DNA of 64,000 nucleotides from Geobacter sp. SVR (GTDB taxonomy: Bacteria; Desulfobacterota; Desulfuromonadia; Geobacterales; Pseudopelobacteraceae): contig NZ_AP024469.1 in NCBI RefSeq assembly GCF_016865365.1, forward strand, positions 4,494,501 through 4,558,500, read 5' to 3'. Positions within the stretch are counted from its first letter, which is position 1; the number at the start of each line of letters is the position of its first letter. The position numbers were made by a program, and so were the translations under genes. Below the pieces are notes generated by a model. That model saw only the letters and a list, made by a program, of their open reading frames with translations. It was not told the origin of the DNA and did no database searches. Shown here one piece after another: positions 1-64,000 of the stretch.

Positions 1-276
1 CTCGCACCCGACGATCTCCGTATTGGTGGCCTGGTTGAAATGTACCGAACTTTTCCAGGCGCTCACGATGGTCCTGCCGTCGTTCGCTCCGCGCATCGTA
101 ACATCCTGCGTAAGAGCATGACAATTGTTGGTACAGGTATCCGATCCCACCTTCTGGGCATTCTGGACTGTCGTGGACTCGGCCTCCGTGCCCTCCTTCT
201 TGCTTGACCCGCAGCCACCGAGCAGGAATGCCATCGCAAGCAGTGGCACTACGTTTACAAGAATCTTTTTCCGCAT
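1..276 (-). CDS. cytochrome c-like outer-surface lipoprotein, partial (C-terminus outside window)
   Basis: The frame opens with ATG at 276, after a GAGGAGG ribosome site 5-11 bases upstream, and stays open to the window edge, so only about 92 N-terminal residues are visible. The start MRKKILVNVV is followed by a hydrophobic stretch and a lipobox ending LLGGC at about residue 24, then a Ser/Lys/Glu-rich linker: a lipoprotein. A CTNNCH motif follows near residue 50; this is CX3CH, one residue longer than the usual CXXCH heme site. The visible part ends in VGCE, which in this family often begins a CxxCH. It is the last gene of a run with the nine-heme cytochrome and the porin, and by position would be the surface-exposed electron carrier. 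The heme assignment is inference because so little of the protein is visible. Confidence 0.75.
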   Translation of the reverse strand, partial: MRKKILVNVVPLLAMAFLLGGCGSSKKEGTEAESTTVQNAQKVGSDTCTNNCHALTQDVTMRGANDGRTIVSAWKSSVHFNQATNTEIVGCE

Positions 277-350
277 CGATGTACCTCCTCATGGGTTTTC
301 GAGCTGGCTGACCAGCAGTTTCTCATCCGGAGTTCCCGACGTGAAGCGAA

Positions 351-1187
351 CTAGAACCTGCCGGCGTCATGGCATTGGATGCAGCTTCTGCCGTTACCTC
401 TGTCTTTCAGGTTGCCCTTGATGGAGCCCCAATTGCGTGGATGGGGGCTGACCTTGAGGCCCGTGCGGGCGCTGTGGCACTTGATGCAGACATTGCCGTC
501 CTCATGGCAGCTCTGGCAGGACTGCAGATTGCGGCGGGCCTCTCGGGCGTGATCGCTGGACCATTGATGGGCCGGAACGACACTGTTGGGATGGCAGGTC
601 GGACATTGCGACGGCTGGAAGTTTGCATGGGTGGGACCGTCGGGCTTCAGCTTGATATCGCTGAACTGGTGGCTGGTTATGTTGAATTTCAGCCTGTTGC
701 CCGGGAACCTCGCGTGGCATTCATTGCAGTATCTCTGATCGTGGCAGCGGTAGCAATTTTGCGGGTTGTCCAGCGCCTTGATCGGATGGAGGACGCGGAA
801 ATCGCTGCGGTGGGTTTTCGGTTTGTAATCACGGCCGAAGTTCAACGTCGCGGGATTTTCCCCTGATCCGCCCCCCTGGTGGCAATCGAGGCAATAGGCT
901 TGGTCATGGCACTGGCTGCAGTTGTTGCCGGGGTTGTCGGCCAAGACCCGGTGACCTCTGAAGAAATCGGCATCGTGGTTTGGCGCTACTCCTTCATCCT
1001 TATGACAGGCGTTGCAGTCTTTGATTTCAAGGTTGGCAATATTTGCATATTCCCGGTGATTCTCTTTTCTGTAGGACCCATTCTTGGAAGCCCCCTGCTT
1101 GTCGGCTTCCTTTTCAGCGTACGACTGCTGCTGGAGATACACCAGGACGAACCCCAGAAGCATGATAAAGAAAAAAATCCTTTTCAC
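351..1187 (-). CDS. periplasmic nine-heme c-type cytochrome
   Basis: A 278-residue exported protein with a hydrophobic signal sequence (residues 4-18, probable cleavage after SYA at 24) and nine CXXCH heme sites: CNACH (58), CSQCH, CLDCH, CYRCH, CNECH, CPTCH, CQSCH, CIKCH and CIQCH (269). Several lie in close pairs such as CSQCH/CLDCH and CYRCH/CNECH, as expected for a chain of stacked hemes. The start is GTG, with AGGAGG seven bases upstream. The gene follows the porin by 13 bases and precedes the lipoprotein by 74, so the three are likely co-transcribed. In porin-cytochrome conduits of Geobacter the periplasmic cytochrome sits in or against the porin and passes electrons outward; that role is inferred from the gene set. 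No catalytic domain such as nitrite reductase is seen. Confidence 0.92.
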   Translation of the reverse strand: MKRIFFFIMLLGFVLVYLQQQSYAEKEADKQGASKNGSYRKENHREYANIANLEIKDCNACHKDEGVAPNHDADFFRGHRVLADNPGNNCSQCHDQAYCLDCHQGGGSGENPATLNFGRDYKPKTHRSDFRVLHPIKALDNPQNCYRCHDQRYCNECHARFPGNRLKFNITSHQFSDIKLKPDGPTHANFQPSQCPTCHPNSVVPAHQWSSDHAREARRNLQSCQSCHEDGNVCIKCHSARTGLKVSPHPRNWGSIKGNLKDRGNGRSCIQCHDAGRF

Positions 1188-1200
1188 TGGTGACCCTCCT

Positions 1201-2412
1201 CTAAAAATCGTAGTTGAAGACTACCCGTCCCTGCCAGTCCGACGAAAAGTTGATATTGACGTTATCCTCCACCCGGACGGTGGTGGACATCCTGTTGTTA
1301 ATGCGATACTTGCCACCGAACCAGTACTTCCTGGCATAATCTTCGTTGGTCAGCGAATCCCTCTTGATGACGTCGTACTGGATGCCACCCGCCAGCTCAA
1401 GAGAGTTGACAGGATAATAGAAAATCTCCGCAGTTCCGCCGTTCAGATTGCCGCCGTAACCGTTGCGTTTGTCGTAGCTGAGATTGATGGTCAGCTTTTT
1501 GTTCGGCTTGATGCTCGTCCCGATTTCGTACACGTCAGCGCTGGCTCCCTCGCTGTATTCTTGCCGGTTATAACCCCCACTGACCGAAATGTACTCGTTG
1601 ATGCTATAGTCCGCGCGGAGAACCCCTTCCTGGTAGCGGTCCACAGCGAACACCGAGTAGATGGAGGTCGTGTCGAAGGTCGGATAACTCTGGAACCACT
1701 CACCCGTCAGGATCAGATCCGCTGTGGGGTAATATTTCACTCCGGCCAGCACCTCGTTGAAGACCTCGCTGGCCAAGTCGAACCGGGCATTGGCATATAG
1801 TTTAATGTTTTTGAAGAGGTACTGCTCAAAGGTTCCGCCTATAACATCCCGGGCCACATCCCCCTCGTCCAGTTTGCGGAACCAGGACAGTTCGGCATTG
1901 GTGTTCTTGAAGCCGGCCAGATGGGCGGCAAGGCCGTAAGCATAATCCCCTTCGTGACCGCTTTCGCTGTTCAGGCTGAACACCACATTTCGCCCACCCA
2001 TGGCAGAAAATTCGATTGGCCCGATATTCCTCAAATCAATCCTGCCACCGTCGATCAGTGCAGTACCGGCGGCATAATTGACCCACTGCCGGCCGACCCT
2101 TATATCGACTTTGTCATAGAGCCCCCTGTAATCACCGTACAAGTAGTAGAGCCGCCCGCTCAAGCCTTCGCCGTTGCGCACGTCCTGACTTACGCGGCCG
2201 TACCCTTCGATTGAGAACTTACCGGCCTTGTCGATATTCGTTATCGACATGTTCAGATACTCGGCAAACTCAGCCTGCTTGTTCCCATCGAAGAAATTGT
2301 TGAACCACAAAAACTGGGTGGAGCTTCTGCCGTGCACATCCGCCGACCAAGCCGTCGATGCAGCCAGGAACGGTGCGCAGACAAGCAACCGGACAATCCA
2401 TAGTCTGCCCAT
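1201..2412 (-). CDS. outer-membrane beta-barrel porin of a porin-cytochrome cluster
   Basis: A 403-residue protein with a signal peptide (cleavage likely after STAWSA), alternating amphipathic strands rich in Tyr, Asn and Gly throughout, and a terminal Phe (FNYDF), the usual signature of an outer-membrane barrel handled by BamA. A TTG directly before the ATG could also serve as start; the ATG is eight bases from GGAGG and is preferred. It is the first gene of the operon with two multiheme cytochromes. Geobacter porin-cytochrome clusters encode such a barrel to hold a cytochrome across the outer membrane. No CXXCH site is present, so the barrel itself is not a cytochrome. It could also be a substrate porin whose link to the cytochromes is only positional. 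Confidence 0.85.
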   Translation of the reverse strand: MGRLWIVRLLVCAPFLAASTAWSADVHGRSSTQFLWFNNFFDGNKQAEFAEYLNMSITNIDKAGKFSIEGYGRVSQDVRNGEGLSGRLYYLYGDYRGLYDKVDIRVGRQWVNYAAGTALIDGGRIDLRNIGPIEFSAMGGRNVVFSLNSESGHEGDYAYGLAAHLAGFKNTNAELSWFRKLDEGDVARDVIGGTFEQYLFKNIKLYANARFDLASEVFNEVLAGVKYYPTADLILTGEWFQSYPTFDTTSIYSVFAVDRYQEGVLRADYSINEYISVSGGYNRQEYSEGASADVYEIGTSIKPNKKLTINLSYDKRNGYGGNLNGGTAEIFYYPVNSLELAGGIQYDVIKRDSLTNEDYARKYWFGGKYRINNRMSTTVRVEDNVNINFSSDWQGRVVFNYDF

Positions 2413-2504
2413 CAAGTCGACCTCCTTTCCAGTTGATTCTTCCTGACAAACAGTTGCAGCGGGAATGATGAACTCAAAAGCGAGAGGCGCCGATAGCGGC
2501 GGAC

Positions 2505-2533
2505 ATTATATGGATTGTACGTAAACAATCAGG
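2505..2533 (-). promoter_or_regulatory. candidate promoter and operator of the porin-cytochrome operon
   Basis: On the minus strand a perfect TATAAT lies at 2510-2505, about 95 bases before the porin start. The hexamer 17 bases upstream (CCTGAT) is a poor -35. Between them lies a five-base inverted repeat, ATTGT-N6-ACAAT (2514-2529). A good -10 with a weak -35 and an overlapping inverted repeat suggests control by a DNA-binding regulator; which one is unknown. Confidence 0.4.
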
Positions 2534-2910
2534 CACATAGACATGAGAGGGATCCAGTCCACACCATTAGTATTCATTTATTATGCCTAATGTTTTTTGC
2601 TGAAATAACGTGAGGTTATGCCGAGCAGGAAAGAATGCAGGTGTAAAGATGTGTAAGGGACGGATCGGACAAACTTGTAATATGCTTTATTTTCAACAAC
2701 TTACTATCAGATTAATTTTTTGTGCATAGTTAATAAATCCGACAGAGGGCCGTTGCCCTGTCAGGTATGGCGACAGGTGCACTCGCTTGTAGCAGTCCTC
2801 TGCCTACGGATTACTTCTCGCGGCGGGATCATGGTTGTTCCGGTCCGATCTCCGGATGATCTACACTGTGCAGGCCTGAGATGGAGAATGTGAAACCTCT
2901 CTGGATGATA
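2534..2910. other. intergenic stretch without recognised gene
   Basis: AT-rich DNA between the porin operon promoter and the leuA terminator. A short imperfect hairpin (GACAGAGGGC/GCCCTGTC, 2741-2762) is the only structure noticed; it has no U-run. No GEMM-type riboswitch core was found here although the region precedes cytochrome genes. Confidence 0.5.
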
Positions 2911-2915
2911 AAAAG

Positions 2916-2947
2916 AAGGCCCCTGCAGCTTTATCTGCAGAGGCCTT
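2916..2947 (-). terminator. rho-independent terminator of leuA
   Basis: On the minus strand AAGGCCTCTGCAG pairs with CTGCAGGGGCCTT around a six-base loop (one mismatch), followed by CTTTTT. It lies about 80 bases after the leuA stop. Confidence 0.75.
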
Positions 2948-3024
2948 TTACACGTGCATAATTTCAACAAGGTTTCATCTTACTGCTTTCGTTTCATACC
3001 TATAGTATCCGACGGGTTCCGTGG

Positions 3025-4584
3025 TCACACCCCTTCCGGCATCCGTTTCTGCTTGTAGTTCAGCCTATTGAGAGCATGAATATAGGCCTTGGCAGAGGCT
3101 TCGATGATGTCGGTGGAAGAGCCTTTGCCCACCACGACATGCTGGCCTTCGGCAACACGTACCGTGACCTCACCCTGGGCATCGGTGCCGCCGGTGATGG
3201 AGCCGACGTTGTACTGCATCAGACTGGCTTTGGTCTTGGACAGTTTCCTGATCGCCTTGAGGGTGGCGTCCACCGGACCGTCCCCCAATTCGGCGGTACG
3301 CACAGCATTGCCCTCGATCTCCATCTGCACGGTGGCGGTGGCCACGGCAAAGGAACCGCAGGTAACGGTGATGTGGCCAAGCTTGTATTTCTCCTCTTCC
3401 CGCGCCTCATCAGCCACAATGGCGTCCAGATCCTCGTCGAAAACCTCTTTCTTCAGGTCGGCCAGGGCCTTGAAGCGCTCGAAGGCGCGATTGAGCTTTT
3501 CGCCGTCCAGATCATGACCGAGTTCCTCCAGGCGCTTCTTGAAGGCATGGCGGCCGGAGTGCTTGCCCAGCACCAGCGCGCTGGCGGAAAGTCCCACTGA
3601 TTCGGGTGTCATGATTTCGTAGGTCGACTTCTCCATCAGCATGCCGTGCTGGTGGATTCCGGATTCGTGGGCAAAGGCATTGGCGCCGACCACCGCCTTG
3701 TTGGGCTGCACCGCTATGCCGGTGATGTTGGAGAGCAGACGGCTGGAAGGGGTCAACTGCTCCGTCGCGATATTACAGGCGAAGGGGAGAATGTCGCCGC
3801 GTGTCTTGAGGATCATGACGAACTCTTCCAGGGAGCAGTTGCCGGCCCGTTCACCGATGCCGTTCAGCGTGCACTCGACCTGGCGCGCTCCGGCCTGGAC
3901 CGCGGCAACCGAGTTGGCCACAGACAGGCCCAGGTCATTGTGACAGTGGACCGAGATGATAGCCTTGTCGATGTTGGGCACGTTGTCCTTCAAGTACTTG
4001 ATGATGTTGAAGTATTCGAAGGGGATCGTATAACCGACCGTATCGGGAATGTTGACCGTGGTAGCACCGGCAGCGATCACCGCCTCGACCACTTCGGCCA
4101 GGAACGGCAGCCTGGTGCGCACGGCATCCTCGCAAGAGAACTCGACGTTGGGAGTATAGCCGGCTGCCCGCTTGACCGCCTTGACCGCCGACTCCAGCAC
4201 CCTGCCCGGCTCCATCTTCAGCTTGTATTTCATGTGGATGTCGGAGGTGGCGATGAAGGTGTGGATGCGCCCCTTTTCGCCGGCATACTTGAGCGCCTCC
4301 CAGGCGCGGTCGATGTCCTTGTCGTTGGATCGGCACAGACCGGCAATCTGGGGACCCTTGATCATCTGGGCCACCTTTTTGACCGCCTCGAAATCCCCCT
4401 CCGATGCAATCGGGAAGCCGGCTTCAATTACGTCCACGTTGAGCTTCTGCAGCTGCTTGGCAATCCGCAGCTTTTCCTCGATATTCATGCTGTTGCCGGG
4501 CGACTGTTCGCCGTCCCGCAGGGTGGTATCGAAAATCCTGATGATCTGCCTGTCGTCCTGTTTCTTTGCCGGTGCCTTTGCCAT
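3025..4584 (-). CDS. leuA: 2-isopropylmalate synthase
   Basis: Catalyses the first committed step of leucine synthesis: acetyl-CoA plus 2-ketoisovalerate gives 2-isopropylmalate. The 519-residue length fits the long bacterial LeuA type. The TIM-barrel domain (about residues 15-285) shows FDTTLRDGEQSPG with the catalytic Arg and metal-binding Asp, and the metal site HCHNDLG. Linker motif HESGIHQHG follows, and the C-terminal 130 residues form the LeuA dimer domain, site of leucine feedback inhibition. The start has AAAGGAG nine bases upstream. A T-box leader in front ties expression to uncharged tRNA-Leu. The gene stands alone, with its own terminator. Citramalate synthase is the main alternative, but the T-box and full-length regulatory domain favour LeuA. 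Confidence 0.95.
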   Translation of the reverse strand: MAKAPAKKQDDRQIIRIFDTTLRDGEQSPGNSMNIEEKLRIAKQLQKLNVDVIEAGFPIASEGDFEAVKKVAQMIKGPQIAGLCRSNDKDIDRAWEALKYAGEKGRIHTFIATSDIHMKYKLKMEPGRVLESAVKAVKRAAGYTPNVEFSCEDAVRTRLPFLAEVVEAVIAAGATTVNIPDTVGYTIPFEYFNIIKYLKDNVPNIDKAIISVHCHNDLGLSVANSVAAVQAGARQVECTLNGIGERAGNCSLEEFVMILKTRGDILPFACNIATEQLTPSSRLLSNITGIAVQPNKAVVGANAFAHESGIHQHGMLMEKSTYEIMTPESVGLSASALVLGKHSGRHAFKKRLEELGHDLDGEKLNRAFERFKALADLKKEVFDEDLDAIVADEAREEEKYKLGHITVTCGSFAVATATVQMEIEGNAVRTAELGDGPVDATLKAIRKLSKTKASLMQYNVGSITGGTDAQGEVTVRVAEGQHVVVGKGSSTDIIEASAKAYIHALNRLNYKQKRMPEGV

Positions 4585-4649
4585 GCGTGCGCTCCTTTCT
4601 TTGTTTCCGGGCCCTGTTACGTGATGCCTGTCTTGTCGGCGATCTGAAA

Positions 4650-4930
4650 ATAAAAATGCCTCCGCCCCACAAGGGGCGAAGGCATGAGCTTTCGCGGTAC
4701 CACCCTAATTCGCCTGACAATCGTGCCGTCAGACCTTCGTACACCCTTTACGCGGGAGAACGGTTCCTTCTACTTGCCCACAAATGCCGGTGCAAAAGCT
4801 CTTGATCGGCACTTCGGTTTCAAAGAAACGGCTCGGAGGCGAGTTCGTCATCTGCGCTTACCGGTTCGCACCACCCACCGGCTCTCTGGAAAGCTTCAAC
4901 GACTACTACTCCTCTTCACTGCCTTTACGT
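4650..4930 (-). ncRNA. T-box riboswitch, leucine type, upstream of leuA
   Basis: The minus strand carries the canonical T-box sequence AGGGTGGTACCGCG (4706-4693), the antiterminator element that pairs with the tRNA acceptor end. It is followed by a strong terminator hairpin (ATGCCTCCGCCCC / GGGGCGAAGGCAT, 4685-4656) and a U-run. Upstream, the stem I region contains GAACTCGCC; CTC is a leucine codon and the probable specifier. Uncharged tRNA-Leu would stabilise the antiterminator and let leuA be transcribed. The folding of stem I was not modelled, so the specifier is inferred. Confidence 0.92.
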
Positions 4931-4938
4931 ATTTGTGC

Positions 4939-4968
4939 ATGATAGAGAAAAGAATCCGACAAAGTCAA
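4939..4968 (-). promoter_or_regulatory. sigma-70 type promoter of the leuA T-box transcript
   Basis: TTGACT (4968-4963), an 18-base spacer and TATCAT (4944-4939) on the minus strand place the transcript start just ahead of the T-box leader. Confidence 0.65.
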
Positions 4969-5021
4969 GGTCTTTTGTGCCGCTGAAACGGGGCCCGCAG
5001 GAGAATTCTTTAAAAACCAGG

Positions 5022-5050
5022 TTGTCTACTCCACCAAAAGGCACTATGCT
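5022..5050 (+). promoter_or_regulatory. sigma-70 type promoter of the OmpH-FKBP pair
   Basis: TTGTCT (5022-5027), exactly 17 bases, then TATGCT (5045-5050), about 35 bases before the first gene. Confidence 0.6.
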
Positions 5051-5085
5051 TTGAAACTTACAAATCCATCTGCGCGAGGAAAACG

Positions 5086-5718
5086 ATGATCTCACCTGCC
5101 ATGCGACTGCTGCTTGCCCTGCTGGTCTGCGCACTGCCTGCCCAAGGCTTTTCCGCAGAAACCACCGCCGCCGAACCCAAACCCTCAACCACGCAACAGG
5201 CTGCTTCTCCGGCTGACCCTGTACCTGCGCCGAAACCAGCCACGGCCGCCGGTACGCCCCAGCCGTTACGGCTCGGCTATGTGGAATTGACCAGAATGGG
5301 GACCGACTCCGAACTGGGCAAGGCCTCCCGTGCCAAGGCCCAGGAAAAACAGCAAAAGCTGGAGGCCCAGCTCGAGTCCAAACGGAAGCAGCTCGACAAG
5401 CAGAAAACGGCCCTGGAAGCGAAAATCGCCACCATGACGCCTGCCCAGAAACAGACGAAAGCGAAGGAATTCCAGAAAAAGGTCGAGGAGTTTCAGGCTA
5501 CGGTGCTCAAAGCGGAAAAGGAACTGCAGAGCCTGCAGATGGACCTGGAGAACACCCTTTCCAAGGCGGTCGAACAGGCCGCGACGGAATACGGCAAGAC
5601 CAACGGTCTGGCGCTGGTGGTCGTCAAACGCGAACTGCTCTACGTGGATTCGGGCGTCGCTGCCGAGGACGTTACCGACGGCATCTTGAAACTGATGGAT
5701 GCCAAATACAAAAAGTAG
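5086..5718 (+). CDS. OmpH/Skp-like periplasmic protein
   Basis: A 210-residue exported protein: signal peptide to about residue 22, an Ala/Pro/Thr-rich linker (to about 60), then LRLGYVELTRM, which resembles the start of the Skp/OmpH fold, a long Lys/Glu/Gln coiled coil (about 80-160) and a C-terminal strand region. Skp-type proteins hold unfolded outer-membrane proteins in the periplasm. GAGGAAAACG precedes the first ATG; a second ATG at 5101 is possible. It is followed after 38 bases by an FKBP isomerase, so the two probably form a periplasmic folding operon. The Pro/Ala linker is unusual for Skp. Family membership is judged from pattern only. Confidence 0.75.
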   Translation: MISPAMRLLLALLVCALPAQGFSAETTAAEPKPSTTQQAASPADPVPAPKPATAAGTPQPLRLGYVELTRMGTDSELGKASRAKAQEKQQKLEAQLESKRKQLDKQKTALEAKIATMTPAQKQTKAKEFQKKVEEFQATVLKAEKELQSLQMDLENTLSKAVEQAATEYGKTNGLALVVVKRELLYVDSGVAAEDVTDGILKLMDAKYKK

Positions 5719-5756
5719 TGAATCTGCATCATATTTTATAATTTGGGAGGACCTGA

Positions 5757-6188
5757 ATGAGATTTCTGATCAGAATGATGGTATGCCTGACTTTGGCGGC
5801 GCTGCCGGCTGCGACTGCCCTTGCCGCGGAGTCCAAAACCGGGAAAACCGTTACCACCCCGTCCGGCCTCAAGTACACCGACGTGGTGGTCGGCAAGGGC
5901 GCCTCTCCGGTGGCTGGCAAACGGGTTACGGTGCATTACACCGGCACGCTGGAAAACGGCAAGAAGTTTGACAGCTCCGTTGACCGCAAGGAGCCGTTCA
6001 CCTTCGTGATCGGCGTGGGACAGGTCATTCCCGGCTGGGACGAGGGGGTCATGACCATGAAGGTGGGTGGCAAGCGCAAACTGGTCATCCCGGCCAAACT
6101 CGGCTACGGCAAACGGGGCGCCGGCGGGGTGATCCCCCCCAATGCCACATTGCTGTTCGATGTGGAACTGCTCGACGTAGAGAAATAG
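5757..6188 (+). CDS. FKBP-type peptidyl-prolyl cis-trans isomerase, exported
   Basis: A 143-residue protein with a signal peptide (cleavage after ALAAE) and one FKBP domain: [18 protein letters not shown], then [25 protein letters not shown] and [14 protein letters not shown], all standard active-site strands. It accelerates isomerisation of X-Pro bonds, here in the periplasm. GGGAGG lies seven bases before ATG. It is second in a pair with the OmpH-like gene and is followed at once by a strong terminator. Confidence 0.95.
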
Positions 6189-6202
6189 CTCTTTCGATTA
6201 TC

Positions 6203-6240
6203 ATCAAACAAAAGCCCGCTGATGCGGGCTTTTGTTTGAT
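6203..6240. terminator. bidirectional terminator between the FKBP gene and the ABC-F gene
   Basis: A perfect 17-base inverted repeat (6203-6219 with 6224-6240) around TGAT. The arms begin with ATCAAACAAAAG and end CTTTTGTTTGAT, giving T-rich tails on both strands, so it can serve both convergent genes. Confidence 0.85.
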
Positions 6241-6264
6241 GGTGATAGCGGGCGGTGATCCTCC

Positions 6265-8157
6265 CTATCCTTTCAGTTCCTCCAGTTCCTCCCAACGCTG
6301 ATAAACACGCACCAGCTCTTCCTCCAGCTCCGACAAACGCGTATTGACTGTCACAATCTCTCCCCCCGCCGATTTGTAGAAATCGGGGTCGGACAAACGG
6401 ACATGCAGCCCCTGCTGTTCCTCTTCCAGTGCGGCGATCCTCTCCGGTAGAGCCTCCAGTTCGCGCTCCTCCTTGAAACTCAGCTTGCGGGGGCGCTCCT
6501 TCTGGGGACGGGCACGTTCTGCAGCCGTGCGGGAGGTCGGTGCAACCGCAGGCGCAGTCTCGGAAGCGGCCTGGCGCTGCCAGTCATCATAGCCCCCCAC
6601 GTATTCCCGCACCTCTCCTCCGCTCCCCACCGCCAGGGTACTGGTCACGACGTTGTTCAGGAAATCACGGTCATGGCTGACCAGGAGCAGCGTACCGGGG
6701 TAGTCCAGCAGCAGGTCCTCCAGCAGCCCCAGGGTTTCCGCGTCCAGATCGTTGGTCGGCTCGTCCATGACCAGTACGTTGGAGGGCTTGGTGAACAGCT
6801 TGGCCAGCAGCAGCCGGTTGCGCTCGCCGCCGGAGAGGATGCGGACCGGGCTGCGGGCCCGTTCCGGTGAAAACAGGAAATCCTGCAGATACCCTATGAT
6901 GTGGCGGCTGGCTCCGTTGATGAGCAGGGTATCGTTGCCGTCACCGACATTGTCCTGCACGCTTTTGTTCAGGTCCAGCTGTTCGCGCATCTGGTCGAAG
7001 TAGAGCACTTCACGCCGGGTACCGAGCCTGATGGTGCCCTGCTGCGGTGCCAGCTCCCCCAGAAGCAGCCGCAGCAGCGTAGTCTTGCCCGAGCCGTTGG
7101 GGCCGATGATCCCGATCCGGTCGCCGCGCATGATCGTGGTGGAGAAGGCCTGGATGACCGGCCGGCCGTCATAGCTGAAAGCAACCTTATCGGCCTCGGC
7201 CACCAACGCGCCGGAACGATCGGCCTCCTGCAACTGGATCCTGGCCGTGCCGACCCGTTCGCGCCGCTGGCGGCGCTCATCGCGCATCTTCTGCAGCGCC
7301 CTGACGCGCCCTTCGTTCCTGGTCCGGCGCGCCTTGATCCCCTGGCGGATCCAGGCTTCCTCCTGAGCCAGTTTCTTGTCGAACTGTGCCTGGCGGATGA
7401 TCTCCGCCGCCAGCAAATCCTCGCGGCGTTCGACAAAGGCATCGTAACCACAGGCAAAGGCATAGACCCGGCCGCGGTCCAGTTCAGCCACCCGGTTCGA
7501 CAATCGCCGCGCAAAAGCACGGTCATGGGTCACGAACAGCACGGTCCTGACCTCGCGCAGCAGGAAGTCCTCCAGCCAGAGCACCGTATCGATATCGAGG
7601 TGGTTGGTCGGTTCGTCCAGAAGCAGGATATCGGGCGCGGACACCAGGGCATGGGCCAGCAGGGCCCGGCGTTTGGTGCCGCCGGAGAGCAGGGAAAAAT
7701 CGGCATCCGGGTCAAGCTGCAAACGATCCAGGACCTGGTTCACCGTCTGATGCAGATGCCAGCCACCGCACTCTTCCAGCGCGTGCTGCAGCGCATTCAG
7801 CCGGTCCAGCAGCGTCTCGTCCCCTTCCAGCGACAACTGATGCGCCACATGGTGGTATTCGGCCAGCAGCTGGGCCGCATTGCCCATGCCGGAAGCGACC
7901 ACATCGAACACGCTGCCGGATAATCCCGGAGGAGGCTCCTGGGAGACCAGTGAAACCCGCAGCCCCTGCTGGCGGATGACCTCCCCCTGTTCGACCGCCA
8001 GTTCTCCGGCAATGAGTTTCAAAAGTGTCGATTTGCCGGTGCCGTTGCGCCCCAGCAGGCACAGCCGGTCCCCCGGTTCGATCTGCAGAGTGAGATCGTC
8101 GAAGAGCGGCGGTCCGCCAAATGCCAGTCCGATATTGCGAAGCGTGAGAAGTGCCAC
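6265..8157 (-). CDS. uup: ABC-F family ATPase, Uup-like
   Basis: A soluble protein of 630 residues with two ABC domains and no membrane segments. Domain 1: Walker A GRNGTGKST, signature LSGGTKRRALLA, Walker B LLLDEPTNHLD. A charged linker rich in Arg follows (around residue 245-310), then domain 2 with GPNGSGKTT, LSGGERNRLLLA and VMDEPTNDLD, and a C-terminal Glu/Leu coiled coil (last 70 residues) typical of Uup. ABC-F proteins act on the ribosome, and Uup also affects transposon excision in E. coli. The frame is open upstream to 8367, but GTG at 8157 has GGAG eight bases ahead and begins the conserved ALLTLRNI strand, so it is chosen. It is convergent with the FKBP gene. Other ABC-F subfamilies are possible. 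Confidence 0.88.
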   Translation of the reverse strand: MALLTLRNIGLAFGGPPLFDDLTLQIEPGDRLCLLGRNGTGKSTLLKLIAGELAVEQGEVIRQQGLRVSLVSQEPPPGLSGSVFDVVASGMGNAAQLLAEYHHVAHQLSLEGDETLLDRLNALQHALEECGGWHLHQTVNQVLDRLQLDPDADFSLLSGGTKRRALLAHALVSAPDILLLDEPTNHLDIDTVLWLEDFLLREVRTVLFVTHDRAFARRLSNRVAELDRGRVYAFACGYDAFVERREDLLAAEIIRQAQFDKKLAQEEAWIRQGIKARRTRNEGRVRALQKMRDERRQRRERVGTARIQLQEADRSGALVAEADKVAFSYDGRPVIQAFSTTIMRGDRIGIIGPNGSGKTTLLRLLLGELAPQQGTIRLGTRREVLYFDQMREQLDLNKSVQDNVGDGNDTLLINGASRHIIGYLQDFLFSPERARSPVRILSGGERNRLLLAKLFTKPSNVLVMDEPTNDLDAETLGLLEDLLLDYPGTLLLVSHDRDFLNNVVTSTLAVGSGGEVREYVGGYDDWQRQAASETAPAVAPTSRTAAERARPQKERPRKLSFKEERELEALPERIAALEEEQQGLHVRLSDPDFYKSAGGEIVTVNTRLSELEEELVRVYQRWEELEELKG

Positions 8158-8390
8158 GATAACTCCGGGAAATGATTGATGCGGCTCCGGGAACCAGTGC
8201 CGGAAGCAAATGTTTCTTATCTTCATCTTTTTGTTCTCACCCGTCAACCGGGTTGATGGTGAGGGATGCCATACCGCATTTCCTCTGGAGAGGCACCGAA
8301 TACCTCGTTTGCGGTATAAGCTCGAGAGGCCGGTACATGCCTTAAGATGCAATCGGCTATATTTCAACTACTTACAAATAAATCTAAACC

Positions 8391-8406
8391 TGGCACAGCT
8401 TCTGCA
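8391..8406 (+). promoter_or_regulatory. sigma-54 type promoter
   Basis: TGGCACAGCTTCTGCA matches the sigma-54 consensus TGGCACG-N4-TTGCW at all but two positions, with GG and GC at the required spacing. Its transcript would start about 30 bases before the ribosome site of the gene at 8452. Confidence 0.65.
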
Positions 8407-8451
8407 ATTATTCGGTCATAATCTACACCACTCTTTTTGGAGGCATCACCA

Positions 8452-8694
8452 ATGAAAAAGATCGTATCCAGCATCATCGCCACCCTCGTAGCCGTTTCCT
8501 TCTCCGCCGTTGTTTTCGCTGCTGACGCTGCCAAGCCGGCTGCTCCGGCTGCTACCGAAGCTCCTGCTGCTGGCGAAGTGAAAAAAGAAGAGAAGAAACC
8601 GGCTAAGAAGAAAAAAGCCAAAAAAGCTAAGAAAGCTGCTGAGCCGAAGAAAGAAGAAGCTCCTGCTGCAACTGCTGCTCCTGCTGCTAAGTAA
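8452..8694 (+). CDS. small exported Lys/Ala/Pro-rich protein of unknown function
   Basis: An 80-residue protein: signal peptide (MKKIVSSIIATLVAVSFSA to about residue 25), then a low-complexity tail of Ala-Pro blocks alternating with Lys/Glu blocks such as KKAKKAKKAAEPKKEE. GGAGG eight bases ahead fixes the ATG; a TTG five codons earlier overlaps that site and is unlikely. It is monocistronic, with a sigma-54 type promoter and its own tetraloop terminator. The tail is very basic and probably disordered in the periplasm. Acid-shock-type or histone-like roles could be imagined, but nothing in the sequence proves one. Confidence 0.8.
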   Translation: MKKIVSSIIATLVAVSFSAVVFAADAAKPAAPAATEAPAAGEVKKEEKKPAKKKKAKKAKKAAEPKKEEAPAATAAPAAK

Positions 8695-8717
8695 TTTTTT
8701 CTTCACCGGTTACAGAA

Positions 8718-8746
8718 AAGGCCGCATCTTCGGATGCGGCCTTTTT
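8718..8746 (+). terminator. rho-independent terminator
   Basis: AAGGCCGCATC-TTCG-GATGCGGCC followed by TTTTT: an UUCG tetraloop hairpin just after the Lys/Ala-rich gene. Confidence 0.85.
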
Positions 8747-8790
8747 GTTTTGCGCTCTGAAAACCGGCACGATGGCCGGGCAACGAAGGG

Positions 8791-10464
8791 CTACATCTCC
8801 ATGATCACCGGCAGGATCACCGGACGGCGCTCGATGGTCTTCTTGAAAAAACGCCGCAGCGCCTGGCGTACCGCCTGTTTGACCTCTTCACAATCGCAGC
8901 GCATCTCCTCGTTCAACTCATCCAGGCTGGCGGTCACGACCGCCCGGGCCTCCTCCAGATAGTCCCGGCTCTCGTCCTCGAAAACGAACCCGCGCGAAAC
9001 GATGTCCGGTCCATGGATGATGGCGCCGCTGGTCTGGTTGATGCCGATAATGACCACCACCATGCCGTCCTCTGAAAGATGCTTGCGATCCTTCAGCACG
9101 ATGGCGCCCACATCGCCGATCCCCTTGCCGTCCACGAATACCCGTCCCGACTCGACCTTTTCGACGATCGCTGCCGTTTCGGCATAAAAGGAAACTACAT
9201 CGCCGTTGGTGGCCAGCAGGCAGCGCTCTTCGGGAATGCCGACCCGCTGGGCCAGCTGGATATGCTTGATCAGATGGCGGTATTCGCCGTGGATCGGAAT
9301 GAAAAAGCGCGGCTGAACGGTGTTGAGCATCAGCTTGAGCTCTTCCTGGCTGGCATGCCCGGAAACGTGTACCTCCGATACCCGTTCATGGTAGACCTCG
9401 GCCCCGCGCCGGTAGAGGTGATTGATCAGCTCCGAGATGGTGCGCTCGTTGCCGGGGATCACGCGGGAGGAGAGGATCACCGTGTCACCCTTGGCCAGCT
9501 TGATCTGCTTGTGGTCGTCCATGGCGATGCGGATGAGCGACGACATCGGCTCTCCCTGGCTGCCGGTGGAGATGATGCAGACCTGTTCCGGCGGCAGGTG
9601 TTCGAGCTCCCGCAGGTCCATCAGCGCTTCGTCCGGAATCGTCAGATAGCCCAGTTCCCGGGCGATGCGCACGTTGGCGACCATGGAGCGGCCGTTCAGC
9701 AGAATCCGGCGGCCATTGCGGATGGCCACGTCCGCCACCTGCTGCACGCGATGAATGCTGCTGGAAAAGGCGGCCACGATCACGCGCCCCCGGCACTTGG
9801 GGAAGATCTCGGCCAACGCCTCGCCGACATACTTCTCCGAAAGGGTGAAGCCCTCGCGTTCCACATTGGTGGAGTCGGACAAGAGCGCCAAAACCCCCTC
9901 TTCGCCATAGCGGGAGAGACGCGCCAGGTCGGTCAGCTGGCCGTCCACGGGGGTGTGATCGATCTTGAAGTCGCCCGTGTGGATCACTACCCCTTCCGGG
10001 GTCGTGATGGCCAGGGCGCAGCCGTCCACGATCGAGTGCGCCACCCGCAGGAACTCCACCCGGAAACATCCCAGCTCGACCGTTTCGCGCGGCCGGACGG
10101 TGACCAGCTCGACGGCGCCATCCAGTTTGTATTCCCGCAGTTTTTCATTGACGAAGCCCAGGGTCAGGGCCGAGCCGTAGACCGGGACGTTCAGTTCCTG
10201 CAGGACAAAAGGCAGCGCACCGATATGGTCCTCATGGCCATGGGTCAGACAGATGGCGCGGACCTTGTCGCTGCGCTCCCTGAGCCAGGTTATGTCCGGG
10301 ATGACGTAGTCGATCCCCAGCATGTCCGGTTCCGGAAACATCAGGCCGCAGTCGACGATGACGATGTCGTCTCCGCATTCGTAGGCCATGATGTTCATGC
10401 CGATCTCGCCCAGTCCCCCCAGGGGGATGATGTTGAGAGCGGCTGTCGCTGTCGATTCAGTCAT
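8791..10464 (-). CDS. rnj: ribonuclease J
   Basis: An RNA-degrading metallo-beta-lactamase / beta-CASP protein of 557 residues. The metal site HGHEDHIG lies at about residue 77, with further conserved pieces GGLGEIGMN near the N-terminus, HTGDFKIDHTP, DSTNVEREGFT and HVSGHASQEE in the beta-CASP part, and a C-terminal dimer domain. RNase J combines 5'-3' exonuclease and endonuclease activity in mRNA turnover. The frame is open to 10497 from a TTG, but the ATG at 10464 begins the conserved region and is preferred although its ribosome site is weak. It lies downstream of plsC and two small membrane-protein genes on the same strand. Confidence 0.93.
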   Translation of the reverse strand: MTESTATAALNIIPLGGLGEIGMNIMAYECGDDIVIVDCGLMFPEPDMLGIDYVIPDITWLRERSDKVRAICLTHGHEDHIGALPFVLQELNVPVYGSALTLGFVNEKLREYKLDGAVELVTVRPRETVELGCFRVEFLRVAHSIVDGCALAITTPEGVVIHTGDFKIDHTPVDGQLTDLARLSRYGEEGVLALLSDSTNVEREGFTLSEKYVGEALAEIFPKCRGRVIVAAFSSSIHRVQQVADVAIRNGRRILLNGRSMVANVRIARELGYLTIPDEALMDLRELEHLPPEQVCIISTGSQGEPMSSLIRIAMDDHKQIKLAKGDTVILSSRVIPGNERTISELINHLYRRGAEVYHERVSEVHVSGHASQEELKLMLNTVQPRFFIPIHGEYRHLIKHIQLAQRVGIPEERCLLATNGDVVSFYAETAAIVEKVESGRVFVDGKGIGDVGAIVLKDRKHLSEDGMVVVIIGINQTSGAIIHGPDIVSRGFVFEDESRDYLEEARAVVTASLDELNEEMRCDCEEVKQAVRQALRRFFKKTIERRPVILPVIMEM

Positions 10465-10603
10465 GGGAATTCTTTCAGGTTGCAGTTGATGGGCCAAGCT
10501 GTTGGAAAACGTGACGAGGACTCAAGGATGCACGGTACAACGAACAAGGGAGCGGGAAACTGCTGTTCTTCGTTGAGCCCCGTAGCGGTTTTCCAGCTGT
10601 CTG

Positions 10604-11005
10604 CTAACGTTCCCGCAGCAGCGGCACCAGGGCGCGGATCTTCTCGTCGCAACGTTCGATCCAGTCCTGCCCCGGTGTTTTCAGCCAATGGGCGGCATAA
10701 AAGGAGCTACGCAGGGCGCGGTAGGCGATCAGCGCCCGGGCGATGTCTCCCTGGCGCTCGCTCTGCTCGCCAAGGCTCCAGAGCTGTCGGGCGGCCTGTT
10801 CGATGGTGGGATCAAAGGGAACGAACATATGGATGGCTGATTCGTAACCAGCCACCGCACCGGTGAAATCGCCCCTTTGCAGAGCAGCCTCCCCCAGGGC
10901 GAACTGTTGGTGCAGCCGCCACCAAGTGGTAGCCGTGAACAGCAGGCCGCACAGGACTACGATCACAACCCCGTTCAGCAGTATATATCTGACACGCTCT
11001 GTCAT
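10604..11005 (-). CDS. membrane-anchored TPR-like protein of unknown function
   Basis: A 133-residue protein with one N-terminal membrane segment (about residues 8-27, ILLNGVVIVVLCGLLFTA) and a soluble part whose spacing (ALGEAALQRGDFTGAVAGYE, then QLWSLGEQSERQGDIARA) looks like one or two tetratricopeptide helices. AGAAGG lies four to nine bases ahead of ATG. The frame is open further upstream, but that part overlaps the next gene. Probably in an operon plsC - 61-residue membrane protein - this gene - RNase J. A role in envelope assembly or protein contact is likely but not shown. Confidence 0.75.
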   Translation of the reverse strand: MTERVRYILLNGVVIVVLCGLLFTATTWWRLHQQFALGEAALQRGDFTGAVAGYESAIHMFVPFDPTIEQAARQLWSLGEQSERQGDIARALIAYRALRSSFYAAHWLKTPGQDWIERCDEKIRALVPLLRER

Positions 11006-11043
11006 AAAACCTTCTCGACCTCTGGTACGACCCTCAAGCGGCC

Positions 11044-11229
11044 TCAGCCGAAAAAGTGCGGTACGCACACAAGCAGGATGCCGATCGCCGTTACTATCAC
11101 GCCGGCCAGCACTGCGCAGGCGGCCAGGATATCCTTGGGAGGGCTCAGGCGATGGGCCGCCGGCAGGCCCCATACCACCGCGGCCAGACCGCAGATAATC
11201 AGGGGAATGTATTTGATGCCTGCGTACAT
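11044..11229 (-). CDS. small membrane protein, two transmembrane helices
   Basis: A 61-residue protein consisting almost wholly of two hydrophobic segments (about 6-24 and 33-57) with a short polar loop HRLSPPKD between them. Its ATG overlaps the plsC stop (TGATG) with GGAGG seven bases ahead, indicating translational coupling to the acyltransferase. Function unknown; the tight link suggests an accessory of the acyltransferase or of the membrane protein downstream. Confidence 0.8.
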   Translation of the reverse strand: MYAGIKYIPLIICGLAAVVWGLPAAHRLSPPKDILAACAVLAGVIVTAIGILLVCVPHFFG

Positions 11230-11933
11230 CAGACCTCCAGTGCCGAACCGATGGCAGTCCGGACCTGTTCCATCAACCGGTTTTCAGCCTCGGACCGTGA
11301 TGCGGCGGACGCAGGCATTACCGCCGGATGGAGCGTGATGGTGATTGCACCGCGGTAAATCCTGGTTCGTCCGGCCGGATTGACCCTGCCGCTGCCGTTG
11401 ATCGTAACGGGAATCACCGGCACGCCGGCCTTGAGTGCCAACAGGAAACCACCCCGCTTGAAGGGCAGCAACCGGCAGTCGAGCGAACGGGTTCCTTCGG
11501 GAAACATGACCACGCTCTTGCCGGACCGGATCACAGCGGCGGCGCTGTCCATGCTCTTCAGGGCCTGGCGGCCGTCGCTGCGATCCAGGGGTATATAGCC
11601 CCCCCGTCTCATGGAAGCCCCGAACACCGGGATATCAAACAGCTCCTTCTTGGCGATCAGGTTGATCTGGCGCGGCATTGAGGCCAAGAGTGCCAGGATG
11701 TCAAAATTGCTCTGGTGATTGCTCATGAAAATCACCGGTCCGTCCGGCAAATTCCGGGCGCCCCGCACGACCACCGGAACATGAACCAGCCCGAGGGAAA
11801 GACGCGCCCACCAGCGCGCGTGAAAGGCATAGGCCCGACCGCTGGCATCCACGAGGCTGCACAGCAGCGCGCTGGCCGCAAACAGAAAGGTAAGAGGGAT
11901 GAACAGCGACAGAAACAGGTATGCGCGTACCAT
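11229..11933 (-). CDS. plsC: 1-acyl-sn-glycerol-3-phosphate acyltransferase
   Basis: Transfers an acyl group to lysophosphatidic acid, giving phosphatidic acid for membrane lipids. The 234-residue protein has an N-terminal hydrophobic segment (about 4-24), the catalytic NHQSNFD (the HX4D motif) at about 73, PLDRSDGRQA, the acceptor-binding FPEGTRS at about 143 and VPVIPVTI. GGAG precedes the start by about ten bases. It leads a probable minus-strand operon and is translationally coupled to a 61-residue membrane protein. Which acyl donor it uses cannot be told. Confidence 0.92.
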   Translation of the reverse strand: MVRAYLFLSLFIPLTFLFAASALLCSLVDASGRAYAFHARWWARLSLGLVHVPVVVRGARNLPDGPVIFMSNHQSNFDILALLASMPRQINLIAKKELFDIPVFGASMRRGGYIPLDRSDGRQALKSMDSAAAVIRSGKSVVMFPEGTRSLDCRLLPFKRGGFLLALKAGVPVIPVTINGSGRVNPAGRTRIYRGAITITLHPAVMPASAASRSEAENRLMEQVRTAIGSALEV

Positions 11934-12111
11934 GCGGAAGCTCCAAGATTAACCTGTGTAACTTACTTGGTTCACCGTCATGAGTCAACAAAATGTGATT
12001 GCCCGGTTCCGCGCCTTTGTGAGGCCGCTTTTGTTAACAAACCCGATCATGGTATCATTATTCAGACACAGCGCCGTTTGAGGCCCCGGCCCCAGACGGA
12101 AAGGAGGATGT

Positions 12112-12597
12112 ATGAACATCATCGAATGCACCATCGCCATGAAGCAAGGGACTCACGCGCATTACCGGCGATTGGCTGAGGCAGTAGGAGACACGGAACT
12201 GCAACGCCTGTTCTCGTTGCTGGCGGATGAGGAACAGAAACACATCGGTCTGCTGCAGAAAATCAACAGCAGAGTGCGGCCGACCAGCGACGAACTGACC
12301 GCCCTTGAGGCGAGCGTATGTGCTTACCGGCCAATGCTGAACGAAGCCGACCTGAACGCCGAACTGGACCGTGACCCTGACGCCTTTCGTCATGTGGTCA
12401 AAGATGAAGAGGAAACCATCGAGTTTTTCGACCTTCTGGCCAGGGAGTGCCAGGATGCCAGGATGAAGAAACTCTGTCTGCTGCTGGCCAGACAGGAGCG
12501 CAAGCACCTGGCAACCGTCGAAAACATCTACGACTTTGTGGAAGAACCGAGGACGTACCTGGAGTGGGGCGAATTCAGCAACCTGCATAAACTGTAG
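12112..12597 (+). CDS. ferritin-like / rubrerythrin-like four-helix protein
   Basis: A 161-residue all-helical protein with the metal-binding pattern of the ferritin-like fold: ADEEQKHIGLL in the second helix, DEEETIEFFDLLA in the third and ARQERKHLATVE in the fourth, supplying Glu and His ligands for a di-iron site. There is no C-terminal rubredoxin domain, so it is not a full rubrerythrin. Such proteins in anaerobes are linked to peroxide reduction or iron handling. GGAAAGGAGG lies just ahead of ATG. It stands alone, upstream of the dehydrogenase genes, which have their own promoter. Confidence 0.85.
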   Translation: MNIIECTIAMKQGTHAHYRRLAEAVGDTELQRLFSLLADEEQKHIGLLQKINSRVRPTSDELTALEASVCAYRPMLNEADLNAELDRDPDAFRHVVKDEEETIEFFDLLARECQDARMKKLCLLLARQERKHLATVENIYDFVEEPRTYLEWGEFSNLHKL

Positions 12598-12623
12598 CGC
12601 CAGTGGGCCGTGCCCCGGTGAAC

Positions 12624-12651
12624 TTGCGAAGCCTTTGTAACATGGGATAAT
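12624..12651 (+). promoter_or_regulatory. candidate promoter of the 2-oxoacid dehydrogenase genes
   Basis: TTGCGA (12624-12629), 16 bases, GATAAT (12646-12651), 28 bases before the E1-alpha start. The spacer contains TTTGTAACAT. Confidence 0.5.
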
Positions 12652-12679
12652 AGGGAAAGCCGTTCGCCGGGGAGGGATC

Positions 12680-13657
12680 ATGGAAACGACATTGCGCCGG
12701 GTCCTGCCGGACCAGGAGTTGATCAGGCTCTACGAGCAGATGTTCCTTTCGCGCGAATTCGAGGAGCGGTGTGCCGAGCAGTACTCCAAAGGGCACATCA
12801 CCGGATTCCTGCATCTCTACAGCGGTCAGGAGGCGGTGGCGGTCGGGGCTACGGCGGGATTGCACCGGGATGATTACATCCTCTCCGCCTACCGCGAGCA
12901 TGCCCAGGCCATCGTACGCGGAGCGGAGCCGCGACGGGTGATGGCCGAACTGTTCGGCAAGGCTACCGGCATCTGCAAGGGCAAGGGGGGCTCCATGCAC
13001 CTCTTCGATCCCTCGCTGAACTTCATGGGGGGCTACGCCATCGTGGGGGGGCAATTTCCGATCTCGGTCGGCCTGGCATTCGCCTCTCGCTATCGGGGTG
13101 AGGACCGCATCGCAGCCTGTTTCTTCGGCGACGGCGCCGTCAATCAGGGCACCTTCCACGAATCCCTCAACTGGGCCCAGCTGTGGCAACTACCGGTGCT
13201 GTTCATCTGCGAGAACAACTTCTACGGCATCGGCACCGAACTTCACCGTTCCTCTGCCCTCGCCTCGATCCACCGCCGCACCTGCGGCTATGATATCCCC
13301 TCCGAAAAAGTGGATGGCATGGACGTGATCGCCATGTACAAGGCGGTCAGGCATGCCGCCGAAAAAGTCCGCGAAACCGGCCGCCCTCATTTCATCGAAG
13401 CCACCACCTACCGTTTCCGGGGACATTCCATGTCCGATCCCGGCAAGTACCGCTCGGCAGCCGAACATGAACTATGGAAGACCCGAGACCCTTTGCCCAA
13501 TTATGCCCGCCGCCTGATCCAGGAAGATATTGCCACGCGGGAGGCGCTGGATGCCATCGAGGCCCGCTGCAAGACGATCATAGACGAGGCGGTCGCCTTT
13601 GCGGAGCAATCCCCCTGGCCGGAGGATGCGGAGGTCTTTAACGATATTTACGTGTGA
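12680..13657 (+). CDS. 2-oxoacid dehydrogenase E1 component, alpha subunit (pyruvate or acetoin type)
   Basis: A thiamine-diphosphate-dependent subunit of 325 residues. The ThDP/Mg motif runs GDGAVNQGTFHESLN to ENN (about residues 151-182). YREHAQAI (about 74) and the phosphorylation-loop region YRFRGHSMSDP (about 250) are typical of PDH E1-alpha and AcoA. With the next two genes it makes a decarboxylating complex producing acetyl-CoA from pyruvate, or from acetoin by cleavage to acetaldehyde and acetyl-CoA. The sequence alone does not separate the two; Pelobacter relatives use the acetoin enzyme. GGGGAGGGATC precedes ATG. A repeat element separates it from the beta subunit. Confidence 0.9.
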   Translation: METTLRRVLPDQELIRLYEQMFLSREFEERCAEQYSKGHITGFLHLYSGQEAVAVGATAGLHRDDYILSAYREHAQAIVRGAEPRRVMAELFGKATGICKGKGGSMHLFDPSLNFMGGYAIVGGQFPISVGLAFASRYRGEDRIAACFFGDGAVNQGTFHESLNWAQLWQLPVLFICENNFYGIGTELHRSSALASIHRRTCGYDIPSEKVDGMDVIAMYKAVRHAAEKVRETGRPHFIEATTYRFRGHSMSDPGKYRSAAEHELWKTRDPLPNYARRLIQEDIATREALDAIEARCKTIIDEAVAFAEQSPWPEDAEVFNDIYV

Positions 13658-13674
13658 ATTTTAAAATCTAACAT

Positions 13675-13890
13675 CTGCACAGAGACGCAGAGACACAGGG
13701 GTGTTGCATATATGTCGGATTCGTAACTCCCCCTGTCCCCCTCTTATCCTAAGAGGGGGAACGTGCTGTCAGGGCACTGCTGAAATTCCACCGGCAGTCC
13801 GCCGAAGCGTCCTCCCCTTAGACTAAGGGGACCCACAGGGCCTAAAGAGGACAGGAGGGGTTACCGATTTTCTCCGTGTCTCCGTGGCAG
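13675..13890. repeat. nested inverted-repeat element between the E1-alpha and E1-beta genes
   Basis: Outer arms CTGCACAGAGACGCAGAGA (from 13675) and TCTCCGTGTCTCCGTGGCAG (to 13890) are imperfect inverse copies. Inside, TAACTCCCCCTGTCC (13724-13738) is repeated inverted as GGACAGGAGGGGTTA (13849-13863, two mismatches). Two small hairpins (CCCCTCTTATCCTAAGAGGGG and CCCCTTAGACTAAGGGG) lie within. There is no ORF inside. The form is that of a non-autonomous miniature element or stacked intergenic repeats. Confidence 0.7.
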
Positions 13891-13915
13891 ACGTCCGGTT
13901 GTATGGAGGGTGGTC

Positions 13916-14902
13916 ATGTCCGTTTTAACATACCGTGATGCGCTCAATCTGGCGCTGAAGGAAGAGATGCGCCGCGACCCGTCGATGGTGGTCTGGGGGG
14001 AGGATGTGGCCTTGTACGAAGGCTCCTTCAAGGTCACCCGCGGACTGCTGGCCGAATTCGGCGAAGAACGGGTCAAGGATACCCCCATCTCCGAGAACAC
14101 CATTGTCGGCGTGGCGGTGGGGGCAGCCATGGGGGGCCTGCGGCCGGTCATCGAGCTGATGACGGTCAATTTCGCTCTTTTGGCCATGGACCAGATCATC
14201 AACCACATGGCCAAGATCCGTTCCATGTTCGGCGGCCAGACCTTCCTGCCGATGACCATCCGCATGCCCGGCGGCGGGGGCAGCCAGCTGGCGGCCCAGC
14301 ACTCCCAGAGCCTGGAGACCTACTTCATGCACTGTCCCGGCCTGCGGGTGCTCTATCCGGCCACACCATCCGATGCCAAGGGGCTGCTCAAGACCGCCAT
14401 CCGTGACAATAACCCGGTCATCTTCCTGGAACACGAACTGCTCTACAACAGCAAGGGGGAAGTGCCGGAAGATCCAGAGTTCCTGATACCGGCAGGCCAG
14501 GCCGAAATCAAACGGCCGGGCGAGCATGTCACCATCGTGGCCTATGCCCGCATGACGATTCTGGCCCTGCAGGCAGCGGAGGAGTTGGAGCGGGATGGGA
14601 TCTCCTGCGAGGTGGTGGATCTGCGCAGCCTGGCGCCGCTGGACGAAGAGACCGTCATCGCCTCGGCCACCAGGACCGGCCGGGCCGTGGTGGTGGATGA
14701 ATGCTGGCGCACCTGCGGCCTGGGGGCCGAGATCGCCAGCCGCATCTTCGAGCGCTGTTTCGATCGGCTGCAGGCGCCGGTCAAACGCGTATCGGGGCTG
14801 GATGTGCCGATGCCCTATTCGCGCAAGATCGAGCGGATCTGCATTCCTCAGACGGAGACGATCGTTCAGGCAGTCAAAGATGTAATGTCCGGCCGCTACT
14901 AG
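13916..14902 (+). CDS. 2-oxoacid dehydrogenase E1 component, beta subunit
   Basis: A 328-residue partner of the E1-alpha subunit, with the family pieces WGEDVALYEGSFKVT, DTPISENTIVGVAVGAA, RMPGGGGSQLAAQHSQSLE and HELLYNSKGEVPED in the pyrimidine-binding domain, and the C-terminal transketolase domain with VVDLRSLAPLDEETV and VVVDECWRTCGLGAEIASR. ATG at 13916 has GGAGG eight bases ahead; a GTG two codons earlier is in frame. The 258-base gap to E1-alpha is filled by a repeat element, which may lower or separate its expression. Confidence 0.92.
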   Translation: MSVLTYRDALNLALKEEMRRDPSMVVWGEDVALYEGSFKVTRGLLAEFGEERVKDTPISENTIVGVAVGAAMGGLRPVIELMTVNFALLAMDQIINHMAKIRSMFGGQTFLPMTIRMPGGGGSQLAAQHSQSLETYFMHCPGLRVLYPATPSDAKGLLKTAIRDNNPVIFLEHELLYNSKGEVPEDPEFLIPAGQAEIKRPGEHVTIVAYARMTILALQAAEELERDGISCEVVDLRSLAPLDEETVIASATRTGRAVVVDECWRTCGLGAEIASRIFERCFDRLQAPVKRVSGLDVPMPYSRKIERICIPQTETIVQAVKDVMSGRY

Positions 14903-14906
14903 ATAG

Positions 14907-15003
14907 GCTGAAAAACAGGTTGCTCAAAAATAGTCAGATCGTCGCACCCGCACAAGAGGGCTTTTGAGGACGGCGGCGAGATGGCTGTTTTTCAGCAACC
15001 TCA
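14907..15003. repeat. intergenic repeat with inverted ends before the E2 gene
   Basis: GCTGAAAAACAGGTTGCT near 14908 and TGTTTTTCAGCAACCT near 14988 contain inverse copies (GCTGAAAAACA / TGTTTTTCAGC and AGGTTGCT / AGCAACCT) in permuted order. The centre reads through CGCACCCGCACAAGAGGG and GGACGGCGGCGAGATGG. It looks like an intergenic repeat unit common in Geobacter-type genomes; copy number cannot be tested here. Confidence 0.5.
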
Positions 15004-15024
15004 AGCATTGAGGAGGGGAAAGCG

Positions 15025-16302
15025 ATGGCCGTCGAGATCAGGATGCCCAAGCTGTCGGACACCATGACCGAGGGAAGTTTCATCGGCTGGCGCAAGAACG
15101 TGGGAGAACGGATCGAACGGGGGGACGTGATCGCCGAGGTGGAGACCGATAAGGCGGTCATGGAACTGGAAGCCTTCGCCTCCGGAGTCTTGCTGAAAAC
15201 CATGGCCAAAGGAGGGGAGAACGTACCGGTCGGGACGGTGCTGGGGCTGATCGGCGAACCGGGGGAGCAGGTGCCGGATGCCGGACAACCGGCGCAGCCG
15301 ACCGCAGCAGCGCCTTCTCCCGCAGAACCGCCGGCGGAACCTTCCCCGACGGCTGCACCCAAGCCGGTCCACCCGGACGAACCACTGGTGGAGACGCCCC
15401 CCGTACAACCGGCCAGCACACCCCTTTCAATCCCGGAAAGCGAGAATATCAAGGCATCGCCGATGGTGCGCCATATGGCCCTGGAGCGGGGCATCAACCT
15501 GGCCGATATCCGTGGCAGCGGCCCGGACGGCCGGATTCTGCAGGAAGACCTGCTAGCCGCGACCGTCGGCAGGCCGGAGCACCGGCAGGTACCGGCGCCA
15601 GCGCCGGAGCAGCCCATTGCCGAGCCTGCCACGGCCACTGCAGCTCCCGTCACCCCTGCTTCAGGCATGCGCCAGGCCATAGCAGCCACGGTGATCCGCT
15701 CCTGGCAGGAAATTCCGCAGTTCAGCGTTACCGTTGAAATCGGCATGGAGGCCTGCCGGGAGATCGTCACGGAGCTGAAGAAGGGGGACAAGCGGGTGGG
15801 ATACCAGTCCCTGGTGCTCAAAGCATGCTGTGTGGCGCTGCGGGAGTTCCCCCTGCTGCTGCCGGGAGTGGCCGGGGACGCGCCGATCAACATCGGGTTT
15901 GCCGTGGCGCTGCCGGACGAGGGCCTGCTGGTGCCGGTCATCCGGGACTGCCAGCGCCGCTCCCCGGCCGAAATCGAAGCCGAGGCGGTGCGCCTGGCCG
16001 AGCGTTCGCGCGCAGGACGACTGACTGCCGACGAGTTCAGCGGCGGACACTTTTCGATCTCCAACCTGGGTATGTTCGGGGTGGAGCATTTCAACGCCCT
16101 GATCGTGCCGGGCCAGATGGGGGTCCTGGCGCTGGGGAGCGTGGCTGAACGGCCGGTGGCGCGCGCGAACCAATTGTCGGTAGCGGTCACCATGCGGGCC
16201 ACGCTGTGCGCCGACCACCGCGCCGTGGATGGCGCCTATGCTGCCCGTTTTCTGGGACGGTTGCGCGAGATCCTGGAACAGCCGTTGACGCTGCTGGTGT
16301 AA
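15025..16302 (+). CDS. 2-oxoacid dehydrogenase E2 component, dihydrolipoamide acyltransferase
   Basis: The 425-residue core of the complex. One lipoyl domain (1-80) carries the modified Lys43 in ETDKAVMEL. A Pro/Ala-rich linker (about 90-140) leads to the peripheral-subunit-binding domain (about 147-180, SPMVRHMALERGINLADIRG), a second Ala/Pro linker, and the catalytic domain (about 212-425) ending in DHRAVDGAYAARFL with catalytic His398. GAGGAGGGG precedes ATG. No E3 (dihydrolipoamide dehydrogenase) gene follows: the next gene is on the opposite strand, so E3 must be encoded elsewhere. Confidence 0.93.
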   Translation: MAVEIRMPKLSDTMTEGSFIGWRKNVGERIERGDVIAEVETDKAVMELEAFASGVLLKTMAKGGENVPVGTVLGLIGEPGEQVPDAGQPAQPTAAAPSPAEPPAEPSPTAAPKPVHPDEPLVETPPVQPASTPLSIPESENIKASPMVRHMALERGINLADIRGSGPDGRILQEDLLAATVGRPEHRQVPAPAPEQPIAEPATATAAPVTPASGMRQAIAATVIRSWQEIPQFSVTVEIGMEACREIVTELKKGDKRVGYQSLVLKACCVALREFPLLLPGVAGDAPINIGFAVALPDEGLLVPVIRDCQRRSPAEIEAEAVRLAERSRAGRLTADEFSGGHFSISNLGMFGVEHFNALIVPGQMGVLALGSVAERPVARANQLSVAVTMRATLCADHRAVDGAYAARFLGRLREILEQPLTLLV

Positions 16303-16337
16303 CGGAGGGAAATTGCTTTCGGAATCGGTCAGAAAAC

Positions 16338-16373
16338 GTTCAGCCTCCGGCAACGATGTGCCGGAGGCTGAAC
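16338..16373. terminator. strong hairpin after the E2 gene
   Basis: A perfect 15-base stem, GTTCAGCCTCCGGCA with TGCCGGAGGCTGAAC, loop ACGATG. There is no long U-run, so termination efficiency is uncertain. Confidence 0.65.
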
Positions 16374-16496
16374 ACTGAAAACTGCCCTGCATTTCTCAGC
16401 GGAACGCCGCGGTTTCCTGCCGTGGCATGAATGTCTCCGTCGCTCGACATTCTGGAGAGGCTCCCTGCAAGAGGACCGGCCCGTAATGGCCGCCGT

Positions 16497-17456
16497 TCAT
16501 GCCGTGGCAGACAGGATGCTGCTCACCGAACCGGAGGAAGAGTAGCCGGTGGAACTTTGCTGCATGTAGCTGCCCAGCGCGGCGGTGAGTATGCTTTTCA
16601 GGGTATCACTGGTGCTGGAATCCGACGTTGCGGATGACGATGTGCCCATGGCGTCGAGCATGGCCTGCAATGTCGCGGCAGCGGCATCATCCTGCGCGCT
16701 ATCCTGTGTACCGTCCTGCTGGGCATGCCTGTGTTCGCCCCCATGTGCCGGCCGCGAGGACATCTTTTCCTGAATGCCGGCAAAGACGCTGTTGGCCTCC
16801 GAAACGTTGCCCGAGTCCAGGGCATCGGACAGGCTCTGCAGATCCTTGCTGAACGGATCGTCGCTCCGGCCGCCATTGTGGGCCGACACATCCTTCTGCA
16901 AAGCGGCCAGCGCGTCCTTGGCACCGGACAGATCCCCCGATTGCAAGGCCGTGCCGAGGTCATCCATCAGCGATTTCGGGTTGGAGGATGTCGTGGTTGT
17001 GGTCGAACTCGTCTGCGACGCATTATCGAGCGCTGCCGCCAGTTCTGCCGGGCTGACCGTTCCATCCTTGTTGGTGTCCAGGGCATCGAAGATCGTGTCG
17101 GCATCGCTCTGGGACGAATCAGACGACGATTGGCCTTCCTCGGACGGCGGGGGACCGGGAGGCGGCCCCGAAGGGCGCATTCCCTGTGATTGCATCTGTT
17201 GTCCGGCCTTGGCAATGGCCGCGTCGGATTCAAGCCTGCTCACGGCTCCATCGCCGTCGGAATCGAGCTGCGAGAACATTTCGTCGACACTCGGTCCTCC
17301 CTGCTGATTGTCGCCCGATTTCGCCACCTGGCTCAACTCGTCCTTGGAAATGGAACCGTCATTGTTGCGGTCCGCCCGTTTGAACATCTCTTCCTGCATC
17401 TGCTTCAGCGCGGAGGCGCTCATTCCTCCTCCGACTCCGCTTACCGATCCCGTCAT
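16497..17456 (-). CDS. EF-hand calcium-binding protein
   Basis: A 319-residue protein with three EF-hand loops: DRNNDGSISKDEL (about residue 28), DSDGDGAVSRLES (about 68) and DTNKDGTVSPAEL (about 126), each with Asp/Asn at positions 1, 3 and 5 and Gly at 6. The rest is low complexity: a Pro-rich piece (PSGPPPGPPPSEE), Ser/Thr runs and a Ser/Gly-rich C-terminus. No signal peptide is seen. AAAGGAG ten bases ahead fixes the ATG; the open frame continues to 18380 but that part is antisense to the kinase gene. It is divergent from the two-component genes, with a shared 219-base promoter region. Confidence 0.85.
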   Translation of the reverse strand: MTGSVSGVGGGMSASALKQMQEEMFKRADRNNDGSISKDELSQVAKSGDNQQGGPSVDEMFSQLDSDGDGAVSRLESDAAIAKAGQQMQSQGMRPSGPPPGPPPSEEGQSSSDSSQSDADTIFDALDTNKDGTVSPAELAAALDNASQTSSTTTTTSSNPKSLMDDLGTALQSGDLSGAKDALAALQKDVSAHNGGRSDDPFSKDLQSLSDALDSGNVSEANSVFAGIQEKMSSRPAHGGEHRHAQQDGTQDSAQDDAAAATLQAMLDAMGTSSSATSDSSTSDTLKSILTAALGSYMQQSSTGYSSSGSVSSILSATA

Positions 17457-17675
17457 CTCATAGCTCCTTTCGTTCTCAAAGTGGCGGTCGCCGCATTCAA
17501 TCCTGCCCGCCCCACCTCCCCTCTCCTGCAGCCGGCAACCGTTTTCAGTAGCTCTTATCGGGTACAAATGAGGAAGAAATGTGCAAGAAATGAGGAAATT
17601 TTGGCGCTGCTGCGATCTGCGCATTTCAGGAGGACTCACCTGTGATAAGAATATCGTGTCCGGGAGGGATACCCA

Positions 17676-19121
17676 ATGCATGTCGGCGTACGCTACAAGC
17701 TGTTTCTGGCCATTTTGACGGCAGCCAGTCTGGCGGTCGTGAGCTCGGCCCTGATCACGAAATGGAGCATCGACAGGGGCTTTCTCAAGTTTATCAACGC
17801 CATGGACCAGTCCGGTCTGACCCGCCTGGCAGGTATGCTGGAAGAACGCTACCGCAGCGAACAAAGCTGGGACTTTCTGCGGAACGATCCGACACAGTGG
17901 CAGGCATTGATCGTCCGGTCCCTCCCGGAAGGAGCGCCCCTCCCCGCACTGCCTTTTGTGGAAGGGGCTGCTGCTCCGTCCCACAATAAAATGCCCCCCC
18001 CTTTCATGCGCCAGAAACCGCCGCACGCGTCCCACCACTTTGAGGCGCGCCTGTTTCTGCTTGATGCGGAACGGAGAACGGTGGCCGGCACCGCCTCCGT
18101 ACCGGCCGGCAATCCGGCGATACCGATCATGCATCAGGGGCGGGTGGCGGGCTATCTGGGGCTTCTGCCGCGCAGCAATCTGGCGGAGATGCCGCATCAG
18201 CGGTTTCTGAAAGAGCAGAAGCAGGGGCTTGCGCTCCAGGCCGCCGTGATTACGCTGCTTTCGGCCCTGTTGTCGCTGTTCATGGCGAAACGGCTGGTAC
18301 GGCCGCTGAATGAACTGGCACAGGCCACGCACCAGCTGGCGGCCGGTAGATTCGCGGTACGGGTGCCGGTCGGATCGCACGACGAGTTCGGCCAGCTGGC
18401 CATGGATTTCAATTCACTGGCCCTGTCGCTGGAGCAGAGCGAGCGATCGCGGCAGCAGTGGGTGGCCGACATCTCCCACGAGCTGAGAACGCCGCTCGCC
18501 ATCCTACGGGGCGAAATCGAGGCGCTCCAGGACGGTATCCGTCACCCTGACCGGGAGACGATCAGGTCCCTGCACAGCGAGGTGCTGCGCTTGGGCCGGC
18601 TGGTGGACGACCTGTATCAGTTGTCCCTGTCGGATGTGGGAGCACTTACCTACCGGAAACAGCATCTGAATCTGGTATCGTTGCTGGAGGAGGCCGTGGC
18701 GGCGTATCGGGCCGGATTTCACGCAAAGGAAGTGGAGATCGGGACGGAATTTTCCGCAGGGGGGGAGGTCATTTTCGGCGACCGGGAACGGCTGAGGCAA
18801 CTGTTTTCGAACCTGCTCGACAATTCGCTCAAATACACCGACAGCGGCGGCAGTGTGCGCATGACGCTGCAGCGGCACGAAGACCGGATCGTGATCGAAC
18901 TGGCTGATTCCGCTCCCGGCGTGCCGCAGTCTGAACTGGAACGGCTGTTCGATCGTCTTTACCGGGTCGAATCGTCACGCAGCCGTGCCACCGGGGGGGC
19001 CGGGCTGGGGCTGGCCATCTGCCGCAACATCGTGCAGGCGCACGGCGGCGAAATTATTGCCCAGGCATCGCCGCTCGGCGGCGTGTCGATCCGCATCGAA
19101 CTTCCGAGGGCATGGGAATGA
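17676..19121 (+). CDS. membrane sensor histidine kinase, BaeS-like
   Basis: A 481-residue kinase: transmembrane segment 1 (about 9-28), a periplasmic region of about 150 residues, segment 2 (about 185-207), a HAMP domain (RLVRPLNELAQATHQLAAGRFAV region), the phosphoacceptor DISHELRTP (His about 268) and an ATPase domain with NLLDNSLKYT, DSAPGVP and GGAGLGLAICRNIV. It overlaps the response regulator gene by ten bases. The pair resembles BaeSR-type envelope-stress systems and lies divergent to an EF-hand protein gene; the signal is unknown. Confidence 0.92.
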   Translation: MHVGVRYKLFLAILTAASLAVVSSALITKWSIDRGFLKFINAMDQSGLTRLAGMLEERYRSEQSWDFLRNDPTQWQALIVRSLPEGAPLPALPFVEGAAAPSHNKMPPPFMRQKPPHASHHFEARLFLLDAERRTVAGTASVPAGNPAIPIMHQGRVAGYLGLLPRSNLAEMPHQRFLKEQKQGLALQAAVITLLSALLSLFMAKRLVRPLNELAQATHQLAAGRFAVRVPVGSHDEFGQLAMDFNSLALSLEQSERSRQQWVADISHELRTPLAILRGEIEALQDGIRHPDRETIRSLHSEVLRLGRLVDDLYQLSLSDVGALTYRKQHLNLVSLLEEAVAAYRAGFHAKEVEIGTEFSAGGEVIFGDRERLRQLFSNLLDNSLKYTDSGGSVRMTLQRHEDRIVIELADSAPGVPQSELERLFDRLYRVESSRSRATGGAGLGLAICRNIVQAHGGEIIAQASPLGGVSIRIELPRAWE

Positions 19122-19807
19122 GCATGGGCGACATGATTCTGATTGTCGAAGATGAAGAGAAACTGGCCGGCCTGATGGCGGATTATCTCAGGCAGGATGG
19201 CTTCAGGACCGCCAGCCTGAATAACGGTGCGGAGGTAACGGATTGGGTGCGGGAGCACAAACCTGCGCTTGTGCTGCTGGATGTGATGCTGCCGGGCAAG
19301 AGCGGCTTCGACGTCTGCCGGGAGCTGCGCTCTTTTTCCGACGTACCCGTGATCATGACCACCGCCAGGATCGAAGAAATCGACCGCCTGCTCGGCCTGG
19401 GGCTGGGGGCGGATGATTATATCTGCAAACCGTTCAGTCCCCGTGAAGTGGTGGCGCGGGTCAAGGCCGTGCTGAGACGGCTCGGCGGGGGCAAGGCCGT
19501 GCCGGCCCAAGGGCTTCAACTCGACGAAGCACGCCACCTGGCGGTGCTTGACGGACAGATTCTCGATCTGACCTTTGTCGAGTTCAAGCTGCTGCACTTT
19601 CTGGCTACGCACCAGGGCAGGATTTACGGACGGCAGCAATTGATGGATCACATCTATCCCGACGAACGGGTCGTGGCCGACCGGACCATTGACAGCCATA
19701 TCAAGAAACTGCGCAAGAAACTGGCTGCGGCCAGCCCGGAGACCGAGTTCATCCAGTCGGTGTACGGCGTCGGCTACAAATTTGAAAAAGGGCACCGCTC
19801 AGGGTGA
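19112..19807 (+). CDS. OmpR-family response regulator, BaeR-like
   Basis: A 231-residue regulator: receiver domain with acidic pocket VEDEE, phosphoacceptor Asp in LVLLDVMLPG (about 57) and Lys in ICKPFSPRE (about 108), then a winged-helix DNA-binding domain (about 130-228) with LTFVEFKLLHFLA and DSHIKKLRKKL. Its start overlaps the kinase gene (translational coupling). Several ATGs lie close together; the first, 19112, follows CGAGGGC. It is convergent with phoU, with 25 bases between and no clear terminator. Confidence 0.92.
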   Translation: MGMSMGDMILIVEDEEKLAGLMADYLRQDGFRTASLNNGAEVTDWVREHKPALVLLDVMLPGKSGFDVCRELRSFSDVPVIMTTARIEEIDRLLGLGLGADDYICKPFSPREVVARVKAVLRRLGGGKAVPAQGLQLDEARHLAVLDGQILDLTFVEFKLLHFLATHQGRIYGRQQLMDHIYPDERVVADRTIDSHIKKLRKKLAAASPETEFIQSVYGVGYKFEKGHRSG

Positions 19808-19832
19808 GCCGATGCCCGGGATGCGGCAATTG

Positions 19833-20504
19833 TCAGGCGATGGTGTGGCGGATATCCTTGCCCTTGACCATGAAGATCACCATTTCGGCGATATTGGTGG
19901 CATGATCGGCGATCCGCTCCAGATACTTGGAGATGTGGGTCAGCTTGATGGCGCGCGAGATGGTCTGGGGGTCCTCGATCATGAAGGTCAGGAGTTCGCG
20001 CTGGATCTGCAGATTGAGTTCGTCCACACACTGGTCATCCTGACAGACCTTGACCGCCAGCTCGGCATCACCCCGCACAAAGGCGTCCAACGCCTCTTTC
20101 AGCATGATCTCTGCGTAGCGTGCCATGCGGGGGATATCGATATAGGGTTTCAGCGGCGGGTCCACATTCAGCTCGCGGGCTCGTTTGGCGATGTTGGCGC
20201 ACTGGTCGCCGATCCGCTCCAAGTCGGTCACGATCTTGAGCGCCAGGGTGATGAAGCGCAGGTCCCGGGCTGCGGGCTGGCGCAGTGCCAGAAGCTCCAG
20301 GCACTTCTCGTCAATGCCCACCTCCAGCGTGTTGACCTCGTGGTCGGAAGCGATCACCTGCTCGGCCAGCGTGGTATCGCGGTCCACCAGGGATTTCACG
20401 GATGATGCGATCATCATCTCGACCTTGCCCCCCATTGCCAGAATCCTGGTGCGCAGTTCGTTCAGTTCCGCATCGTACGATGCGCTGATGTGTACACGTT
20501 CCAT
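19833..20504 (-). CDS. phoU: phosphate signalling protein PhoU
   Basis: A 223-residue all-helical protein with two copies of the PhoU three-helix bundle; the family's metal-contact pattern is seen in ITLALKIVTDLERIGDQCANIA and in THISKYLERIADHATNIAEMV. PhoU couples the state of the Pst transporter to PhoR, keeping the Pho response off when phosphate is plentiful. The ATG overlaps the pstB stop (TAATG). Last gene of the phoB-phoR-pstSCAB-phoU block. Confidence 0.96.
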   Translation of the reverse strand: MERVHISASYDAELNELRTRILAMGGKVEMMIASSVKSLVDRDTTLAEQVIASDHEVNTLEVGIDEKCLELLALRQPAARDLRFITLALKIVTDLERIGDQCANIAKRARELNVDPPLKPYIDIPRMARYAEIMLKEALDAFVRGDAELAVKVCQDDQCVDELNLQIQRELLTFMIEDPQTISRAIKLTHISKYLERIADHATNIAEMVIFMVKGKDIRHTIA

Positions 20505-21286
20505 TAGCCGAATCTCCCTGTAATGTAATCCTCGGTCTGCTTTTTCTCCGGGTTGGTGAATATCTTCCTGGTTGGTCCCACCTCGATCAGTTCTCCCAGA
20601 TAGAAGAAGCCGGTTACATCCGAGACGCGGGCCGCCTGCTGCATGTTATGGGTGACGATGATGATGGTGTATTTTTCCTTCAGCTCCTCGATCAGCTCCT
20701 CGATCTTGAGGGTCGAGATCGGGTCGAGCGCCGAGCAGGGCTCGTCCATCAGGATGATCTCGGGATTCACGGCAATGGCGCGGGCGATACAGATGCGCTG
20801 GGCCTGGCCGCCTGAAAGCCCCAGGGCCGAATCGTGCAGGCGGTCCTTGACCTCGTTCCAGATGGCGGCTGCCCGCAGGCTCCGCTCGACCGTCTCGTCC
20901 AGTTCGGCCTTGTTGTTGTTGCCGGCAATGCGCAGCCCGTAGACGATGTTTTCGTAGATCGACTTCGGAAACGGATTGGATTGCTGGAATACCATCCCGA
21001 TCCGGCGGCGCAGGCTGATCACGTCGGTGGCCGGATCATTGATCTCTTCGCCATCGAGGCGGATGCTCCCCTCGATCCTGACCGTGTCGATCAGGTCGTT
21101 CATGCGGTTGAAGCAGCGCAGCAGGGTCGATTTTCCGCAGCCCGAGGGGCCGATGAAAGCGGTCACCTGGTTGCGGTGGGTATCAATGTTGATGTTCCTG
21201 AGCGCCTGTTTTTCCCCGTAAAACAGATTGAGATCGCGAACCGAGATGATGGGCGGTTTTGCTGCGTTGTCGGTCTGTTCTGTCAT
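20504..21286 (-). CDS. pstB: phosphate ABC transporter ATP-binding protein
   Basis: The 260-residue ATPase of the high-affinity phosphate importer: Walker [21 protein letters not shown]-loop [16 protein letters not shown], signature [14 protein letters not shown], Walker [13 protein letters not shown] and switch His in [13 protein letters not shown], all as in PstB. It lies between pstA and phoU; its stop overlaps the phoU start. Confidence 0.97.
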
Positions 21287-21320
21287 AATGCTGGTATCCT
21301 CGAAAAGCGTGTTAATGCCG

Positions 21321-22919
21321 TCAGAAGCTGGCTGTGGTGTATTTCTTGCGCATCCGGTTGCGCAGTGTGATGGCGGTGCTGCAGGCGACGATCACGATGG
21401 CAAGCAGCAGAAGCGTGGTGATGTAAACCATCGGCTTGGCTGCCTCCACATTCGGTGACTGGAATCCCACGTCATAGATGTGGAAGCCCAGGTGCATGAA
21501 TTTGCGGTCCATGTGGAAAAAGGGGAAATTGCCGTCAAAGGGGAGCGACGGCGCCAGTTTGACCACCCCCACCACCATCAACGGCGCCACCTCTCCGGCG
21601 GCGCGCGCCATGGCCAGGATCAGGCCGGTCATGATGCCGGGAGTTGCCATGGGCAGCAGGATCTTGGTGAGAGTCTGGAAGCGGGTGGCGCCCAGGGCCA
21701 GGGAACCCTCGCGGATGCCGCGCGGTATGGAGGCCAGCGACTCCTCGGTGGCCACGATCACCACCGGCACGGTCAACAGCGCCAGGGTCAGGCTCGACCA
21801 GAGGATGCCGCCGGTTCCAAAAGTGGGGGTGGGCAGCCGTTCAGGGAAAAACAGCCGATCAATGCCGCCGCCGACGCCGTAGACGAAGAAGCCGAGACCG
21901 AACACGCCGTACACGATGGAGGGCACGCCGGCCAGGTTATTGACCGCAATCCGCACCATGCGGGTCATGAAGCCGTCGTGGGCGTACTCCCGCAGATAGA
22001 TGGCCGCAACCACACCGAAGGGAAGCGAGAACACGCTCATCAGCAACACCATCATTACCGTGCCGAAGATGGCCGGGAAAAGCCCCCCTTCGGTATTGGA
22101 TTCCCGCGGGTCGTCCAGGAGCAGTTCCCTGACCTTGCCGACATAGGCGGCTGCCTTGCCGATGACGGACATGCTGTTGGGAAACTGGAAGCGGACGATG
22201 TCCACCAGGGGAATCTCCTTGACCGCACCGGCGGCATCCTTCATCTGGACCGTATTGCGGGCGGTGTCGGCGTGTCGGGCGCCGAGCTGGTCGTTCTGGG
22301 TATTGAATTCCGCCAGCAGTTTCTCGCGCTCGCCGGTCAGTTCGGCGATTTCGCCGGCCTGCTGCTCCCGCCCCTTGTATTCCAGCCTGAGAACCTTCAG
22401 CCGCAAGCGTTCGGCCCGCTCGTTGAGGCTGTTCATCCGCGAACGCAGGCCCTCTTCGGCCGCCAATTTTTCCTTCACCTGTGCAAGGGCCTTTTCGACC
22501 GCGCGGGGCAGATCCTTGTCGCTGCCCGCATTCATTCCCTCAGCGGAAAGCCCGGCCACGAAACCGACGAAGTTTCCATGCTCCCTGCGTTCCAGCAGCA
22601 CCGCGTCGGCAGGAACGCTGCGGGCAACGATATCCTGCTGATCGATCCAGCGGAAGTCCTGTCCGTACAGGTCACGGTTCGAGACCTTGAGCTGCAGGCG
22701 ATGGGCGCCGTTGACCGGGTTGCGGTCCTTGGCCATGACCTGTCCCAGCAGCACGCTGCCGTCCTTCAGCTCGAAGCGTACCAGGTCCCGGGGCCAGAAG
22801 AAGCCGAGCCCGTTGAAGAACACCACCCCGATCAGAGTGAGGGTCATGACCAGTATCACCGCCAGTGAGGCACCTGTAAACAGCACATAGGGCTCACCGG
22901 TTTTCCAGAATTTCGTCAT
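21321..22919 (-). CDS. pstA: phosphate ABC transporter permease PstA, large form
   Basis: A 532-residue permease. After the first membrane segment (about 16-37) comes a soluble insert of about 240 residues containing a long Glu/Leu/Arg coiled coil (about 125-200), then the ordinary permease domain with six or so segments and the ABC-contact motif [14 protein letters not shown]. Usual PstA is about 280-300 residues. The ATG at 22919 has GAGGA about nine bases ahead; an upstream in-frame start would add 17 poorly conserved residues. A 263-base gap with a large inverted repeat separates it from pstC. Confidence 0.92.
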
Positions 22920-22981
22920 TGCATATCCTCGTATGCGAAGTTGTTGAATAGAAGCACTGCCTGCAGCCATTGCGCCATTGA

Positions 22982-23156
22982 GTCTGAATCCGCGTCGCCG
23001 GACGGCCTGTGCGCCTGAAAGAAGCCGGGGCCCGCCGTCACCGTACTGTTACAGTCGCTGGAGCGGCCGGCCCGTCGCCGGAATGTCTCGAACCGCCGGA
23101 ATGCAGGGGCAGAGGCCTTTCAGGCGTACAGGACGGGAGGTGGCGTGGATTCAGAC
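22982..23156. repeat. long imperfect inverted repeat between pstC and pstA
   Basis: The 40-base left arm (22982-23021, beginning GTCTGAATCCGCG and ending GCGCCTGAAAG) is repeated inverted at 23117-23156 (CTTTCAGGCGTACAGG ... GGATTCAGAC) with few mismatches, enclosing a GC-rich 95-base centre with direct repeats of CGCCGGAATG (23085 and 23095 regions). In the pst transcript it would fold into a large hairpin. Confidence 0.7.
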
Positions 23157-23182
23157 GTTCCCGGACTCAGCCGCCGCACGGC

Positions 23183-25408
23183 TCAATATCGGCCGTACTT
23201 CTTGCGGAAGCGCTGACGCAGCGCCTCGGCAGCCGTGTTGATGATAAAGGTGAAGACGAACAGCAGCACCGCAGACAGAAACAAGGTCCGATAGAGCGAG
23301 CTGTTCAGCGGCGCCTCGGGTATCTCCACCGCGATATTGGCCGAAAGCGAACGCAGTCCGTTGAATACGCTCCAGCTCATGATCGGGGTGTTGCCGGTGG
23401 CCATCAGTACGATCATGGTTTCGCCCACGGCGCGGCCGAAGCCGATCATGACGGCCGAAAACACCCCCGGCAGGGCCGAAGGGAGCACCACCCGCCAGGC
23501 GGTCTGCCAGCGGCTGGCGCCCAGGGCCAGGGAGGCGGCCGAAAGATTGCGCGGCACATTGGAGAGCGCATCTTCGGCAATGGTGAAGATGATCGGGATC
23601 ACGGCAAAACCGAGAGCGATGGCGATGATCATGCTGTTGCGCTGGTCGTAGCGGATGCCCATGGTGCTGAACAGCCACTGTTTGAAATCCCCGCCAAAGC
23701 AGTACGTCTCCACCACCCCTCCCAGCAGGTAGGAGAGGCAGATGCCGATCAGCACCACCGGCACCAGCAGGGCGAATTCGTTGCCGCGCAGCATCCGTCC
23801 CAGCTTGGAATAGGGCTTGATCTGACGCCAGAAGATGATCGTCACCAACAGCATCAGCGGGATCAGCACGATGCTGGTGAAGAAGGCCAGTACCACCTGG
23901 TCGATCAGCGGAGCCAGCCAGAGTCCTGCCAGGAAGCCGACCACCACCGACGGGATGGCGGCCATGATCTCGACCACCGGTTTGACCCGCCCCTTAAGGG
24001 TCGGCGACATGAACTGGCTGGTGTAGAGCGCGCCGAACAGCGCCAGCGGCACGGCAAACAGCATGGCGAACAATGTCGCTTTGATCGTGCCGAATACCAG
24101 CGGCACCAGGCTCATCTTCGGCTCGTAATCGTCGGTGGCTGCCGAGGACTGCCAGACAAACTCGGGCCGCTCATAGCCCTCGTACCACACCTTGCGGAAC
24201 AGGGTGCCGAACGACACATCGGGATGCGGGATGTCCAGCTTCCACACGTGCAGCTTTCCCGCCTTGTCCAGCACGCACAGGGCATGCCCCTGGGGAGAGA
24301 GCGCCATCATTGCCGCCGACTGGGCAACGCGCAACGTCAACAGGCTTCGTTCAGCGGTGGTATGGTCGATATGGATCGTGCCGCGGTCATCGGCAGACAC
24401 CAGTGATTTGTCCCGGGGTGAAGCGATGATTCCGGTTATCGCTGCGGCATGCGGTCGCAAGGGATGGATGCGGGTCAGGCTCTTGTCGTCCCCTGAGCCG
24501 GAAGTCCTGACCGGGAACCACGTTGAGACGGCTCCGCTGCTGTCGCCGATGGCGACCGAGATGCCCCCCTGTACCAGGGTCAGCGCCGTGACCGGCCGTT
24601 TGTCCGCGGTTACATTGACGGTTTCGACCAGCCGGGCCTGCCCCGCTTCGGCGATGTCCCAGCGCAGCAGCTCGCCCCGCTCGGTGCCAGCGTACAGGTA
24701 ATGTCCCTTCTGGTCCACTGCTGCGGCCGAAATGGGCGCCGGTGCGGCGTCCTTGAGTTCAACCCTGCTGTTGTTCACCTTCTCGTTGCCGAGAAAATCC
24801 TTCTCCACCACACGATGCGTCACCAGCACCCCGTGAGGGGTCAGATCGACGCGTACGACCCCCTTGCCTTCGATGGCACGCACAAAGGAGCGTTGCGGAA
24901 CAGGAGTCTGCGGCGGAAAGGACATCTCCGTATTTTCGGCAATCGTGTGGGAAACCGCGGTGGAATGGTCCCCTTTCCGTTCGTACCCGAACGAAACGGC
25001 CAGCGACGTCACTGCGCCGTTGTCCCACAGCAGATTACAGGTACTGCTGCCGTTCCGGTCGATGGAAACGACCTTATGCCCCGGCGCAGGGGCTCCCGGA
25101 ACCCTCATGCTCTCCACGACCGCACCGGTGGCAGTGTCGATTATGTGAAGGGTCCCCTCCTGGTCGATCGTGAATACCCGTTGCCGAGTTTCGTCGATGC
25201 CGAGGGCCAGCGGCTGGCCGGTCTGGGACGCAAGCTGCGGAGCGGCCACCGCGGTTGCTCCGGGGGGGAAGAAGAGCGGCAGGGCGACCTGGGCGATCAT
25301 CACCAGGATCCAGACAACCGACACGATCACCAGCACTCCGCCGATTTTGATCAGCCATTCGGCAATACGGTCACGACGGCGCGAAGCTAGGGTAAAGTTT
25401 TTTTTCAT
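23183..25408 (-). CDS. pstC: phosphate ABC transporter permease PstC, large form
   Basis: A 741-residue permease subunit. Segment 1 (about 18-42) is followed by an insert of roughly 380 residues with repeated beta-strand blocks of beta-propeller type (for example KVVSIDRNGSSTCNLLWDNG, AITGIIASPRDKSLVSADD, MMALSPQGHALCVLD), then the permease domain with five to six segments and the motif AASLALGASRWQTAWRVVLP. Normal PstC is about 300 residues. The ATG at 25408 is chosen; a TTG six codons upstream is possible. A terminator hairpin separates it from pstS. Confidence 0.92.
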   Translation of the reverse strand: MKKNFTLASRRRDRIAEWLIKIGGVLVIVSVVWILVMIAQVALPLFFPPGATAVAAPQLASQTGQPLALGIDETRQRVFTIDQEGTLHIIDTATGAVVESMRVPGAPAPGHKVVSIDRNGSSTCNLLWDNGAVTSLAVSFGYERKGDHSTAVSHTIAENTEMSFPPQTPVPQRSFVRAIEGKGVVRVDLTPHGVLVTHRVVEKDFLGNEKVNNSRVELKDAAPAPISAAAVDQKGHYLYAGTERGELLRWDIAEAGQARLVETVNVTADKRPVTALTLVQGGISVAIGDSSGAVSTWFPVRTSGSGDDKSLTRIHPLRPHAAAITGIIASPRDKSLVSADDRGTIHIDHTTAERSLLTLRVAQSAAMMALSPQGHALCVLDKAGKLHVWKLDIPHPDVSFGTLFRKVWYEGYERPEFVWQSSAATDDYEPKMSLVPLVFGTIKATLFAMLFAVPLALFGALYTSQFMSPTLKGRVKPVVEIMAAIPSVVVGFLAGLWLAPLIDQVVLAFFTSIVLIPLMLLVTIIFWRQIKPYSKLGRMLRGNEFALLVPVVLIGICLSYLLGGVVETYCFGGDFKQWLFSTMGIRYDQRNSMIIAIALGFAVIPIIFTIAEDALSNVPRNLSAASLALGASRWQTAWRVVLPSALPGVFSAVMIGFGRAVGETMIVLMATGNTPIMSWSVFNGLRSLSANIAVEIPEAPLNSSLYRTLFLSAVLLFVFTFIINTAAEALRQRFRKKYGRY

Positions 25409-25424
25409 TATGACAGGTCCGGGC

Positions 25425-25454
25425 AAAAAAATTCCCCTCCCTGGCGGGAGGGGA
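25425..25454 (-). terminator. terminator or attenuator between pstS and pstC
   Basis: On the minus strand TCCCCTCCC-GCCA-GGGAGGGGA is followed by ATTTTTTTGCC, a good rho-independent terminator inside the operon. Partial read-through would give much more PstS than transporter. Confidence 0.8.
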
Positions 25455-25477
25455 TCGTACGGTTTGCGATGCGATGC

Positions 25478-26443
25478 TTATTTCAGGTGCTTGAGCTGGT
25501 CTGCGGCCAGGTTGGCGGTCAGGGGATCATAACCGTCCTTCACGACGATCTCCTGGCCTTCCTTGGACAGCACATACTTCAGGAACTCTTCCACCACTTT
25601 GGGCAACGGTTCGCCCGGCTTCTTGGCCACGTAGATGTAGAGCATGCGGCTCATGGGATATTTGCCGGCAAGTACGTTCTGGTAGGTTGCTTCGGCCACG
25701 GGGCCACCCTTCTTGTCGGAAAGGGGTACGGCGCGTACGCCCGAGGTGGCATAGCCGATACCGGAATAGCCAATGCCGCCCAGGTCCCTGGCAACTCCTT
25801 CAACAACCGAAGCAGAACCGGGCTGTTCCTTTACCGTGGGCTTATAGTCGCCATTCTTGAGGGCGTGCTCCTTGAAATAACCATAGGTACCCGAGGCGGA
25901 GTTGCGGCCATAGAGGCTGATCGGCATGGCTGCCAGCTTCCCGGTCACCCCGAGCTGGCCCCAGGTAGTGGCTTCGGGCAGTCCGCGTTTGTGGGTCTTG
26001 GAGAAAATCGCATCCACTTCGTCCAGCGACAGGCTCTTGATCGGGTTGTCCTTGTTGACGAACACGGCCAGCGAGTCCAGTGCCACGCCGATCTTGGTCG
26101 GCTTGTAGCCGAATTTCTTCTCGAACTGCTCGATTTCGGAGCTCTTCATCTCGCGGGACATGGGGCCGAGCTGGGAGGTGCCGGCGATCAGGGCCGGTGG
26201 CGCGGTACCGGAGCCCTTGCCCTCGATCTGGATGTTGACGCTCGGGTATTTCTTCTTGAAACCTTCGGCCCAGTAGGTCATCAGGTTATTGAGGGTGTCC
26301 GAGCCGACGCTGTTCAGGTTGCCGGACACACCGGCCGTGCTTTTGTAGGTCGGGATCTTGGCATCGACCTTCACTTTTTCGGCATGTGCCGCCGCTACCG
26401 TTGAAAGCAGCAGCAGAGCGGTTGCAACTGTCTTCTTCAACAT
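25478..26443 (-). CDS. pstS: phosphate-binding periplasmic protein PstS
   Basis: A 321-residue solute-binding protein with a signal peptide (cleavage after AAAHA) and the PstS pattern: NSVGSDTLNNLMTYWAEGF, QIEGKGSGTAPPALIAGTSQ, GPMSREMKSSEIEQFEK, YGRNSASGTYGYFKEHAL and IGYSGIGYATSGVRAV, which supply the Ser/Thr/Arg phosphate ligands. It captures phosphate for PstCAB. GGAGGAAC precedes the start. A promoter with an 11-base-period repeat lies upstream. Confidence 0.96.
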   Translation of the reverse strand: MLKKTVATALLLLSTVAAAHAEKVKVDAKIPTYKSTAGVSGNLNSVGSDTLNNLMTYWAEGFKKKYPSVNIQIEGKGSGTAPPALIAGTSQLGPMSREMKSSEIEQFEKKFGYKPTKIGVALDSLAVFVNKDNPIKSLSLDEVDAIFSKTHKRGLPEATTWGQLGVTGKLAAMPISLYGRNSASGTYGYFKEHALKNGDYKPTVKEQPGSASVVEGVARDLGGIGYSGIGYATSGVRAVPLSDKKGGPVAEATYQNVLAGKYPMSRMLYIYVAKKPGEPLPKVVEEFLKYVLSKEGQEIVVKDGYDPLTANLAADQLKHLK

Positions 26444-26472
26444 AAACTGTTCCTCCTTGTGGTGTGTTACAA

Positions 26473-26516
26473 ATTATACACGCACCATAGCAGATTACTG
26501 TTACAGCGATGTTACG
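26473..26516 (-). promoter_or_regulatory. candidate Pho-box promoter of pstS
   Basis: On the minus strand two GTAACA copies repeat with an 11-base period (26515-26500), and a perfect TATAAT lies 20 bases downstream (26478-26473). Tandem repeats with an 11-base period near the -35 region are the hallmark of PhoB sites; the sequence differs from the E. coli CTGTCAT repeat, so the assignment rests on position and spacing. Confidence 0.6.
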
Positions 26517-26569
26517 GCCTTGGAAATAGTAGGTAAAATCAGCACTCCCGCGCCCGCACCGAACGGCCG

Positions 26570-28315
26570 TTACGGGACATCCGCTTTTCTGACGGTGCAG
26601 GAAAAGACCGAGCCTTTGCCCTGCTCGCTGCTGACCGAAACTTCTCCCCCGTGGAGCTGAACGATATGCTTGACAATGGCCAGCCCCAGGCCGGTGCCCC
26701 CCTGTTCCCGGCTGCGGGCCTCGTCCACCCGGTAGAAACGTTCGAATATGCGGGGGATGTCCTTGAAGGGGATGCCGATACCGGTATCGGCCACGGAGAT
26801 GCGGACGAATTCCCCCTCATCCTCCGTGAACAGCCGGATGGTCCCTCCTGAGGGGGTATACTTGACCGCATTCTCCAGCAGGTTGATCAGTACCTGTTCC
26901 AGACGCCCCTGGTCCGCCATGACGCGCGACTGCCGCTGCATCGCTTCGTTGATGATGGTGACCCCCTTGCTGCGCGCCGCCTCTTCCAGCAGCATGCAGG
27001 CCTTGGCCATCGTTCCCCCCACATCCATCGGAAAAAGTTCCAATGCGGCCTGGTTCGACTCCAGGTGCGAGAGGGTCAGGATATCGTTGATCAGGGATGC
27101 CAGACGTTCGGAATGGTGCTGGATGATCTCGACGAAGCGGGCCGCCCGCTGCGGGTCCGACTCCATCAGTCCGTCCAGCAGCGTCTCGGCATAGCCCTTG
27201 ATGACCGAGACAGGTGTGCGCAGCTCATGGGATACATTGGCCACGAAATCCCGCCGCATGTTCTCGACCCTCTTCATGTCTGAGATGTCGTGAAATACTG
27301 CCACCACCCCCTGATTGCCGCCGCTGATCATCAGCGGGACCCAGTGCGTCAGCAGGGTGGTCCCACCGGCCGGCAGGACGATTTCCCGCACAAGCTCTCC
27401 CTGCGTCCTCCGCACGTCGTCAAAGGCCGCCAGCAGATCGGGGTGACGCGAAATCTCCACCAGGCGCTGCCCTTCCACGTCCCCCGCAAGGCCGAACATA
27501 TTCCGGAAAGGGGGATTGACCAGCGAAATGGTGCCATCCACTGAAGCCACCATGACCCCTTCCCCCATGCCGCGCAGGATGGTTGCCAGACGCTGTTTTT
27601 CGGCGGAAAGGCTCTTGACCTGGCTGTCGATGCGGCTGGCCATCTCGTTCAACACCTGGGCCAGTTCCCCCACCTCGTCGCTGGTGGCGGCGTCGATGGT
27701 TACCGGCTCACCGCGCCCGATGCGTGCGGCAGCGGCGGCTATGTCGCGCAAGGGGCGCGAGGTCAGGTTGGACAGGAAATAGCTCACCACCAGTGCCGCC
27801 AGGATCGTCAGCAGCGCCACCCCTCCCAGCACCCCGTGCAGCGTTGATGTCGCCTCATCCAGATACTCGAGCGGCAGCGCCAGGCGCAGATAGCCGTGGC
27901 CGCTGGCCAGAGCGACGTAGAGCATGTTGCGGCGCAGGGTCTCGGAATAGCGCACCGCGCTGCCCCTGCCCGTTTTCCTGGCCTCCTGCACCTCCGGGCG
28001 ATTCAGGTGGTTCTGCAGCTCCGCCAGATTGGCCTGTCCCACATCGGAATCGCCGATGACCGTTCCGTCAGGAGCGATCAGCGTCACACGCGCCCTAATG
28101 GCGTTCCCCACCCGCTCGGCCAGTTGCTGCGGCTTGTGGGACTGCGCCTCCTGTTCGGTCAGCAGGCGTGCCAGCATGGCCTGATTGATCAGGCTGGCGC
28201 GGCTCTCCTCGATCATTGCCGTGGTCAGGCTGTGCTTGAAATACAGGTAATAAGCCCCGGACACCATCACCACGAACAGGATGTAGGAAAGCATCAACTT
28301 GGTTCTGAAGCGCAT
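26570..28315 (-). CDS. phoR: phosphate regulon sensor histidine kinase PhoR
   Basis: A 581-residue kinase: segment 1 (about 7-25), periplasmic domain to about 160, segment 2 (about 160-182), HAMP, a PAS domain (about 240-345), phosphoacceptor FVANVSHELRTPVSVIKGY (His about 360) and ATPase domain with NLLENAVKYTPSGG, ADTGIGIP and GGTGLGLAIVKHIV. It overlaps nothing and follows phoB after two bases. PhoR with a periplasmic sensory part is longer than the E. coli form. It phosphorylates PhoB when Pst/PhoU report low phosphate. Confidence 0.95.
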   Translation of the reverse strand: MRFRTKLMLSYILFVVMVSGAYYLYFKHSLTTAMIEESRASLINQAMLARLLTEQEAQSHKPQQLAERVGNAIRARVTLIAPDGTVIGDSDVGQANLAELQNHLNRPEVQEARKTGRGSAVRYSETLRRNMLYVALASGHGYLRLALPLEYLDEATSTLHGVLGGVALLTILAALVVSYFLSNLTSRPLRDIAAAAARIGRGEPVTIDAATSDEVGELAQVLNEMASRIDSQVKSLSAEKQRLATILRGMGEGVMVASVDGTISLVNPPFRNMFGLAGDVEGQRLVEISRHPDLLAAFDDVRRTQGELVREIVLPAGGTTLLTHWVPLMISGGNQGVVAVFHDISDMKRVENMRRDFVANVSHELRTPVSVIKGYAETLLDGLMESDPQRAARFVEIIQHHSERLASLINDILTLSHLESNQAALELFPMDVGGTMAKACMLLEEAARSKGVTIINEAMQRQSRVMADQGRLEQVLINLLENAVKYTPSGGTIRLFTEDEGEFVRISVADTGIGIPFKDIPRIFERFYRVDEARSREQGGTGLGLAIVKHIVQLHGGEVSVSSEQGKGSVFSCTVRKADVP

Positions 28316-28317
28316 CG

Positions 28318-28998
28318 TCAGTTCTCCTCCATCTTGTAGCCGAAACCGCGCACGGTTTTGATCAGGTCGCCCGGCGCGCCGAGTTTGCCTCTCAGACGGG
28401 TGATATGCGTATCAACAGTGCGGGTGTCGCCGGCATTGTTGTAACTCCAGACATCCTGAAGCAGCCTTTCCCGGCTGATGACCCGCCCGATGCGCTCGGC
28501 CAGGTACAGCAGCAGCTTGTACTCGGTACTGGTCAATTCCACCTCCTGCCCTGCACTCATTACCAGGTGCCGTTGTTTATCGATGGCGATGGCACCCACG
28601 GACAGCAGGTCCCGGACCGGCTCCTCCACTTCCAGGCGCCGCATGACCGCCTTGATGCGCAGGGTCAGCTCCCGCATGGAAAAAGGTTTGACGATATAAT
28701 CGTCGGCACCCACCTCGAAACCGACCACCCGATCGATCTCATCCCCCTTGGCGGTCAGCATCAGGACCGGAGTGTGCATGGTGCGCCGGTCCCGGCGGAG
28801 TGCCCTGCACACCTCGGTGCCGAGCATGCCGGGCAGCATCAGGTCCAGCAGGATCAGGTCGGGCTTTTCGGCCAGGGCCTTTTCCAGGCCGGTGGTTCCC
28901 TCATGGGCCAGAGAGACCTGGAAGCCCTCCTTTTCCATGTTGTAGGCCAGCAGTTCGGCCAAGTCCTTTTCGTCCTCGATAACCAAAACGCGCTTCAT
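28318..28998 (-). CDS. phoB: phosphate regulon response regulator PhoB
   Basis: A 226-residue OmpR-type regulator: acidic pocket VIEDEKDL, phosphoacceptor Asp in LILLDLMLPG (about 53), Lys in IVKPFSMRELTLR, and a winged-helix domain with LTSTEYKLLLYLAE, VDTHITRLRGKLG and VRGFGYKME. It heads the minus-strand phosphate block, with phoR two bases after it. A 28-base palindrome lies about 50 bases upstream. Confidence 0.95.
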   Translation of the reverse strand: MKRVLVIEDEKDLAELLAYNMEKEGFQVSLAHEGTTGLEKALAEKPDLILLDLMLPGMLGTEVCRALRRDRRTMHTPVLMLTAKGDEIDRVVGFEVGADDYIVKPFSMRELTLRIKAVMRRLEVEEPVRDLLSVGAIAIDKQRHLVMSAGQEVELTSTEYKLLLYLAERIGRVISRERLLQDVWSYNNAGDTRTVDTHITRLRGKLGAPGDLIKTVRGFGYKMEEN

Positions 28999-29045
28999 GG
29001 GTGACTCCTTGCAGATATGACCGGATATGTGGCGGGTCGGTAATC

Positions 29046-29073
29046 CGTTTGTAACATGATTGTGTTACAAACG
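29046..29073. promoter_or_regulatory. 28-base palindrome upstream of phoB
   Basis: CGTTTGTAACA (29046-29056), TGATTG, TGTTACAAACG (29063-29073): a perfect 11-base inverted repeat, each half carrying the GTAACA element also seen at pstS. It lies between divergent phoB and the small gene at 29224 and could be an operator; it has no U-run on the phoB side that would suggest a terminator. Confidence 0.55.
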
Positions 29074-29223
29074 TGTGTCGAAATCACTAATATTGTGTGG
29101 AAAAATAGAAATATCGCCGAGGGAGCGTCTGATTCGGCAGATGTTGCACAACGTTTATCCGGTTTCCACGGGATTGTAATAATTGAAGTATATACTTTCC
29201 GGTAAAACGGGAGGTATGGACTC

Positions 29224-29427
29224 ATGAAAATAAGACTTTACGAAGACTACTATCACTGGTGCTGCGACTGGTGCGACAGCGAAAACAGCGTGCTGTGGGC
29301 AAAGATACAGGAACCGGTCTATTGCGGTGCCTGTCATCGCGTAATGCACTTGGGGGGCGATCATCCGGCCCACCGGGAAACCTGGATCTCGGCAGGACTG
29401 TGCCACACGGCACCGGCGTCGGGGTAA
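29224..29427 (+). CDS. small zinc-ribbon-like protein
   Basis: A 67-residue protein with two cysteine pairs, CDWC (about 14-17) and CGAC (about 34-37), spaced as in zinc ribbons, plus further His and Cys residues. GGGAGG ten bases ahead supports the ATG. There is no signal peptide, so the CGACH segment is unlikely to carry heme. It is divergent from phoB. Function unknown. Confidence 0.65.
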   Translation: MKIRLYEDYYHWCCDWCDSENSVLWAKIQEPVYCGACHRVMHLGGDHPAHRETWISAGLCHTAPASG

Positions 29428-29443
29428 GGCAGCGGCGCTTCCC

Positions 29444-29485
29444 ATCGGGATATCCATCCGGGATGGGCCGGACGGATATCCCGAT
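29444..29485. terminator. hairpin after the small zinc-ribbon gene
   Basis: ATCGGGATATCC (29444-29455) and GGATATCCCGAT (29474-29485) form a perfect 12-base stem around an 18-base loop. No U-run. Confidence 0.5.
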
Positions 29486-29525
29486 CCCGTGGATAGCCCT
29501 GTGAAATTTCGCCGCATAGAGCGGA

Positions 29526-29557
29526 AAAAAACGGCCTGCGAACGCAGGCCGTTTTTT
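29526..29557. terminator. bidirectional terminator downstream of tatA
   Basis: AAAAAACGGCCTGCG and CGCAGGCCGTTTTTT are inverse copies with A/T tracts on both sides; it can end the tatA transcript (minus) and the small gene transcript (plus). Confidence 0.85.
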
Positions 29558-29578
29558 CGTCGATCAGATCAGAAAGCG

Positions 29579-29749
29579 TCACGCTTCCCTGGATTTCATC
29601 TCAATCTCGTCCTTGCCTTCCGAGGCCTTGCGGAAGTTGCGGATGGTCTTGCCCAGCGCGCCTCCCAGCTCAGGCAGGCGGCCTACCCCGAAGATCAGGG
29701 CGACGATGACCAGGATGATGCTGAGTTCAGGCAAACCAAATCCGAACAT
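29579..29749 (-). CDS. tatA: twin-arginine translocase subunit TatA, short
   Basis: A 56-residue protein: start [20 protein letters not shown] (one membrane segment), then the family hinge [19 protein letters not shown] with the amphipathic helix, and a short charged tail. TatA rings form the pore for folded Tat substrates. It lies 21 bases after the gene for a Tat-signal phosphoesterase on the same strand and is followed by a terminator, so it is probably a substrate-linked TatA. No tatC is nearby. It is shorter than typical TatA (about 60-90). Confidence 0.9.
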
Positions 29750-29770
29750 GGTGCTGTCTCCTTCCCGGCC

Positions 29771-31702
29771 TTATATGCCGGTGATAGCGGCGAAGTAGCC
29801 GTTGTAGTTGAGGACCGCCCAGACAACGCCGTTGGTCGTATCGACGCCGTAGGTGCCCAAGGCGGCGCCCGCCGTGTAGGGGCCACTGACGAGTTTCTTG
29901 GCGTTGCTGCCGATATTTTGGTCCACGGCGTTCACCCAGGTGCCGTTATAGTCCGGAGTGGCCAGGACCGGCGTGCCCTTGGACTTGTCATAGCTCAATT
30001 GAAGCACGTACTGGTCGGTCTGGTCGCTCCCCAGGGTGTACGCCATGCCCCACAGGGCGAGGATGTCGCTGGCGGTGCCGTTGGCGTCCCACCAACTCGT
30101 GGTCACAGCGTTGGAGTATTTGCGGCCGCTCGGATCCACGATCGGGTTGCCGTTGGTCCCGGCCAGAATCTTGATGGTGGTGGCCTTGTAGGTGTCCGTG
30201 ACCGCGGTTAAGGGATCGCCGTTGCTCAGCACGAATTCCTTGCCCGCCTTGCTCAGGCCGAAGGTCTCCCGTTTGGTGAAGTTGAGAGTGGCCGGGGTGG
30301 TGAGCATCAGGGATTCGGTGTTGTCGCCGTAAATAACGGGGATCGGGGCTGAGTAATAATCGATCTGCACGTTCGGCCCGTCCACCGTGACGATGTAGTA
30401 GCCGACGGTGTACAGCTCCTGGCTCAACTGGGTTTGCCGCTTGTTGCCGCAGAAGTACTCGTCATTGGATTTGAGCGCCGACGGTCCCGCCGCTCCGCGT
30501 CCGGTGGGATTGTTCTCGTTGGGGGTGTAAAACTTGGAGCTGTTGGACTGGCAGAGGATATGATGGACCTGGCCCGACCCGTTGCCGTCGATGGTTTTCA
30601 CGATGCTGCGGTTGTGGATGTGGTCGTGGCCGCAGAAGTAGAAGTCAACCTTGTTGGTGTCAAGGACCCGGATGAAATCGTCCATGCCGGGGGCATTTGC
30701 GGTGGAGGGGTCGGTACCGAAGAGCACGTCCACATGCTGCTGGGTGATCAGCCCCTTGTGGGCAAAGACGAAAGCGTGGGGAGTAATGCTCGCGTCCCTG
30801 CCCGAGAGAGTGGTGTTTACCCATGCCGTCTGTTTTCTGGCCGTTGTTCCCAGCGCGTAGGCCGCGCCGTCCGGGTCTTTCCCGTCAAGCGTGGTGAACT
30901 GGTCGATGAGCACGAACCGGGCGTTATTGTAGTCGAAGCCGTAGGAAAGTCCTTTCAGATTGGCGCTGGGGCTGCCTATGGTGCTGAAGTTCTTGCCCAT
31001 GGTGAAACTGCTTCCCGTTTTGCTGGGGCTCGGCTGCTTGGCGCTGTCCGGGTTGATTAGGCTCAGCACATTGGCCGGAGAAGCGTTCATGGAGCCGTCC
31101 TGGGTCTGGGGGAAGATGGTCTGGAACTCCTGGGCGGTTACCGCGGTGTCGTCGTGGTTGCCCCGTACCGGGAAAAAACCGATGCCGGCGTTGTACAGCT
31201 TTTGGGCAAAGAGCGCCCTGGTATCCTCGGCCACCTGGCCGTTGGCCATGACATAGGCGGCGGTGCCGTCCGCTTTGGCGATATTCCGGTTGTTGCCCGG
31301 AGCATCATAGCCCGCATCCGCGAAGTCACCCACCTGCACCACGAAATTTACTCCATGGGCGATGAAGCGGTCGTTGAGTTTCTGGACGATGTCGATGGCG
31401 GAGGTGTTCGGGTTTTTGCCGTCGTCATAATAGGAATTGCCATCGGCCCATTTCATATTGAGCCACTGAGTGTCGGCCATGACCCCGAATTTCCAGGCGG
31501 TTTTATTGGTTGTGGAGTTCGGACCGACCGACGCAGCCAGCGACCTGGGACTTGACGAATTGTCCGATCCGCACCCGCCGACAACCATGGTGGTGGCCAC
31601 GGCGCCGACGCCGACCGCCGCGCGTTTCATGAATTCTCGCCGGTCTATGCCTTTCACCGCGATCTCACCCGTTTCATTGTTCTTGTCATCATGTTGCGAC
31701 AT
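29771..31702 (-). CDS. Tat-exported metallophosphoesterase
   Basis: A 643-residue protein with a twin-arginine signal (DRREFMKRAAVG at about 21) ending in GGCG, a possible lipobox, so it may be a lipid-anchored periplasmic enzyme. The calcineurin-like metal site is present as MADTQW (an Asp-x-Gln variant of the usual DxH), VGDFAD, GNHDD, FVFAHKG and GHDHIHNRS. Substrate unknown: phosphomonoesters, nucleotides or phospholipids are possible. The gene precedes its own tatA and lies near the phosphate block, but no Pho-type repeat was seen upstream. GGAGGG is about eight bases before ATG. Confidence 0.88.
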   Translation of the reverse strand: MSQHDDKNNETGEIAVKGIDRREFMKRAAVGVGAVATTMVVGGCGSDNSSSPRSLAASVGPNSTTNKTAWKFGVMADTQWLNMKWADGNSYYDDGKNPNTSAIDIVQKLNDRFIAHGVNFVVQVGDFADAGYDAPGNNRNIAKADGTAAYVMANGQVAEDTRALFAQKLYNAGIGFFPVRGNHDDTAVTAQEFQTIFPQTQDGSMNASPANVLSLINPDSAKQPSPSKTGSSFTMGKNFSTIGSPSANLKGLSYGFDYNNARFVLIDQFTTLDGKDPDGAAYALGTTARKQTAWVNTTLSGRDASITPHAFVFAHKGLITQQHVDVLFGTDPSTANAPGMDDFIRVLDTNKVDFYFCGHDHIHNRSIVKTIDGNGSGQVHHILCQSNSSKFYTPNENNPTGRGAAGPSALKSNDEYFCGNKRQTQLSQELYTVGYYIVTVDGPNVQIDYYSAPIPVIYGDNTESLMLTTPATLNFTKRETFGLSKAGKEFVLSNGDPLTAVTDTYKATTIKILAGTNGNPIVDPSGRKYSNAVTTSWWDANGTASDILALWGMAYTLGSDQTDQYVLQLSYDKSKGTPVLATPDYNGTWVNAVDQNIGSNAKKLVSGPYTAGAALGTYGVDTTNGVVWAVLNYNGYFAAITGI

Positions 31703-32125
31703 GCTCTTGTCCCTCCTTCGTAGAGTAATAGTGACGCAGGAAACAGTGCTGCAACCGGGCTTCGTTACCGTCGCCCCCGTGGCGTAAACCGCGGGGACAT
31801 GTCGGTGGATTGGGTCTTCGAACAGGAAACAGCGTGACGAAAGGAGACTCAGGCGCGAAGGCGGGGTCTGCCTTCAGTTGGGGCGGCATGCTGTCAGGAT
31901 CTTTCCTATCAAATCAATATTGCAGCGCAATGGAGGGTTTGAAACGTTTATGTGATAAATCGTCAACCGGTCGTGCGGCGGCAACGGCTCTGCCGTGGCG
32001 CCTGCTCAGGCGATTCCGGTGGAGTCCGGGTGAAGCGGAGAATAAAGGGAAGGAAGTATGGATATCCAGACAGGGAGGGCAGTACGTGAAGGAAACGGAT
32101 CGAAAGGGGAAGGGAACGACCGGGA
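31703..32125. other. intergenic stretch, no convincing gene
   Basis: About 420 bases between the phosphoesterase start and the end of the next minus-strand gene. An open plus-strand frame (31810-32148) has low-complexity, Arg/Gly-rich translation and no ribosome site. The phosphoesterase promoter must lie here, but none stands out. Confidence 0.5.
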
Positions 32126-32335
32126 TCAGAACAGGTGATAGGAACTGAACCCCGGGTCTTTTTTCCGGACCGCCTCAATTTCCCGATCGATCAAATCGCG
32201 GAACTGCGGATCGTCCATCCGGCTCAGCCGCACCAGCAGCTCTTCCCATTCATGGCAGACGAACGGCTTTTCCTGGTAGGACGCCAGTACCGACAGCGCG
32301 GCCCTGGCCTTCGATGCATATTCTTCGCTGGTCAT
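32126..32335 (-). CDS. small hypothetical protein
   Basis: A 69-residue soluble protein beginning MTSEEYASKARAAL, mostly helical and charged, with no membrane segment or known motif. GGAGGAG seven bases ahead supports the ATG at 32335; in-frame ATGs further upstream overlap this site. It is on its own between the phosphoesterase and the MCP. Confidence 0.65.
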   Translation of the reverse strand: MTSEEYASKARAALSVLASYQEKPFVCHEWEELLVRLSRMDDPQFRDLIDREIEAVRKKDPGFSSYHLF

Positions 32336-32466
32336 TTTCTCCTCCATGGCAGCATGTGTTCCTGCTGCCACTATACCGCAGCCGGCGGCCGGGCGGTGTT
32401 ACAGTATGGCAACGATTCGCGCCGGCCGGTCCGCCCACCGCCGACCGGCCGTCTGCGTGGAAAGCG

Positions 32467-34725
32467 TCAGGCCGAGATCAGCTTCATCGGCGAGACCGGA
32501 GGAGACAGCTGGCCAGGCTGGGTACCGCTGCCGCCGGCAATGGGCTGCCAACGCTGCGCGGTGCCCTGCCGCAGGACCGGTTCCACGGTCAAGCTCCCCT
32601 CGGGGCAGGTGTACCGGCTGATTTCCTCCCTGAGGTCCACGGCCAGCCGGGATAGGTTGTCCGATTCCGTGGCGATGTAGGCCGCGGCCTGGACGGTCTC
32701 TGCAGACGATCGCTCGATGGCGACGATGTCCGCGCTGATCTCGTCGGAGGATTCGGCCAACTGCCCGGTGGCGGTGGAGATCTCAGAGGTCATTTCCTGC
32801 AGCAGTGACACGCTCCCCACGATCTGGCGGAGAGAATCGCCGGCCTGGGCCGAGTGAGCCACGCCGCGCTCCACCTTTTCCAGGCATTTCTGCATGGCCT
32901 TTACCGCGGACTGGGTATCGTCCTGGATCGCCTTGATGCGACGAGTGATATCCACGGTCGCATCGGCGGTGCTGGTGGCCAGCTTGCGCACCTCGTCGGC
33001 CACAACCGCGAACCCCCGGCCGTGCTCTCCGGCCCGGGCCGCCTCGATGGCGGCATTCAGGGCCAGCAGGTTGGTCTGGTCCGTGATCTCCACGATCAGA
33101 TCGACGATCTCACCCACCTGCTGGGAGTGGTCGTGCAACGAGTGCATGGTTGCGGTGGATTCCTCCACTGCAGCGGCGATTTCCTGGACTTCGCGGCCGG
33201 TCCTGGCGACGATCTCGGCGCCCTGCGCGGCGATCGCGCCGGCATCCTGAGCGGATCCGGCAATGCGGGCCGTATTGGTGGATATCAGGGTGACGGTCTG
33301 GGCCATTTCCATGGAGGCCGCCGCCACCTGGCTGATGCTGGCGGACTGACTGCCGATGGCGGCGTGGATCTCCTGGGCCGCGCCGGTCAGGCCGTGGGAG
33401 CTGTGGGAGAGCTTCGACGAGGAGCCCGAAACCGCCGAAATGATGCGGGTGAAGGATTCTATCAGCTTGTTGAAGGCCTGACTGGTGACGCCGAACTCGT
33501 CATTGCGCTTGATGGCCACGGACTGCGTGAAATCTCCGGTTTCCGCGATGGAGGTGAAGGCCTGGGTCATCCTGCTGAGCGAGCGGTTGATGCACACCAT
33601 GGTGGTGATGCCGATCAGGAGCGCTGCCGCGACAACTGCCAGAGAAACGCCGATCAACAGTTTCTTGAACAGGTCGACCCGCTCTCCGACGACGGTGACG
33701 AACTTCTGCTGTTCCTGGGCCGTGGACTGGACATTGGCCTCGCTTTTGAGTCCCTGCTCAAGTGCAACTGCCTTGACCTTTTTCACCGAATTGTCGACCA
33801 GCGCCATATTTTCGAGGACCTTCCGCTGGGAGGCGCTGATGGTCCGCAGGGAGCCACCCGCGCTGGCGACTGCGCCGTTGATGGTGGCGACCATGTCGTC
33901 GACGAAACCGGAGTTCTTGATCTCCTTGATCCCCTTGCCGGCCTGGTTGACGTTGCGGATGATGCGCGCCTGGATGGCCTGCACCTCGGCGCTGGCCCTG
34001 TCCAGGTCGGCCGGCGTCTCGCTGAGCATGATCATGCGGGCCTTGGCGTCCAGCAGCTTTGCATCGACGCCGATGGCATAGACGATGTCATTGAGCGAGT
34101 TGATCCGCTTGTGCATGACCAGGTCGTTGTCCACCTCGTTGCGGTAATCCTGGACACTTTCCAGGATCTCGGGGCTGGTATTTTTCTCCTTCAGCCGCGT
34201 CTCCAAGGTCTGGGTGGCGGTGGCGGCACGCCTGCTGGTTGCCAGCACCAGCGTGCCGACGATCTCCTTGAGGCTGACCAGAGACTTGTCCACGCGCGCC
34301 ATGGCGCCGTTCACCTTGGAGGCTTCCTCCTTGAACACCGCCATACTTTTGAACTTCTCATCCGTGGCTTTGAGCACCTGGGCGTGCAGGTCGCTGAAGA
34401 TCGCGGTTTCCATCGGATTTTTCCTGAGACTGTTGAGCTCCGCGTTGATCCTGTCCAGGTTCTCCCGTTCACGGGTTATGGCGGCGGAGATCTGTTTGAC
34501 ATCCTGCAGGTCGTTGGACAGGCCGAGCTGCAGCAGATCGGCCGAAAGTTTCTCCACTGCCTGCTGAAACTGCACGGTCTTCACCTGAAGCGGCGTCGAC
34601 TGGGAGGTCAGCACCGTGATCTTGTCCTTGACCATCAGGATCGTGACCAGACTGAAGGCGGCAATGCCAATAATGCCGGCAATGCTGATGAACGTACTGA
34701 GATAGAGACGGGTTTTGATCTTCAT
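32467..34725 (-). CDS. methyl-accepting chemotaxis protein
   Basis: A 752-residue transmembrane receptor: segment 1 (about 8-32), a long helical periplasmic domain (about 33-355), segment 2 (about 358-383), HAMP, and the cytoplasmic signalling domain with the CheA/CheW contact tip DQTNLLALNAAIEAARAGE and VVADEVRKLA. It ends without a pentapeptide CheR tether. The periplasmic part is large and coiled; the ligand is unknown. Its own ribosome site is weak (GGAA), while a strong GGAGG lies upstream at a leader ORF that ends on the MCP start codon. Confidence 0.94.
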   Translation of the reverse strand: MKIKTRLYLSTFISIAGIIGIAAFSLVTILMVKDKITVLTSQSTPLQVKTVQFQQAVEKLSADLLQLGLSNDLQDVKQISAAITRERENLDRINAELNSLRKNPMETAIFSDLHAQVLKATDEKFKSMAVFKEEASKVNGAMARVDKSLVSLKEIVGTLVLATSRRAATATQTLETRLKEKNTSPEILESVQDYRNEVDNDLVMHKRINSLNDIVYAIGVDAKLLDAKARMIMLSETPADLDRASAEVQAIQARIIRNVNQAGKGIKEIKNSGFVDDMVATINGAVASAGGSLRTISASQRKVLENMALVDNSVKKVKAVALEQGLKSEANVQSTAQEQQKFVTVVGERVDLFKKLLIGVSLAVVAAALLIGITTMVCINRSLSRMTQAFTSIAETGDFTQSVAIKRNDEFGVTSQAFNKLIESFTRIISAVSGSSSKLSHSSHGLTGAAQEIHAAIGSQSASISQVAAASMEMAQTVTLISTNTARIAGSAQDAGAIAAQGAEIVARTGREVQEIAAAVEESTATMHSLHDHSQQVGEIVDLIVEITDQTNLLALNAAIEAARAGEHGRGFAVVADEVRKLATSTADATVDITRRIKAIQDDTQSAVKAMQKCLEKVERGVAHSAQAGDSLRQIVGSVSLLQEMTSEISTATGQLAESSDEISADIVAIERSSAETVQAAAYIATESDNLSRLAVDLREEISRYTCPEGSLTVEPVLRQGTAQRWQPIAGGSGTQPGQLSPPVSPMKLISA

Positions 34726-34766
34726 GCGCGATTTCCGACGGTGCTGCGATTGACGCTGCTGTGCAT
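34722..34766 (-). CDS. 14-codon leader ORF coupled to the MCP gene
   Basis: ATG at 34766 with GGAGG seven bases ahead, 14 codons (MHSSVNRSTVGNRA) and a TGA that overlaps the MCP ATG (ATGA). Ribosomes loaded at the strong site would re-start on the MCP, so its translation is probably coupled. An alternative is a sequencing or natural frameshift in the MCP N-terminus, but segment 1 already starts directly at the MCP ATG. Confidence 0.5.
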   Translation of the reverse strand: MHSSVNRSTVGNRA

Positions 34767-35032
34767 TTAATTTCCTCCGCGAAATGATTCCAATGAAGGG
34801 AAATGTAGCAAAGCCACGTTACAGCGGTGTGCCGGGTTGTTAAAATGTCTGTCACAAAAGCCGGGGGCAGAAAAGCGCGTTTCACGTCACGCACCTTTTC
34901 ACAAGATGGCACACCACTGTAACCCGCCCTCCATTAGTATCCGCATCACAGTGCGGCACGCGTTCGCAGCGACGTGGCAACGGAGTGGCGGATGGCGGGT
35001 CCGATCATTCGAGGAACAAGGAGGTCGGCGAC

Positions 35033-35221
35033 ATGACATGCCCGAAGTGCAAAGCAAAGATTGGAGTCATGAGGCAGGTGATTTTCATGGATACCGGTAC
35101 TGTCGACAGCAGCCGATGCATCATCTGCGGCTACCTGGCATCGAAGGATCATCTCAAACAACACAAGAAGCCTTCGAAACGAAAGCAGAAGGGCACCGAC
35201 CGGCCGGACATGGCCGCTTGA
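35033..35221 (+). CDS. small zinc-ribbon protein
   Basis: A 62-residue protein beginning MTCPKCKAKIG with CPKC (3-6) and CIIC (about 29-32), the four cysteines of a zinc ribbon, followed by a Lys/Gln-rich basic tail that may bind nucleic acid. AGGAGG nine bases ahead supports the ATG at 35033. A strong terminator follows. Function unknown. Confidence 0.75.
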   Translation: MTCPKCKAKIGVMRQVIFMDTGTVDSSRCIICGYLASKDHLKQHKKPSKRKQKGTDRPDMAA

Positions 35222-35262
35222 GCCGATACGCCGGAGACAATGGACTTTTGCAGTGCGGCCGC

Positions 35263-35297
35263 AAGAAAGGGGCTCCCCCCACGGGAGCCCCTTTCTT
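35263..35297. terminator. bidirectional terminator
   Basis: AGAAAGGGGCTCCC pairs with GGGAGCCCCTTTCT; it lies between the convergent zinc-ribbon gene and the next minus-strand gene. Confidence 0.8.
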
Positions 35298-35339
35298 CGA
35301 TACATGCCGGCCTGCGATCGGATCGGCGGGGGGGACCGA

Positions 35340-35591
35340 TCAGGGAGTCCCGGCTTCCATGTCTGCCAGGAACCGTTTTGCCATGGAAAGATATTCGGTC
35401 CGCCTGGATATTTTCAGGTCGTTGTACAGCTTGTTGCGGTCCACCGGGGACCTTTCCAGGGAAAAATCCTTATGCCGGGGATGCTCGCACAGGTAGCTGA
35501 AACCGAAACGAACGGCAAATCCGCAGGAAGGGTTCTCAACCAGACAGCCGGAAAACTCCGTCAACAGGGGCTTCGTCATGCACTCGCTCAT
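35340..35591 (-). CDS. small cysteine-containing hypothetical protein
   Basis: An 83-residue protein with Cys-x7-Cys and then FGFSYLCEHPRHKDF, a His/Cys cluster that may bind a metal. The C-terminal half (PVDRNKLYNDLKISRRTEYL) is helical and charged. ATG at 35591 follows AAAGGCG. No family name can be given; small proteins with this Cys/His layout seem familiar from Geobacter genomes. Confidence 0.65.
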   Translation of the reverse strand: MSECMTKPLLTEFSGCLVENPSCGFAVRFGFSYLCEHPRHKDFSLERSPVDRNKLYNDLKISRRTEYLSMAKRFLADMEAGTP

Positions 35592-35728
35592 GTCTTTCGC
35601 CTTTCGCATATAAGATCCGGATCAGAGGCCCCAGGGAAGGGGTGGTTGCGATACTACACCGGATACTTATCGGAATCGTGAAGATCAGGATAAAAGTAGG
35701 TGAATTTTCCTACTCTGAGCGGAGGTAT

Positions 35729-35785
35729 ATGGCCGGTTCGTTGTGGAAAGTGATGCAGGAGGTATTGAAGGTGCAATGCGGCTGA
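35729..35785 (+). CDS. possible 18-residue peptide
   Basis: GCGGAGG stands five bases before an ATG that opens an 18-codon frame ending TGA (starts MAGSLWKVMQ). A short hairpin (AGTAGG-N8-CCTACT, 35695-35714) lies just upstream. Only the ribosome site supports it. Confidence 0.25.
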   Translation: MAGSLWKVMQEVLKVQCG

Positions 35786-35836
35786 CCGAATGGACAGCCG
35801 CCCCCCGAGAGAAACGCGGAAACAGCGGCAATTCGT

Positions 35837-36745
35837 TCAGGCCGAGAGCCGCGCCAGATCAAGGACCGCGCCGGACGTGGCACAGCAGACCTGTGCCGCG
35901 AAATCGAGGTTCAGGGTATCCAGGGTGTCGGTCGGCCGATGGTAGTGGGGATTGCGGAAGTTGGTGGTGTCGGTCAGCATGAGCGCCTTGAAGCCAGCAT
36001 CCCAGAAGGGGGCGTGATCCGAGCGCCGGGTATCCGGGAGCAGCTCCCCGTTGCCCGGAACCGCCAGAGCGATATGGGGCAGATCGGCGCGATACCGCTC
36101 CAGTGACTGCACAAACCCCTCCAGCAGACCCTGTGAATGCGCGTTCCCCACCACCGCAATGAAATCGCCCTGCTGCGGCACCGGAATCGGGACCCCTGGC
36201 GGAAGGCTCTGCACGGCCTTATCCCCGGCGTATGCCACCGATTCCAGTACGAACACCCCCTCCAGGTCCCAGCCGTTTTCTCGGGCATGGGCTGCCAGGG
36301 CGCCGCTCCCCCGCGTCCCGGAGCAGGGGTCGTGGTCGCTGCGGTTTTCCTCCAGATTGACCCCGATAAAATGGACCGTCCGCTCGAAGTGGAACCGTGA
36401 CAGGACCCGGGCCGCTTCGAGCAGCACCGCCACCCCGCTGGCATTGTCGTCGGCGCCCGGCGTTCCCGCGACAGTGTCGTAATGGGCCAGGACGGCAACG
36501 CACCGATCGGGAGAAACAAGGCCGCGGCGAGTGGCAATGATGTTGCGGAACGGATGACCGTTATCCCGAAAGTGATGATCGGACATCTCGTAGCCGAGGG
36601 CAGCCAGCGATTCGGCGATGTAACCGGCGGCACGCTCCAGGCCCTCGGGCGCTGTCGTTGGATGCCGCTCCCCTTCCAGGGCCCGGATATGGCTGCGAAT
36701 GCGGTCGATGGAGACCGCCTCTCTGAAGAATTCTGCAGAAATCAT
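35837..36745 (-). CDS. M28-family zinc aminopeptidase/hydrolase
   Basis: A 302-residue soluble enzyme with the M28 pattern: first zinc ligand and catalytic Asp in LAHYDTVAG (about 87-95), PGADDNASGVAVLLE with the bridging Asp (about 98), ENRSDHDPCSGTRGS, SDHAPFWDAG near 240 and HRPTDTLDTLN with the final His ligand. The family removes N-terminal residues from peptides or acts on related amides. No signal peptide, so probably cytoplasmic. It stands alone; a 14-base palindrome TGCGGCATGCCGCA lies about 25 bases upstream of the start (36771-36784). Confidence 0.88.
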   Translation of the reverse strand: MISAEFFREAVSIDRIRSHIRALEGERHPTTAPEGLERAAGYIAESLAALGYEMSDHHFRDNGHPFRNIIATRRGLVSPDRCVAVLAHYDTVAGTPGADDNASGVAVLLEAARVLSRFHFERTVHFIGVNLEENRSDHDPCSGTRGSGALAAHARENGWDLEGVFVLESVAYAGDKAVQSLPPGVPIPVPQQGDFIAVVGNAHSQGLLEGFVQSLERYRADLPHIALAVPGNGELLPDTRRSDHAPFWDAGFKALMLTDTTNFRNPHYHRPTDTLDTLNLDFAAQVCCATSGAVLDLARLSA

Positions 36746-37032
36746 AGCTCACTCCTCAAAAGAACACTCATGCGGCATGCCGCAATTCTAGCACAGAGCA
36801 GGAGGAAACCGAACGGCAATGGACCCAAGGGTCTGAAGAACACGGAAACGGCGGTAACGGCGGATAAAGTCAGATCTTGGAAAACAACCATTCTGATTTG
36901 GCAACTAATCCGCCTTTTCCTGTTTTTTCCGCTTCTTCCACGTTCCATTGAAAGCTTTCCTCTGTGAGATTATTTACCGCACTATCACCTGCGCGCCACG
37001 TATCCGTAACATCCGCATGCTAGATTGTTCCC

Positions 37033-38226
37033 ATGGAAAAGGGTATCCGGGAAAATCTCCCTTCTCTGGCCGAAGTGACCAGAAACGTGCCGGCCATTCC
37101 CGCGACCACACAGGTCAAGGATGTCGTGGCCATGTTCCAGGGAGACGGCAACCTGCTTATGCTGCCGGTCTGCGGAACATCCGGAATGGAGGGGGTCATC
37201 AGCCGCCGCGAGCTGTTCTCGACCCATCTGGCCAGAAATTACGCTCTGGAGCTGTACCGCAGGAAGCCGATCAGCATGCTGATGGACGAGTCCCCCCTGA
37301 CAATGTCGCCGCATCTCGACATCAATCAGGCCCTGTCCCGCCTGCTGGATCATGACCCTGACCTGGTGACCGATTCTTTTCCGGTCTTGGAGGGCGACCG
37401 CTACATCGGAGTGGTCCACGTAGCCGAGATGATCATGTCCATCTCGCGGGCCCAGGCGGCCCTGCTGGACACCCTGGAACTGCTGAGCGCCCGGATACGC
37501 TCCGAGGTGGAGCAGGCCCGCCAGGTCCAGCAACGGCTGCTGCCCCCGGTCCCTTTCAGACATGCAGGCCTGCTGCTTGATGCGGTGCTGATCAACTCCA
37601 CCGAAATCAGCGGCGACTTCTATGACTACTTCGCCATCGACCAGAACCGCCTGGGAGTGCTGGTAGCCGATGTGAGCGGCCACGGGGTGCAATCGGGCAT
37701 GGTGGCCACCGCTGCCAAGGCCGGGCTGCAGATGCTGCTCGACAGAGGCGTGCATGCCGCCGGCGAGTTGCTGGCAGGTATCAACTCAGCCGTCCTGGCC
37801 ACGTCATCCAACGCCATGATGATGACCGCCGTGGTTGCGGTTTTCGATCGCTCCACCCATGCCGTGTCACTGGCCAATGCCGGGCACCCCTATCCCTATC
37901 GCTATTGCGCCGCGGATGGCGGTGTCTCCATGCTGGAGGGGGTCGGGGGGTTTCCGCTGGGATTCGACAGCGACAGCGAGTATGTGGAGCTGACCGTTGA
38001 TTTCCGATGCGGCGACCGCCTGCTGCTGTTCAGTGACGGCATTGTCGAGGCGCTCAACGAAGCGGGCGAAGAGTTCGGTTATGCACGCTTCGAAGCGGCC
38101 ATCGAACAGGGAATTTCCGGCGGGCCAGGAGAGTTCCGGCAGGGGCTGGTGCGGGCGGCGCTGCAATTCGGCAATGCGGACGGCTTTGACGATGATGTCA
38201 CCATCGTGGTGGTGGCCGGCGAATGA
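37033..38226 (+). CDS. CBS-domain PP2C-type serine phosphatase (RsbU/SpoIIE-like)
   Basis: A 397-residue protein: CBS pair (about 15-140, with LMLPVCGTSGMEGVISRREL and RYIGVVHVAEMIMSIS), a coiled-coil link (about 140-170), then a PP2C phosphatase domain with metal sites SGDFYDYF, VADVSGHGVQSG, and DGIVEALNEAGEEFG. Such phosphatases dephosphorylate a STAS anti-anti-sigma protein; the ATPase and STAS genes follow directly (four-base overlap with the next). The CBS domains probably sense an adenine nucleotide. No good ribosome site precedes the ATG. Confidence 0.9.
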   Translation: MEKGIRENLPSLAEVTRNVPAIPATTQVKDVVAMFQGDGNLLMLPVCGTSGMEGVISRRELFSTHLARNYALELYRRKPISMLMDESPLTMSPHLDINQALSRLLDHDPDLVTDSFPVLEGDRYIGVVHVAEMIMSISRAQAALLDTLELLSARIRSEVEQARQVQQRLLPPVPFRHAGLLLDAVLINSTEISGDFYDYFAIDQNRLGVLVADVSGHGVQSGMVATAAKAGLQMLLDRGVHAAGELLAGINSAVLATSSNAMMMTAVVAVFDRSTHAVSLANAGHPYPYRYCAADGGVSMLEGVGGFPLGFDSDSEYVELTVDFRCGDRLLLFSDGIVEALNEAGEEFGYARFEAAIEQGISGGPGEFRQGLVRAALQFGNADGFDDDVTIVVVAGE

Positions 38227-38825
38227 CGGAAAAAACAGGAGTCTTACACGTGAGCAATGCCCCCCGCCCGGTCAATTCCTTTGCGATTGCCCGCACCGGA
38301 GAAGTCGTCTGCCTGACGCAAACCAAGACGCTGTTGAGGGACAGCCCCTGCCGCCACCGTTGGGAGCTTTCCTCGTCGCAGGAAAAGGAATGGGTGATCT
38401 CCCAGCTGGAACAGTCCCTGCCGGGGGATGGTGAGGCGCATGTTTTTTTACGGCAGAGGGCCGCGCTGATGGCCGATGAAATGCTGGAAAACGCCCTTTT
38501 CGCCGCCCCGCGTGACTCCCACGGCAAACCGATCTACCGCAAGGGGGAGAAGAGAGTCCTGCTGCCGGGGGAATGCATCACATTCTGCTCGCTGTACGAT
38601 GGCCATACCCTGGCCCTGGAGGTGACCGACACCTGGGGCAGGCTCACCTCGGAAACGGTGCGGGCCTTCCTCGATATGAACCTGGCCGGAGAAGACACGA
38701 AAGAACACCGCTCAGGACGGGGGCTGTATTTCATGTGGTGCTTCCTGAAGGACTTCTACCTGAGCGTTGTCCCGGGTGTGGAAACCACGATAGGCGGTCT
38801 GCTTCAGCTGAATACCGCACGTTGA
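38223..38825 (+). CDS. RsbW-like anti-sigma / serine kinase ATPase
   Basis: A 200-residue protein with the GHKL ATPase pattern: N-box ALMADEMLENALFAAP (about 84), ALEVTDTWGRL (G1 region, about 130) and GRGLYFMWCF (G2, about 165). In partner-switching systems this kind of protein phosphorylates a STAS partner and otherwise binds a sigma factor or other target. The first 70 residues have no clear domain. ATG overlaps the phosphatase stop (ATGA). No sigma factor gene is nearby, so its target is unknown. Confidence 0.78.
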   Translation: MTEKTGVLHVSNAPRPVNSFAIARTGEVVCLTQTKTLLRDSPCRHRWELSSSQEKEWVISQLEQSLPGDGEAHVFLRQRAALMADEMLENALFAAPRDSHGKPIYRKGEKRVLLPGECITFCSLYDGHTLALEVTDTWGRLTSETVRAFLDMNLAGEDTKEHRSGRGLYFMWCFLKDFYLSVVPGVETTIGGLLQLNTAR

Positions 38826-38848
38826 AAAAATCAAAGGAGCATACGGTA

Positions 38849-39172
38849 ATGGAAGAATCGTTCAAAATCGAAGTCAGAAGAAATGCCAACGGTGAAACGG
38901 TGGAGTTTTACGGCACCATCGACGCCCGGGCCGAGCAGCAGTTCGACGACCTGTTTTGCAGGCTTTCAGCCTCCAGGCTGGTCTTTGATTTCAGCCGCGC
39001 CGGCAGGATCAACTCCATGGGCATTGCCTTCCTGCTGCGTTCCATCAAACGGATCAAGGTCGAAAAAAATGCCGCTGTTTCCGTCAGCGGCCTGAACCAG
39101 GTCAATGCCATGCTTTTCAAAATGACCGGCATTTTCATGCTGGCACCGGAAGTCAAATCCGCCAACAGTTAG
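38849..39172 (+). CDS. STAS-domain anti-anti-sigma factor-like protein
   Basis: A 107-residue STAS protein, with the phosphorylatable Ser56 in RINSMGIAFLLRSIKR, the typical DFSRAGRINSMG site. It would be phosphorylated by the neighbouring RsbW-like ATPase and dephosphorylated by the CBS-PP2C protein. AAAGGAG lies 11 bases ahead of ATG. Middle gene of a set that continues with a 49-residue ORF. Confidence 0.88.
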   Translation: MEESFKIEVRRNANGETVEFYGTIDARAEQQFDDLFCRLSASRLVFDFSRAGRINSMGIAFLLRSIKRIKVEKNAAVSVSGLNQVNAMLFKMTGIFMLAPEVKSANS

Positions 39173-39181
39173 GAGGAGATC

Positions 39182-39331
39182 ATGCGACTGCTCGGCAGGT
39201 TGTGGAGGCTGTTCGACTATTCGGACATCGACGCCCAGATTGAGAAGTTCCGGCAACTGGCGAACGAATACAAGGAAAGCAACCGCGCCTATTACGGAGA
39301 ATACCTTTCCAGCATCCTCTTCAACGATTAA
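39182..39331 (+). CDS. 49-residue protein at the end of the partner-switching operon
   Basis: ATG at 39182 with AGGAGGAG four bases ahead, nine bases after the STAS stop. The product starts MRLLGRLWRLFDYSDIDAQI and is a charged amphipathic helical protein with no membrane segment. Its TAA overlaps the TAA of the convergent GGDEF-EAL gene by three bases. Position and ribosome site make it a likely fourth member of the partner-switching operon; function unknown. Confidence 0.7.
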   Translation: MRLLGRLWRLFDYSDIDAQIEKFRQLANEYKESNRAYYGEYLSSILFND

Positions 39332-42021
39332 GCCCCCAGCAGGCACACATCCGGATAGGTCTCATCCAGCCTGCGGTTGATCACCACCGACGATCCCGGC
39401 AGTTTCTTGGCGGCCCGCTTGACCTCCGTAGAAATCGAGGCCAGTTGGGCATAGGAGCTGACCGGCGTCAAGCGGGTGTTGACGATGCCGATCGAGATCG
39501 ACAGCAGCCTGAATGTTTCCAGCTCCCCCTTGCGGTTGATCGCGCTGTAGCACGCTTCTGAAAAATCCTTTTCGCCGTGAAACAGGGGCAAACGTTCTTC
39601 AAGCGCTGCAATGATCTGCGACGCGATCTGCTCGGCCTGGTGCGGGCCGGTTATGACGATGAAGTCGTCTCCGCCGATATGCCCGCAAAAGCAGCGCAAC
39701 GGGTCCCCTGTGCACGCCGCGGCGGAGATGATCTCGCCGATGGCCTTGATGACCACATCCCCCTTCTGAAACCCGTAGTAGTCGTTGAACGGCTTGAAAT
39801 TGTCGATGTCTATGTAGGCGATGTCGAAATCCTCTCCTGCCAGAAGCCGGTCGTTGATCTCGCGCTGGATGCTCTCGTTGCCCGGCAGCCCGGTCAAGGG
39901 ATTGGCCCCTTTGGCAAGCGTCAGATTGATGTCGGTTATGGCGCTGATGAAGCGGTTGACATCCACCACCCCGTGATAGGCGCCGTTGCGGGTAACGCAG
40001 ATGTTGTCCACCCGCACGTCGATCCCCCGGCACTGGATCGTCCGGGCAGCATCCCTGATGGTGACGCGGGCCTCGAATTCCAGCCTCAGCGGCTGCATCA
40101 GGTCGCGCATTTTCTTGGCATGGTTGATATGGAAGGCAAAGCCGTTCATGCCGATCACATGATCTTCCAGAAAGGTGGAACGGTTGATGATGCCGACCGT
40201 ATGGCCGTCATCGACCACCGGCAGCACCTGCAGGCCGGAGTCGCCCTGAAAGCGCTTCAGAACCGTGGCCAGATTGTCTCCGGGATGTGCCGGCAGGACC
40301 TGGTTGGCGATATCGCCGATGCATTCGGCATTGACGACGGCAGCCGGGCCGCAGCCGACCGCGTTTTCCGGGGTGACGCCCCTGACAGGGGCCGGTTCCG
40401 GGGCACCCCCGGCGGGAGATACGTCGGGCGTCGACACCGACAGGTCTCCGGCTGGCATGCCCTGGGCCAGGAAGGCCTCGAATTGCAAGGGGTCGAGCGG
40501 CCTGGCGAAATAATAGCCCTGGGCCTGCTGGCATTTGCGCTGCTGCAGAAATTCAAGCTGATCGCGCGTTTCCACCCCCTCGGCTATCACGTTCAGTTTG
40601 AGCGAGTGGGCCATGGCAACGATGGCGTCCACAATGGCGGCGTCATCGGGATCATTGACGATGTCGCGCACAAAGGAACGGTCCACCTTGATCGTATCGA
40701 TCGGCAGATGCTTGAGATAGGAGAGCGAGGAATAGCCGGTGCCGAAGTCATCCACTGAAATGCTGATGCCGGCCTCCTTCAGGCGCAGCAGTTTGCAGAC
40801 CGTATCCCCCGCATCCCCCATCAAAGCGCTTTCGGTCAGCTCCAGCTCGAGGTAGCACGGTTCCAGTCCGGTTTCTTCGAGAATCTGCAGCACCAGCGGT
40901 ACAAAGGAATGATCGCGCAATTGCCGGGCTGAGAGATTGACCGCCACCCGCAGTTTCGGCAGCCCGGCGTCCTGCCAGGCCTTGTTCTGCCGGCAGGCCT
41001 CCTTCAGCACATAGGTGCCCAGCCGCATGATCAGGCCGTTCTCCTCCGCCACCGGAATGAAACTGTCGGGCGGAATGCCCCCCTGGCCGGGCCGCTGCCA
41101 GCGTACAAGCGCCTCCATGCCGGTGATGTCCCTGCCGTTGATATCCATCTTGGGCTGGTAATTGAGATGGAATTCCCCCTCCTCCAGGGCCCGCAGGAGC
41201 CCGGTCTCGATACTGAGGCGCTCCACCGCCTTCTGATTGAGCGCCTCGGAATAATACTGGAAGACTGCGCCGTGCTGTCGCGCCTGGTTCATGGCGATGT
41301 GGGCGTTTTGCAGCAGCAGTTCACTGGTCATGCCGTCGGCGGGAAAACAGGCTACTCCGAAGCAGGCCTGGATGACCGCCTCATCCGTGCCCAGTCTGAG
41401 CGGTTCGGCAAAGACGGCCTGCAGTTTGTTCAGGATCAGGGCGATATCCCCCTCCAGGACAGTGCCCCCCAGCACGAGTACGAATTCGTCGCGATGGATG
41501 CGGGCAACCGTATCGTACTGGCGCAGGGTGGAAACCAGCCGCTCGGCGATGGCGCAGACCGCCTGGCCCCCGCCGCTGTGTCCGCAGGCATCGACCACCG
41601 CCTTGAAACCGGTCAGGCTGATGTAGATCACCGCCGTATTTTTCCGCTTGCGGCTGTTGAAGGCGATCACCTGGTTCAAGCGGTCCAGCAGCAGGTTGTG
41701 ATTGGGCAAGCCGGTTTCCCGGTCGTAGTAGGCCAGCTTTTGGATCTCGTTCTCGGCCAGATGGAAGGTTTCCCTGGAATAGCGCAGCTGCCGGACGTAA
41801 TGGCTGATCAGCAGGTACAGCAGAACAGCGGTGGCAATGACGAAGAAGACCCCTTTGAGAATGGCAACATTCTGAAGCTGGTCAGGATTCGTGACAAACG
41901 CAGCCAGGACGGCATCGGAGAACAGGATCCACATGATACCGACACCGGTATACAGCAGCACGATCCTGGTCGGGGAAAGATTGTTGTCAGGGGGCAGCAT
42001 GCCTCTGTCTGGTGGCTGCAT
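39328..42021 (-). CDS. membrane GGDEF-EAL-CBS-GGDEF c-di-GMP signalling protein
   Basis: An 897-residue protein: two N-terminal membrane segments (about 20-42 and 50-70), a degenerate GGDEF domain (about 90-265, HRDEF in place of GGDEF), an EAL domain (about 275-525) with EALVRW, ELELTES, DDFGTGYSSLSYLK, VDRSF and IAEGVET all intact, a CBS pair (about 580-705), and a second GGDEF domain (about 725-890) with GGDDF, which is close to active sites. It may hydrolyse c-di-GMP and possibly make it, with CBS control between. AAAGGAGG precedes the start. The CBS part resembles that of the convergent CBS-PP2C gene. Confidence 0.93.
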   Translation of the reverse strand: MQPPDRGMLPPDNNLSPTRIVLLYTGVGIMWILFSDAVLAAFVTNPDQLQNVAILKGVFFVIATAVLLYLLISHYVRQLRYSRETFHLAENEIQKLAYYDRETGLPNHNLLLDRLNQVIAFNSRKRKNTAVIYISLTGFKAVVDACGHSGGGQAVCAIAERLVSTLRQYDTVARIHRDEFVLVLGGTVLEGDIALILNKLQAVFAEPLRLGTDEAVIQACFGVACFPADGMTSELLLQNAHIAMNQARQHGAVFQYYSEALNQKAVERLSIETGLLRALEEGEFHLNYQPKMDINGRDITGMEALVRWQRPGQGGIPPDSFIPVAEENGLIMRLGTYVLKEACRQNKAWQDAGLPKLRVAVNLSARQLRDHSFVPLVLQILEETGLEPCYLELELTESALMGDAGDTVCKLLRLKEAGISISVDDFGTGYSSLSYLKHLPIDTIKVDRSFVRDIVNDPDDAAIVDAIVAMAHSLKLNVIAEGVETRDQLEFLQQRKCQQAQGYYFARPLDPLQFEAFLAQGMPAGDLSVSTPDVSPAGGAPEPAPVRGVTPENAVGCGPAAVVNAECIGDIANQVLPAHPGDNLATVLKRFQGDSGLQVLPVVDDGHTVGIINRSTFLEDHVIGMNGFAFHINHAKKMRDLMQPLRLEFEARVTIRDAARTIQCRGIDVRVDNICVTRNGAYHGVVDVNRFISAITDINLTLAKGANPLTGLPGNESIQREINDRLLAGEDFDIAYIDIDNFKPFNDYYGFQKGDVVIKAIGEIISAAACTGDPLRCFCGHIGGDDFIVITGPHQAEQIASQIIAALEERLPLFHGEKDFSEACYSAINRKGELETFRLLSISIGIVNTRLTPVSSYAQLASISTEVKRAAKKLPGSSVVINRRLDETYPDVCLLGA

Positions 42022-42169
42022 GCCTCAACCTCCTTTGTTTGCGGAACGGGTAACGGGCGGACAGGAGTTCCGATCACAACCGGATTCTATACTGCTTCGA
42101 GGGACAGGGGGCGTTACAAGTGGGTAAAGAGATCGTGACGGCTCGACGAACCTGCCGGAAAGGATGGCG

Positions 42170-43699
42170 TCATGACGTTGCAAAGACGACTGTGCTGCCG
42201 AAGGCCTTTTCGAACAGGTCCTTCTTGGCATTGGCGCCGAAAATCTCCACTGAAATATCCTCTGCGGCAGACAGCTCCATCGTGATGGTCGTGCCGCCGA
42301 ACAGGCAGGAAACATCGCGGATCAGGGCGCTCCTGCGGCGATCGAGCCCGTCCGCCAGGCGCAGAATGCCCCCCAGGCGGGTCACAGTGATCTGATCGCT
42401 TTCTTTCAGCTTCTGGAAAGGCGCATGCTTCCGTTTGGGGAGAGATTTGCGGTGGTAGCGTGCAATCTGTGCGACCAGTTCCCGCTCGCGCGGGCTGAAC
42501 CCGAACAGTTCCGCATGCCGGATCAGATGGTATGAATGTTTGTGATGACTGCCGTAGCTGATGAAATAACCGCAATCGTGCAGCATGGCAGCCGCTTCGA
42601 GCAGCTTTCTCTCCGACTCCGTCAGCCGGAAGGGAACTGCCAGCGCATCGAACATCGCCAAGGCCAGAGCTGCCACATGGGCGGCATGCGGCTCGTCGAC
42701 CTGACAGGAGCGCGCCAACTCGCCGACGGCATCCCTCCAGGTAGGCGGAGTGCTGCCAGCAGTTCCCAGCCCGAGCTTTTTCAGGGCTTTGAGAAGCAGG
42801 CCTTCGCGAATGCCACGTTCGTTGACCACCACCCGGTTGGTGCCGAGAAAGCGCATCAGCTCGTCGACCACCACCACACCGGCCACGATGATGTCGGCCC
42901 GGTCCTGGTTGAGCCCCGGCACGGTACGGCGCCCTTTCAGGTCCTTGCGGCTCAGCATGGCCAGCAGGTGGACCACTTCGGAACGCAGCACCTCGTAGCC
43001 ATGTACGGACACGTAATTGTCGTTGCGCATCTGCATGGCCATGCAGCCGAGTGCCGTCAGTGTGCCCCCCGACCCGATCAGGGTGTCGATCGCCGTTATC
43101 CTATCGGTGAAGGCCCGCTTGAAGCTGCCGCGAATGTGGCGCCGCAGCTTCCGCACTTCCTGTTCGTTGATCGGGTCGCTCTTCAGGAAAAGATCGGTCA
43201 TGACGACCGCACCCAGGTCAAGGGAATGGAATTCTTCCACATGGTTACCGCAAGCGGTCACTATTTCGACGCTTCCCCCGCCGATATCGACCATGGCGTA
43301 GCGCTTCCCGTTCATGTCGAAGTTGGAGATGGCAGAGGCGGCTGTCAGCTCCGCTTCCTCCTCACCCGAGATAACGCTGATCTCGTGCCCCAGTGCTTCG
43401 GAAAGCCGCGCAACCAGGTGCCGGCCATTGTCCGCAGTCCTGACGGCGCTGGTAGCTACCGCCTCCACCGCCTGCACCTTCAGCCCGTTGAGAAGTTTCC
43501 GAAAACGCTCGATCACCTCCACCGCCCGCTCCGCAGCGGCGTCCGAGATCATTCCGGTGGTTGCCAGCCCTTCTCCCAGCCGCACGGTTGCCTTCTCATC
43601 ATCCAGAATCCTGAATTTGCCCTCTCCGCAGGCTTCTGCGATGAGGCAGCGGATGGAATTGGTGCCGATATCGATGACGGCAATGCGCGTCCGTTTCAT
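42170..43699 (-). CDS. ppx: exopolyphosphatase / pppGpp phosphohydrolase
   Basis: A 509-residue Ppx/GppA protein: sugar-kinase-like ATPase fold with VIDIGTNSIRCLIAEA (about 7), EEAELTAASAI, YAMVDIGGGSVEIV (about 139) and GSGGTLTALG (about 210), and a C-terminal HD-type domain (about 330-500) with LHDCGYFISYGSHHKHS. It splits phosphate from polyphosphate or pppGpp. It lies eight bases after the CHAD gene in the sixA-CHAD-ppx operon, which points to polyphosphate metabolism. Confidence 0.93.
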   Translation of the reverse strand: MKRTRIAVIDIGTNSIRCLIAEACGEGKFRILDDEKATVRLGEGLATTGMISDAAAERAVEVIERFRKLLNGLKVQAVEAVATSAVRTADNGRHLVARLSEALGHEISVISGEEEAELTAASAISNFDMNGKRYAMVDIGGGSVEIVTACGNHVEEFHSLDLGAVVMTDLFLKSDPINEQEVRKLRRHIRGSFKRAFTDRITAIDTLIGSGGTLTALGCMAMQMRNDNYVSVHGYEVLRSEVVHLLAMLSRKDLKGRRTVPGLNQDRADIIVAGVVVVDELMRFLGTNRVVVNERGIREGLLLKALKKLGLGTAGSTPPTWRDAVGELARSCQVDEPHAAHVAALALAMFDALAVPFRLTESERKLLEAAAMLHDCGYFISYGSHHKHSYHLIRHAELFGFSPRERELVAQIARYHRKSLPKRKHAPFQKLKESDQITVTRLGGILRLADGLDRRRSALIRDVSCLFGGTTITMELSAAEDISVEIFGANAKKDLFEKAFGSTVVFATS

Positions 43700-43707
43700 G
43701 TGACCTC

Positions 43708-44577
43708 TTATATCAGAAAGGTATAGGCAAGCGGCCTTTGCTCCACAAGCTCGGTGAAGCCCGCCATCAAGCGGGCCTCCTCCGCCGCGAGCGTCGCTGC
43801 CGCATACTCTTTTGCCTCGTTGGACAATGCCTGTTTGCGGAGCAGCACCCCGAATTCGGCCATATCGTTCATACGCCCCAGCAGGGCCTGGTATTCCTTC
43901 AACAGGCCCAGAACCGGCGCATAATCACGGTCCAGAACCGGTTGGACAAGCTCCAGGAAATAGCGCCACTTTTTGACCGCGATCCGCAGGGCATGCCGGG
44001 ATGTGCGGCTTTCGGGGGCATGGCAGACCGATAGCAGCTGGTGTATCGGCAGATAGCGCCTAATAGAGACATCGGAGAGATAAGCCAGCAGAGAGAATCG
44101 GTTGCGGTGTGCGATGAAATCGTCATTCAGGCTTGCCGCGGTTTCGCGCACGATCCGTTCGAGACTGCGGTGGTCGAATGCCTTGAGGGTCTTGCGAACG
44201 TGCTTCAATTCTGCGGGGCGCAGTTGTTCAAGCAGTGTGCACAGCCCGGCCGCCACGGCATCGCAATCGGCCTGCTGCCGGAAAAACACCAGCGCCTCAT
44301 CGATGTTGCGCAGGTCGCCCAGAATATGGGTCAACCTGCGGATATCCTTTTTCAGCTCCGTTTTAGCGCCCGGCGGCGCCAGCGGATAGTACAGCTCGAA
44401 GGCAGCCCTGAAACGGCGCGATGCGACCCGCAGGTCATGGATATCCTCCAGGTCGGAAGTCTTCAATACGGCGAGCCTGAGACGGAGCACCTCCTGCCAC
44501 CGGGCGAAGATCACTCCCCGCGACCGCTCCAGGATGGTTGCCGAATCAGGGGGCAGTCGTTCCGGCTTGCGAGTCAT
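43708..44577 (-). CDS. CHAD-domain protein
   Basis: A 289-residue helical CHAD protein, rich in conserved Arg/His/Lys on its surface (for example DIHDLRVASRRFRAAFELY at about 48 and HALRIAVKKWRYFLELV at about 197). CHAD domains bind polyphosphate. It overlaps the sixA gene by 32 bases at ATG 44577 and precedes ppx by eight, so the three are one operon. A TTG eight codons earlier is also possible. There is no CYTH domain, so it is not a triphosphatase itself. Confidence 0.9.
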   Translation of the reverse strand: MTRKPERLPPDSATILERSRGVIFARWQEVLRLRLAVLKTSDLEDIHDLRVASRRFRAAFELYYPLAPPGAKTELKKDIRRLTHILGDLRNIDEALVFFRQQADCDAVAAGLCTLLEQLRPAELKHVRKTLKAFDHRSLERIVRETAASLNDDFIAHRNRFSLLAYLSDVSIRRYLPIHQLLSVCHAPESRTSRHALRIAVKKWRYFLELVQPVLDRDYAPVLGLLKEYQALLGRMNDMAEFGVLLRKQALSNEAKEYAAATLAAEEARLMAGFTELVEQRPLAYTFLI

Positions 44578-45097
44578 GTGGGTCGGGGCGCTTATCGGCA
44601 AAGGCCTTTTTAAGGGAGGTGATCAACTTCTTGCCCGGTGCCAGATACCAGAGAAAGCCGGCCGGCTTGTCCCTGTCCGGATCGAACTCCAAAGCAATGC
44701 ACGCCCCTTTTTTGGGTGAAATGACCCTTTCCCTGCGATCGAGCAGCGCGGCCACCAGCAAACCGAGCTGGGGTTCGTGGCCCACCAGCATGACCCGTTT
44801 GGCCTGACACTCCTTGAGGTGCGCGATCAGTTCGTTGATGTCGGCTCCGGGAGCAAGCAGTTCGCTGGCAACGATCACATTTCTGCGGCAGGCCTTTTCA
44901 GCCGCGATCTCGGCCGTCTGTACCGCACGGGTGAGCGGACTGGTGATGGTCAGCCGTGGCTTGGGCCCCAGCTTGGCGATTGCCGCGCTCATCTTCCCCG
45001 CCACGGAACGCCCCTTTTCTGTCAGGTAGCGCCATTCGTCCCGCAACGTTTCGCTTTCTTCCACTGCTTCGGCATGCCTCACAACGTACAGGACCAT
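44546..45097 (-). CDS. sixA: SixA-type phosphohistidine phosphatase (copy 1)
   Basis: A 183-residue histidine phosphatase: catalytic VVRHAEAVEESE (His about 8), SPLTRAVQTAEIAAEK (Arg/Thr site) and LVGHEPQLG with the second His (about 105). SixA removes phosphate from phosphohistidine proteins; in this operon with CHAD and ppx a role in polyphosphate or phosphosugar signalling is likely. It leads the operon, 70 bases after a promoter with an 11-base-period repeat upstream. A second SixA is encoded at 48022-48534. Confidence 0.9.
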   Translation of the reverse strand: MVLYVVRHAEAVEESETLRDEWRYLTEKGRSVAGKMSAAIAKLGPKPRLTITSPLTRAVQTAEIAAEKACRRNVIVASELLAPGADINELIAHLKECQAKRVMLVGHEPQLGLLVAALLDRRERVISPKKGACIALEFDPDRDKPAGFLWYLAPGKKLITSLKKAFADKRPDPHDSQAGTTAP

Positions 45098-45131
45098 GGT
45101 TCCACCTCCCGAGACCGTTAATGTGCGCCGC

Positions 45132-45191
45132 AGTATAATCCCGATTACGGTTATTGCAATACCTGCCGGAATTGTTAACAGAATTGTAACA
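45132..45191 (-). promoter_or_regulatory. candidate promoter with Pho-type repeat before sixA-CHAD-ppx
   Basis: On the minus strand TTGCAA (45159-45154), 16 bases, TATACT (45137-45132). About 16-32 bases further upstream TGTTA repeats with an 11-base period (45191-45175: TGTTACAATTCTGTTAACA), like the site at pstS. Confidence 0.5.
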
Positions 45192-45242
45192 TTCGGGTGG
45201 TTTTTCGCACGGGCGCTCGGCCATCTGATACCGCCAGAGGCG

Positions 45243-46853
45243 TCAGCGGAGCGGCTGGCTGCTGTGCGTGTCCGCCTGCAGATGGAAATTGCACAGGCTG
45301 GCGATCATGGAGGAGTCGGGGGTCGGATCGATGTGCGGTATCTTGGTCTGCCCTCCCAGCTTGCCCCGTTCCACCCGGGACCAGCGGTAAATGCCGTCTT
45401 CGGGGGTCAGCAGCACCTCCGGCGCCTGAATGCGCCCCTGGCTTCTGAAGGTGGCGTAATCGGCGTTCAGGCCGCACAGGGTCCCGTCCAGGATGCGGAT
45501 GGCGGCATCGATCCCCTCCCGGTCCCGATTCCGAACCGCCAGGACCCACTGGTGCCGGCGGTTTGGCACATCCGCACCCACCATGAATTCTCCCACCTGC
45601 CAGTCGGTTTCCCGGTTGAGCCGGGCAATGGCCTGTTCGACCTCTCCCTGGGTGACCTTTTCCTCAAGCTTGTCCAGAAAGCGGTCCCGGCCGGTGAACT
45701 CGATGAAGTGCGGCGACAGGGAGGTGAAGCGGATCGTATCGCCGATATGATAGCGCCACAGCCCCGAGCAGGTACTGAGGATGACCGCGTAGCGCTGTCC
45801 GAGCTCCACCTGTTCCAGGGGCACCGCCTCGGCATGGGGAGCGGGCCGGCCCTGAGCGTCCAAGTCCTCGAAGCGGACGAACTCGAAGAAAGTGCCGTAG
45901 TAAGGCGCCAACCGCATGCGCTCCTCACCGGGCTGCTGAAAGGCCATGAAAGCCTCGGAAGATGGCAGCAGCTCCAGCAGGTGCGGCAGGTCGCCGCCGA
46001 ACAGCTGCTCGAATTCGTGCCGGTAGGGGGCGAGGCTGGTGCCGCCGTGGATGATCAGTTCGAGATTCGGCAGCAGTTCCCGCAGGGGCTTACCGCCAAT
46101 CTCGGCGCAGTGTTTGAACAGGAGAATCATCCAGGGGGGCACTCCCGAGATGACCCGGATGCGGTCGTCAGCCAGCAGCAGTTCCGCCATGGCCTCCAGC
46201 TTCGCCTCCCAGGGGAGGGCCGAGACGGCCGGAGGCGGTTCCACGAAGGACGTCAGGTACCAGGGACGGAAACGGAGCGTCAGGGCGCTCATGTCGCCGG
46301 ACCAGGTTCCGCGCTCCACTTCGGTCAAGCTGGTGGACCCGGACATGTAGAGGATCTTCCCGGACAGGATCCGCGACCGGGGGTGGGCAGCCAGATAGCA
46401 CGAGATCAGGTCAAGGGCGGCGCAACGATTGGCAGCGAACATCTCCTCCGAAAAGGGGATGAATTTGGTGGGCGCCGTTGTGCCGGATGTCTCGCAGAAC
46501 ATCCTGATGGTGCCGGGCCAGGTAACATTGTCCAGGCCCGGTGCCGAGAGGCCGGCACCAGAGGCGGGGCGGCCGCGATAAAAGTAATCGCGCGCGAACT
46601 CCCCGTACGATCGGATCGGCACCTGCTTCCGGTAGAGCCGGTACGCAACGTCGAAGGGCAGATAGTGCAAAGCGCCGAAGTCATGGTCGCTGCCGAAGCG
46701 GGTGGCTGCCGCCGTTTCCAGCAGCGTGCGAAAGATTCGACGCTGCGCTTCCAGCGGATCCAGGCGGTTGAAACGATCGGCCCGCCGTGTGGCCTGTTCC
46801 CGCAACAGCTTCTGCAGCCAGGCGCTGTCCTGAATTCTTGTGACCAATGACAT
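45243..46853 (-). CDS. GH3-family acyl-adenylate / amide synthetase-like protein
   Basis: A 536-residue protein of the GH3 auxin-responsive family, an ANL-type adenylating fold: FCETSGTTAPTKFIPFSEEM (ATP-binding loop, about 118-135), YMSGSTSLTEV, GTSLAPYRHEFEQLFGG and GLWRYHIGDTIRF (about 357, adenylate site), then a C-terminal domain. Plant GH3 joins amino acids to plant hormones; bacterial members are poorly known. ATG follows the stop of the upstream alpha/beta hydrolase directly, so the two are coupled. The acid and amine it joins cannot be named. Confidence 0.88.
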   Translation of the reverse strand: MSLVTRIQDSAWLQKLLREQATRRADRFNRLDPLEAQRRIFRTLLETAAATRFGSDHDFGALHYLPFDVAYRLYRKQVPIRSYGEFARDYFYRGRPASGAGLSAPGLDNVTWPGTIRMFCETSGTTAPTKFIPFSEEMFAANRCAALDLISCYLAAHPRSRILSGKILYMSGSTSLTEVERGTWSGDMSALTLRFRPWYLTSFVEPPPAVSALPWEAKLEAMAELLLADDRIRVISGVPPWMILLFKHCAEIGGKPLRELLPNLELIIHGGTSLAPYRHEFEQLFGGDLPHLLELLPSSEAFMAFQQPGEERMRLAPYYGTFFEFVRFEDLDAQGRPAPHAEAVPLEQVELGQRYAVILSTCSGLWRYHIGDTIRFTSLSPHFIEFTGRDRFLDKLEEKVTQGEVEQAIARLNRETDWQVGEFMVGADVPNRRHQWVLAVRNRDREGIDAAIRILDGTLCGLNADYATFRSQGRIQAPEVLLTPEDGIYRWSRVERGKLGGQTKIPHIDPTPDSSMIASLCNFHLQADTHSSQPLR

Positions 46854-47930
46854 CTATACCGCCAGGTGCAGCCGCGGATAGAGCAGTTTGTCGCACCAGC
46901 TCTCCAGCAGTCTGTTATAGGCTTCATGGTGGAAAATCAACGATGCGTGGGCGACACTGTCACCTTCAACAGGCGATTTTACCGTTTTTACCCGGCAGTA
47001 GGGGAATATGCGGGTGAAAAGCGCCGCCTCGCTGAATAGCTGCAAAGTTGGCGACGACGGCACCAGGATATCTGATTCGTTCTGCGCCATGAGCACCAGC
47101 ACCGGGCCGGAAAAGAGCGTGCTTGTCAGGAGCGGAAAGCGGAAATCCCGCAATGCCGCCACCCTTTCGAATCCGCCCCGCGCCGTCGTATATTCGATCA
47201 CGTCGTTGATCTTCTTCCTGATTGCAAGGTGACGGACGCTGAGGGTGCGGTTCTCGGCCCCGGCGTTGAACAGCGCCTGGAAGCAGCGCCGCGAACGCTC
47301 GATATGTCTGTCCACGTCGCTCCCGTTAGCCGGATCGGCTGCTACGATCTTCTTGAGGTTGCTTTCCAGCATCCTCACGCCGTCGTGCTTCCGGTCACCC
47401 GGCCTGATCAGGTCAGCGGTGGTGATCACCGGGCTCACCAGGATCAGGCCGCGGATGCTTCCATGCACCTGCTCGTCGGCCTGCCGCAGAAAGTTGGAGA
47501 GCAGACCGCAGCCGAAACTGACTGCCATGATCAGCGGCTTCTGTCCTTTGTGTGCCAATTCCTCGATCAGATCGGTGAGCTGCGCGGTGAACATCTCCAG
47601 GCAGAATCCGTTGCGGGAATAGTTCAGGTAGTAGATCGATCCGTGCTGCCGCAGCAATTTGCGCTGGAACTCGACGGTTTCGGTTGCATCCGGTACGAAT
47701 CCCCCCAGTACGATGGTCGGCACGCTACCGGCGCCCTTTTCACGGAACAGCTGGCAGCGCGTGCGGTGGGCATCCTGATTTCGAGCAAGCTCCGCAAACT
47801 CGCGCCGGCGATTTCCGGGTGCAAACGGTTTGATCGAGATGCCGCGCATGAAACCTGCAGCAGCCGTAAACGCGGATACCACCGGACGAATGTCCTTCAC
47901 AGCCCCAAGCTTTGCCCCCCTGCCGCCCAT
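46854..47930 (-). CDS. alpha/beta-hydrolase fold protein
   Basis: A 358-residue protein with the hydrolase pattern: oxyanion region VLGGFVPDATE (about 74), nucleophile in IMAVSFGCGLLSNFL (Ser about 137), VLVLMAQNESDILVP (acid region) and late VAHASLIFHHEAYN (His region). It could be an esterase or thioesterase. ATG at 47930 has GGAGG six bases ahead; an ATG four codons earlier overlaps that site. It is directly coupled to the GH3-like gene, so they probably act on the same substrate, for example making and hydrolysing an acyl amide or ester. Confidence 0.8.
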   Translation of the reverse strand: MGGRGAKLGAVKDIRPVVSAFTAAAGFMRGISIKPFAPGNRRREFAELARNQDAHRTRCQLFREKGAGSVPTIVLGGFVPDATETVEFQRKLLRQHGSIYYLNYSRNGFCLEMFTAQLTDLIEELAHKGQKPLIMAVSFGCGLLSNFLRQADEQVHGSIRGLILVSPVITTADLIRPGDRKHDGVRMLESNLKKIVAADPANGSDVDRHIERSRRCFQALFNAGAENRTLSVRHLAIRKKINDVIEYTTARGGFERVAALRDFRFPLLTSTLFSGPVLVLMAQNESDILVPSSPTLQLFSEAALFTRIFPYCRVKTVKSPVEGDSVAHASLIFHHEAYNRLLESWCDKLLYPRLHLAV

Positions 47931-48021
47931 ATGCCCTCCCATCCTGGTTTGGAAGGCAGCCTAGCACGGCAGGGCTACAGTCATATTGCAGCCAGGTGAA
48001 AGCTGTGAAAATTATGCCGCA

Positions 48022-48534
48022 TCATGCAGTTGCCATAAAAGCCTTCTTGACCGATTTCAGCGGCTTCTTTCCGGGGGTGACGTAGGAGTAAAAAGCAGCC
48101 GGATTTTCTGGTCTGGTCTGGTTGACCTCCAGCACGACACAACCGGCCTTTTTGAGCTGGATCTCCTCGTGCTGCAGCAGCCGGGCCACAAGTGCGCTGA
48201 GCTGCGGCTCGTGCCCCACTACCATGATGCTTCTGGTGCCGCTGCCGCGCTCCAGCAGGAACCGGACCAGTTGCTCGACGGCGGCATTCGGCAGCAGCAG
48301 CCCACTGATTTCCAGCGAGCATTTGCGCCCGCACTTTTCCGCCACGATCTGGGCCGTCTGTACCGCCCGTACCAGGGGACTGCTGATGATGGTGCAGGAC
48401 TTGCCGCTTTCGGGCAGTCGCCTGGCCACCCCCTCGATCGTCTCTCTCCCCTTGTCGGTCAAGTAACGCCATTCCTCGGGCAAGGTCGCGCTCGCCTCGA
48501 CCGCTTCGGCATGCCTGATGATATATAACACCAT
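48022..48534 (-). CDS. SixA-type phosphohistidine phosphatase (copy 2)
   Basis: A 170-residue paralogue of the SixA at 44546-45097: MVLYIIRHAEAVEASAT, SPLVRAVQTAQIVAEK and VVGHEPQLSALVARLL are nearly identical motifs. ATG at 48534 has GGAGG about five bases ahead; a start four codons earlier is in frame. It lies 91 bases upstream of the hydrolase/GH3 pair on the same strand, and they may share a transcript. Which phosphoprotein it serves is unknown. Confidence 0.9.
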   Translation of the reverse strand: MVLYIIRHAEAVEASATLPEEWRYLTDKGRETIEGVARRLPESGKSCTIISSPLVRAVQTAQIVAEKCGRKCSLEISGLLLPNAAVEQLVRFLLERGSGTRSIMVVGHEPQLSALVARLLQHEEIQLKKAGCVVLEVNQTRPENPAAFYSYVTPGKKPLKSVKKAFMATA

Positions 48535-48719
48535 CGCATCCTCCATTTGCGCCGTAATGTGCTGATACCAGGCCCTCTGCCGCCCGCCCTGGAATGATTG
48601 CCCTTTCCCGGTTCGGCATCTGCGGCAGATTATTCAAAGTATAACGCATCTGCGGCAGCATGCAGGAAAGCGCCGCATGACACATGTGCCACTGCGGTGG
48701 GCGTAAAAAATTATCTTGT

Positions 48720-48748
48720 TTGAGTCTGAAAATGATTTGAGGTATCAT
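48720..48748 (+). promoter_or_regulatory. sigma-70 type promoter of ssb
   Basis: TTGAGT (48720-48725), 17 bases, TATCAT (48743-48748), about 67 bases before the ssb start. Confidence 0.5.
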
Positions 48749-48815
48749 GCCTCTCCAATCGATCCGCACCCATCAGACAGCACCTGATGTGCACCATAAA
48801 AAAGGAGTTCACCCT

Positions 48816-49235
48816 ATGGCAAGTCTTAACAAAGTCATGTTGATCGGAAATCTCGGCAAGGATCCGGAAGTGCGCTACACCGCCTCGGGACAAGCCGTAG
48901 CAGGTTTTTCACTCGCCACCAGCGAGAAGTTCAAAAGCAAGTCAGGTGACTGGGAGGAGCGCACCGAGTGGCACAACATCACTCTGTGGGGCAAACTGGC
49001 GGAGATTGCCGGCGAATATCTCTCCAAGGGCAAGACGGTCTACATCGAGGGGCGCCTGCAGACCCGCAAGTGGCAGGACAAAAGCGGCAACGACCGCTAC
49101 ACGACCGAGATCGTCGGCGACAAGATGCAGATGCTCTCCGGCAAAGGGGAACGGCGCAGCGAGACCTCTTCCGCTCCTTCAGCCGGCGGCAGTTACGACG
49201 AGCCCCCCTTCCAGGACGACGACATCCCGTTCTAG
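48816..49235 (+). CDS. ssb: single-stranded DNA-binding protein
   Basis: A 139-residue SSB: OB-fold (1-105) with [45 protein letters not shown] and [11 protein letters not shown], a short Gly/Ser linker and the acidic tip DDDIPF that contacts replication and repair proteins. AAAGGAG nine bases ahead fixes ATG 48816. It has its own promoter and terminator. Confidence 0.97.
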
Positions 49236-49273
49236 GGACCGGTGGAACAGACAAAGGATTGATCCATAATTTC

Positions 49274-49306
49274 GGCCGCAAATCTCAGGGTTTACGGCCA
49301 TTTTTT
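49274..49306 (+). terminator. rho-independent terminator of ssb
   Basis: GGCCGCAAA and TTTACGGCC form a stem with one mismatch, followed by ATTTTTT. Confidence 0.75.
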
Positions 49307-49520
49307 CTGTCCTTACTCGGCAGAAGCCGGCATGCCGTCCCCGCGGCACCTATGAGTACGCCGGCAAACAATTATTTTTTACCAATCATTGTAACCTTTT
49401 GTGCCGCAGCACCGTTTTTCATGCAGAAAGCCACCTGTTCGGCCGACACCGGCAGAACCGCCACGGCGCCCAAATCGGGGAACAACTCCGGTTTTTGACA
49501 GTAGATGGGGGGATAAGAAC

Positions 49521-50456
49521 ATGAGATACACCTATAAATTGACGCCATTTTTCATGCTGTTGGCACTGAATGGTTGCGCAACCCTTCCGACGGGTCCGAG
49601 CGTAAACGTTCTGCCTACCAGCGGAAAATCGTTCGATGTATTCCGGGCTGAAGACGCGACCTGCAGACAATGGGCGGACCAGCAGATTGGCGGGCCGGCC
49701 CAGCAGACCTATGAAAAGAATGTCGCTACCGGAGCCGTCGCAGGTACCGCCATCGGAACGGGACTGGGGGCGGCCATAGGTTCAGGCTCCGGTCACACCG
49801 GCGCAGGTGCCCTGATCGGAGCTGCCAGCGGTCTTCTGGTCGGATCGGCTGTCGGTTCCGATTCGGGCCGTGTTTATGGCATGGAAGCCCAGCGGCGGTA
49901 CGACAACAGCTACATCCAGTGCATGTACTCCTATGGGAATCAGGTACCCGGCTACCGGCCCACTGTCGTCGTTCATCAGCCCGCTGTCATCGCTCCTCCC
50001 CCTCCGCCTCCTGCGCCCGTTGCCGTCACTCCTCCGCCTCCTCCCCCCACGGTCGTGACGCAGGCCACCATACCTCCCGTTGAAACCCCGCTTCCACCTC
50101 CCCCCGAAGTGCTGCCGGATCCGCAACTGTATCCGCCTGCACCGGAGATCTACGTCGAACGTGCGCCGCAGTTCATCTACTCCCCTGCATTGGGGCTGTA
50201 CGTGGCGGTCGGGGTGCCGTACGACCTGGTCTATACCGGAGCCGAGTACTTTTATTTCTACGGTGGGCGCTGGTATCGGGGCCCTTATTACAACGGTCCC
50301 TGGGTGCTTGCCGTCCGGAGATACTACCCGCCGGTCCTGCTCCGGTATAATATCGGCAGAATCCACCATTTCCGCGATCTGGAATTCAGGCGTTACGAAC
50401 ACGACAAAGCCCATTATGACGGGCGGTTCCACTACCCCGAATTTCGGCGCAGATAG
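49521..50456 (+). CDS. glycine-zipper lipoprotein
   Basis: A 311-residue protein: lipoprotein signal ending LALNGC (Cys about 20), a soluble part, then a glycine-zipper membrane hairpin (about 75-115, GAVAGTAIGTGLGAAIGSGSG type with small residues every fourth place), a Pro-rich stretch (about 150-200, PPPPPPAPVAVTPPPPPP type) and a Tyr/Arg-rich C-terminus (YFYFYGGRWYRGPYY). Glycine-zipper lipoproteins occur in the outer membrane and are stress-linked. GGGGGGATAAG lies ahead of ATG. It is followed by a membrane-protein gene on the same strand. Confidence 0.8.
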   Translation: MRYTYKLTPFFMLLALNGCATLPTGPSVNVLPTSGKSFDVFRAEDATCRQWADQQIGGPAQQTYEKNVATGAVAGTAIGTGLGAAIGSGSGHTGAGALIGAASGLLVGSAVGSDSGRVYGMEAQRRYDNSYIQCMYSYGNQVPGYRPTVVVHQPAVIAPPPPPPAPVAVTPPPPPPTVVTQATIPPVETPLPPPPEVLPDPQLYPPAPEIYVERAPQFIYSPALGLYVAVGVPYDLVYTGAEYFYFYGGRWYRGPYYNGPWVLAVRRYYPPVLLRYNIGRIHHFRDLEFRRYEHDKAHYDGRFHYPEFRRR

Positions 50457-50525
50457 TAGGTCGTCACCATCGATGCGGAACCGGGCAGCATCCGAGCACC
50501 TATTTTTCAGGGGGGATGGCCATAC

Positions 50526-50864
50526 ATGCGAGATTCCGGAACGTACCGCAGGTCCTATTTTATAAAGGCGCTGATACTTACCACGATCATCGTTTCGATC
50601 TTGGGATACGTCGACTTCATCACCGGTGAGATCTCGATAGACATACTGTACATATTCTGTCTGTGCGCAGTTACCTGGTATACAAACAGACTGATAGGCA
50701 TGATCTGCATCCTGGAATTCATTTTGGCCAAAACAACGGCCGATTATTACGATCAGGTAAAAATCGGCTCTCACCTTTATGAATGGAACACCTTCAACTA
50801 CGTTGTCATGTACGTCGTAATCTGCCTGTGCGTCGGAAAACTGAAAAAATCCCTTTACCGATAG
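50526..50864 (+). CDS. small multi-pass membrane protein, MASE-like
   Basis: A 112-residue protein with about three or four membrane segments (about 14-30, 38-58, 88-106). The opening GYVDFITGEISIDILYIFCL recalls the N-terminal membrane sensor part of Geobacter kinases and diguanylate cyclases, which have GYxDxxTGxExS. Here no catalytic domain follows: the frame ends and a hairpin comes next. It could be an orphan or decayed sensor domain, or a separate subunit. Confidence 0.65.
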   Translation: MRDSGTYRRSYFIKALILTTIIVSILGYVDFITGEISIDILYIFCLCAVTWYTNRLIGMICILEFILAKTTADYYDQVKIGSHLYEWNTFNYVVMYVVICLCVGKLKKSLYR

Positions 50865-50874
50865 CCTGAGTCCC

Positions 50875-50902
50875 GCCCGCCGCGATCTCGGAAGCGGCGG
50901 GC
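50875..50902 (+). terminator. hairpin after the MASE-like gene
   Basis: GCCCGCCGC and GCGGCGGGC form a perfect nine-base stem around ATCTCGGAA-type loop; no U-run follows. Confidence 0.5.
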
Positions 50903-51120
50903 ATTCGGAGGCTCGGAATCTGTTGCAGGCCTGCGACTCCCTGGTGTAAGATTCCAGTCATACCGCGTTCGCGGTTGAAATCCACACGTCCCGGTCGAGG
51001 TTCCGTATCAAAGATCTTTCCCGGCTGATCGCCTACATCCGGTCACTCGCCTGGCGCTATGCAGGCGGAGCCCTCTTCCTTCTCGCCACCAACGCCTTCA
51101 GTCTGCTGATCCCCTGGTTC

Positions 51121-52740
51121 ATGAAGCTGGCAGTGGAAGCGCTGCAGAACCCGGCCAAGGCTCCCTACTCACCGACCGCATGCGCCATGATCATCGTGGC
51201 CCTGGCTACTGTTCACTGCATCACCCGCATCTTCTCCCGTACATTGATCCTGAACGCCGCCCGGATCATCGAATTCAGGATCCGCGACGACCTGTTCCGG
51301 CGGCTGCTGCTCCTGGACCAGCATTTCTTCTCGGGCAGCAGGACCGGCGACATCCTCTCCCGCTTTTCGAACGACCTGACCAACGTGCGCATGCTGACCG
51401 GCTTCGGCGTGATGAGCACGGTCAATACACTGATCCTGTACCTGGCTGCCGTTACGCTGATGGCCCGCATCCATCCCTGGCTGACCGTCTGCGCCATTGC
51501 CCCCTTTCCGGTGGTGGTGCTGGTGGTCAAAAAGGTAAGCCACCACATGTTCAGGCGTTCGCTACAATCCCAGGAGGAACTGGCCCGGCTGACTAGCATG
51601 GCGGAAGAGTCGATTTCATCGGTACGGCTGATCAGATCCTACTGCCGGGAAGAGCATTTCGAAGGGCTGTTCGGCGAACTCGGCAACCGATATCTGGCCC
51701 ACAACCTCGGCATCGCCCGTCTGCGCGGGCTGGTCATCCCGATCATGGCCCTGGGCACCGGGGCCGGCACTTTGGTGGTGCTCTTCATGGGGGGGCGCCT
51801 TGTCATCGACGGCGCAATTACACTGGGCGACTTCGTGGCCTTCAGCGGATATCTGGCGATGCTGGTCTGGCCCACCGTCATGATGGGCTGGATTCTGACC
51901 CTGGTGCAGCGTGGAGCTGCCTCGATGTCGCGCCTGGCTACGATCATGGAGGCCGATCCGGCCGTGGCCGATGCTCCCGGGGCGATCGAGGTGCCGGAGA
52001 TCCGGGGAGCCATCGAGCTGCGCAGCCTCAGCTTCGCCTACGGCGACACCCGGGTCCTGGACGGCATCTCCTGTTCCATTGCAGCAGGGGAGCGCATCGG
52101 CATCACCGGTGCGGTGGGCAGCGGCAAGTCCACCCTGCTCAGGCTGATTCCGCGCCTGCTGCAGGTTGAAAACGGCATGATCCTGATCGACGGACACGAT
52201 ATCAACCAGGTCAGCCTGATGAGCCTGCGCGGCCAGATAGGCTATGTGCCGCAGGAAAGCTTCCTGTTCTCACGTAGCATCCGCGATAATATCACCTATG
52301 GTTACGAGGGAACGGGCGATGTCGAGCAGGTGGCCCGCACGGCAGGCCTGATGGAGGATCTGGAGAAATTCAGGGAGGGGCTGGACACGCTCGTGGGAGA
52401 AAAAGGGGTTGCCCTGTCAGGCGGGCAGAAGCAGCGGCTGTCGATCGCCCGGGCCCTTTTGCCCGACCCGCGCATCCTGCTTCTGGACGATCCGCTCTCT
52501 GCCGTGGATGCCGGACGGGAAGAGGAGATCCTCGCTGAATTGGGACGTTTTTACAGCAACCGCACCGTGCTGATCGTCTCTCAGCGGGTCTCGGCCTTTA
52601 GAGATTGCGACCGGGTGCTGGTGCTGAAAAACGGCAGGATTGCCGAGCAGGGGAGTCCGGCCCACCTGCTGTCCCTGGGGGGGATATATGCCGATATGCA
52701 CCGCATGCAGCGGCTGGAAGAAGAGCTGGGAAGCGGGTAG
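51121..52740 (+). CDS. ABC exporter, fused permease-ATPase (MdlB/MsbA-type); N-terminus uncertain
   Basis: A half-transporter of at least 539 residues: four or five membrane segments to about 270, then an ATPase domain with Walker A GAVGSGKSTLL, Q-loop YVPQESFLFS, signature LSGGQKQRLSIARAL, Walker B ILLLDDPLSAVD and switch region IVSQRVSAFRDCDRV. The frame is open 171 bases before this ATG, and residues translated there (RLIAYIRSLAWRYAGGALFL, then AFSLLIPWF) are the expected first membrane helix, but no ATG, GTG or TTG exists there. True start may be a rare codon such as ATC at 51007 (AGG six bases ahead), or the N-terminus is damaged. Confidence 0.85.
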   Translation: MKLAVEALQNPAKAPYSPTACAMIIVALATVHCITRIFSRTLILNAARIIEFRIRDDLFRRLLLLDQHFFSGSRTGDILSRFSNDLTNVRMLTGFGVMSTVNTLILYLAAVTLMARIHPWLTVCAIAPFPVVVLVVKKVSHHMFRRSLQSQEELARLTSMAEESISSVRLIRSYCREEHFEGLFGELGNRYLAHNLGIARLRGLVIPIMALGTGAGTLVVLFMGGRLVIDGAITLGDFVAFSGYLAMLVWPTVMMGWILTLVQRGAASMSRLATIMEADPAVADAPGAIEVPEIRGAIELRSLSFAYGDTRVLDGISCSIAAGERIGITGAVGSGKSTLLRLIPRLLQVENGMILIDGHDINQVSLMSLRGQIGYVPQESFLFSRSIRDNITYGYEGTGDVEQVARTAGLMEDLEKFREGLDTLVGEKGVALSGGQKQRLSIARALLPDPRILLLDDPLSAVDAGREEEILAELGRFYSNRTVLIVSQRVSAFRDCDRVLVLKNGRIAEQGSPAHLLSLGGIYADMHRMQRLEEELGSG

Positions 52741-52752
52741 AACCAGGGATCG

Positions 52753-52830
52753 GGGACCGGTGATCAGGGACCGGTGAAACCTTCACCTGTCACTGGTTTC
52801 CGGTTTTCCCGATCCCTGATCACCGGTCCC
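52753..52830. repeat. palindromic intergenic element, probable bidirectional terminator
   Basis: GGGACCGGTGATCAGGGA (52753-52770) is repeated exactly inverted at 52813-52830, and GGGACC / GGTCCC pieces recur on both flanks. It lies between the convergent ABC exporter and Omp85-like genes. Confidence 0.75.
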
Positions 52831-52840
52831 TGGTCCCTGA

Positions 52841-54121
52841 TTAAAACGGATAACCGAGCCCGACGAACAGCGCCGGGCCGCTCTGCCCGATGCCCAGGTC
52901 CACCCGGCCGACGATGTTGGGACGGACAATGGCGCGGAAGCCGATACCGGGATTGAATTCGAAATTGCTCAGAGATGCCTTGTCCAGGGATTCCATCACT
53001 GCCCCCACGTCCATGAAAGGGGCCACTTCCCAGTCGGCGGTCACGTTGAAGATCTCCCAGCGGAACAGGCGGATACGCTGCTCCAGGTTGAGCAGCATGA
53101 AACTGTTGTCGATGAAGCGGTTGCGCCCGTAACCACGCAAGGTGTTCTCCCCCCCCAGGATACTCTGTTCGAGAAAGGGGACGTTATTGCCCAGGGTCTG
53201 GTTGTACATCAGCCGGAACACGCTGATATAGCGGGCCTTGTCGAACGGGATGAAGCCTTTCATCTCAGCTTCGTAATGGCGGTAATCACCCGCCCCACCC
53301 AGGGCCGAAATCGTCGGCTCAAAGGTGACACGGGCATACCCGCCGTAGGTGGGAGTATCCTGTTGGTCAAGGGTACTGTAGACCAGCGACAGGCGCAGGG
53401 CATGGGTCTGGAAACCGTTCAGTCCCGGCACTTCGGATACCGAGAAGACATCCGTGGTGGCGGGAACCTTGGTGACCGCCCCGCGCCCGATGGTGACGTC
53501 ACGGAAACGGTCCCCCACCACGACCTGGAAGTGCCGGGAGATGGGATAGCCGACCGACAGGTTATAGCCGATCTCTTGGTCGGTGTAGTTGGTTTCCATC
53601 TGCTGCGAGCTCTTGGCGTTGAATCCGTAGAAGCGGGCCGATCCGTCGGCCAAGGCAAATCCGAACAGGTTCAGATCCAGTTTTTGGTCCAACAGCGTCG
53701 AATCCTTCAGCCTTACCTCGTAGTCGTAGTTGATCTTGGTCGACTGGGACAGGTTGAATTCGATATTGCGGCGGGGAGCTGGGTAGACGGAGCCGTACAG
53801 GGACGCGGTAACACCGAAATTCTCATTGTGGTTCACCTGGGGGGCCAACAGGGTGGCGATATCGTCGTTTCGGTCATGGATCAGGAAAGCGGTCAGTGCG
53901 CCTGCGGTGATGCCTTCGTTGGGGCTGGAGGCGATAACCGGCAAGGGGATGGATACCACCTTGACCGTCTCGTCGCAATTGTCGCATTCCAGGAGCACCG
54001 GAAAGGCGTCCCGCTTCACATGGCTGGTGCACCCGCCAAGCAGGCCGGCCAGCCCCAGGAGGCACAGACCCAGACGTAACAGGTACCGGATTCGGTTGAT
54101 ATTTTCAGGAGGCGGACACAT
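52841..54121 (-). CDS. Omp85/BamA-superfamily surface antigen barrel, lipoprotein-type
   Basis: A 426-residue protein with a lipoprotein signal (LAGLLGGC, Cys about 31), CDNCDE, a short N-terminal region and a 16-strand type barrel ending in aromatic Phe (GLGYPF). GENTLRGYGRNRFIDN (about 327) is the conserved Omp85 loop-6 motif. No POTRA domains are visible, unlike BamA, so it resembles the short bacterial surface antigen group. Role in outer-membrane transport or assembly is unclear. It is on the minus strand, divergent from the two-component genes. Confidence 0.85.
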   Translation of the reverse strand: MCPPPENINRIRYLLRLGLCLLGLAGLLGGCTSHVKRDAFPVLLECDNCDETVKVVSIPLPVIASSPNEGITAGALTAFLIHDRNDDIATLLAPQVNHNENFGVTASLYGSVYPAPRRNIEFNLSQSTKINYDYEVRLKDSTLLDQKLDLNLFGFALADGSARFYGFNAKSSQQMETNYTDQEIGYNLSVGYPISRHFQVVVGDRFRDVTIGRGAVTKVPATTDVFSVSEVPGLNGFQTHALRLSLVYSTLDQQDTPTYGGYARVTFEPTISALGGAGDYRHYEAEMKGFIPFDKARYISVFRLMYNQTLGNNVPFLEQSILGGENTLRGYGRNRFIDNSFMLLNLEQRIRLFRWEIFNVTADWEVAPFMDVGAVMESLDKASLSNFEFNPGIGFRAIVRPNIVGRVDLGIGQSGPALFVGLGYPF

Positions 54122-54397
54122 AGTCGCAGTTATGTAACATTGACCCCGCCGGGTGTCAACAGCGCACTTGCGGGGGGCGAACCGCCGCCTGATAGTGCTT
54201 GTTTCCCCTATTTCCCTGGTCTATAATCCGATACCTGACTCCGTAAAAGCGTGGAAAACCGAAGGGGCGCCCTGCCAGGGCTCGCTCCGTTTCGCACCCG
54301 CGGCGTTCCGTGCCGGAGATATACGAGCGGAGGCACGGCATGGACCCAGGTGAAATTCTCAAATGCCGCACTGTCATTTCCTGCCGATAAGGTCGCC

Positions 54398-55816
54398 ATG
54401 AAGCTTAATGCCAAGTTGGTCATCATCATGGTCTCGCTTTTGGTCCTGGCCATGCTGACCCTCTTCATCCTCAACCAGTACGCCCAAAACGATCTGGTCA
54501 CCGAGATACAGGAGAGCTCCCAGGAAATCTCCAAGGCGGTCCAGATGAGCATCGCCGACCTTACCTCCGAAACCGAGACCTCAAGGCTGACCGAGTATCT
54601 CCACAGCGCCCGCGAAAAGGGCATCAACGAGATCAACATCATAGACAACGAAGGGGAGATCGTCGATTCTTCCGATCCGGAGAAGATCGGCAAGCGGCGC
54701 GAGCTGAAGAAGCTGGAGAAAGGCATTCACCAAGCCGCTCCCCGATCCGGCGGTGCCACGATTCTCTCCCAGAAGCCGTACGAGGTGCTGGTGCCGGTGA
54801 TCGTGGGTGACGAACACCTGGGCTACGTCCAGATCAACATGCTGCTGGACAATATCCGCGACCTGCAGCATGCCAACTTCATCCGCCGCCTGTTCGCCAC
54901 CTGCATGGTCTTCACGGTCGGCATTGCCTTGACCATTTTTCTCGCCCGGCGCTATACCGAACCGATCCACAACCTGGTGGACCATTTCAAGCGGGTTTCG
55001 GCCGGAGATCTTTCGGTCACGCTTCCGGTGGAGAGCGAGGACGAGATCGGCGAGCTCTCGGCGGGCTTCAACAACATGGTCGAAAAACTGCGCGAACGCG
55101 AGGCCCTGGAGAAGCGCCTTTACGAAGCGGAGCATCTCTCGCGGGTAGGCCAGCTGGCATCGGGGATCGCCCACGAGATTCGCAACCCGCTCAACTACAT
55201 CAGCCTGGCGATCGATCACCTGAGGACCGAAATGCTGCCCACCTGCGGCGACAGGTCCGGCGAATTGAAGGAATTGACCGACAACATCAAGGAAGAACTC
55301 CGTCGCGCCAATTACATGGTCGTGAATTTCATGAACTATGGCCGTCCGCTCAAGCTCCGCCGGGCACGGGTATCCTATGACGACATTCTCGCCAAGGTAC
55401 TGCCGCTCATGGAGGCGCGATTTTCCGAGCAGCGCATCCGGGTCGAGCTGGCCATGCAGGAAGATCTTCCCCCCCTGTGGGTGGACCAGGAACTGCTGAG
55501 AAACTGCATTCTCAACTTCATCACCAATGCCGGCCAGGCCATGCCCGATGGTGGCACGATCACCCTGGGCGCAACTGTCGATCAGGACAGGCCGCTGGCG
55601 ATACTGACCTTTCAGGATCAAGGAATCGGCATCCGTGAGGAAGACATCGCCAAGATCTTCCAGCCATACTTCACCACCAAGGATGTCGGGATCGGCCTGG
55701 GCCTGGCGATCACCGAGCGGATCATCAAGGAGCATGGCGGCGAAATCAAAGTCGCGAGTGCTCCGGATCAAGGCACCACCTTTACCGTGCTGCTGCCACT
55801 CAAAGAACAAGGCTAA
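54398..55816 (+). CDS. NtrB-family membrane sensor histidine kinase
   Basis: A 472-residue kinase: segment 1 (about 6-25), periplasmic domain (about 26-155), segment 2 (about 160-182), HAMP, the H-box GIAHEIRNPLNYI (His about 258) of the NtrB/AtoS/ZraS group, and ATPase domain with NFITNAGQAMPDGG, FQDQGIGI and DVGIGLGLAITERI. ATG at 54398 begins the first segment and has AAGG eight bases ahead; the open frame upstream is not conserved-looking. It is followed after 15 bases by its sigma-54 type regulator gene. Signal unknown. Confidence 0.92.
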   Translation: MKLNAKLVIIMVSLLVLAMLTLFILNQYAQNDLVTEIQESSQEISKAVQMSIADLTSETETSRLTEYLHSAREKGINEINIIDNEGEIVDSSDPEKIGKRRELKKLEKGIHQAAPRSGGATILSQKPYEVLVPVIVGDEHLGYVQINMLLDNIRDLQHANFIRRLFATCMVFTVGIALTIFLARRYTEPIHNLVDHFKRVSAGDLSVTLPVESEDEIGELSAGFNNMVEKLREREALEKRLYEAEHLSRVGQLASGIAHEIRNPLNYISLAIDHLRTEMLPTCGDRSGELKELTDNIKEELRRANYMVVNFMNYGRPLKLRRARVSYDDILAKVLPLMEARFSEQRIRVELAMQEDLPPLWVDQELLRNCILNFITNAGQAMPDGGTITLGATVDQDRPLAILTFQDQGIGIREEDIAKIFQPYFTTKDVGIGLGLAITERIIKEHGGEIKVASAPDQGTTFTVLLPLKEQG

Positions 55817-55831
55817 GGTTGAGGGAATATC

Positions 55832-57226
55832 ATGGACCAGATAAAAAACAGAGGCAGCATCCTCATCGTTGACGACGAGAAGGGGCAACGCGACATCCTC
55901 AAGGTCATTCTCAAAAAGGAGGGCTATGATGTCGTCGATGTGCCGGGTGTGCGCGAAGCCTTGGAGCAGCTCGGACGGCAGGAATTCGATCTTATCTTGA
56001 CCGACCTGAAGATGCAGGGACAGAGCGGACTGGATCTGCTCGAAACGGTGCTCGGCGACGACCCTCATCAGTGCATTATCCTGATGACCGCCCACGGTTC
56101 GGTCGATTCTGCCGTGGAGGCCATGAAAAAGGGGGCTTTCGACTACCTGGAAAAGCCTCTGGAGCGCGATAATCTCATTCTGACGCTCAGGCGGGCCTTC
56201 GAACGCATCAACCTGATGCACGAAAACCGGGTGCTGCAGAAACGGGTAGCCTCGACACAAACCATCCCAAACATGCTGGGAGAGCATCCCAAGATGAGGG
56301 AGGTTGCCCGGGTTGTCGCCAAGATCGCTGCCACGACATCCACCGTGCTGATCGTGGGCGAATCCGGTACCGGCAAGGAGCTGGTGGCTCGTGCCATCCA
56401 CGAGGGAAGTCAACGCCGCGACAAGCCTTTCATGGCGATCAACTGCGCGGCCATTCCGGATACGCTGATCGAAAGCGAGCTGTTCGGGCATGAAAAGGGG
56501 AGCTTCACCGGGGCGAATGCCCGTGAAATGGGCATTTTCGAAGCGGCCAACGGCGGCACTGTTTTCCTGGACGAGATCGGTGAAATGAATGTATCGATGC
56601 AGGCCAAGCTGCTGCGGGCCATCCAGGAAAAGGAAATCCGCCGGGTAGGAGGTAAGGTCAACATCTCCCTGGACGTTCGCATCATCTCGGCCACCAACAA
56701 GGAACTCGAACAGGAGATCAAGCGCGGCAGCTTCCGCGAGGACCTGTTCTATCGCCTCAATGTGATCCGCATCAATCTGCCCCCCCTGCGGGAGCGCGGC
56801 AATGATGTCAAAACTTTGGCAGAATTCTTCGTCAAAAAATACAGCCAGGCCGCCGGCATCGCCATGGACGGCATCTCCAAATTGGCATTGAAATTGCTAA
56901 TGAATTACACCTGGCCCGGCAATGTGCGTCAGCTGGAATCGGTCATCGAGCGCTCAGTACTGATGGCCGAGAGCAACTACATAGAGCCGGGAGATTTGCC
57001 CGGCGAAATCACGGCCACCTCCCTGCTGGCCGGCGGCGTTCCCTTCGATCTGCCACCGGAAGGAATCAACATCGAGGAACTGGAAAAGCGACTGATAGTC
57101 AAAGCCATGGAACGGGCAGATTGGGTCATCGGAAGGGCTGCCCCTCTCCTGGGAATGAGCTACAAAACGCTGCAATACCGGCTGGAGAAGTTTGAAATCG
57201 AGCGGCCGGAAAAACGGACCAGATAA
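55832..57226 (+). CDS. sigma-54-dependent response regulator, NtrC-family
   Basis: A 464-residue activator: receiver domain (about 8-122, DDEKGQ, phosphoacceptor Asp in LILTDLKMQG, YLEKPLERDN), AAA+ domain (about 145-375) with Walker A GESGTGKE, the sigma-54 contact loop GSFTGA (a common GAFTGA variant) and Walker B VFLDEIGEM, and a Fis-type helix-turn-helix (about 420-460, AAPLLGMSYKTLQYRLEKF). It activates sigma-54 promoters when phosphorylated. The sigma-54 type site at 8391 is one such promoter type in this window, but no direct link is shown. Next gene starts three bases later. Confidence 0.95.
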   Translation: MDQIKNRGSILIVDDEKGQRDILKVILKKEGYDVVDVPGVREALEQLGRQEFDLILTDLKMQGQSGLDLLETVLGDDPHQCIILMTAHGSVDSAVEAMKKGAFDYLEKPLERDNLILTLRRAFERINLMHENRVLQKRVASTQTIPNMLGEHPKMREVARVVAKIAATTSTVLIVGESGTGKELVARAIHEGSQRRDKPFMAINCAAIPDTLIESELFGHEKGSFTGANAREMGIFEAANGGTVFLDEIGEMNVSMQAKLLRAIQEKEIRRVGGKVNISLDVRIISATNKELEQEIKRGSFREDLFYRLNVIRINLPPLRERGNDVKTLAEFFVKKYSQAAGIAMDGISKLALKLLMNYTWPGNVRQLESVIERSVLMAESNYIEPGDLPGEITATSLLAGGVPFDLPPEGINIEELEKRLIVKAMERADWVIGRAAPLLGMSYKTLQYRLEKFEIERPEKRTR

Positions 57227-57229
57227 AAC

Positions 57230-58618
57230 GTGCAACCTGCCGATGTAAACACCCCTGTTGTACCCCCTCCCGGAGTCAGGAGTGAAATAGCCCGGGAGCT
57301 CTATGAGCTCGGTCTGGGTCTGTTGCAAGCGGATAACCTCAAGGCGGCGCGCCTGCAGTTCCACAAGGCGCGGACCATGGCCCCCGATTTCCATGATGCC
57401 TCCCTGGCCCTCGGTCATTGCCTGCACGAATTGGGGGAGTACAAACAGGCCCTTGCTGTTTACGACCAGGTGCTGATAGACATGCCGCAGCTCTACGCCG
57501 GCTGGAACAACCGGGGCAACACCCTGCTGGCGTTATGCCGCCACGATGAGGCGGCCGTCAGCTATGCCCGCGCCCTGGAGCTGGCCCCCAAGCTGCACGA
57601 TGCGCGGGTGGCGCTGGCAACCTGCCATCAGGCAATGGGCAGGATCAAGGAGGCGCTGGCTGCCTGCGAAGAAGTGCTCGCTGCTGCTCCGGAGCATGCC
57701 GAAGCCCACTGGAACAGGAGCTTGTTGCTCCTCCTGACGGGCGAGTACCGGGAGGGATGGCGGGAGTACGAATGGCGCTGGAAAAAAAGGGGCTTTACTT
57801 CTCCGCGACGGGACTTCCTCCAGCCGCGCTGGCACGGTGAACCGGCCTCTGGCAAGACAATCCTGATCCATGCGGAACAGGGCTTCGGCGACACGCTGCA
57901 GTTCTGCCGGTATGTCCAGCTGGTGGCAGCCCGGGGGCTGCGGGTCATTTTTGAATGCCACCCGCCGCTGGTGACGCTGATGGAGAGCTTGGCCGGCGGG
58001 AAGGTAAGCGTGGTTGCCATGGGTGAGCCGCTGCCCTCCTTCTTCGACCTGCAGGTGCCGCTCATGAGCCTGCCGCTGATCTTTGATACGACATTGGAAA
58101 CCATTCCCGAAACAGTTCCGTATCTTACTCCTTCTCGGGAGCGTTTACCGCACTGGCAGTGTCAAATTCCTGAGAAAGATAGTCTCAAGATCGGGCTCTG
58201 CTGGGCTGGGAAGTCATATCCCGATCCGGGGAGGAGTTGTCCTGTCGAACTTCTGGCGCCGCTGGCAGAAACGAGAGGGGTCTCGTGGTATTCCCTGCAG
58301 ACCGGATGGAAAGATGCACTGCCCTTTCCGATGATCGATCTGACCTGCCATATTCGGGATTTTGGCGACACGGCCGCCCTGATATCTCAACTTGATCTGG
58401 TCATCACGGTAGACACGGCCGTGGCGCATTTGGCCGGAGCACTGGGCAAGCCGGCCTGCCTCATGCTACCTTATGCGCCGGACTGGCGCTGGATGCTGGA
58501 GCGCGAGGATTCTCCCTGGTATCCGACAATGCGGCTGTTCCGGCAACAGAAGGCGGGGGACTGGGAGAGCGTTATACAACGAATTGCAGGCTTCCTACAG
58601 CCGAAAATACTAATGTGA
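57230..58618 (+). CDS. TPR-repeat glycosyltransferase (GT9/OGT-like)
   Basis: A 462-residue protein: tetratricopeptide repeats (about 20-155, for example ELGLGLLQADNLKAARLQFH and NRGNTLLALCRHDEAAVSYA) followed by a glycosyltransferase domain (about 190-455) with IHAEQGFGDTLQFCRYV, LKIGLCWAGK and VITVDTAVAHLAGALGKP, typical of heptosyltransferase/SPINDLY-like enzymes. It probably adds a sugar to protein or surface glycan. Start GTG follows the regulator by three bases, so it likely shares the transcript of the two-component genes. Confidence 0.85.
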   Translation: MQPADVNTPVVPPPGVRSEIARELYELGLGLLQADNLKAARLQFHKARTMAPDFHDASLALGHCLHELGEYKQALAVYDQVLIDMPQLYAGWNNRGNTLLALCRHDEAAVSYARALELAPKLHDARVALATCHQAMGRIKEALAACEEVLAAAPEHAEAHWNRSLLLLLTGEYREGWREYEWRWKKRGFTSPRRDFLQPRWHGEPASGKTILIHAEQGFGDTLQFCRYVQLVAARGLRVIFECHPPLVTLMESLAGGKVSVVAMGEPLPSFFDLQVPLMSLPLIFDTTLETIPETVPYLTPSRERLPHWQCQIPEKDSLKIGLCWAGKSYPDPGRSCPVELLAPLAETRGVSWYSLQTGWKDALPFPMIDLTCHIRDFGDTAALISQLDLVITVDTAVAHLAGALGKPACLMLPYAPDWRWMLEREDSPWYPTMRLFRQQKAGDWESVIQRIAGFLQPKILM

Positions 58619-58804
58619 AGGCAGTTTACACTCCCCCAGGACTAACCGAAGGGGAACCACTGCACTAACGAGCCGTGAAACCAGGCAGCTTCCCCGCCAG
58701 GACAAAGTACAAAAACTCGATCTTCAGGGTGACATGATGCGGAAAAGGCGAGAGTCAAACTGACTCCCCCTGCTGTTAGACGTATATATGAGGATTCTTT
58801 TTCT

Positions 58805-61800
58805 ATGAGTCACGCGAGAAACCAGCTTTTAGACATCACTGGAGAATCAAGGGTAATTGAACGCTTCATCAGATCACATGACATTGTGTTCGACGTCGGC
58901 GCCAACACAGGCGACTGGACGCGGCAGGTACTTGAAACGCATTCCGATGTTAGCACCCATCTTTTCGAACCAGTACCAACTCTCATTGAAAGCCTCAAGA
59001 ACCACTTGGCCGGCCATAGCGGCTCTGGCAAGATATTCCCCAATTGCTGCAGCATCGATCAGCAGGAGGGGTCCCGCCTGTTTTTCCATTACCCTGACGC
59101 TCCTTCCTTGAGCGCCTTCCACAGGAGAGTTGATCTGGAAGCCCAGAACGGACTCCAGGAGCCCCGGCAGGGAATCGTTTCTGCCACCACCCTCGATGCT
59201 TATTGCCTCACAAAGCAAATCAAGAGAATAAATTTCCTGAAGATAGATACCGAGGGGAGCGAGCTGGACGTGCTCAAGGGATCACATCAACTCCTGCAGC
59301 ATGGCCACATCGACTATATCCAGTTCAAATATGGCGGGACATACAAAGATGCAGGGATTACTCTGGGTGAAGTTTACACCTTGCTCGAATCGTACCGTTA
59401 CGGAATCTTCAGGATTACTCCGGAAGGGCTGGAATACCTGCCGGTGTTTGGCCCACATCAGGAGACATATGCGTTCAGTAATTTTCTGGCGGTGAATGAA
59501 CGGTTTCTATCGACCGTACTCGGGCTCCCGCCGCGGATGCTCAACCTGCGGCAGCAATGCGTGAAGCACCGCATAACTCCCCGTGGTGTGATTCATATCG
59601 GCGCGCATGAAGGCTCCGAACTGAAAACCTACCTCGATATGGGCATCCAACAGGTAGTATTCATCGAAGCCAACCCGGATATATACCAGAAGCTTTCGGC
59701 AAACGTGAAGGAAGTTCCCGGTGTAATCGCCGTACACTGCGCCATCAGTGATCAAAACGGCACCGTTGACCTTCGTGTCACCTCCATGGATCAGAGCAGT
59801 TCCATCCTTCCGTTAAAAGATCACCAGAAGATATACCCGGGTATCCATGAAGTCCGATTGGTGACGGTACCTTCGAGAACCATCGATAGCCTCCTTGCCG
59901 AGTTGGATCTCGATCCGGCCGGCTATAACCTGATGAACATCGACATTCAGGGGGCCGAACTGCTGGCACTTAAAGGCGCCACCAACACCTTGAAACACAT
60001 CGATGCCATCAATACCGAAGTAAACTATGAGGAACTGTACGAAGGGTGCGTTTTCATCGATGAGCTTGACAGGTATCTCGACACCTTCGGCTTTGAGAGA
60101 AAAGCAACCACAACCCCCCACCATCCCTCATGGGGTGATGCCCTCTTTGTCAAACGGCCGCTTATTACCATGTCGACACTTGGCTCCAATGGACGTTTCG
60201 GAAACCAGGTGTTTCAGTATGCCTTCCTGCGGATTTTTGCACGGCAGCACGGCTACGAACTGGAAACCTCCGACTGGATCGGCCAATGGCTCTTCGATCA
60301 TCACGATCCAGCGGTCACACGACAGTTGCCATTGGTGAAGGAGAAAAGCAATATTCTTTCCGAAGCACTCATTCCCGCTTCGCAAGAGTCGTTCAGGTAT
60401 TCGGATTTTGTGGGGTTTTTCCAGTACCATACCAGCTATTACGCCCCGCATCGCGACTTTTTTCACTCTCTGTTCCGGCCGGCTCCCGCCTTGGAAACGA
60501 CCATGAATGCTGCCGTTCAAAAGCTTCGTGCTCTGGGCAAAACCGTCGTCGGGCTCCATTTGAGGCGCGGAGATTACGGCTACGACTACTTCTTCGTCAC
60601 CCCGAATCAATGGTATCTTGACTGGTTGCAGAAAATCTGGCCTACGCTGGAGGAGCCTGTTCTCTTTATCGCCAGTGACGAACCGGACAAGGTTTTGGCC
60701 GATTTTGCAGACTATCGGCCGATCACATCACAGAGCCTGGGAATCACGCTGGCGGGGGCCGATTATTTTCCTGACTTCTACCTGCTTTCCAGATGCGATC
60801 TCGTCGCCATCTCCAACAGCTCGTTTTCATTTGCGGCAAGCATGCTGAATGCCGAAGGGAGACTCTTTTTACGCCCGGACCTCACTCAAAAGAAGCTCAT
60901 AGAATTTGATCCCTGGAATGACGAAGTAATCCTGCGAAACGCTGTCGTCGAAACCAGTCACAACATTGAAGCAGCTGATACGCGGCGTGCCATTGTATTT
61001 GTGAACAATTACTATCCAGCTTTTCTGCACTACCTCTATGAGAAAAAATTCCCTCGGTTTGCTGAGCAGCCCTACGCGGTCCAGCATCAGCACCTGATTG
61101 ATGAACTTTTTGGCGATAGTGATTTTTATTCCCACAATATACGTGGCGCCGGATGGAGAGCGCACGACATCGTTATGAATGCGGCCCCTGCCCAAATGGC
61201 GTGGGCACGGGACCGCGGCCTTTCAGGGCAGATGTGGGACATTCTCTTCGAGCAGATCGCTCAACTTAAAGCCGACGTGCTCTACATACAGGACATGCAT
61301 GCTTTTCCGGCGGATTTCCTGAAACGGATCAGGAGCGTGGTACGGCGGATCGTGGGGCAGATTGCATCCCCGATCGCTCCCGGTACACCACTGGAACTGT
61401 ATGATCTGATCATCAGCTCTTTCCCGCATTTTGTGGATCGTTTCAGCACTATGGGGATCAGATCGGTGTATCAGCTTTTGTCGTTCGAGCCGCGTGTCCT
61501 GTCGCACATACCCCGCTGTGAATACTCGGAACGCCCCATTCCGTGCTCGTTTGTAGGGGGTATTTCCCCGCTTCACCACAAAGGCAATCAGATGCTGGAG
61601 GCACTGATCGCGAGCAGTCCATTGCAAATCTGGGGTTACGGTCGACAGAGCCTCCCCCTTGACTCTCCCATACATGGGCGGCATCACGGCGAAGCGTGGG
61701 GCCGGTCAATGTACGAAATCATGGCTTCTTCCCGAATAACCATCAACCGGCACATCGATGTCGCCGAGAACTATGCCAACAACCTGCGACTGTATGAAGC

Positions 61801-62047
61801 GACCGGCTGCGGGGCTTTGCTGATTACCGATTACCGGGACAATCTCAACGATTTGTTCGAGATCGGCAAGGAGATCGTAGCGTATCGATCGGCCGAAGAA
61901 TGTGCCGAGCTGATCGACCATTACATCAATCATCCTGCCGAGGCCGAAACGATCGCGGCGGCAGGCCAGCGGCGAACTCTGCGCGATCACACGTATGCGC
62001 ACCGGATGCACAGACTAGGTTCGTTGTTGGAACTGTATCTTCAATAA
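58805..62047 (+). CDS. four-domain surface-glycan enzyme: FkbM methyltransferase x2, GT11-like, CgeB-like
   Basis: A 1080-residue soluble protein. Residues about 10-235 are an FkbM methyltransferase (VFDVGANTGDWTRQV, FLKIDTEGSELDVL). About 250-445 is a second FkbM unit (GVIHIGAHEGSELKTYLDM, NIDIQGAELLALKGA). About 455-720 is a GT11-like fucosyltransferase domain (GRFGNQVFQYAFLRIFA, then HLRRGDYGYDYF at 582, the HxRRGDY motif). About 725-1080 is a CgeB/GT4-like domain (CSFVGGISPLHHKG, NNLRLYEATGCGALLI). Each is a known family; together in one protein they are unusual. It probably methylates and extends a surface polysaccharide or glycoprotein. Acceptor unknown. Cupin, aminotransferase and methyltransferase genes follow on the same strand. 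Confidence 0.88.
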   Translation: MSHARNQLLDITGESRVIERFIRSHDIVFDVGANTGDWTRQVLETHSDVSTHLFEPVPTLIESLKNHLAGHSGSGKIFPNCCSIDQQEGSRLFFHYPDAPSLSAFHRRVDLEAQNGLQEPRQGIVSATTLDAYCLTKQIKRINFLKIDTEGSELDVLKGSHQLLQHGHIDYIQFKYGGTYKDAGITLGEVYTLLESYRYGIFRITPEGLEYLPVFGPHQETYAFSNFLAVNERFLSTVLGLPPRMLNLRQQCVKHRITPRGVIHIGAHEGSELKTYLDMGIQQVVFIEANPDIYQKLSANVKEVPGVIAVHCAISDQNGTVDLRVTSMDQSSSILPLKDHQKIYPGIHEVRLVTVPSRTIDSLLAELDLDPAGYNLMNIDIQGAELLALKGATNTLKHIDAINTEVNYEELYEGCVFIDELDRYLDTFGFERKATTTPHHPSWGDALFVKRPLITMSTLGSNGRFGNQVFQYAFLRIFARQHGYELETSDWIGQWLFDHHDPAVTRQLPLVKEKSNILSEALIPASQESFRYSDFVGFFQYHTSYYAPHRDFFHSLFRPAPALETTMNAAVQKLRALGKTVVGLHLRRGDYGYDYFFVTPNQWYLDWLQKIWPTLEEPVLFIASDEPDKVLADFADYRPITSQSLGITLAGADYFPDFYLLSRCDLVAISNSSFSFAASMLNAEGRLFLRPDLTQKKLIEFDPWNDEVILRNAVVETSHNIEAADTRRAIVFVNNYYPAFLHYLYEKKFPRFAEQPYAVQHQHLIDELFGDSDFYSHNIRGAGWRAHDIVMNAAPAQMAWARDRGLSGQMWDILFEQIAQLKADVLYIQDMHAFPADFLKRIRSVVRRIVGQIASPIAPGTPLELYDLIISSFPHFVDRFSTMGIRSVYQLLSFEPRVLSHIPRCEYSERPIPCSFVGGISPLHHKGNQMLEALIASSPLQIWGYGRQSLPLDSPIHGRHHGEAWGRSMYEIMASSRITINRHIDVAENYANNLRLYEATGCGALLITDYRDNLNDLFEIGKEIVAYRSAEECAELIDHYINHPAEAETIAAAGQRRTLRDHTYAHRMHRLGSLLELYLQ

Positions 62048-62065
62048 ACTCCCGCGAGGACATAC

Positions 62066-62470
62066 ATGGATTCATTGATCGAACACATCACTTGGAACGA
62101 GCAGCATATTGCCACCATAATTCGGCGCGATTTCATGCCCGAATCCACCGTATTCATCTCTCCGGACAGTTACTACCAGCAGCTCGGCTTCGTGTGCTAT
62201 CCAGCCGGCGGAGAAGTTCCCCGCCACTCCCACCTGCCTCTGCAGCGGCATCTGGTCGGGACCCCGGAAACACTGCTTATCAGGAAGGGAAGTGCCTTTG
62301 TCGAACTGTATGCTCTGGACAAGAGCCCACTCGGCACCTGGTTGCTCGAACAGGGAGATATCATTCAGCTGGTTTCAGGCGGCCATTGCTTCAAGTGCCA
62401 GGAAGATACCATCTTTTTGGAGATTAAGCAGGGGCCCTATACCGGACTGATCGAAAAGGAGCGTTTCTGA
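62066..62470 (+). CDS. cupin-fold sugar-modification protein
   Basis: A 134-residue protein of the cupin type: VCYPAGGEVPRHSHLPLQRH supplies the metal-binding His cluster (about 48-62), and LLEQGDIIQLVSGGHCFKC (about 92-110) the second half. Similar small cupins (WbuC-like or sugar-epimerase-like) occur in O-antigen and glycan loci. It ends overlapping the ATG of the aminotransferase gene, so they are coupled. Confidence 0.75.
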   Translation: MDSLIEHITWNEQHIATIIRRDFMPESTVFISPDSYYQQLGFVCYPAGGEVPRHSHLPLQRHLVGTPETLLIRKGSAFVELYALDKSPLGTWLLEQGDIIQLVSGGHCFKCQEDTIFLEIKQGPYTGLIEKERF

Positions 62471-63576
62471 TGATTCCCGTAGCCGAGCCCTACCTGAGCG
62501 AGCATGACATCGCGCTGGTCAACGAGGCGCTCCGGTCCGGCTGGATATCGTCGGCCGGAAAATTTCTCGACCTGTTCGAAGAGCGCTGGTCGGCATATTG
62601 CGACATGCCGTTCGGCATTGCAGTCAGCAACGGATCGGTGGCATTGGATGTGGCGGTCGGCTTGCTGGACCTGCAGCCGGGAGATGAAGTGATCATGCCG
62701 ACCTTCACGATTATTTCACCGGCCCAGTCCATTGTCAGGGCCGGAGGGGTACCGGTTCTCGTCGACAGCGATCCCTCTAACTTACAGATGGATGTTACTC
62801 AGATTGAAGGCAAAATTACCGGGAGAACCAAGGCTATACTGGTAGTGCATATCTATGGCCATCCGGCCGATATGGATCCGATTCTTGAAATTGCCCGAAA
62901 ATATGGCCTGAAGATCATCGAAGACGCCGCTGAAGTACATGGGGCAGAATACAAAGGGAAACGCTGCGGTAGTTTTGGCGACATCAGTACATTCAGTTTT
63001 TACGCCAACAAGCTGGTAACCACCGGCGAGGGGGGCATGGTGCTGGTACGCACGCCTGAACTCGCCGAACGCGCCCGGTCACTGCGCAATCTCTGTTTCC
63101 AAAAACAACAGCGCTTTCTGCACGACGAACTGGGCTTCAACTTCCGGCTCACCAATGTCCAAGCCGCCATGGGGGTGGGCCAGATTGAACGGATCGAAGA
63201 AATTGTGGCACGAAAGCGGGCTATTGCCGCTGCTTACCATACACTGCTGGGAGGCCTCCCCACAATCACCCTGCAGCGAGAGGAGACCTGGGCCAAAAAC
63301 GTGTACTGGGTCTATGCGTTGCTGATCGAAGAATCAACAGGTTTGACCGCAGCGCAGCTGTCATCCAGGCTGAGAGAGCATGGGATCGAGACGCGCCCGT
63401 TCTTTCTGGGCATGCATCAGCAACCCGCATTCCATCGCATGGGGCTCTTTCACGGCGAGTCGTATCCCGTTGCCGAACGTTTGGCCCTTCAGGGGCTCTA
63501 CATTCCCAGCGGGCTCACTCTCAGTGATAGCCAGATCACCCAAGTGGCCGATGCGGTAAAGGTGTGCCTGTCATGA
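62470..63576 (+). CDS. DegT/DnrJ/EryC1/StrS-family sugar aminotransferase
   Basis: A 368-residue PLP-dependent enzyme that makes amino sugars from keto-sugar nucleotides. Phosphate-binding NGSVALDVAV (about 56), VVHIYGHPADMDPI, EDAAEVHGAEYKGK (Asp about 157) and the PLP lysine Lys181 in SFYANKLVTTGEGGM. Substrate probably a UDP- or dTDP-4-keto (or 3-keto) sugar. It overlaps the cupin gene at its start and the methyltransferase at its end (ATGA). Confidence 0.95.
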   Translation: MIPVAEPYLSEHDIALVNEALRSGWISSAGKFLDLFEERWSAYCDMPFGIAVSNGSVALDVAVGLLDLQPGDEVIMPTFTIISPAQSIVRAGGVPVLVDSDPSNLQMDVTQIEGKITGRTKAILVVHIYGHPADMDPILEIARKYGLKIIEDAAEVHGAEYKGKRCGSFGDISTFSFYANKLVTTGEGGMVLVRTPELAERARSLRNLCFQKQQRFLHDELGFNFRLTNVQAAMGVGQIERIEEIVARKRAIAAAYHTLLGGLPTITLQREETWAKNVYWVYALLIEESTGLTAAQLSSRLREHGIETRPFFLGMHQQPAFHRMGLFHGESYPVAERLALQGLYIPSGLTLSDSQITQVADAVKVCLS

Positions 63577-64000
63577 AAGTTTTCGATCATTATGCCCGCT
63601 ATTACGATTTGCTGTATCGCGATAAAGATTATGAGAGTGAAACCGAGTACATTCATGCGCTGATCCAGAACCTGGTCCCCGGTGCCCGCACCGTTCTAAA
63701 TCTTGGATGCGGCTCCGGCCGTCACGATCGTTTGCTTGCCAAGCATGGATATACCGTTACCGGTGTGGATCTGTCTGCGGAGATGCTTTCTCTCGCAACT
63801 GCTTCTGCCATCGATGACGGTGCATTGGAGTATATCCGGGGAGATGTGCGCACCATCACCTTGGGCAGGCAGTTCGATGTCGTAGTGTCGCTTTTTCATG
63901 TCATGAGCTATCAAACGGCGAATGAAGATCTATTAGCGGCGTTCACAACGGCATATAAACATGTAAAGCCCGCTGGCGGCTTCATATTTGACTGCTGGTA
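63573..64000 (+). CDS. class I SAM-dependent methyltransferase, partial
   Basis: ATG at 63573 overlaps the aminotransferase TGA (ATGA) and the frame is open to the window end, giving about 142 residues. VLNLGCGSGRHDRLLAKHG (about 36) is the SAM-binding motif, with GVDLSAEML following and DVVVSLFHVMSY later. Acceptor is unknown, but in this locus it is probably a sugar. The C-terminus is outside the window. Confidence 0.85.
   Translation, partial: MKVFDHYARYYDLLYRDKDYESETEYIHALIQNLVPGARTVLNLGCGSGRHDRLLAKHGYTVTGVDLSAEMLSLATASAIDDGALEYIRGDVRTITLGRQFDVVVSLFHVMSYQTANEDLLAAFTTAYKHVKPAGGFIFDCW

Follow-up and report, generated by a model that had tools for sequence, protein, structure and literature searches.

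The window (the whole 64,000-nucleotide stretch of Geobacter sp. SVR DNA that was analysed) contains an open reading frame that starts with an ATG at 58805, ends with its stop codon at 62047 and is translated without an internal stop. The initial annotation had described this frame as one protein of 1080 residues with the order FkbM-FkbM-GT11-CgeB, and the coordinates, the frame and all four domains were confirmed. The gene, its domains and its neighbours are as follows.

57230..58618, + strand: upstream neighbour, TPR and GT9-like protein of 462 aa (TPRs and PF01075; TPR plus GT-B layout as in FlmG)
58805..62047, + strand: whole ORF of the FkbM-FkbM-GT11-CgeB fusion, 1080 aa (domain profiles; same architecture in G128/L060)
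58805..59524, + strand: MT1, first FkbM methyltransferase domain, aa 1-240 (TIGR01444 at 28-165; VFDVGANTG, KIDTEGSE; predicted COMT-like fold)
59525..60139, + strand: MT2, second FkbM domain, aa 241-445, HIGAHEG subtype (PF05050 at 264-431; predicted fold as in solved FkbM 2py6)
60140..60949, + strand: GT11 domain, aa 446-715, with HLRRGDY (PF01531 at 453-686; predicted fold as in AtFUT1, NodZ, FUT8 and POFUT)
60947..60988, + strand: linker between GT11 and CgeB, aa 715-728 (pLDDT < 50; longer in G128)
60977..62044, + strand: CgeB-like GT-B glycosyltransferase module, aa 725-1080 (PF13524 at 929-1071; predicted GT-B fold)
62066..62470, + strand: small cupin, 18 bp 3' of the fusion (weak WbuC-family match below the cut-off; 35% homologue in a Neorhizobium cassette)
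62470..63576, + strand: DegT-family sugar aminotransferase, 1-base overlap with the cupin gene (PF01041, 375 bits)
63564..64000, + strand: SAM methyltransferase, 261 aa, extending beyond the window end, 13-base overlap with the DegT gene (PF13649/PF08241)

By profile, MT1 and MT2 are members of the FkbM family and predicted methyltransferases, TIGR01444 (fkbM_fam) matching in two stretches with 143.7 bits (cut-off 37.7, best 28-165) and PF05050 in two stretches with 116.7 bits (cut-off 22.7, best 264-431). The motifs DxGANxG and KIDxEGxE are kept in MT1, and HIGAHEG and NIDIQGAE in MT2. The modelled fold of MT1 is of the class I SAM type, with COMT at Z 14.6 (157 aligned, 3.1 Å; COMT rows only among the matches listed), and that of MT2 matches the solved FkbM structure 2py6 (Z 15.1, 176 aligned, rmsd 2.7 Å). 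The GT11 domain is, by the same kind of search, a distant member of PF01531 (Glyco_transf_11; 31.3 bits, cut-off 23.9, aa 453-686), and its relative at L045 scores 18.5 bits, below the cut-off. It carries an HxRRGDY-type motif, HLRRGDY, at aa 585-591, and also keeps ISNSSFSF. The predicted fold of aa 427-715 compares with AtFUT1 (Z 16.0, 245 aligned, rmsd 3.5), NodZ (Z 15.8) and FUT8 (Z 15.3), the range for fucosyltransferases including POFUT being Z 13.6-16.0. AtFUT1, NodZ, FUT8 and POFUT1, which we take to bear the CAZy numbers GT11/GT23/GT37/GT65, share this fold with the window protein, which has an HxRRGD-type motif, but their identity in the aligned parts is 11-18%, and the GT11 of the window protein is joined to two methyltransferases. 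PF13524 (Glyco_trans_1_2), which we take to be CgeB-like, reaches 123 bits (cut-off 25) at aa 929-1071; in the model, residues 719-1080 give GT-B matches of Z 16.6-19.4, the match of 723-1080 to 7qsg having Z 19.4 (300 aligned, 4.9 Å). The linker at aa 715-728 is probably flexible, as judged from the model. The proposal of four enzyme-like domains with family motifs is thus borne out by profiles over their cut-offs and motifs kept in the window protein, and the structure prediction that had been suggested as a check gave domain folds that agree with solved FkbM, fucosyltransferase and GT-B structures. A sequence search for a solved structure of the fusion returned none (best E 0.077), and PHROGs gave two generic matches (methyltransferase, glycosyltransferase) and one family of unknown function.

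A frame of this composition could arise from a frameshift or an assembly error. The corresponding frames are broken in a Neorhizobium relative and the MT2 part of G084 has a gap of ~40 residues, but nothing within the window, where the frame is without stops, favours such an origin. The frame was compared with that of a metagenome-assembled genome (G128; WSYB01000017.1, MAG Geobacteraceae bacterium X3_MetaBAT.27), which encodes a 1357 aa protein with 55% identity to the fusion and the same order FkbM-FkbM-GT11-CgeB, so that the homologues are not all single-domain. Its alignment leaves all three domain junctions open in frame; 654 of the 1334 nucleotide differences lie at third codon positions, and the codon pattern is kept by the substitutions across the junctions. 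As a second genome, assigned to a different family within the order, shows the identical succession of four domains in a single frame, the four-domain frame is, on this alignment, a genuine fusion and no sequencing artefact, an explanation that we dismiss as extremely improbable. The protein of G128 is unlike that of the window in carrying an extra C-terminal methyltransferase and a GT11-CgeB linker longer by ~29 residues. The methyltransferase gene at 63564 was considered as a relocated form of this C-terminal domain and rejected, no similarity being found at 1e-6.

The initial annotation held that each of these families is usually a separate protein, which is too strong a statement. Among the 80 best GT11 loci, retained for the block count from 298 relatives drawn from at least 591 stretches, FkbM-FkbM-GT11 lies in one ORF in 15, a count that is not a prevalence. 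A further scoring covered at most two candidates per genome, and G473 in it, being the genome of L065, adds no case. Eleven of these 15 loci are cyanobacterial, and the comparison of sequences indicates that FkbM-FkbM-GT11 recurs as a block in distant bacteria. CgeB-type domains occur in many long mosaic proteins of the window's order, in which CgeB appears as a movable module. For the fold comparison, aa 1-715 were folded apart from CgeB, the CgeB matches having filled the VIA list of the full-length model; with a pLDDT of 89.1 and a pTM of 0.83, FkbM-FkbM-GT11 is predicted to be one rigid body. The MT1, MT2 and GT11 distances co-vary with r 0.82-0.86 across 14 block sequences, a set from which L071 (partial MT1) and L074 (MT2 27%) were excluded. 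In a Neorhizobium cassette, relatives of the cupin, DegT and methyltransferase genes and of MT1/MT2-GT11 all lie on the same strand. It can tentatively be hypothesised, at somewhat less than even odds in our judgement, that FkbM-FkbM-GT11 is an undescribed transfer-and-methylate composite with three predicted active sites in one rigid body, common to cyanobacteria and Geobacterales and spliced in a cassette-like manner to changeable glycosyltransferase modules, and that the Geobacterales mosaics would constitute a modular, exchangeable system of flagellin decoration.

Whether every domain of the block would be catalytic can be weighed from the motifs. In MT2, a histidine takes the place of the acidic residue with which the DxGxxxG loop begins (SAM motif I, here HIGAHEG) in 14/14 block sequences, and HxRRGDY is lost in five of 20 block rows, being HIRLKDY in four (in Laspinema, Phormidium and Oscillatoria) and HLRPIKY in one (Trichodesmium), which shows that the fold can outlast the motif. 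These replacements are what would be expected if only some domains were catalytic and MT2 or GT11 were a structural or glycan-binding part retained for geometry. However, in the relatives of the 14-sequence comparison MT2 is better conserved than MT1 (54-64% against 40-51% identity), its DIQGAE motif is present in 14/14 block sequences, its predicted fold agrees with a solved FkbM, and HLRRGDY is present in the window protein; we consider a partly non-catalytic fusion rather unlikely. With regard to the donor, the profile search of the own genome placed GDP-fucose genes ~1 Mb from the fusion, those of the gmd and manC type over the cut-off and fcl as a cut fragment below it, and no gmd over the cut-off within the island. 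These genes only permit GDP-fucose as the donor for GT11.

The surroundings of the fusion point to the flagellum. The gene at 57230-58618 has a partial PF01075 match (25.3 bits, cut-off 22), a family that is presumably GT-B, together with TPRs. A flagellin of the same genome lies 29.0 kb from the fusion gene and is adjoined by TPR-GT41 (OGT-type) genes, flaF stands at the far end of the glycan island that holds the fusion and nucleotide-sugar genes, and the contig of G128 carries FlaF-FlbT-flagellin-MotB. The link to flagellin lies outside the window, hence it was invisible to the initial annotation. The neighbourhood was also compared for the 46 CgeB rows listed, which come from 25 genomes and count each frame only once: among these matches, all 17 testable rows with long CgeB proteins of the window's order are 2.0-32.2 kb from flagellin, as against none of the ten testable short homologues within 35 kb. 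The distances come from related genomes and the cuts of 35 kb and 650 aa were chosen after they were known; at a looser cut of 50 kb the contrast is weaker (17/17 long, 3/10 short), and six long and 13 short rows without flagellin on the contig stand outside the comparison. PF01973 (Maf) had no match in the own genome, the same model matching archaea only among 14 controls. Promoter scans gave no sigma-54 site at 58619-58804 (29 sites in the window, 35.4 expected by chance), and scans for sigma-70 promoters and terminators remained at chance level. Taken as a gene neighbourhood, the fusion probably sits among genes that decorate the flagellum with sugars.

This association does not extend to GT11 at large. 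The idea that GT11 is tied to flagellin everywhere was rejected, as it lies within 35 kb of flagellin in just two of 19 further genomes from the GT11 loci, compared by eye (on one contig, at ~6.4 kb in G152 and ~32.5 kb in G162); no flagellin was found in G154 or in the three plasmid records searched. To our knowledge, cyanobacteria are without flagella and, as they account for most of the block loci, the block itself would not be flagellin-specific. The cyanobacterial relatives, and the 17 of the 19 genomes without GT11 near flagellin, are also consistent with a fusion that builds LPS O-antigen, core or exopolysaccharide, the proximity to flagellin then reflecting a mixed surface-polysaccharide region. 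Upstream ABC exporter genes with transmembrane and ATPase domains, an Omp85-like protein scoring slightly below its family cut-off and the RfbF/RfbG/RfbH-type CDP-sugar genes (rfbFGH, O-antigen-like) within the island point in the same direction. Against it stand the position of flaF, the TPR-GT41 genes beside flagellin, the contrast between long and short CgeB proteins and the sole Wzy_C match of the genome (O-antigen polymerase/ligase type), which is ~1.08 Mb from the fusion. The flagellin and Wzy_C searches lower the case for a pure O-antigen cluster, and a role in LPS or exopolysaccharide seems improbable to us.

The glycan-assembly role put forward in the initial annotation is, on sequence grounds, likely, and the building and capping of a glycan in sequence is a conjectural part of it. 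We propose, with reasonable but far from complete confidence, that the fusion belongs to a flagellin glycosylation island and serves there as a modular enzyme of glycan assembly, which would add and O-methylate sugars of the flagellin glycan. The protein would act in the cytoplasm, where GT11 may transfer to the growing glycan a 6-deoxyhexose (in the simplest case L-fucose, with GDP-fucose as donor), and MT1 and MT2, held against GT11, would O-methylate the transferred sugar or one adjacent to it. CgeB could add a further residue, perhaps an amino sugar provided by the downstream cupin-DegT-methyltransferase genes, and the finished glycan would be carried by flagellin, possibly after initiation by the TPR-GT9 neighbour in the manner of FlmG. 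The fusion offers a system for asking how one polypeptide makes a methylated glycan, and in particular whether a sugar just added by one transferase is the substrate of the methyltransferases fused to it. It also suggests that Geobacterales have mosaic glycan enzymes associated with flagellin, and the recurring block could become a tool for the production of methylated deoxy-sugars.

Neither the exact FkbM-FkbM-GT11-CgeB architecture nor a combination of FkbM with a fucosyltransferase was found among the literature matches listed. In a separate search on flagellin glycosylation in Geobacter, none of the papers listed concerned Geobacter flagellin by title and opening of the abstract. Aeromonas Fgi-1 was considered as a multi-domain precedent and set aside, being a single GT2 of 327 aa in the accessible part of its report (PMC7874193). 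For FlmG of Caulobacter, the available text describes cytoplasmic O-glycosylation of flagellin with FlaF/FlbT, free of Maf, by a TPR plus GT-B layout (PMC7591256); the upstream TPR-GT9 neighbour, with its N-terminal TPR and C-terminal GT-B, is likened to it by layout, whereas FlmG has two domains and the fusion is without TPR by Pfam. WsaE, from the S-layer glycan system of Geobacillus stearothermophilus, is described in the portion consulted as a soluble protein with an N-terminal methyltransferase and two glycosyltransferase domains, in which methylation caps the glycan (PMC2943079). It resembles the window protein in domain make-up, joining methyltransferase and glycosyltransferases, but has a single methyltransferase where the fusion has two, and both of its glycosyltransferase domains are rhamnosyltransferases. 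WsaE works on an S-layer glycan with a lipid carrier and ABC export; the context found for the window fusion is a flagellin-linked island. Enterobacterial flagellin glycosylation islands contain GT41-methyltransferase fusions and FkbM genes (PMC4875605), and FkbM genes are also found in Geobacillus islands (PMC5109656). The GT41-methyltransferase fusions resemble the window protein in uniting both activities in one protein of a flagellin glycosylation island; in the accessible parts of these two reports, however, it is GT41 that is fused, FkbM occurs as separate genes, and fusions of GT11 or CgeB are not mentioned. Of the initial suggestion of a possible undescribed assembly enzyme, what holds is that the exact architecture is absent from the literature matches listed, while the kind of modular enzyme is already known from WsaE and the GT41-methyltransferase fusions.

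The single frame claimed by the initial annotation at 58805-62047 is borne out: it opens with ATG and runs through 1080 codons with no stop, in a genome that forms a single contig of 4,717,360 bases, of which the window occupies positions 4494501-4558500. The four domains proposed there, two FkbM methyltransferases (MT1 and MT2), GT11 and Glyco_trans_1_2 (CgeB-like), all score above the curated Pfam and NCBIfam cut-offs, and the family motifs are intact in the protein. The fusion is the first gene of a tight run, arranged as follows.

57230-58618, + strand: TPR and GT9-like protein, immediately 5' of the fusion, with a domain layout as in FlmG
58805-62047, + strand: fusion, first gene of the run
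Start 18 bases past the end of the fusion: cupin gene
1-base overlap with the cupin gene: DegT aminotransferase gene
13-base overlap with the DegT gene: methyltransferase gene

The sugar-gene island of the fusion holds at its far end a much longer TPR-GT9 frame, one ORF of 5229 nt (L036:4085-5998 with L143:1-3813). On one strand of a Neorhizobium plasmid lie relatives of the cupin (35%), DegT (53-55%) and methyltransferase (43%) genes, together with relatives of MT1 (28%) and MT2-GT11 (51% and 39-42%); several frames of this set (L054:770-8885) are broken, by sequencing errors or decay.

Among 147 genomes, the window's own included, one other carries such a long frame, namely G128, a Geobacteraceae MAG (contig WSYB01000017.1), which matches residues 5-723 of the fusion at 56% and 730-1079 at 55%. 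Its protein of 1357 aa reads FkbM-FkbM-GT11-CgeB followed by one extra methyltransferase, with a GT11-CgeB interval ~29 residues longer than in the fusion. A frame or assembly artefact is ruled out by this same order in one frame, by the third-position bias of the nucleotide differences (654 of 1334) and by the frame being kept across all three junctions. A draw of 395 genomes from the phylum, with at most two candidates scored per genome, gave 7 matches at 1e-40; among the matches listed, which do not include G128, only that in the window's own genome was four domains long. A third, divergent case of the four-domain order is found in L075, a deltaproteobacterial MAG protein of 2329 aa in which the block MT1-MT2-GT11 (residues 1-715 of the fusion) precedes Glyco_trans_1_2 domains.

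The block behaves as a unit. The pairwise distances of its three parts correlate at 0.82-0.86 across 14 sequences, a level reached in 0 of 2000 permutations, which organismal common descent would equally give; apart from L071, none of the 20 aligned rows has a residue inserted at the MT2-GT11 boundary. The AlphaFold2 model of the block (pLDDT 89.1, pTM 0.83) may be set beside that of the whole fusion (83.8 and 0.60), in which residues 715-728 are the only stretch between domains with pLDDT below 50. The predicted folds agree with solved structures: COMT for MT1, the FkbM protein 2py6 for MT2, AtFUT1, NodZ, FUT8 and POFUT1/2 for GT11, and GT-B enzymes for the CgeB part. The HxRRGDY motif is missing from 5 of 20 block rows and is thus open to loss. 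In the GT11 domains of L064, L066, L067 and L068, HIRLKDY replaces HLRRGDY, possibly reflecting loss of activity or an altered donor; L064, the one of these four scanned with Pfam, also holds a GT41 domain.

In a GT11-domain scan of named genomes, of which the best 80 of 298 relatives were kept, 15 have MT1-MT2-GT11 in this order and in one frame, 11 of them cyanobacterial by record title; seven more join MT2 to GT11 with no MT1 detected, and in the remaining 58 GT11 stands by itself or beside other modules, as in L117 with the order GT11-MT1-MT2. Among the holders of the block are Okeania, Planktothrix, Tychonema, Microcoleus and Pseudanabaena, a Phycisphaerales MAG whose MT1 is partial, and the deltaproteobacterial L075. 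The CgeB part recurs in seven other long proteins of the window's order (L037-L041, L043, L044; N half 43-49% identical, C half 60-65%), where its partners vary between radical SAM/SPASM, B12-radical SAM, extra methyltransferases or FkbM-FkbM-GT11. One kind of methyltransferase directly follows CgeB in 7/7, six being 54-66% identical to the seventh's, that of G128; the fusion is without it, and L156, elsewhere in the phylum, is one further CgeB-methyltransferase protein of that sort. From this distribution of modules, the block is old or widely moved and CgeB is a variable attachment. B12-binding radical SAM domains are fused to GT11 or CgeB modules in L045:682-6597 (1972 aa), whose GT11 part is also joined to GT9, and in L041:8302-12165 (1288 aa).

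The genome has two flagellins above the PF00669 cut-off, the nearer 29.0 kb downstream of the fusion and the second ~183 kb upstream, and FlaF (4608297-4608674) lies 55 kb from the fusion start. The interval to the nearer flagellin holds the CDP-sugar genes RfbF, RfbG and RfbH, each above cut-off, together with glycosyltransferases, radical SAM proteins and two enzymes that resemble NeuB and acetolactate synthase. Downstream of the window, L034:5532-12109 encodes a glucose-1-phosphate cytidylyltransferase, a CDP-glucose 4,6-dehydratase, RfbH, a NeuB-like synthase whose end looks cupin-like by eye, and an enzyme resembling acetolactate synthase, a gene content that suggests a branched dideoxy sugar, perhaps of the yersiniose type. 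The nearer flagellin (L035:7678-12247) is flanked on one side, on the opposite strand, by two TPR-GT41 genes of the OGT type. In G128, FlaF, FlbT, flagellin and MotB are all on the fusion's contig, and a 2310-aa protein with many TPRs, GT9 and GT41 (L147:6616-13548) stands beside flagellin, FlbT and FlaF.

Flagellins were located in 25 genomes and 46 CgeB rows compared, among the matches listed. A flagellin is on the same contig for 17 of the 23 rows in long frames (at least 650 aa), in every case at 2.0-32.2 kb, and for 10 of the 23 rows in short frames, none of which comes closer than 35 kb (three are at 35-46 kb, the others at 0.2-2.9 Mb). Fisher's test gives p = 1.2e-7 with the cut at 35 kb and 1.4e-4 with the cut at 50 kb, the cuts being post hoc and kinship ignored. 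The sole Wzy_C gene of the genome is ~1.08 Mb away. Proximity to flagellin and FlaF, the contrast between long and short CgeB frames and the distant Wzy_C favour a flagellin glycan as the product, and service to an O-antigen is the less favoured reading. Against a flagellin link, 17 of the 19 additional genomes that GT11 loci led to have no flagellin within 35 kb of GT11 on its contig, and the cyanobacterial majority among block loci weighs in the same direction, cyanobacteria not being known to have flagella. The block is therefore a general glycan tool, probably put to flagellin use in the window's order. In a Planctomycetota MAG (L081:5885-12217) a GT11-containing gene adjoins a CgeB-type gene (C half 47% identity), its GT11 part ~6.4 kb from a flagellin.

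Building on the observed domains, folds, motifs, block and neighbourhood, we propose that GT11 would add a 6-deoxyhexose, that MT1 and MT2 would methylate this sugar or its neighbour, and that CgeB would add a further sugar, possibly an amino sugar from the downstream genes. The genome can probably make GDP-L-fucose, because gmd and a manC-type gene, both above cut-off, are grouped with fcl near 3.55 Mb; the last of these, whose frame is clipped at the edge of the searched stretch, reaches 422.5 bits where the cut-off is 500.

We found no literature pairing FkbM with a fucosyltransferase, and this architecture is absent among the matches listed for FkbM-type fusions. FkbM genes are present in flagellin islands of enterobacteria, where all GT41 enzymes except eight are reported to have a methyltransferase domain (PMC4875605), and in Geobacillus islands (PMC5109656). 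WsaE joins one methyltransferase to two glycosyltransferases, and methylation caps the S-layer glycan (PMC2943079). The upstream TPR-GT9 neighbour may be likened, by domain layout, to FlmG, the Caulobacter flagellin O-glycosyltransferase (PMC7591256). We file the fusion as a modular glycosyltransferase-methyltransferase enzyme in a new form, set apart from WsaE and FlmG.
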